A stretch of 21,945 bases of DNA from a virus: the IMG/VR virus record IMGVR_UViG_3300036760_000791, positions 1 through 21,945 of that record; one strand, 5' to 3'. Shown one piece after another: positions 1 through 21,945 of the stretch (position 1 is its first letter; every line of letters starts with the position of its first letter). The position numbers were made by a program, and so were the translations under genes. Under the pieces are notes generated by a model. That model was not told the DNA's origin. It did no database searches and saw only the letters and a list, made by a program, of their open reading frames with translations.

Positions 1-320
1 TAGTCATTTTTCCAGCTGCTAGATGTCCTGCCTCTCAATACTGTTCCAACTGGCAGGCTTCCCCGATATTTACTACTTACGATATGCCCTTTTCTGTCTG
101 CGTACATATCAATAGTAGGCAGGAAATCATATGTATATTTTTTCCCGTTCTCTCCTCTCGTTATGATTGCTAGGTACGGTTTCCCATGTTGTCTTCTGTC
201 ACATTTTCCTTCCCATTCAATCTCTACTTTCCCATTCATGGCTTGCTGTTTTTTCTCGAGCTCAGCTAACCTTTTCCTGAGCTCTAAGATTTCTTTTTCA
301 ATGCTTTCTTTTTCGTTCAT
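1..320 (-). CDS. Hypothetical protein with N-terminal coiled coil (partial, runs off window)
   Basis: Reading leftward from the ATG at 320-318, the frame stays open to the window edge: 106 codons plus a partial codon beginning TA, which could be Tyr or a stop. I do not recognise the family. Residues 1-27 (starting MNEKESIEKEILELRKRL) are a charged helix with heptad-like leucines, probably a short coiled coil. Residues 31-106 are basic, with alternating aromatic and charged residues, and look like a small beta-rich domain. The start is well supported: GGAGGTGAAAGAA lies directly upstream of the ATG, and a sigma-70 promoter (340-367) lies just before that. An 84-aa rightward frame at 163-417 on the other strand is its shadow. 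Orientation and separate promoter suggest an early or regulatory transcript, opposite to the structural genes; that is inference. Confidence 0.75.
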   Translation of the reverse strand, partial: MNEKESIEKEILELRKRLAELEKKQQAMNGKVEIEWEGKCDRRQHGKPYLAIITRGENGKKYTYDFLPTIDMYADRKGHIVSSKYRGSLPVGTVLRGRTSSSWKND

Positions 321-339
321 TTCTTTCACCTCCATCTTG

Positions 340-367
340 ATTGTATCACGGTATACCCGATTGTCAA
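340..367 (-). promoter_or_regulatory. Leftward sigma-70 promoter with palindrome in the spacer
   Basis: On the minus strand TTGACA (367-362) is followed by a 16-bp spacer and TACAAT (345-340), about 20 bp before the ATG of the leftward gene at 320. The perfect palindrome GGTATACC (350-357) lies inside the spacer, where a bound repressor would block RNA polymerase. The promoter call rests on hexamer match, spacing and position; the operator is inference. Confidence 0.8.
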
Positions 368-439
368 GCCCCCTTTTGAAAAAAAATCAAAAAACTTTTT
401 CCTCTTTAATTAAATGATTTTAGATGTAGACGAGTAAAG

Positions 440-453
440 ATAAGGATCCTTAT
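440..453. promoter_or_regulatory. 14-bp perfect palindrome, candidate operator
   Basis: ATAAGGATCCTTAT is perfectly self-complementary. It ends 19 bp before the -35 box of the rightward promoter at 473-502, a spacing that suits an activator or repressor site. No binding protein can be named. Confidence 0.4.
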
Positions 454-472
454 ATTTAAAGAAAGTAATACC

Positions 473-502
473 TTGACATTTGAGGATTATTTTCTTTATA
501 TT
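473..502 (+). promoter_or_regulatory. Rightward sigma-70-like promoter of a candidate small RNA
   Basis: TTGACA (473-478), an 18-bp spacer and TATATT (497-502). Transcription would start near 509, only about 30 nt before the terminator hairpin at 541-569. No open reading frame lies between. Confidence 0.6.
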
Positions 503-508
503 AAATAT

Positions 509-569
509 GCAGACTTAATAATTCATTATTAAATCAAAAGCCTCTCGAGAAATCGAGGGGTTTTTTTTT
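509..569 (+). ncRNA. Candidate ~60-nt small RNA
   Basis: The stretch between a good promoter (473-502) and an intrinsic terminator (541-569) is about 60 nt and has no start codon with a reading frame. It contains a perfect 8-bp inverted repeat, TTAATAAT-TC-ATTATTAA (515-532), followed by the terminator hairpin, so the RNA would be two adjacent stem-loops. The 5' end is inferred from the -10 box. It could instead be a short attenuated leader, or the repeat could be a DNA-level operator. Confidence 0.45.
541..569 (+). terminator. Rho-independent terminator
   Basis: CCTCTCGA-GAAA-TCGAGGGG forms an 8-bp stem (one G-U pair in RNA) closed by a GNRA-type GAAA tetraloop, and is followed by nine T residues. 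The T-run is on the plus strand, so it ends rightward transcripts. No rightward gene precedes it in the window, which is why a small RNA is proposed. Confidence 0.9.
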
Positions 570-598
570 GGCTCTTCCGCAACTTAAATTTCTTTTAA

Positions 599-655
599 GG
601 AGCCCGTAACCTAAAGTGAAGGGCTCTCCATTTAAATATCTATAAAATATTTAAA
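599..655. repeat. Two adjacent inverted repeats
   Basis: GAGCCC (600-605) pairs with GGGCTC (621-626) around a 15-nt loop, and flanking GG/CC and TTTAA/TTAAA could extend the stem. Directly after it, TTTAAATAT (631-639) and ATATTTAAA (647-655) form a perfect 9-bp inverted repeat with a 7-nt loop. Neither is followed by a T-run, so they are not terminators. Their role is unknown. Confidence 0.5.
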
Positions 656-685
656 AGATATAAGACATGTTTTTTCCCCTGATTT

Positions 686-728
686 TTGCAACTCTATATG
701 GTAGACCTTGCAACTCTATATGGTAGAC
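686..728. repeat. Tandem 21-bp direct repeat
   Basis: Two identical 21-bp copies (686-706 and 708-728) sharing the core GCAACTCTATATGGTAGAC are separated by one base, giving a 22-bp period, close to two helical turns. Identical sites on the same DNA face are typical of cooperative protein binding such as operators or replication iterons. The GGTAGA core recurs in the palindrome at 1239-1254. Confidence 0.75.
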
Positions 729-739
729 TTAGTTTTAAT

Positions 740-1100
740 GGACGGCTTCCTTACCCTTTAAATTAAATTAAATCAAATTAAAGAAAGAAAGAAAGTAATA
801 CAAAGAAAGAAATATATATATAATACTTAAGTAATAAAAATAATAATAAATATAAATAAAGATATAATACGTCTATGTCTAAATAACTAAAGTCTATGTA
901 GAATAAGTAAGAATAGAATAAGTAAGATAAGAAAAATCAAAGTAATTATAATCGTTTTAATTATAGCCTATATTAAATTCCTCATTATAAAGAAGATAAT
1001 CAGATATAGATAATATAATTAGTCATATATAAATAATATAAACAATATAATCAGATGATATCATAAAGAAAGATGAGAGAGGTAATATTTAAAAAGGAAC
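740..1100. other. AT-rich low-complexity non-coding stretch with short repeats
   Basis: Mostly A, T and purine runs with frequent stop codons on both strands; I see no gene here. Short direct repeats include GTCTATGT (871-878, 892-899) and TAGAATAAGTAAGA (899-912, 914-927; period 15). ATGATATCAT (1055-1064) is a perfect 10-bp palindrome. The region could be a replication origin or unwinding element, or simply degenerate spacer; sequence alone does not decide. Together with the features at 321-740 and 1101-1355 it fills a gap of about 1 kb between convincing genes. Confidence 0.6.
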
Positions 1101-1129
1101 TTGACAAGATCAGTAAATAAGAGTAATAT
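1101..1129 (+). promoter_or_regulatory. Consensus-like rightward promoter with no assigned gene
   Basis: TTGACA (1101-1106), a 17-bp spacer and TAATAT (1124-1129) form a near-ideal sigma-70 promoter, with initiation expected near 1136. No credible rightward reading frame follows. The transcript would cross T-runs at 1221-1239 and then run antisense to the sigma-region-4 operon. In AT-rich DNA a chance match is possible, so this is a candidate. Confidence 0.45.
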
Positions 1130-1238
1130 GAAAACGATGGTAAAAAGATATTATGTCAACTAGAGGGGTAAAATCAGAGTAGATTTATAGTCGCATAAGT
1201 ACGATTATGTAAACTAAGCCTTTTTTTGTTTGTTTTTT

Positions 1239-1254
1239 TAGGTAGATCTACCTA
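1239..1254. promoter_or_regulatory. 16-bp perfect palindrome, candidate operator
   Basis: TAGGTAGATCTACCTA is fully self-complementary. Its half-site GGTAGA also occurs in both copies of the 21-bp direct repeat (686-728). T-runs lie to its left and no T-run follows it on either strand in the direction of transcription, so it does not look like a terminator. A dimeric DNA-binding protein is the simplest reading. Confidence 0.5.
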
Positions 1255-1355
1255 GGATAGATAGCTCTTTGTTTAAAGGGGGGTATGGGAACTTTTGACT
1301 TATGGGGGGTCTTTTTGTCATCATTACTTACTCTCTTGATTTTCATATTTTCCCA

Positions 1356-1517
1356 TTATAGCTTTTTCAAAATTCTATAAAGATAATCTATTCTTTTTTG
1401 TTTATTAGCAAGCTCAATTATTTTCCGCATATAAGATTCTTTTTGTTGTTTTAATATTTCAAATGGTACATTTTTTTCTTTTGTTTCTTGTTCCAGGTAG
1501 TCTCTGAGGTTCTGCAT
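1356..1517 (-). CDS. Small hypothetical protein, third gene of the sigma-region-4 operon
   Basis: A 53-aa leftward frame, start ATG 1517-1515, stop TAA at 1358-1356. The sequence (starting MQNLRDYLEQETKEK) is highly charged and almost entirely predicted helix; no family is recognised. The start codon directly abuts the upstream gene's stop (TAA then ATG), and GGGAG sits about 7 nt before it inside the upstream coding sequence, so translation is probably coupled to the sigma-region-4 gene. Such a pairing would suit an accessory or inhibitor partner of that protein, but this is inference. Support comes from the ribosome binding site, the exact junction and the absence of a competing frame. Confidence 0.65.
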   Translation of the reverse strand: MQNLRDYLEQETKEKNVPFEILKQQKESYMRKIIELANKQKRIDYLYRILKKL

Positions 1518-1832
1518 TTAATTCTCCCTTTTTGCTAATAGTACTCCATTTCTATCAATCAAAATACTAGGAATTAGTTTATTAACTTTTCGACTTGGGT
1601 ATTTTAATTTTCTTAATGCTTTTGCTTTTATTTGCCAGATTCGTTCTCGGGTAACATGAAAATGGTCTGCAATTTGTTTTAATGTTTTAGGTTCTTCAAT
1701 GAGACCGAGATACATAGTTAAGACTATTGCTTCTCTTTCTGTAATTATTTTCAGGGCTTTTTCTATTTTATCCTTAATTTCTGGTTCAAGGGTTTTTAAG
1801 ACACGAGAATAGAACCTAGCATTTCCATTCAT
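1518..1832 (-). CDS. Stand-alone sigma-70 region 4 protein (putative phage transcription regulator)
   Basis: A 104-aa protein. Residues 31-80 read as region 4 of primary sigma factors: TEREAIVLTMYLG, then the helix-turn-helix LKQIADHFHVTRERIWQI and the recognition-helix tail KALRKLKYPSR (71-81), close to the VTRERIRQI/KALRKLRHPSR signature of RpoD. In sigma factors this domain contacts the -35 box and the beta-flap of RNA polymerase. Regions 1-3, including the -10-binding region 2, are absent, so it cannot be a complete sigma factor. It may retarget host polymerase to phage promoters, team with a separate region-2 protein, or compete with host sigma. It is the middle gene of a leftward operon, with the upstream TAG abutting its ATG and AGGAAG as ribosome binding site. 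Homology is confident; function is inferred. Confidence 0.85.
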   Translation of the reverse strand: MNGNARFYSRVLKTLEPEIKDKIEKALKIITEREAIVLTMYLGLIEEPKTLKQIADHFHVTRERIWQIKAKALRKLKYPSRKVNKLIPSILIDRNGVLLAKREN

Positions 1833-1994
1833 CTAGTTCTTCCTTCTTATTTTCATTTTTCTCATAATTGGTTTATTTTTAAGTTTTCCAAAGAAATGGC
1901 CTATAGTCATCCAGCAATATATTTCTTTATCAGTATTTATGAATGGAGTTAAGGTTTTGGGCACATTGAAGATTGGATATTTAGGTTTATTCAT
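1833..1994 (-). CDS. Small hypothetical protein, first gene of the sigma-region-4 operon
   Basis: A 53-aa leftward frame, ATG 1994-1992, stop TAG 1835-1833. It begins MNKPKYPIFNVPKTLTPFIN, has a central TDKEIYCWMTIGHFFGK segment and a strongly basic C-terminus ending RKMKIRRKN, suggesting nucleic-acid or polymerase contact. Family not recognised. Its stop is followed immediately by the ATG of the sigma-region-4 gene. The Shine-Dalgarno sequence is weak, but its leader AGAACTAG-ATGAAT is repeated at the next gene's start. A promoter lies about 28 bp upstream (2022-2049), which supports a real first gene with a short leader. Confidence 0.6.
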   Translation of the reverse strand: MNKPKYPIFNVPKTLTPFINTDKEIYCWMTIGHFFGKLKNKPIMRKMKIRRKN

Positions 1995-2021
1995 CTAGTT
2001 CTGATTAATAGTTCCACATAT

Positions 2022-2049
2022 AAAATAGCACAAATTTTTGAAAAGTCAA
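2022..2049 (-). promoter_or_regulatory. Leftward promoter of the sigma-region-4 operon
   Basis: On the minus strand TTGACT (2049-2044), a 16-bp spacer and TATTTT (2027-2022). The expected start near 2015 leaves a leader of about 20 nt before the ATG at 1994. It diverges from the rightward promoter at 2132-2159. Confidence 0.6.
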
Positions 2050-2086
2050 GGGGGCTAAAGAAAGCGTTTTTTACAGGGGAAAATTA

Positions 2087-2096
2087 TCTTATAAGA
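2087..2096. promoter_or_regulatory. 10-bp palindrome between divergent promoters
   Basis: TCTTATAAGA is perfectly self-complementary and lies roughly midway between the leftward (2022-2049) and rightward (2132-2159) promoters. Its position would suit a shared operator; its short length and AT-richness make chance possible. Confidence 0.3.
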
Positions 2097-2131
2097 CAAC
2101 ACAATTTTAGGGCATATTTAGTGGGTAGGGC

Positions 2132-2159
2132 TTGACAAACGCAATATTTTGTGTATATT
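2132..2159 (+). promoter_or_regulatory. Rightward promoter of the packaging and structural operon
   Basis: TTGACA (2132-2137), a 16-bp spacer and TATATT (2154-2159), initiating near 2167. It is the only clear promoter before an uninterrupted series of rightward genes reaching the window end. It also rules out the TTG at 2132 as a start codon, since that TTG is the -35 box itself. Confidence 0.75.
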
Positions 2160-2212
2160 CTTGTATTGATGGCAAAGAACGGCACTATACCTTGTGGTGG
2201 TTTAGGGCGAGA

Positions 2213-2431
2213 ATGGGCTTGAAACAGGCTTATTATAACTGGGTTTTTCGGCGTCGGCTGAAGAAGCTGATGAAATTTTTGCGTTTCATAGATGCTAGTT
2301 TTAAAGACAAGCCACGCTATAAGAAGCGTCAATTTTGGAGGGCATTTATATCTTCACCTTCTTTTAGGCAGTATGTCATGGATCGCCTTAATAAGGACCT
2401 TCTTTCTGAGAGAAATCGAGGCAAAGGATGA
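2213..2431 (+). CDS. Small highly basic hypothetical protein, first gene of the late operon
   Basis: A 72-aa protein starting at ATG 2213 (MGLKQAYYNWVFRRRLKKLM). The frame extends upstream to a TTG at 2132, but that codon forms the -35 box of the promoter and lies before the transcription start, so the first in-frame ATG after it is chosen; AGGGCGAG upstream is a modest ribosome binding site. The product is rich in Arg, Lys and aromatic residues with no recognisable domain. It overlaps the small terminase gene by 4 bp, so it may act in DNA recognition or packaging. Function is unknown. Confidence 0.6.
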   Translation: MGLKQAYYNWVFRRRLKKLMKFLRFIDASFKDKPRYKKRQFWRAFISSPSFRQYVMDRLNKDLLSERNRGKG

Positions 2432-2961
2432 TAAGGCCAAACAGATTTAAGGTTGTGGATGGGGTTCCTATTCTTTTCGGGCGGGAGACTCGACCTCGAA
2501 CATTCAGGGTAAGACCCAAGAAGAGAAAAAGAAAAAGCGATTATGGGATTAAGAAGATGACGAAGCAGGAGAAGCAAGCGCTTCAGAATTATTTTGAAGG
2601 GGGAATGACTAACAAGGGGCAGGCTGCAATAGCGGCTGGATATGAAGTTTCTAATGCTTCAAATATTATTCCTAGGCTCTTGAAACGCAAGCCAATTGCT
2701 GAAGCATTGGAAAAGCGGGGAATTACAAAAGAGAAGATTGCTGAAATTATTGCCGATGGCTTGGAGGCTATGCACCCGATGCGTCCAAAACAGAAGGATC
2801 AAAATGCTCGATACAAGTTTGTAACAGAGGCCAATAAAATCTTAGACAACTATCCTCCCAAGAAAGTTCAGGTTGAGGAGCGATCCGTGGTTTTGCATCT
2901 TGGGCGAGAGGATTATGAAGCAATGGAGCGTTATGAGGAGTTAAGGAAAAAAGATGTTTAG
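2428..2961 (+). CDS. terS: Terminase small subunit (probable)
   Basis: A 177-aa protein. Residues 44-95 (MTKQEKQALQNYFEGGMTN, then GQAAIAAGYEVSNASNIIPRL and a KPIAEAL segment) match the helical N-terminal DNA-binding pattern of Terminase_2-type small subunits, where a helix-turn-helix with an 'AAxxAGY' element precedes the 'RLLKxPxxAEAL' stretch. The N-terminal 43 residues are an extra basic tail. The small subunit binds the packaging site on phage DNA and delivers it to the large subunit. The start overlaps the previous gene (ATGA) and the end overlaps the large terminase gene by 8 bp. Position directly before the large subunit is the strongest support. Confidence 0.75.
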   Translation: MIRPNRFKVVDGVPILFGRETRPRTFRVRPKKRKRKSDYGIKKMTKQEKQALQNYFEGGMTNKGQAAIAAGYEVSNASNIIPRLLKRKPIAEALEKRGITKEKIAEIIADGLEAMHPMRPKQKDQNARYKFVTEANKILDNYPPKKVQVEERSVVLHLGREDYEAMERYEELRKKDV

Positions 2962-4552
2962 AGTAGAGGCTGATCCAGGAGTTCCCATTTCTTCTAAATG
3001 GAGGTCGTCTGATAGTTGGGTTTCATTCTGTTTGAATGATTTATTCTTCCTATCAAAGGTCATTTTGCACCATGGCAAGAACGTAGAATATAGAGATTTG
3101 AATTGGATTCATAGAGAGCTCTGTGATTTTCTGGATGAGGGGAAAAATCCGATAAAACAGCTTCTGGTGCTTATGGGGCGAGACATGCTCAAAAGCTCGA
3201 TAGCCAGGGCATTGATCATTCAATGGTTTCTGAAAAAGAGAGTAAAGAACAATCAGGGAAAATCATTTATTGCAAGTGGCATATTCGATCTTGCTCAGGA
3301 TTCTTTAGAGCGAGTGATTAAGGAAATCCTTGAAAATGAGCTTCTTCAGGGTTTCTTTTCAAGGATTCTCCCAAATTCCAAATCGGATTTTGAAGTTTGT
3401 GCTATAGACAAGGGGAGGGTTCGTTACAAGGGGGTTGAAATAGACTTAGGGTCTCCCGAGAAATCGCTAACCGGACTTCACTTTGAGCTTGGGATTAATG
3501 ACAATTTATGCAACGAACTAAACACAAGAACACCAGAAATGAGGAAAAGGACGATAAAATTCTGGCAGCAACAGGAATCAATTCTAGCGGAGGATGCAAG
3601 AGAGGTTGTTTTTGAGACGCCTTGGGCAATAGATGATGTTTCTGGGATTATTCTCAATCCCGAGGGGAAATTTGATTACAGCAAAATTCGCAGGAGGCCA
3701 GGATTAACTTTTGTCTCTGATACAGGATTTGCGGTATTCTCCGCACCAGCAGTTATGGGGGAAGGCGAAATAGGGGTTCCATCCTTTCCTGAAAAGCTTA
3801 ACGAGGAATATCTTAAAAGAAAGCGGCAGAAACAGGGCACCTATCTTTATTCTGCTCTTTATGAGCTTCAGCCGACACCGGATGAAGAGATAATCCTTAG
3901 ACGTGAGTGGTGGGATGTTCATTATGACAAGTTGCCAGTGCCGTTTATCCGCAATCTTTGTATTGATGCTGCTGGCACAAAAGGCAAGAAAAGCAGCTAT
4001 ACAGGAATTTCAATCGGAGAGTGGGATCAGAATGGAACGCTTCATATTTGCTATGCAAGCCGCAGGAGGGTCTATTTTATGGAGCTTGTTTCCTGGATTC
4101 TTGAGCTTGTTGATTTATCAGCAGAGGAAGGAAGGCCGATAACTTACATTGGAATCGAGAAAGAGAAATATGGAGAATTTCTAGCTGCCCATTTAGTCAA
4201 TAAACGTTCAGACCTTATTGTGAGTTTGATACCGCTGCATGGAGAGCCGAGGGGGACACGTCACGACGTGCTGATTCCTTATTATGAACAAAGGAAGATT
4301 CTTTCGGCAACTGGGCTGACTCAGTATGAGGATGAGTTAAAGACCTATTACAAAAACAAAGATACCGGATGCGACATTATAGACAGCATCTATCTTCAGA
4401 CGAGGATAAAACTACTGCCTGAGAAGATGCGGGGCAAGGAACAATATTATCCGCTCAAAGAGGAGGACGAGGATCCGGCTTTTGATAGGCAGATTAACGA
4501 GGACTTTGAGCAAGGCTCTTTTTGGGAGCAGCAGATAAGCGAAATGTTTTAG
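2954..4552 (+). CDS. terL: Terminase large subunit (packaging ATPase and nuclease)
   Basis: A 532-aa protein. The ATPase half has a divergent Walker A, GRDMLKSS at residues 75-82, in the place of the PRGxxKST/GKS loop of other terminases. HFELGINDNLCNELNTRTPE around residues 176-194 corresponds to the Walker B region and the following 'TPEMRKR' stretch common in large terminases, although the usual first Asp of Walker B is Asn here. The C-terminal half is an RNase H-like nuclease: CIDAAGTKG (D338), IGIEKE (E402) and GCDIIDSIY (D474/D477) fit the acidic metal-binding residues. It translocates DNA into the prohead and cuts it at headful or genome ends. Length is normal for the family. TAAGGAAA precedes the start. 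Confidence 0.92.
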   Translation: MFRVEADPGVPISSKWRSSDSWVSFCLNDLFFLSKVILHHGKNVEYRDLNWIHRELCDFLDEGKNPIKQLLVLMGRDMLKSSIARALIIQWFLKKRVKNNQGKSFIASGIFDLAQDSLERVIKEILENELLQGFFSRILPNSKSDFEVCAIDKGRVRYKGVEIDLGSPEKSLTGLHFELGINDNLCNELNTRTPEMRKRTIKFWQQQESILAEDAREVVFETPWAIDDVSGIILNPEGKFDYSKIRRRPGLTFVSDTGFAVFSAPAVMGEGEIGVPSFPEKLNEEYLKRKRQKQGTYLYSALYELQPTPDEEIILRREWWDVHYDKLPVPFIRNLCIDAAGTKGKKSSYTGISIGEWDQNGTLHICYASRRRVYFMELVSWILELVDLSAEEGRPITYIGIEKEKYGEFLAAHLVNKRSDLIVSLIPLHGEPRGTRHDVLIPYYEQRKILSATGLTQYEDELKTYYKNKDTGCDIIDSIYLQTRIKLLPEKMRGKEQYYPLKEEDEDPAFDRQINEDFEQGSFWEQQISEMF

Positions 4553-4562
4553 GAGGAAAGAA

Positions 4563-4961
4563 ATGCACGTTTATAGAAAGAAATTTTTGGCATCGGATTT
4601 CACAGTAGCAATTAACAGCACCAAAGTAGATGGAACAGATTTCACATCAGAACAGATTATACTGGGATTTGCCGAAGAGGCATCTCTGACCTTTTTTGTT
4701 AAAGGTGGAAACGCAGGCTGTTCAAAAGATGTTGTATTCAAGTTTGCCTGTTATGATGGCTTGCGGAATAAGTGGGACACCATTGATTATCTTGGTGCGG
4801 GAGCTGGAGTAAGTGTTGCGGCTAATGGAACAACGGAAGTCCAAAAGACAATTTCGTTCGTTCCAAATGTTGAAAAGATAAAATTACTTTCAGTTCAAAA
4901 CCAGGAAACCGTAGCGGGTTACACAGTAGATGTGAATGTTTCGATTTTCATAAAAGCATGA
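4563..4961 (+). CDS. Beta-rich hypothetical protein, possible head decoration or fibre-associated protein
   Basis: A 132-aa protein with AGGAGG 6 bp before its ATG. Alternating hydrophobic and polar residues (ASLTFFVKGG, DVVFKFACYDG, KTISFVP, GYTVDVNVSIFIKA) suggest a single small beta-sandwich with no signal peptide or membrane segment. It resembles the 128-aa protein at 13034-13420 in size, strand pattern and ending (VNVSIFIKA versus FNLYAIVKI), so the two may be distant relatives. It overlaps the following beta-helix gene by 4 bp, so the two products may act together. No family is recognised with certainty. Confidence 0.6.
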   Translation: MHVYRKKFLASDFTVAINSTKVDGTDFTSEQIILGFAEEASLTFFVKGGNAGCSKDVVFKFACYDGLRNKWDTIDYLGAGAGVSVAANGTTEVQKTISFVPNVEKIKLLSVQNQETVAGYTVDVNVSIFIKA

Positions 4962-7321
4962 TGAAAAAATTTCTTGTTTTTATTTCAATTCTATTCTTGG
5001 CCGCCTCTCTCTCTGCCAATCCTGGGACGACTTATTATGTAGATGCCACTGGTGGAAATGACGACAATAACGGCACTTCCACAGAAACACCCTGGAAGAC
5101 TGTCGCCAAGGTTAATGCCTCGTCGTTCTCTGCGGGCGACTCTATCCTATTCAAGCGGGGCGAGATTTGGCGAGAACAACTGACCGTACCCTCCTCCGGC
5201 TCGGCTGGCCTGCCCATTACCTTCGGGGCATATGGGACGACAGGAGCAAATCCAATAATTAACGGGTCTGATTCGATTTCATCGTGGACTCAAGCAACGA
5301 CAAATGTAACCGGAACTGTTACTCAAAGTAATATGAGAATGAGCGTCGTTAATGGAATTGCTTTTACCGATTTTTCTGCCGCCGGAGCATTAACAAATTA
5401 TCTCGGGAACAAGTTGACTATTACAGATAGCACAGGAAAAACACTTGTTGGTTATATAAAGGCGGCGGGGAATGGAGAAACTTATGGGACAGAATTGATT
5501 ACTGCTTGGACAAATATTACCGGCCATACATTTGAAACATTTACCACGTCTGGCTCTACAATAAGCAGCGCTATTGAAACGGGGTCGGATGGGCGGGCGA
5601 GAGTGGATACTTTATCAGTTAATGGACTTCTATTAATGGCCGCGTATAATGTGACCAGAAATAGCGGAACAACACAACCTCAATTAAGATATAATGCAAA
5701 CAGTGATATGGCCGGTGGCGTTGATTGGATAGATTATACCACCATTGGGGCCCAAATTTCTTATTTTACCGGAACGGAATCTCAATATTTTGGATATAGA
5801 ACTGATGCAGCTATTGATTTTTCGGCCACAAATTCTTTAAAACAAGTTATTACCCCCTCTACCACTGGCGTTACTATTACCTCAACGGCTAATGGCGCAA
5901 CATATAACTGGACATCGGAGGATACAGGATTTAATCGCAACGACACCACCTATTCTTATTCTATCGATATTGCCCCTGTCAACGTCTGGCAGGCCACTGT
6001 TAGCACGCAACCCAATCAGGTATTTTTTGATGGAACCCGGGGAACTCTGGAAACTTCTATTTCAAATCTTACTGCCCCCAATGAATGGTATTGGGCTTCA
6101 AATGTTTTATATGTTTATATGTCCGGAGATCCATCGGGTCATATAGAAGCAAGCCAACGAAATACAGCCATTACTATATCTTCCAAAAATTATATAACGG
6201 TTGATGGGATTGATTTAAAGAATGCAAATGCTGATAATTTAAGACTTATCAACGACAGCACGGGAATTACCATTCAAAATTCTGCTATCAGCTATGCCTA
6301 TACGAACGGCATATATTCATATACAACAGGGACGAGTTATAGAGACACTTTACTTATAACTATTAATACCATTTCTTATAACGGGGCAAGCGGAATATTG
6401 CTTAGCGACTATACTAGAAACTCCACCGTTTCTCATAATAATCTCCATCACAATTGTTTAATTCATGCCACCGATGGTTTGCATGAATATTCTGGCGGTA
6501 TTTATGTTGGATTAGGAAATACCTCTGCAATTGTGTCAGAATACAACACTGTTTATAGTAATGGTCTAACCTCAGATACCAATGAAGGGATGGGTATCTG
6601 GTATGACACGATAACGTCTGGTTTGAATTCTATTATCAGATATAATTTGGTTTATAGTAATAGTGATGTGGGAATTCGGTTTGAAAATGTCAATCAAGGA
6701 CAGATGTACTACAATATTTCTTATAGTAATTATGAAGGAATAAGGGTTCATTCTTCTAGTGCTTCATATTCGAACAATACTAACCTCATTTATAATAATA
6801 TGATTTATAATAATACGACTTACGGAATATTTATTCGCGGAGTGAATGGCGTAAATAATCTCCAAAATAATGTTTTTAAAAATAATATTTCTTTAGGCAA
6901 TGGTACCAGTCAATTGCGCGCTACGGTTGGTGGTGACAATAACGGAACAACAGGAAGTGGGAATATTTATACATATAATTCTTTCGGTCTGGAGGCCACC
7001 AATTTTATAGAATGGGGTGCGGGAACATATAAATCTACTTATGCTGATTGGGAAATTGTTTATGGTGGCACAACTCATTCCGTAGAAACTGATCCGCTTA
7101 TGACCGACCCCGCCAATGGCGACTTCACCCTCCAGTCCACCTCCCCCTGCATCAACGCTGGAATGAATGTCGGGCTGACAAGGGATTATGTGGGGAATCC
7201 TGTGCCTTGGGGAAATATCATCTATCCGATAATCTCACCCATTATAATAACACCCATATGGGGGATAATAACCGATGACAAGGTGGACATCGGAGCTTAT
7301 GAATATAACTGGAGAAAATGA
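4958..7321 (+). CDS. Secreted right-handed beta-helix protein with signal peptide
   Basis: A 787-aa protein. Residues 1-20 (MMKKFLVFISILFLAASLSA) are a textbook Sec signal peptide with a likely cleavage before N21. YYVDATGGNDDNNGT and PWKTVAKVN follow, the usual N-terminus of secreted parallel beta-helix proteins (DUF1565-like). The centre, about residues 400-660, carries beta-helix rungs rich in Asn (repeats like 'N.I..N...GI'). The C-terminus, DPLMTDPANGDFTLQSTSP through VDIGAYEY, is the module typical of bacterial secreted beta-helix proteins (choice-of-anchor Q type), but it is interrupted by an extra Ile/Pro-rich stretch. A leader peptide is unexpected in a phage structural cluster. The product may be an exported polysaccharide-binding or -degrading protein changing the infected cell's surface, or a spike with a residual leader. 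Base composition is mosaic. The start lacks a clear ribosome binding site and overlaps the previous stop. Confidence 0.8.
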   Translation: MMKKFLVFISILFLAASLSANPGTTYYVDATGGNDDNNGTSTETPWKTVAKVNASSFSAGDSILFKRGEIWREQLTVPSSGSAGLPITFGAYGTTGANPIINGSDSISSWTQATTNVTGTVTQSNMRMSVVNGIAFTDFSAAGALTNYLGNKLTITDSTGKTLVGYIKAAGNGETYGTELITAWTNITGHTFETFTTSGSTISSAIETGSDGRARVDTLSVNGLLLMAAYNVTRNSGTTQPQLRYNANSDMAGGVDWIDYTTIGAQISYFTGTESQYFGYRTDAAIDFSATNSLKQVITPSTTGVTITSTANGATYNWTSEDTGFNRNDTTYSYSIDIAPVNVWQATVSTQPNQVFFDGTRGTLETSISNLTAPNEWYWASNVLYVYMSGDPSGHIEASQRNTAITISSKNYITVDGIDLKNANADNLRLINDSTGITIQNSAISYAYTNGIYSYTTGTSYRDTLLITINTISYNGASGILLSDYTRNSTVSHNNLHHNCLIHATDGLHEYSGGIYVGLGNTSAIVSEYNTVYSNGLTSDTNEGMGIWYDTITSGLNSIIRYNLVYSNSDVGIRFENVNQGQMYYNISYSNYEGIRVHSSSASYSNNTNLIYNNMIYNNTTYGIFIRGVNGVNNLQNNVFKNNISLGNGTSQLRATVGGDNNGTTGSGNIYTYNSFGLEATNFIEWGAGTYKSTYADWEIVYGGTTHSVETDPLMTDPANGDFTLQSTSPCINAGMNVGLTRDYVGNPVPWGNIIYPIISPIIITPIWGIITDDKVDIGAYEYNWRK

Positions 7322-7530
7322 TGGAGAATAACGAAAAGAAACGATTTGGAAGAAGGGCTGGGATGGCCGCTATTACGATTATCTTGGCAACCGTTGCTTA
7401 CTATATCTGCATGTTTCGTGGTGTGGATTTATCCTGGTTTTCTGAATATGTAAAAACTCTTCTTTATGTCACGGGATTTGTTATCGGAGGATTAACAATT
7501 ACTGACTCTGTTCAGAATTGGAGGAAATAA
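7318..7530 (+). CDS. Two-span small membrane protein, holin-like
   Basis: A 70-aa protein with a basic N-terminus (MMENNEKKRFGRR), a first membrane segment at about residues 15-32 (MAAITIILATVAYYICMF), a short loop and a second segment at about 45-63 (KTLLYVTGFVIGGLTIT), ending in charged residues. Size and topology fit phage holins, which form inner-membrane lesions timing lysis; the second span resembles the Gly-rich second helix of several small phage holins. GGAGAAA precedes the start, the gene overlaps the previous stop by 4 bp, and the next gene begins immediately. No endolysin is adjacent in the window, so the holin role is plausible but unproven. Confidence 0.6.
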   Translation: MMENNEKKRFGRRAGMAAITIILATVAYYICMFRGVDLSWFSEYVKTLLYVTGFVIGGLTITDSVQNWRK

Positions 7531-7776
7531 ATGCTTTATTTATTCCTAATCTGTTTGGCCCTGGCAGGCTTAAATATCGTCCAGGTCATTCTCCATTACC
7601 ATGAAAAGAAAGAGCTCTTTGACCGCTACATGGCAGGAGATTATCGTGCCTACAATTATTACACAAAGGAATATCCGATTGAACTCAAGGACAAAGAAAA
7701 GGCACTTGAGAAGGAAAGAGGCAGGGTTCTGAGTGATGAAGAAATTGCAGAAAGAGAGGCGGCTGAAGGATTTTAA
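7531..7776 (+). CDS. Small single-span membrane protein
   Basis: An 81-aa protein with a good ribosome binding site (GGAGG) and no gap from the preceding gene. Residues 1-23 (MLYLFLICLALAGLNIVQVI) are one membrane anchor with no typical cleavage site; the rest is soluble and charged, with MAGDYRAYNYYTKEYP in the middle and a helical acidic C-terminus. Short N-anchored proteins with a 'MA(R/G)DYxxY' segment are often found next to phage holin or portal genes, but their role is not established. A spanin-like or holin-partner role is possible, though I see neither a lipobox nor an outer-membrane partner. Confidence 0.6.
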   Translation: MLYLFLICLALAGLNIVQVILHYHEKKELFDRYMAGDYRAYNYYTKEYPIELKDKEKALEKERGRVLSDEEIAEREAAEGF

Positions 7777-7778
7777 AA

Positions 7779-9827
7779 ATGACTGACGAAGAAAAGTTTA
7801 AACCGACTGCAGGCGAAGACCTTCGAGGAGATCGCCGTGAACACTACCAGTTTATCGAGGAAGACTGGCGGTCAAATCCAGTTGTAAAAAACAATCATGG
7901 CTATTGGGAGGAATATATTGCCTGGTTTGAGGGCGATCAATATACCAAGTACATTAAAGCCATTGGAAGTCTTAAATCCATAGAGGCTCAGGTCAAAAGG
8001 GAAACAAAAAATGTTTATAACCGGATTCTCCCGCTTATTCGGCAAATGTGGGGAGAGATCCGATATGTTCATAACTTTTATACGGAGCCTAATACCACAG
8101 AATCAGAAGATGTCAAAGCAGCAAACGTGTCTTCTGCCCTCATTGAATACACAAATTATCTTAGAAATTTTAATTTCAAAATAAACTTTGCCAAGCTTTG
8201 GGCTCTAGTTACAAGTTGTGTTTTCTGGAAGGAATGGTGGAATAGAAACCTTCAAGGTTCAATTCAAGGAGAAAAGGGTCTCGTTGATGTCCAGGGTGAT
8301 ATTGATTATAACTGGGTAAATCCTTTTAATATTCGGCTTGATGCGTTAGCTCAGGGAAGAGAAGAGTGGCGTTATATCATTGAAGGGAAAAGGGTTCCCG
8401 TATCTTCTGTCGAGGATGAATTTGGCCTTCCAAGGGGAACACTTAAACCTGACCCCTGGGAACCAGACTCTGGTCTTTTTGAAAGGACAGAGATGGAAAG
8501 GCCGAAAGAAGAGACAGTCATCAGAAAAGAATATTGGACTATAAAACGTCCAGGATACGAGAAAGGAATCTTTGCGGTTTCAGCGGGTGGCTTTCTTCTT
8601 TATCATAAATCAAATCCAACGCCGAAAGCACAAATCCCATATTTTCTTCTTCCTGGTGCATTGCCAAAACTTGGTGAACAATATGGAGATTCCATGGTTC
8701 GTATTGCTCAGGCAGGTCAACGCCGGTTTAATAAAATCGGTTCTGAAGTTGATGAATATGTCGAGTATTACAAGCCAAAGGCGATGATTCCAAAGAACAG
8801 TCTTAATCCAAGGGAAAAGATTTCTTTTACCAGGGCTGGAACTGACTTTATCGAATATAATCCTGGGTTTGGGACACCTTATTGGCAGAATCCTCCAGCA
8901 TTCCCTGAAATTGCTATCCGATGGCTAACTTTCCAAGAAAAAGAGATTGAGACAGAAACCTCTGTTCGGGAATCAAGCTATGGCCGACTTCCCAAATATT
9001 CTTCTCGTGCTTCTGGAGTTCTTTTTGAAGGATTAAGAGAGCAGGATGTTAAGGTGCTTTTCCCTGTTATTGAGGCTCAAGACATCGAGCTTTCCTCGGC
9101 GATGAAATTAAGGCTCGAAATTATTCAGCAGAAATATGACCTTCCTCGTTTAGTTAAGGTTCTCGGAAGAGATAAAAAGAGAGAGACAGCCTATATCAAA
9201 GGCGCAGAGATAAGAAACAACACAGATGTTAGGGTTCAATCTGGGGTTGATATTATCAGCACAAAACTTGCAAAGAGGGAAGTTGTAATGACTTTGATTG
9301 AGAAGGGCTTAATCACCGATCCGAGAAAAGCCTTTGAGCTTTTAGGCATTAAAACCGTTGAAGAATATATGGCAGAAGAGTTTGTTGATGAGCGTCAGGC
9401 AAATCGTTATGTAGATATTATGAAGAGGAAAGACATTTATATTGCTGTCAATCCTGAAGATAACCATGACATTCATTATCGAATTTTTAACAACTTCAGA
9501 AAATCCGAAGAATTTGAGACTTTACCCAAAAAACGAAAAGAGAATTTTGAAAGGCGGATTGCAGAAATAAAAAGCTTTCAGGCTGGAAAGCCAGGGCCAG
9601 GAGAAGCCGCCAAGGCAAGTCCAGAAGCTACGGTAGGAGCACCTGGACCTGAGGCGGTTCCTGCTGTGGCTGCTCCTGCAACCGTAGCACCAGGACCTGG
9701 TATAGAATTACCTGGTGGCACAGCGGGGACTCCTGGGGCTACGGCTCCAGGAACGGCACCTTCTCCTGAAGAGTTGGCAAGAATTATTTTGGAAGAGACA
9801 ATGCGTCAAGGAGGCGCAGCAGTATGA
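7779..9827 (+). CDS. Portal protein
   Basis: A 682-aa protein, about the length of P22-like portals (roughly 725 aa). The N-terminal half contains the portal-like segment YNRILPLIRQMWGEIRYVHN followed by a helical wing region and EYTNYLRNFNFKINFAKLWA; the middle (about 300-480) includes GEQYGDSMVRIAQAGQRRFN and a segment that would correspond to the long stem helices. Residues 602-682 are a low-complexity Pro/Ala/Gly tail ending in a short amphipathic helix (SPEELARIILEETMRQ). The portal dodecamer forms the DNA entry and exit pore at one capsid vertex and nucleates head assembly. Its position between terminase and scaffold/capsid genes supports the call strongly. The ribosome binding site is weak (GAAGGA). 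Confidence 0.85.
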   Translation: MTDEEKFKPTAGEDLRGDRREHYQFIEEDWRSNPVVKNNHGYWEEYIAWFEGDQYTKYIKAIGSLKSIEAQVKRETKNVYNRILPLIRQMWGEIRYVHNFYTEPNTTESEDVKAANVSSALIEYTNYLRNFNFKINFAKLWALVTSCVFWKEWWNRNLQGSIQGEKGLVDVQGDIDYNWVNPFNIRLDALAQGREEWRYIIEGKRVPVSSVEDEFGLPRGTLKPDPWEPDSGLFERTEMERPKEETVIRKEYWTIKRPGYEKGIFAVSAGGFLLYHKSNPTPKAQIPYFLLPGALPKLGEQYGDSMVRIAQAGQRRFNKIGSEVDEYVEYYKPKAMIPKNSLNPREKISFTRAGTDFIEYNPGFGTPYWQNPPAFPEIAIRWLTFQEKEIETETSVRESSYGRLPKYSSRASGVLFEGLREQDVKVLFPVIEAQDIELSSAMKLRLEIIQQKYDLPRLVKVLGRDKKRETAYIKGAEIRNNTDVRVQSGVDIISTKLAKREVVMTLIEKGLITDPRKAFELLGIKTVEEYMAEEFVDERQANRYVDIMKRKDIYIAVNPEDNHDIHYRIFNNFRKSEEFETLPKKRKENFERRIAEIKSFQAGKPGPGEAAKASPEATVGAPGPEAVPAVAAPATVAPGPGIELPGGTAGTPGATAPGTAPSPEELARIILEETMRQGGAAV

Positions 9828-10189
9828 CACATTTAGTTTCAATAAAAGTATTGGCGGAGATGACAGGCTATAGTGAAGCAGAAATTTTAGATCTTATTGA
9901 GAATAAAAATGGCTTTATTAATGGCAAGTATCTTCCTTATCGTTACTATGAGCGAGAGGGTGGCAGGCTTTATGAGTTTCCCTTGGAGGAGGTACTTGCG
10001 GTATTACCCAAGCGAATAACGCCTGTTTCCGCAACGTCTAGCTTAACTAAGGACGAAATGACTTCAGTTGTTTTTGATGAAAACCTAAAAGACGAAATAT
10101 CTTCCGAGGCTTTTATCTCACATCTTGAAGAGAAAATAACAACGGTTCCTGTGAGAATGAGAGGAAGGCCGAGGAAAAAGGAGAAATAA
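9824..10189 (+). CDS. Small HTH protein with C-terminal AT-hook
   Basis: A 121-aa protein. Residues 4-61 (VSIKVLAEMTGYSEAEILDL, then RYYEREGGRLYEFPLEEVLAV) look like a MerR/excisionase-type winged helix-turn-helix. Residues 111-119, RMRGRPRKK, are an AT-hook: the GRP core flanked by basic residues that binds the minor groove of AT-rich DNA. A Ser/Thr/acidic linker joins the two. The start overlaps the portal stop (ATGA) with GGAGG upstream. A DNA-binding protein among head genes might organise packaged DNA or give late regulatory feedback; its target is unknown, though the AT-rich region at 740-1100 is an obvious candidate. Confidence 0.6.
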   Translation: MTHLVSIKVLAEMTGYSEAEILDLIENKNGFINGKYLPYRYYEREGGRLYEFPLEEVLAVLPKRITPVSATSSLTKDEMTSVVFDENLKDEISSEAFISHLEEKITTVPVRMRGRPRKKEK

Positions 10190-10193
10190 AAAC

Positions 10194-11291
10194 ATGAAAG
10201 AACCAGCCGAAACCGTTGAAAAGGACAGAAATGCTCCCTCAAATTGGGACGAGGCTAGGGAACAAATTAAAGAACTTTTCTCTGAAGAAGCCAAAGGAGA
10301 GACCGAAACTGAAGCCTTGCCTACGGCAGAAGGAGAAAAGGAAAAGAAACCCTGCGAAACTTGCCCAGATGAGAAAGGGCAAGTAGAGGCTAAGGAACAA
10401 GGGGCCGAAGAAGCGCAAGTCCCGCATCTCTGGATCATTGACGAAGCAGGAATGAAAGTCCCAGCAATTTTCAAGGCGGATGGTAAGGTTTATGTGCCTG
10501 ATCATCCTGAGCAAATCTCAACTTGGATTGGACATGGGATTCATTCCTCCACCCGAAACGCTGATCTAAATAGACGGGAGAAAGAGCTTAATGAGGCCGC
10601 GGCTGTCGTTAACATGCTCAAAAAAGCCTATGAGGAAGGAAGACTTGTGGTCAAGGATGCTCCTCCAGGTAAAGGCCAGCCCTCCGCAAAGGAAGAGGTT
10701 GAGCCTGAGCCAGAAGAAGAGGAAGACATCTTAACTGATCCGGTAATCCTCAAAGAACGTATGGCAAGAAAGAGTCTGGAAAAGAAGCTTGAGGAGATTG
10801 CCTCAAAGCTTGAAAAAACTTCAGCAGAATCAGAGGAGTTTAAGAAGGCATACTTGAAGGAAAAAATAGCTGTCGTTTATAACGAACTCAAAAAAGACAT
10901 GGAATCCCATGCTAAAAAATATCCACTTGCTGTAACCACTAAAAACGAAAAGAGAGTCTGGGAACTGCTAGCTGAAAAGGATGAACAAGGTCAACTTGTT
11001 TATCCCGATGTTGAAAGTGCAATGAAGGCTGTGCATGAAGAGGAAATTAAAGCCTTCCGTCAATATGTAAAAGAGAATCCAGACCTTGTCAAAGAGGAGA
11101 AGGATAAAATTATCACAAAATTCCTCGAAGATCAGAAGGCAAAAAACGAGGCTCCAGTTGCCTCTCCCTCTGGGGCTCCGGCTGGCAGCGGGCCAACATC
11201 GGAGTTCGGAGAGATTAAGGGCATGAAGGACGCTATCCCAATAATGAAAAAGTTTCTAGCCGAAACTAAAAGTGCAGGGGAAAAAATTTAG
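10194..11291 (+). CDS. Scaffold protein (probable)
   Basis: A 365-aa acidic, largely helical protein directly before the capsid gene, the standard position of a scaffold. Residues 1-75 are disordered and Glu-rich with an odd CETC pair at 54-57; residues 78-122 form a small globular part (HLWIIDEAGMKVPAIFKADG); residues 125-150 and 185-245 are coiled-coil helices; a Pro/Ser/Gly linker leads to a C-terminal amphipathic helix (GMKDAIPIMKKFLAETKSAG) that resembles coat-binding tails of scaffolds. Scaffolds guide procapsid assembly and are then released or degraded. AAGGAGA precedes the start. No protease domain is visible, so proteolysis would need another gene. Confidence 0.72.
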   Translation: MKEPAETVEKDRNAPSNWDEAREQIKELFSEEAKGETETEALPTAEGEKEKKPCETCPDEKGQVEAKEQGAEEAQVPHLWIIDEAGMKVPAIFKADGKVYVPDHPEQISTWIGHGIHSSTRNADLNRREKELNEAAAVVNMLKKAYEEGRLVVKDAPPGKGQPSAKEEVEPEPEEEEDILTDPVILKERMARKSLEKKLEEIASKLEKTSAESEEFKKAYLKEKIAVVYNELKKDMESHAKKYPLAVTTKNEKRVWELLAEKDEQGQLVYPDVESAMKAVHEEEIKAFRQYVKENPDLVKEEKDKIITKFLEDQKAKNEAPVASPSGAPAGSGPTSEFGEIKGMKDAIPIMKKFLAETKSAGEKI

Positions 11292-11307
11292 TTAAGGAGA
11301 AAAGATT

Positions 11308-12558
11308 ATGGCATTCGATATTAGTACACAAGACAAACTTTACAACGAGATGGTAGCTCCCGCAATTGTCTCAGAAGTCCGGTCCCGCTCCAAGTTCCTT
11401 GACATGATAAAAAAGCGTTGGGATACGATTGATGCCCACGGTAGATATTTCAAGCAGAGGATGAATTTTGCTGGTAGCCAAGCATACGGTGCAAAATCGA
11501 ATGATACGTATCCAACAGCCCAACAGGGAACACCTGGTGAGAGCCTGGTGCGTGTCAAACGTTTTGAGATGTTCTCGCTTGGCTTTGATGGTCTGAGCAT
11601 TGAACTTGCAGAAAGAGGTGGATCACCAATTGACCCCGAGGACTTTGAACAGGAGGAGCTTTTCAAGAGTATGGCGGATGATATGTCCCGTCAGCTTTTG
11701 GGAGATGGTTCAGGACATATAGCTCAGTGCAATGGCGCAGGATCCTCAACGACAACCCTTGTTCTTGATTCGCCTCGTTATGCAAAGCCCACAATGTTTT
11801 TAAAACCAGGAAGAGTTATTGATGTTCATAAGGCTGATGGTACAAAAGAAGTTGATTCTATTGCTATCGCTTCTGTGGATTCAGATACTCAAGTTACGCT
11901 TGCTTCAGCACAGACATGGTCTGACGATTCCTGGGTTTACAGTGAAGACAGCTATGTTGCTAGTGAGGCTGTTGGGAAAGGCGAGATTATGGGACTTATG
12001 GGCATAATCTCAGATGCTGATCCCCCGAAGCCAAACGATTCAGCTGGACTACAGGGACTTCTTGTTGCAAGTTACCCTCAATGGAAAGCTCTGGTTTTTG
12101 GAAACTCAGGAGTGAAGCGGCCATTTGTTGAAGACCTTTTGCTTCAGGCCATGGATGAAGCGGTTGATTATGGTGAGATCAGTGTTATTCTCTATACTAG
12201 AGCACTTCGCAGAATATGGAAAGCATACCTGGATAGTTTTAGGACAAATACGAATCCTGACAAGATACAGTGGGGAGGTTGGGTAGGACTTCCTTTCTAT
12301 TATGACGGGAAGAATATTCCTATGATTACCGACAAATTCATCCCCGATGGAACTATTCTTGGCCTGGCAGAGGATGAACTGACAATCCATCTCGTTAAGA
12401 AAAGCTGGATTACCTGGGAAAAGGTTGGTAATTCAATTCTTCAGAAAGTTGCAAACAAAAATGCTTTTGTTTCTGAAGGTCACATCTTTGGAAACTTAGG
12501 TGTTCGTTCAAGGGCTCCTTTCTTCAAGATCACTGACCTTGACGAGACAACGGTTTAA
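11308..12558 (+). CDS. Major capsid protein
   Basis: A 416-aa protein following the scaffold with AAGGAGA before the ATG. The architecture fits an HK97-fold coat: an N-terminal helical arm (STQDKLYNEMVAPAIVSEVR), an extended E-loop region (about 50-100), a segment LVRVKRFEMFSLGFDGLSIE typical of coat proteins whose beta-hairpin follows the E-loop, a central insert (about 140-220) rich in beta strands, and a C-terminal P/A-domain portion with PFFKITDLDE at the end. The protein begins with MAFDIS, without a cleavable prodomain. Gene order and length make this assignment firm even without one diagnostic motif. Confidence 0.85.
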   Translation: MAFDISTQDKLYNEMVAPAIVSEVRSRSKFLDMIKKRWDTIDAHGRYFKQRMNFAGSQAYGAKSNDTYPTAQQGTPGESLVRVKRFEMFSLGFDGLSIELAERGGSPIDPEDFEQEELFKSMADDMSRQLLGDGSGHIAQCNGAGSSTTTLVLDSPRYAKPTMFLKPGRVIDVHKADGTKEVDSIAIASVDSDTQVTLASAQTWSDDSWVYSEDSYVASEAVGKGEIMGLMGIISDADPPKPNDSAGLQGLLVASYPQWKALVFGNSGVKRPFVEDLLLQAMDEAVDYGEISVILYTRALRRIWKAYLDSFRTNTNPDKIQWGGWVGLPFYYDGKNIPMITDKFIPDGTILGLAEDELTIHLVKKSWITWEKVGNSILQKVANKNAFVSEGHIFGNLGVRSRAPFFKITDLDETTV

Positions 12559-12567
12559 TTGAAGCTC

Positions 12568-12598
12568 TGAAGGAAGGGCTTGGATAGCCCTTCCTTCA
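12568..12598 (+). other. Strong hairpin after the capsid gene, no U-tract
   Basis: TGAAGGAAGGGCT (12568-12580) and AGCCCTTCCTTCA (12586-12598) pair perfectly over 13 bp around the 5-nt loop TGGAT. No T-run follows, so it is not a canonical terminator. Sitting just 3' of the most highly expressed late gene, it may stabilise or process the capsid mRNA, or cause partial termination. Confidence 0.8.
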
Positions 12599-12614
12599 TA
12601 TTGCGAGATGGAAA

Positions 12615-13031
12615 ATGGTCGAGAAACCAGAACGCTGGATTTTAGAAGAAATCAAACTTATGGATCCAGAACTCTATCCTCATTATTTCTCAAGGTATCG
12701 GAAATGGATGATAGTTAAAGATTTTCCAAGAAGATTGCCAGGCATCACAGACTATGACCCGATAAGTGGAAAAAACTTCATTGTTGAGGCTGTCGTTGAG
12801 GATTCAAAGCACAATCCACTTCCATTAGATGCAAAAGTTGTAAAAGCACTTAGACGCTCTCTCTTTAACCACAATAACAAACCGCTTGGAAGTTACTTGG
12901 AAGAGATTGATAGGGAGGAAGAAGAGAAGGCGAGGGAAATGCAGGCTGAAGCCAGGTTAATGAGGAGAGAGGCGGCTAAGAAAATCCGTAAGTTTCAAAC
13001 CAGCGAAACTTTTGTTTTAGGAGGAAAATAG
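12615..13031 (+). CDS. Small virion or head-completion candidate
   Basis: A 138-aa protein right after the capsid gene. Residues 1-90 hold a compact domain with LMDPELYPHYFSRYRKWMIV and GITDYDPISGKNFIVEAVVE; residues 95-135 are a long Glu/Arg-rich helix (LEEIDREEEEKAREMQAEAR) that should be a coiled coil. I do not recognise the family. Location between coat and neck genes suggests a head-associated or completion role. A weak ribosome binding site (GAGATGGA) lies just before the ATG, so the upstream hairpin (12568-12598) may govern its expression. Confidence 0.6.
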   Translation: MVEKPERWILEEIKLMDPELYPHYFSRYRKWMIVKDFPRRLPGITDYDPISGKNFIVEAVVEDSKHNPLPLDAKVVKALRRSLFNHNNKPLGSYLEEIDREEEEKAREMQAEARLMRREAAKKIRKFQTSETFVLGGK

Positions 13032-13033
13032 AA

Positions 13034-13420
13034 ATGGCTGAACCAATCTATAATGTAAAAGAGATTGAGAGGCTCCGTTCAAAGAAGATTTTAATCTTTA
13101 GTGGAACTAAAACAGAAACAAGCAACACAAAGAGCACGCCGATTGATGTTTCTCAATACAAAGAAGCAACCTTTTATTTAGAAGCTACAGCAAAGAGCGG
13201 TACGAATCCAACATTGACCGTAACAATCGTAGATCGACATCCGCATTCGGGGTCAACCACCTGGTACACGATTGTTACTTTTACCCAGTTGACAGACGTA
13301 GGATCAGAGAGAAAGGTTCTTGCGGCAAATATCGGCAGTAAAATAGCGGCTGTTTTCACAATTGGTGGAACAGGAACCCCATCTTGGACATTCAATCTGT
13401 ACGCTATCGTTAAGATTTAA
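13034..13420 (+). CDS. Beta-sandwich protein, possible decoration or head fibre protein
   Basis: A 128-aa protein with a strong AGGAGG site two bases after the previous stop. After a short helical N-terminus it is an alternating beta pattern: KILIFSGTKTETSNT, ATFYLEATAKSG, LTVTIVDRHPHSGSTTWYTI, AAVFTIGGTGTPSWTFNLYA. This is typical of single-domain capsid decoration or fibre proteins with an immunoglobulin- or jelly-roll-like fold. It resembles the 132-aa protein at 4563-4961. A hairpin without U-tract follows (13437-13469). The precise family is not recognised. Confidence 0.55.
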   Translation: MAEPIYNVKEIERLRSKKILIFSGTKTETSNTKSTPIDVSQYKEATFYLEATAKSGTNPTLTVTIVDRHPHSGSTTWYTIVTFTQLTDVGSERKVLAANIGSKIAAVFTIGGTGTPSWTFNLYAIVKI

Positions 13421-13436
13421 AACGAGACGAATAAGA

Positions 13437-13469
13437 AGGGAGGGCAGGGTGTCCTAAACCTCCCTCCCT
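13437..13469 (+). other. GC-rich hairpin after the 128-aa gene, no U-tract
   Basis: AGGGAGGG (13437-13444), a bulged C and AGG (13446-13448) pair with CCT (13459-13461) and CCCTCCCT (13462-13469), giving an 11-bp stem with one bulge and a 10-nt loop. The next gene's ribosome binding site (AAGGAG) starts 5 bases later. As with the hairpin at 12568, no T-run follows. Confidence 0.7.
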
Positions 13470-13485
13470 GTCTTAAGGAGAACAG

Positions 13486-14199
13486 ATGACAAGAGAAGAA
13501 ATTAGAACATATATCCGTACGCTAGCCAATGAGCTTACAGAGGCCCCAGAGGGACTTTTTACTAATGTAGACCTTAATCCTCTTATTAATATCTCCCAGC
13601 GGAATGTTCAACTTGACCTTATGCTGTCTGGCCTTGTCTGGTATTTTAGAAAGTCGGGCTTAATCTCTATTACAAAGGATAAATCAACTTATTCAATCAC
13701 GACCGACCTTTCCATCACAGACCTTCTCTTGATTGAAGAAATCCTTTTCAATGTTGAGGATGAATATAAAAATCCGGTTCCAAAGATAGATATAGACCAG
13801 ACATGGGAATTTGAATTAGAAGATTCAACGGACCCGATAGCTTGGGGAAGGGAAGACAAGGACACGATTTTCGTTATGCCGAAACCGACAACCTCAATCT
13901 CAAATTATTGGAAGATTTATTATTTCAAACGTATTCCTGCACTCAACCATGATACCTCGGATGTTACGCCAAACATAGCAACGCCTCATTTACCAGAGGA
14001 AGCCCATCCTCTTATTGCTTTGGATGTTCTGAAAGACTGGATGATTAGAGATGATGAGGCGATGACACAGATTCTGCTACGTTATGAAGAATGTAAGAAA
14101 AAGGTTGTAGATATTTATTCTATGGCAGAGGGGATGGAGATTCGTCAACGTATCAGCAAGGAAGAAATCACAAAGTTAAGAGGAGATATTTACTATTGA
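13486..14199 (+). CDS. Head-to-tail adaptor (gp4/gp11-like), probable
   Basis: A 237-aa protein with AAGGAGA before its ATG. It opens with a helical segment (MTREEIRTYIRTLANELTEA, then LNPLINISQRNVQLDLMLSG), followed by a beta-rich middle (SITKDKSTYSITTDLS, IFVMPKPTTSISNYWKIYYF) and closes with helices (PLIALDVLKDWMIRDDEAMT and a Glu/Lys-rich tail). This helix-beta-helix plan and the place between capsid and nozzle genes fit the adaptor ring of short-tailed phages (P22 gp4, T7 gp11 type), which attaches beneath the portal and recruits the nozzle. Its stop overlaps the next start. The call depends on context more than on a signature motif. Confidence 0.65.
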   Translation: MTREEIRTYIRTLANELTEAPEGLFTNVDLNPLINISQRNVQLDLMLSGLVWYFRKSGLISITKDKSTYSITTDLSITDLLLIEEILFNVEDEYKNPVPKIDIDQTWEFELEDSTDPIAWGREDKDTIFVMPKPTTSISNYWKIYYFKRIPALNHDTSDVTPNIATPHLPEEAHPLIALDVLKDWMIRDDEAMTQILLRYEECKKKVVDIYSMAEGMEIRQRISKEEITKLRGDIYY

Positions 14200-17100
14200 A
14201 AACCTTTAGCAAAATAGAAGTGCGGGACTTGGGTGGTGGACTGGATGAACTTTCGAGCCCTACAGATGTTCCGATTAGGGGTGCAATCAAGCTTGAAAAT
14301 TGGCGAGTTTCTGAGGATGGAAAAAGCAAGGAAAAACGCAAAGGACTTACAAAGCTAGATAGCATTTATAATTTTGGAGAGAAGAAGATATTCGGCACCT
14401 TTGGAATAACTGAGCAAGACCAGACTAAGATTGCAGCCTTCCTGGAAGATAAGATTTGGCTAAAATCGGGGGCACAATGGACTGAGCTTTTCTCTCCCAC
14501 AAAACAGATAGATAGACCAGTTTCAGTTGTGAAAGATAAAGGCTTAACCTTCATTGCTGGTTATGAGAAGCCTATAACTATTAAAGAAAATTCTGCATTT
14601 TATTCAGGAATTGAAGCACCACAGACAGCACCAACAGTTGGGGTTCAAAGTGCAACTACAGACGAAAAAATACTTGAATATCCAGATTCAAATCAAGACT
14701 ACTGCGGGGCACTTCGGTCTTTGGCAGCACAAACTTTGCTTGCTCAGTCTTTTAAAATTTCATCTTCAAACCAGGTTACAAAAGTAACCTTGAAATTAAG
14801 GAAAAGGGGAAGCCCAACGGGGAATGTCTGGGTAGAGATTCACAGTTCTCAGGCTGGCACTTCGGGAACGAAAAATGCCTCTACAAATATTGTAGGTCAA
14901 GGCTCGGATAATATAAATGTCAGCACTATAGCGACTAGCTATACGAGTTATAATTTTACTTTCTCAGGGACAAAACCTTCACTTTCAGCGAACACGACCT
15001 ATTACCTTGTGCTTTATGGCGACTTCGCTGTCTCAACCACAAATTATGTGGATACAGGATTTGATTCAAGCAGTGCAAGTTATTCGGATGGAAGATACTG
15101 GGAGATAAATGGAAGCTATGGATGGAATTCTTATGGAGATTCAATAAGCCTGGTTTTTGAAGTTTATGGGACAAGCACTTTTACGGGAGAGGTGCTTTCC
15201 TACGGAGCACTCGAAACTGGCGATTATCAGCCTCTCAATTATCCCTATACCACGAATTTATTAAACGCTCAAAGTTTTAAACTTTCGGCAGCAACAGAAG
15301 TCTCAAAGATAAAAATTGCGATAAAAAAGCAGTGTTTCTATATAGGCTGGGATTGGTTGTGTCCAACTGGAAACCTATGGGCAGAAATTCATAGCTCTCA
15401 AGTCGGGACATCTCCGACAAAAGGTGCTTCTACAAATATCGTAGGTCAGCCATCTGCCGATGTTTCGATAGCTGGAATAAACGAATATTATGAATGGGTA
15501 GAATTTAATTTTACTGGGACGAAGCCTTCGCTTTCAGCCGCCACGACTTATTATCTTGTTATTTACGGTTCTTATGTACAGCAACCAACCAATAATTATC
15601 ATGTTCGCTGGACAGAGCAGGTTGGCTCATATACGGATGGCAAGAATTGGGTAGTTGATAACTCGATGGTTTGGCACGAGATAGGCTCCAACGAAGACCA
15701 GTCATTCAAAATTATAGGGACACAGACGGGAGAGGGGGTAATTGCCACTTATGCTTTTTCAAATATAGATGACATTAAAGAATTAAGACAGACAACTGCT
15801 ACTGCTCTTATTGCTCAAGCTTTTACTGTAGATGTTGCTTATGAAATATCCAAGGTTAAGCTTTATCTCTCAAAACAAGGAACGCCAGCAACGAATGTCT
15901 GGGCAGAGATTCATAAGGCTCAGGGAGGAACATCGCTTACTAAAGGAGCTTCCACGAACATTGTCGGAGGAGCATCTGACAATGTCGCCATTACAGGTAT
16001 TTCAGCCTTCCCGACCTATGGCTGGATAACATTCACTTTTTCAGGCACAAAGCCTTCTCTAAGCTCGGGCACAACTTATTATCTTGTCCTCTATGGAGAC
16101 TATACAATAGATGGGACTAATTATGTCTATGTAGGCCAGGACAAGATAGATCCTACTTTTGAATCTGGAGAGAGATGGGATATTTCAAGTGCCCTGGTTT
16201 GGACAAAGAGAGAGAGCATAGATTTGATATTTGAAATTTATGCACTGACGGCAGTTCTTAATGGCGATTATTCTTTCAGGGTTACTTTTTATCGTGGAGG
16301 AAACTATCCTTGCGAAAGCAATCCTTCTCCAGCATCGGCTAAAGTAACAATCACTTCTTCTCCCAAACAACAATTTATTTTATCAAACATTCCCATATCT
16401 TCAGAGGAAGAAGTTACGGCACGAAGGATTTACAGGACAAACGCGGGAGGGGCAATTTATTTCTGGGATTTTGATATTCTTGATAACACAACTACCACAG
16501 TAACAGATAGCCATCCAGATGATAGCTTAGGCGAGGAGGTAAGTTATGAAAGCTATCCTCCACCCGAAGGCGATATGATTGAATTCTTTGATGAACGTCT
16601 CTGGGTTTCTGGGGTTCCTGAACATCCAGAGGCTCTTTTCCCTTCCAGGCTAGGTTACCCAGAGCAATTCCCATCACCAGCAACAGACTATTTTCCGCTT
16701 AGAGAAGATGAGACAGAAAAGATAGTTCGCCACAAAGAATTTAAAAACAGTCTTTATGCTTTCAAGGCAAATTCAATTTGGGTGGTGTCGAGAAGTGGTG
16801 ATTTTTATGAAACAGATAGAATCGTGACAGGGAAGGGCTTGGGTGCAGCGGCCAGTCTTGTGGAATGTGATAATAATTTAATTTTTCTTTCTAATCTCTA
16901 CAAGATTGAGATATTTGATGGTGTTAATTTTGCTACACCCAGGTTGACAGATAAAGCGAGAGAAACGCTTGAAAGCATAAACAAAGATTTTGCCTATAGG
17001 TCAACGGCTGAAAATTATGTTCTCAAATCTGAATATAGGCTTGCAATACCAACTGGCACAAGCCAGGTTCCAGATAAGGTTATTGTCTATAATTATCTGA

Positions 17101-17597
17101 CAGGAAATATTGCTGTTGATAAATATCATCAGAAAATCTGCTCAATAAACTCAGTGGATATTACTGGGTCAGAAAGGGTGATGATTTATGGGACAGAGAA
17201 AGGTCAGATTTATAAGGTAGATGAGAATGCGGTGAAAGACGATGACCAGGCAATAGAAGCAACCTATAAAACAGGATGGATAGGTGATGAAACCTGGACA
17301 ATTCTAAGACGTTTCTTCCTGGATTTCATCTTATCTTCTGGCAAAAGTATGATTTTTAAGATTTATAAAAACTTTTCACAGACTCCAGCATTGACAAAGA
17401 CAATAAACGGCTCAACGCCGACAGGCGCAGATCCGACCTTGAGGGATGTTATTCATCAGATAATTAGCCTGGCAGTTCAAGGGAATTATTTTTCTTTTGA
17501 GTTTATAAATGTTGACGATCCAGAGGAATTAAAAATTTTAGATTTTATCCTTTACATAAAAAAACGCCACCCTCGTGGGAGTATAAAGGCGGCATAA
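14196..17597 (+). CDS. Tail nozzle-like protein with three inserted jelly-roll-like repeats
   Basis: A 1133-aa protein started by TTG at 14196, which overlaps the previous stop (TTGA) and has AGAGGAGAT upstream; no ATG is better placed. Residues 1-150 and about 685-1133 resemble the beta-propeller-type nozzle of short-tailed phages (P22 gp10, T7 gp12 type): DVPIRGAIKLENWRVSEDG near the start, FFDERLWVSGVPEHPE, then NSLYAFKANSIWVVSRSGDF and LIFLSNLYKIEIFDG blades. Between them are three related ~145-150-residue units (about 180-325, 356-507, 538-682), each reading AQ(S/A)F, V/K-strands, 'PTGN(V/L)W(A/V)EIHSSQ', 'ASTNIVG', 'F(S/T)GTKPSLS..TTYYLV(L/I)YG', resembling choice-of-anchor R/carbohydrate-binding jelly rolls. 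An Fn3-like stretch (690-770) follows. The repeats probably add surface or receptor binding to the tail tip. Nozzle identity is moderate; the repeats are certain. Confidence 0.72.
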   Translation: MKTFSKIEVRDLGGGLDELSSPTDVPIRGAIKLENWRVSEDGKSKEKRKGLTKLDSIYNFGEKKIFGTFGITEQDQTKIAAFLEDKIWLKSGAQWTELFSPTKQIDRPVSVVKDKGLTFIAGYEKPITIKENSAFYSGIEAPQTAPTVGVQSATTDEKILEYPDSNQDYCGALRSLAAQTLLAQSFKISSSNQVTKVTLKLRKRGSPTGNVWVEIHSSQAGTSGTKNASTNIVGQGSDNINVSTIATSYTSYNFTFSGTKPSLSANTTYYLVLYGDFAVSTTNYVDTGFDSSSASYSDGRYWEINGSYGWNSYGDSISLVFEVYGTSTFTGEVLSYGALETGDYQPLNYPYTTNLLNAQSFKLSAATEVSKIKIAIKKQCFYIGWDWLCPTGNLWAEIHSSQVGTSPTKGASTNIVGQPSADVSIAGINEYYEWVEFNFTGTKPSLSAATTYYLVIYGSYVQQPTNNYHVRWTEQVGSYTDGKNWVVDNSMVWHEIGSNEDQSFKIIGTQTGEGVIATYAFSNIDDIKELRQTTATALIAQAFTVDVAYEISKVKLYLSKQGTPATNVWAEIHKAQGGTSLTKGASTNIVGGASDNVAITGISAFPTYGWITFTFSGTKPSLSSGTTYYLVLYGDYTIDGTNYVYVGQDKIDPTFESGERWDISSALVWTKRESIDLIFEIYALTAVLNGDYSFRVTFYRGGNYPCESNPSPASAKVTITSSPKQQFILSNIPISSEEEVTARRIYRTNAGGAIYFWDFDILDNTTTTVTDSHPDDSLGEEVSYESYPPPEGDMIEFFDERLWVSGVPEHPEALFPSRLGYPEQFPSPATDYFPLREDETEKIVRHKEFKNSLYAFKANSIWVVSRSGDFYETDRIVTGKGLGAAASLVECDNNLIFLSNLYKIEIFDGVNFATPRLTDKARETLESINKDFAYRSTAENYVLKSEYRLAIPTGTSQVPDKVIVYNYLTGNIAVDKYHQKICSINSVDITGSERVMIYGTEKGQIYKVDENAVKDDDQAIEATYKTGWIGDETWTILRRFFLDFILSSGKSMIFKIYKNFSQTPALTKTINGSTPTGADPTLRDVIHQIISLAVQGNYFSFEFINVDDPEELKILDFILYIKKRHPRGSIKAA
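14733..16241 (+). repeat. Three tandem protein repeats inside the nozzle-like gene
   Basis: Units lie at about 14733-15170, 15261-15716 and 15807-16241, with a period of about 540 bp. The core 'GTKPSLS' and 'STNIVG' segments are the same in all three at protein level while the DNA has diverged at many third positions, so the duplications are not recent. Unit 2 holds an extra loop (CFYIGWDWLCP) with two cysteines. Confidence 0.85.
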
Positions 17598-17598
17598 A

Positions 17599-19284
17599 AT
17601 GCAGACAGAAATTGATGAAAAGAAAGTAAGGAAAATAGCTGAAGAAATAGTTTCTGAAAAAATCAAGAAACTTAATCTGGTTGATATTCTCTCAAAATTA
17701 GGAAGAGAACATAATCTTTTAAGGGGAACACACAAAGAATTCGTTGCTGCAATTTCAGATATTGCTCAGATTAAAAAACGTTCGCATAAAGACTTACAAG
17801 ACATAGGAACATTAACCCATGCCATACTTGATAGCTGGCTTGATCAAGGCGTCAAAACAACACATGACGTAAAGCATAATGACATTATTGTTAATAAGCC
17901 TTGGAAAGACGTTCGTTATTATGGAGCAAAGGGTGATGGAGTAACGGATGATAGCGCAGCAATTCAAGCGGCCATTGATGAAGCTCCAGATTCGGGTATC
18001 GTTTTCCTTCCAAAGGGCATTTATTTGTGCGCAAGCAAAATTACAAATACTGATAAACATGGAATTCGATTAATCGGTCAATCCAGATATTTGGCTAACT
18101 CACCAAGAATAAAGTTTACTTCAACAGATTATGGGTTCGACCTGGGTGATGGTGTAAATAATTTATATGATTTGGCATTTGAAAATATCCGGATAGATGG
18201 CGAAGGGGCTGGTTTGATTGCTTTGTTCCGATTACGAGCATGTGCTTTCACGCAGTTCAAGAATGTTTTTGTCAGGTGGGCACCAAATGGTTCAAAAGTA
18301 TTTTCTCTAAATCAATGCCAGGGAACAATATTCGACCATATCTGGATAAGTGCCTATGCTGGCCTAGAGCCAGATTATGGTATCTACATTTCAGGTGATT
18401 CAGATGGAACGGTAATAAAGGATAGTATAATCAGGGGTTTGGATGGTGGTACAAGTACGACTACTGTTGGTGTCTATGTTGATGGTGCTGGTGGCCACGC
18501 CTGCACAGAAATTAAAAATAATACACCCATTGGATGCTGGGGAACGGGAGTGCGAGTAGCAGATACAACCGATACTTCACTTGTCAGGATAATTGGGAAT
18601 TATTTTGAACGGAATCGCCTTGTGGATGTTTCGTTGGGTTATACCACGCCCAAATATGCTAAAGAGGTTGCGGTAGAGAATAATTACTTCTACGGGGAGG
18701 CAGGAAAGACTATCTATGCCATCTATGTACTTGGGGCGCAAAATCTGAGTGTAAAAAATAATTACTCTATTCAGCATACTACAGGAGCCATTTATATCGC
18801 GGCAAACGTTTCAAAATTTGAAGTATTAGGAAATAGGTCAACAGACCCTTATACGGTTTGGGTTGAGGGAACGAATGGTATCTGGATGGATGACGATGGA
18901 AATATTCAAGACACGAGGAACTTCGGCATTACGCAAACAAAGCCAAAGGATGCCGCTGCTAGTCCAGTAATAGCCGATTCACCACTAAAGTTTTTTGGAT
19001 ATTTCAGGGCTGTAAATGACGATGCTATCATTTACCTTCCAGCCGTCACCACGAATGGACATGGATTTATTGTTATTAGTGCTGTAACAATAGTGGGGAG
19101 AACTGAGTTTTTTGTTGACAATGATGGTGATGTGACCCTCGTGAATAACACCGCAGAAATAGTTGCCAACCAGGATACAGATGGCAAGTTTTGCATTGGG
19201 ACAGCCGCCGCACAGGAACCATTGCAAATTAAGAATCGTATTGGTGCTGCGAGATATTTTAACATTACTTTTTGGTATGACTGA
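17599..19284 (+). CDS. Tail spike with pectate-lyase-type beta-helix
   Basis: A 561-aa protein. Residues 1-45 are a charged coiled-coil helix. Residues 60-95 contain SHKDLQDIGTLTHAILDSW, matching the 'HxxLxxIGTxTHxxID' attachment motif seen in many phage tail fibres and spikes. Residues 104-126 (DVRYYGAKGDGVTDDSAAIQ) are the classic start of the Pectate_lyase_3 superfamily, leading to right-handed beta-helix rungs (about 130-430; IIGNYFERN, AVENNYFYG, SVKNNYS). The last ~110 residues form a separate beta domain, probably for trimerisation or receptor binding. Spikes of this type bind and often cleave host capsule or O-antigen; the catalytic residues cannot be assigned by eye. The gene begins 2 bp after the nozzle stop with a weak ribosome binding site. 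Confidence 0.85.
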   Translation: MQTEIDEKKVRKIAEEIVSEKIKKLNLVDILSKLGREHNLLRGTHKEFVAAISDIAQIKKRSHKDLQDIGTLTHAILDSWLDQGVKTTHDVKHNDIIVNKPWKDVRYYGAKGDGVTDDSAAIQAAIDEAPDSGIVFLPKGIYLCASKITNTDKHGIRLIGQSRYLANSPRIKFTSTDYGFDLGDGVNNLYDLAFENIRIDGEGAGLIALFRLRACAFTQFKNVFVRWAPNGSKVFSLNQCQGTIFDHIWISAYAGLEPDYGIYISGDSDGTVIKDSIIRGLDGGTSTTTVGVYVDGAGGHACTEIKNNTPIGCWGTGVRVADTTDTSLVRIIGNYFERNRLVDVSLGYTTPKYAKEVAVENNYFYGEAGKTIYAIYVLGAQNLSVKNNYSIQHTTGAIYIAANVSKFEVLGNRSTDPYTVWVEGTNGIWMDDDGNIQDTRNFGITQTKPKDAAASPVIADSPLKFFGYFRAVNDDAIIYLPAVTTNGHGFIVISAVTIVGRTEFFVDNDGDVTLVNNTAEIVANQDTDGKFCIGTAAAQEPLQIKNRIGAARYFNITFWYD

Positions 19285-19292
19285 GGAAAAAA

Positions 19293-20234
19293 ATGACATA
19301 TATCGGGACTAGCGTTTATGAGATTATCACACAGGATTTGGAAGCTATCAAAACCTTCCTGAAGAAGTTGCATGACGCTGGCGGGAATGCTACGGAGATG
19401 TTTTTCATTTTTACGTGGTGGGGCGGAGAGCAATTTCAGCCCTACCCCATCGTTGGACAGAAGGAAGAGGATGGCATAATAAGTCCTCTTTGTGATTTGT
19501 CCCAATGGAACTTGCTCGCCTGGGCTAAGTGGAAACAAATATTTAAGTCCTGTGCTGAAAATAAAATCACGCCATTCATCCGAATCCATGACTTCTGCTC
19601 TCTTAAAGACCGCATTGGTAAGAGAAAATATTGCTTCATAAACAATGTCCAGCGAGAGAAAGGTGAGCTTCATGGCGGAGTCTGGGAAGTGCCAGTTAGA
19701 AAATATTATTCCAGAGTAAACCAAGTCCTCATCAACAAGCTGAAGGACGCTGGCGTAAAAGAATATTTCATCATTCCCATGAACGAGGCTGACGTTGTTG
19801 ACGGAGGTTGGAGCGAGGAAGAAAAGGACAGAGTGAACATTGATTTCCATTCTTGGTATCTGAAAGACTTGACTTCCAGGGGTGTCCCGAAATCTCACAT
19901 AATTATGAATCCAAGCAGAAATATTAAAGAAATAGAAGCACTCGGCTGTCGGCTTGAATATCATGGCGTCAATAGTCCCGAGACACTGAAGCTCGGCCTG
20001 GCTAAATTTTCAAAAGGATTCCCGAATGGCGATGGTAGAGATAGCTTTGCAAAAGGACGAGCAGACTATCAAAATTGGAAAGAGCCGAGCGTTAGCCAGG
20101 CTAAAGCGATGGGAAAGTTGCTCAAAGGGACATTCGGGTATTGTTATTTCAATAGGGCAACAGAAAGCAATAAAAAATGCGATATAGCCCGAGCCAAATT
20201 CGATGTGGTCAAGGCTTTGGCTAAGGAGGTCTAA
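19293..20234 (+). CDS. Putative TIM-barrel glycoside hydrolase
   Basis: A 313-aa protein with GAGGAAA before the ATG. Alternating strand and helix elements fit a (beta/alpha)8 barrel: MTYIGTSVYE, NATEMFFIFTWWGG, ITPFIRIHDFC, KEYFIIPMNEADVVDGGW, KSHIIMNPSR, CRLEYHGVNSPE, TFGYCYFNRA. The PMNEAD segment (E165) matches the strand-4 'NE' acid/base of clan GH-A glycosidases, and E222 or E230 could be the nucleophile. No signal peptide, so it is presumably virion-borne or cytoplasmic until lysis. Following the spike, a role in degrading host surface glycan or wall polymer is likely. The GH family is not certain, and the barrel could be catalytically altered. Confidence 0.6.
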   Translation: MTYIGTSVYEIITQDLEAIKTFLKKLHDAGGNATEMFFIFTWWGGEQFQPYPIVGQKEEDGIISPLCDLSQWNLLAWAKWKQIFKSCAENKITPFIRIHDFCSLKDRIGKRKYCFINNVQREKGELHGGVWEVPVRKYYSRVNQVLINKLKDAGVKEYFIIPMNEADVVDGGWSEEEKDRVNIDFHSWYLKDLTSRGVPKSHIIMNPSRNIKEIEALGCRLEYHGVNSPETLKLGLAKFSKGFPNGDGRDSFAKGRADYQNWKEPSVSQAKAMGKLLKGTFGYCYFNRATESNKKCDIARAKFDVVKALAKEV

Positions 20235-20235
20235 A

Positions 20236-20736
20236 ATGGCATTCAATTATGCAAACTCACCTTGGTGGAATTCACCAAAAGCAGCACCAGGGAATTATGG
20301 TAACTTGGGTTCTATTCTTGGAGCATTGAATACAGGAGGTACGGCGGGTACGGCCGCCGCCACAACTGCAAGCGGATTCCCCTGGTCTGTCCTCATTGCT
20401 GTTCTTGGTTCATTGCTGCCCTCTTTGGGGATTTTCGGAGGAGAAAGTGAAGAAGAGAAAAGCAGAAGGGAATTTGAACAGCAGAAGGAACTTATTAAGA
20501 TGCTCTTAGCCTGGCAGAATCCTACCTACAGAAGCCCTTATATCCCTGGTGTTGACAAGACGATGGTTCAGGCTTTGATGAACCAGATGAAGAGAAGTGC
20601 AAACTGGGGTTATCCAGCAGGGATGCAGATGGATACAAGCTTTATTGATGAATTTCTGAAGGCTATCCCGACCATTCCCCAAAACACTGGAGGAGTGACA
20701 AATCCACTTCCTGGAGGGGTAAGACTGAAATATTAA
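20236..20736 (+). CDS. Hypothetical virion protein with hydrophobic central segment
   Basis: A 166-aa protein. The start at ATG 20236 is chosen because AAGGAGGT lies 6 bases upstream and the preceding stop is at 20232-20234; an in-frame ATG at 20203 would overlap the previous gene by 32 bp without such a site. Residues 1-47 are Asn/Gly/Ala/Ser-rich (MAFNYANSPWWNSPKAAPGN), residues 48-70 are a hydrophobic stretch (FPWSVLIAVLGSLLPSLGIF), then come an acidic helix and an Asn/Pro-rich C-terminus. This layout is common among small ejection or internal virion proteins of short-tailed phages that enter the host membrane, but no family is recognised. Confidence 0.6.
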   Translation: MAFNYANSPWWNSPKAAPGNYGNLGSILGALNTGGTAGTAAATTASGFPWSVLIAVLGSLLPSLGIFGGESEEEKSRREFEQQKELIKMLLAWQNPTYRSPYIPGVDKTMVQALMNQMKRSANWGYPAGMQMDTSFIDEFLKAIPTIPQNTGGVTNPLPGGVRLKY

Positions 20737-20748
20737 AGGAGGCCGAAA

Positions 20749-21945
20749 ATGGCAACCTGGAATGATTACGATTCTCTGACATACAAAAACGTTTATGATT
20801 TACTATCCAGGGTGAAAACACCAGCAGCACAGGTATCGCCGTCACCTTCAGGCACAGTTCTGAAATCGCCAACGGGAACAACTTTGGCTCCAGCTAATAC
20901 AGGCATACCGAGAGTTGCCACGCCAACGCCCGATGCTGCTTGTAATAATCTTTGTCAGAAAAATGGTTATGCAAGCGGCCGGTCAAATATTCCCACTGAT
21001 TGTGTAGCTAACGAGCACTTTGTAGATGGCCCTTCAGGAGCTACATATGATTGTTGCTGTAAAGAGAAGGGAACAGGTCCTTGTTTGAATGGTTATTCAC
21101 TAGAGGCTGGTGATCAATGTAAAAAGGGATATGAAATCAAAAAAGACTCAGAAGGTAAGGAATGGTGTTGTCCTATAGCAGGGGTATATCCATGTTCCAC
21201 TACAGGTGGTTATTTAGGACAGCAAATTAAAGATGAAAAAGGTAATTGGCATCTATTAAAAAAATGTGATAATGGCTATGAAGACAAGAAGGCTACAGAC
21301 GGTAAAATATGGTGTTGTCCAATACCAGAAAATGTTTCCTGTAAAGATAATTCAAATTGTCCCGAAGGTTATCACTGTAATACAAAAACAGGAAAATGCG
21401 AACTAAATCCAAATGTAACAAAATGCACAAAGCCAGAAGATTGTGCAACTTTTTGTGACGGCCAACCAGGAATTTGTTCTGAGGGCTTTTGTCGCTGCAC
21501 GGGTGAAGTTCCTGGCGAGTGCGATGACCAGCATCCTTGTCCAGCTGGATATGCTTGTGTTGAAGAACCAGTTACGGCAGGAAATGTTGGTGTTGCACCA
21601 AAAAAGCACTGCGTTAAGACAGGTGTCTGTGCTGAAGGAAAAGGAGCGGAATATACAGGTTGTGCATGTGGAAAATTTTATGCAACGAAAACAGGTATTT
21701 GCGAACCTGGATATGTTTTTATAGCAAGAGCAGGGACCGGATGGGAAGGATATATACCAGGCGCAAAAGGCCGTTGCGAATGTTCAAAGTGGTGTCAAGA
21801 TACAGGTTGGGGGTCAGATTGTCAGGGTGGTGGTGGAGGCGGTGAATTTAAGTGGAGTCCAGAACTTGAAGCATTAATGAAACAGCTTATAGAAAGGGCT
21901 GGCTATCTTCTCAAATATCCTACAGGGTTAACACCAGAAGAGCAA
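20749..21945 (+). CDS. Cysteine-rich multi-module protein (partial, runs off window)
   Basis: An open frame from ATG 20749 (AAAGGAGG about 7 bases upstream) to the window end: 399 residues with no stop. Residues 1-63 are a helical start (TYKNVYDLLSRVKT) plus a Ser/Pro/Thr linker. Residues 65-358 contain 36 cysteines in short modules: CCC (102-104), two copies of a 20-residue unit ending WCCPI (124-143, 173-192; 13 of 20 identical), then EGF/granulin-like knots such as CPEGYHC, CSEGFCRC and CPAGYAC. A Gly-rich hinge (360-365) leads to an acidic helix (SPELEALMKQLIERAGYLLK). Disulphide-rich modules are more usual in extracellular proteins; here the gene sits in the tail operon with no signal peptide. 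It is probably a virion fibre or surface-binding protein whose cysteines oxidise after lysis, but this is inference. No family is recognised. Confidence 0.8.
   Translation, partial: MATWNDYDSLTYKNVYDLLSRVKTPAAQVSPSPSGTVLKSPTGTTLAPANTGIPRVATPTPDAACNNLCQKNGYASGRSNIPTDCVANEHFVDGPSGATYDCCCKEKGTGPCLNGYSLEAGDQCKKGYEIKKDSEGKEWCCPIAGVYPCSTTGGYLGQQIKDEKGNWHLLKKCDNGYEDKKATDGKIWCCPIPENVSCKDNSNCPEGYHCNTKTGKCELNPNVTKCTKPEDCATFCDGQPGICSEGFCRCTGEVPGECDDQHPCPAGYACVEEPVTAGNVGVAPKKHCVKTGVCAEGKGAEYTGCACGKFYATKTGICEPGYVFIARAGTGWEGYIPGAKGRCECSKWCQDTGWGSDCQGGGGGGEFKWSPELEALMKQLIERAGYLLKYPTGLTPEEQ

Follow-up and report, generated by a model that had tools for sequence, protein, structure and literature searches.

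Among the closest described systems for the gene analysed here are the ejection cassettes of the short-tailed phages T7 (gp14, gp15 and gp16) and P22 (gp7, gp16 and gp20), and the layout of the T7 gp14-gp16 cassette served as our comparison (PMC8954989). The word cysteine is absent from this review of ejection proteins. Disulphides do occur in mature phage tails, as seen in the structure of a crassvirus (PMC10172136). Disulphide-rich, animal-like mini-domains are unexpected where assembly occurs in the reducing cytoplasm, and we found no report of granulin-like modules or of an array of cysteine-rich modules in phages in the open-access literature.

Cysteine content and a granulin-like unit

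The window, i. e. the whole stretch of 21,945 bases of viral DNA that was analysed, ends within the gene for a cysteine-rich modular protein. The open reading frame (20749-21945, plus strand) comprises 399 open codons and runs past the end of the record, which has only 21,945 bases. The gene, its upstream region and its modules are laid out as follows:

20236..20736, plus strand: neighbour gene for a protein with a hydrophobic segment; it adjoins the cysteine-rich gene in every homologue
20736..20742, plus strand: Shine-Dalgarno sequence AAGGAGG, 6 bases 5' of the ATG (sequence inspection)
20749..21945, plus strand: gene for the cysteine-rich modular protein, 399 codons, 3' end missing; the homologues have 322-458 amino acids
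20749..20940, plus strand: residues 1-64, N-terminal tail rich in Pro, Ser and Thr, without cysteine
20941..21822, plus strand: residues 65-358, holding 36 of 36 cysteines
21118..21195, plus strand: residues 124-149, first unit of the type C..GYE.KK...GK.WCCPI...C, which by eye resembles the granulin-like unit that follows
21265..21402, plus strand: residues 173-218, granulin-like unit C..WCCP..C..CPxGYxC..C (Pfam Granulin, phmmer)
21520..21612, plus strand: residues 258-288, EB/DUF7107-like unit CxxxxxCPxGYxC...C (motif; Pfam matches below the cut-off in G010)
21628..21783, plus strand: residues 294-345, juxta-linker module with six cysteines, C..CxC..C..GY..CxC, aligned with G012, G013 and G014
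21826..21843, plus strand: residues 360-365, poly-Gly linker; a Gly-rich linker is likewise present in G010, G014 and G015
21844..21945, plus strand: residues 366-399, beginning of the helical C-terminal domain (truncated), by homology to G010

As stated in the original prediction, the gene has a good ribosome binding site and a frame that stays open to the end of the record. Moreover, a count confirmed the 36 cysteines, from the first at residue 65 to the last at residue 358, and all the motifs that had been described for them: CC, one CCC (residues 102-104), CxC and two CPxGYxC. Cysteine accounts for 9.0% of this protein as compared to 0-2.2% for the 20 other genes of the window.

The modules had been proposed to be EGF- or granulin-like, and it is the granulin part of this proposal that stood. 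The Pfam family Granulin (PF00396) matches residues 182-218 (E 2.8e-7; 31.1 bits at a cut-off of 20.9), and no Pfam family was matched at E<=1 by eight shuffled versions of residues 65-358, four of which retained every cysteine at its position. The EGF reading was rejected, since the Pfam search of the window protein at E<=1 returned zero EGF families. In a phmmer search against the PDB, granulin A (2jye) and granulin-5 were matched with E values of 0.014 and 0.018, respectively. Modelled with AlphaFold2 from the single sequence, the segment 160-222 contains two beta-hairpins (pLDDT 74.7); its top PDB match is granulin A at a non-significant level (E 0.07, TM 0.29), and the predicted structure is only consistent with the granulin result obtained from the sequence. 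Residues 182-218 share the order and spacing CCP..C..CPxGYxC..C with Granulin (PF00396; human granulin A). Whereas granulins have 12 cysteines including four central CC pairs, the phage unit has seven (C173, CC189-190, C198, C204, C210 and C217) with one CC: two CC pairs are reduced to single cysteines, others are lost, and the full granulin pattern is absent from residues 173-218. Unlike granulin proteins, the window protein has no evident signal peptide and is encoded in a phage structural operon. Searches of this protein against PHROG and NCBIfam gave no match.

Homologues and the conserved helical domain

A direct search of viral_contigs with the window protein found nothing, and a DNA pattern search for WCCP..CPxGY gave no match. 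Relatives were reached through an alignment of the portal, which identified close phages including G010, and through the neighbour gene, which led to G012, G013, G014 and G015. When the C-terminal domain was used to scan viral_contigs, the records of these five IMG/VR homologues were returned, and scans of genome_contigs with this domain and with the portal found no relative; the scan works by short peptide patterns, and distant members may escape it. The homologue in G010 (IMGVR 3300031999_000076) has 357 amino acids and is 54% identical to residues 353-398 of the window protein (E 5e-8).

All six proteins are built alike, with an N-terminal tail, a cysteine-rich region and then no further cysteine. 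In the five homologues, which have complete 3' ends, the cysteine region leads into a conserved, mostly helical and cysteine-free domain of about 140-210 residues, and a Gly-rich linker between the two is usual, not universal. The totals of cysteines in the six proteins (36, 22, 10, 10, 22 and 24) are all even, a tally in which the G012/G013 and G014/G015 pairs are not independent. By eye, four types of modules can be told apart across the window protein and its homologues. The WCCP granulin-like unit is found in the window protein only among the six sequences, CxxDxDCPxGxxCxxGxC units are present in the window protein, G010, G014 and G015, and twin CX3C hairpins occur in G012, G013 and G015 and in a looser form in G010. 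Units of this CxxDxDCPxGxxCxxGxC type, for example in G010, are matched weakly, below the cut-off, by the Pfam families DUF7107, Dickkopf_N and EB. The juxta-linker module is kept in four of the five homologues: it can be aligned in G012, G013 and G014, and it is present in G015. Between G012 and G013, 10 of 10 cysteines are retained, and a dN/dS of 0.17 indicates that the cysteine half is under purifying selection. The original prediction had named a lack of cysteine conservation among homologues as evidence against it; we observed conservation, both in this pair and for the six cysteines aligned in the window protein and G012-G014.

For the full C-terminal domain of G010, a largely helical structure is predicted, with pLDDT values of 71-82 around residues 221-270. 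The model of the whole protein is poor (pLDDT 44.7), and only this helical part of it can be interpreted. The best profile scores of the domain were obtained for PHROG 10969 (unknown function; E 0.0014) and for an 'internal head protein' (E 0.44). A Foldseek search with the helical domain gave matches, none of them significant, and there was no match of the C-terminal domain to fibre or receptor-binding proteins. Because of the operon position, homology to the proteins located at the same place in the actinophages Shocker, DS1 and Jasmine had been expected, but hhalign did not support it (probability about 1%).

Gene order and differences between sister phages

The prediction that the cysteine-rich gene encodes a phage late-operon protein is supported by our analysis. 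Portal and adaptor of the window match the P22-type portal and SU10 adaptor families (Pfam), and the spike that had been proposed as an operon neighbour was confirmed by profile searches. The neighbour that had been labelled a glycosidase had no match in Pfam, PHROG or NCBIfam. In G010 and G014, the nozzle is followed by fibre or other tail genes, the hydrophobic-segment protein and the cysteine-rich protein. The protein directly past the latter is helical and has about 300-420 amino acids; beyond the cysteine-rich gene, one or two further proteins are followed by a protein of about 1900 amino acids and then by a murein hydrolase (an M15 peptidase in G010, an SLT transglycosylase in G014). This context of giant protein and hydrolase was seen in these two relatives; the window stops before that part.

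Some other genes of these phages show peculiarities of their own. The nozzle-like protein of the window (14196-17597) has 1133 amino acids versus 684 in G010; its centre contains an insert of about 540 amino acids, in which three similar stretches can be recognized by eye. Between terminase and portal (4958-7321), the window encodes a 787-amino acid protein that appears to have a signal peptide and that carries a choice-of-anchor Q domain as well as a match of the lacto-N-biosidase type in its N-terminal part; its homologue in L013 is located downstream of the capsid gene. In G014 (L103), a nearly identical 99-base segment is present at 8032-8130 and 9292-9390, shared by two cassette genes that lie next to each other. 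Finally, a 104-amino acid protein encoded on the minus strand of the window (1518-1832) resembles, by eye, sigma-factor region 4, and this suggests a bacterial host; no tRNA clues to the host were found.

The structural operons of the sister phages G014 and G015 (about 20 kb, positions 19,667-39,723 of the G014 sequence in reversed orientation) are about 95-98% identical, and they contain only two long stretches that cannot be aligned, i. e. the C-terminus of the tail fibre and the cysteine modules. The remaining differences between the two phages fall outside this operon. In the tail fibre, a protein of 1,282 amino acids that carries NHL repeats and a Peptidase_S74 chaperone, the difference covers 1,249 bases of the C-terminal part. 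In the cysteine region of this one pair of phages, 132 bases in the interior are replaced in frame between nearly identical flanks, with a shared GGCGGC tract along one border, and the terminal repeat or ends of the G015 contig lie inside the cysteine-rich gene. G015 might be a chimeric assembly of strains; even if this were the case, both module variants would still exist in nature. That the sister phages differ in the cysteine domains and in the fibre tip suggests, at the level of sequence comparison, that the cysteine domains may touch the host cell.

Possible role and comparison with known systems

With a probability of about one half, we favour the idea that the cysteine-rich protein belongs to the virion as part of the ejection cassette, and that it has a disulphide-rich head which makes contact with the host and can be exchanged. 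The helical C-terminal domain would anchor the protein in the virion of a short-tailed phage, most likely together with the ejection proteins. In front of it, usually across the Gly-rich linker, there would be a variable array of disulphide-stabilised mini-domains consisting of granulin-like units, EB/DUF7107-like units, twin CX3C hairpins and the conserved juxta-linker module. The cysteines may be kept reduced during assembly in the cytoplasm and form their bonds later, either once the cell has lysed or once the protein has been ejected into the oxidising envelope space; this would explain how a protein assembled under reducing conditions can come to have disulphides. The head would then contact a component of the host envelope, and it may be exchanged as a cassette upon a change of the host. 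This idea is supported by the Granulin match with its clean shuffles, the five homologues of like architecture, the even cysteine counts, the low dN/dS, the position in the cassette, and the two-site difference between G014 and G015. Since the helical domain has no significant sequence match to known ejection proteins, membership in this group is not established. A more specific scenario, in which the protein passes the portal with reduced cysteines, folds into granulin-like disulphide domains in the oxidising host envelope and selects the host there by its exchangeable head, is rather doubtful.

The original prediction had considered a redox-switched adhesin or a fibre maturing outside the cell. 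A role in host contact fits the module exchange between the sister phages; the operon position and the helical C-terminal domain point away from a fibre and towards the ejection cassette. It is possible, although somewhat unlikely, that the protein is an external adhesin located by the fibre at the tail tip, with its helical domain docked to the tail and its cysteine head bound to the surface of the cell, and without any ejection. The coincidence of the module difference with that in the tail-fibre C-terminus would fit this arrangement, and the Gly-rich linkers recall the framework of gp38-type adhesins; however, the gene resides in a cassette with a giant protein and a murein hydrolase, and the helical domain gave no match to fibre or receptor-binding proteins.

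Recombination driven by G-rich linker DNA could also shuffle the modules neutrally, as tolerated spacers without specific function. The wide differences in module content and the GGCGGC tract at one side of the differing segment can be read in this way, but the frame and the even cysteine number are preserved, all cysteines are kept between G012 and G013 at the dN/dS given above, and the juxta-linker module persists although the C-terminal domains are only 35% identical. We regard neutral shuffling as improbable. Most improbable is the proposed metal-binding protein in which the cysteines would coordinate zinc or a different metal instead of forming disulphides, acting inside the cell or the capsid. 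Thiols do stay reduced in cytoplasmic assembly, and G014 and G015 have one or two CxxC motifs; yet this motif is absent from the window protein (0 versus about 3.3 expected from shuffles, p about 0.03), G010, G012 and G013, the Pfam search of the window protein matched none of the zinc-binding families, there are few histidines, the cysteine counts are even, and the families that were matched are disulphide domains.

If the preferred reading of an ejection-cassette protein with an exchangeable head is true, these phages would vary at a second site that has so far gone unnoticed, in addition to the tail fibre, and the protein would be a test case for the timing of disulphide formation in phage proteins. 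With T7 gp14/15/16 and P22 gp7/16/20, it shares the position after the nozzle, the small neighbour with a hydrophobic segment and a helical domain, and the relatives G010 and G014 have the giant protein and the murein hydrolase next to it as in these cassettes; the likeness does not extend to a significant sequence or fold match with podophage ejection proteins. The gp38-type tail-fibre adhesins of T-even phages have a glycine-rich framework and exchangeable host-contact segments. The cysteine-rich protein would be analogous in combining such segments with Gly-rich stretches, whereas the gp38-type adhesins are not cysteine-rich and have another fold and another location. Repeats of the CxxDxDCPxGYxCxxGxC type joined to a virion-protein domain are found in two further viruses. 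In the Synechococcus phage S-SCSM2R (L005:1105-3528), three tandem CxxDxDCPxGYxC repeats are part of a gp5-like baseplate hub/lysozyme protein. In the ANMV-1 virus (KP703175.1, L008:5868-9368), AJP62007 has 1166 amino acids with about 167 cysteines in DCPxGYxC-type repeats, and its end has a motif like that of minor head proteins (match to PHROG 4728, head morphogenesis, at E 2.5e-5); the paper on ANMV-1 does not use the word cysteine in its main text. The C-terminal domain of the family described here is shared by neither the baseplate hub nor the minor-head-like protein. Given that comparable repeats occur in these two viruses, the theme of cysteine-rich repeats on virion proteins may be wider than this phage family.
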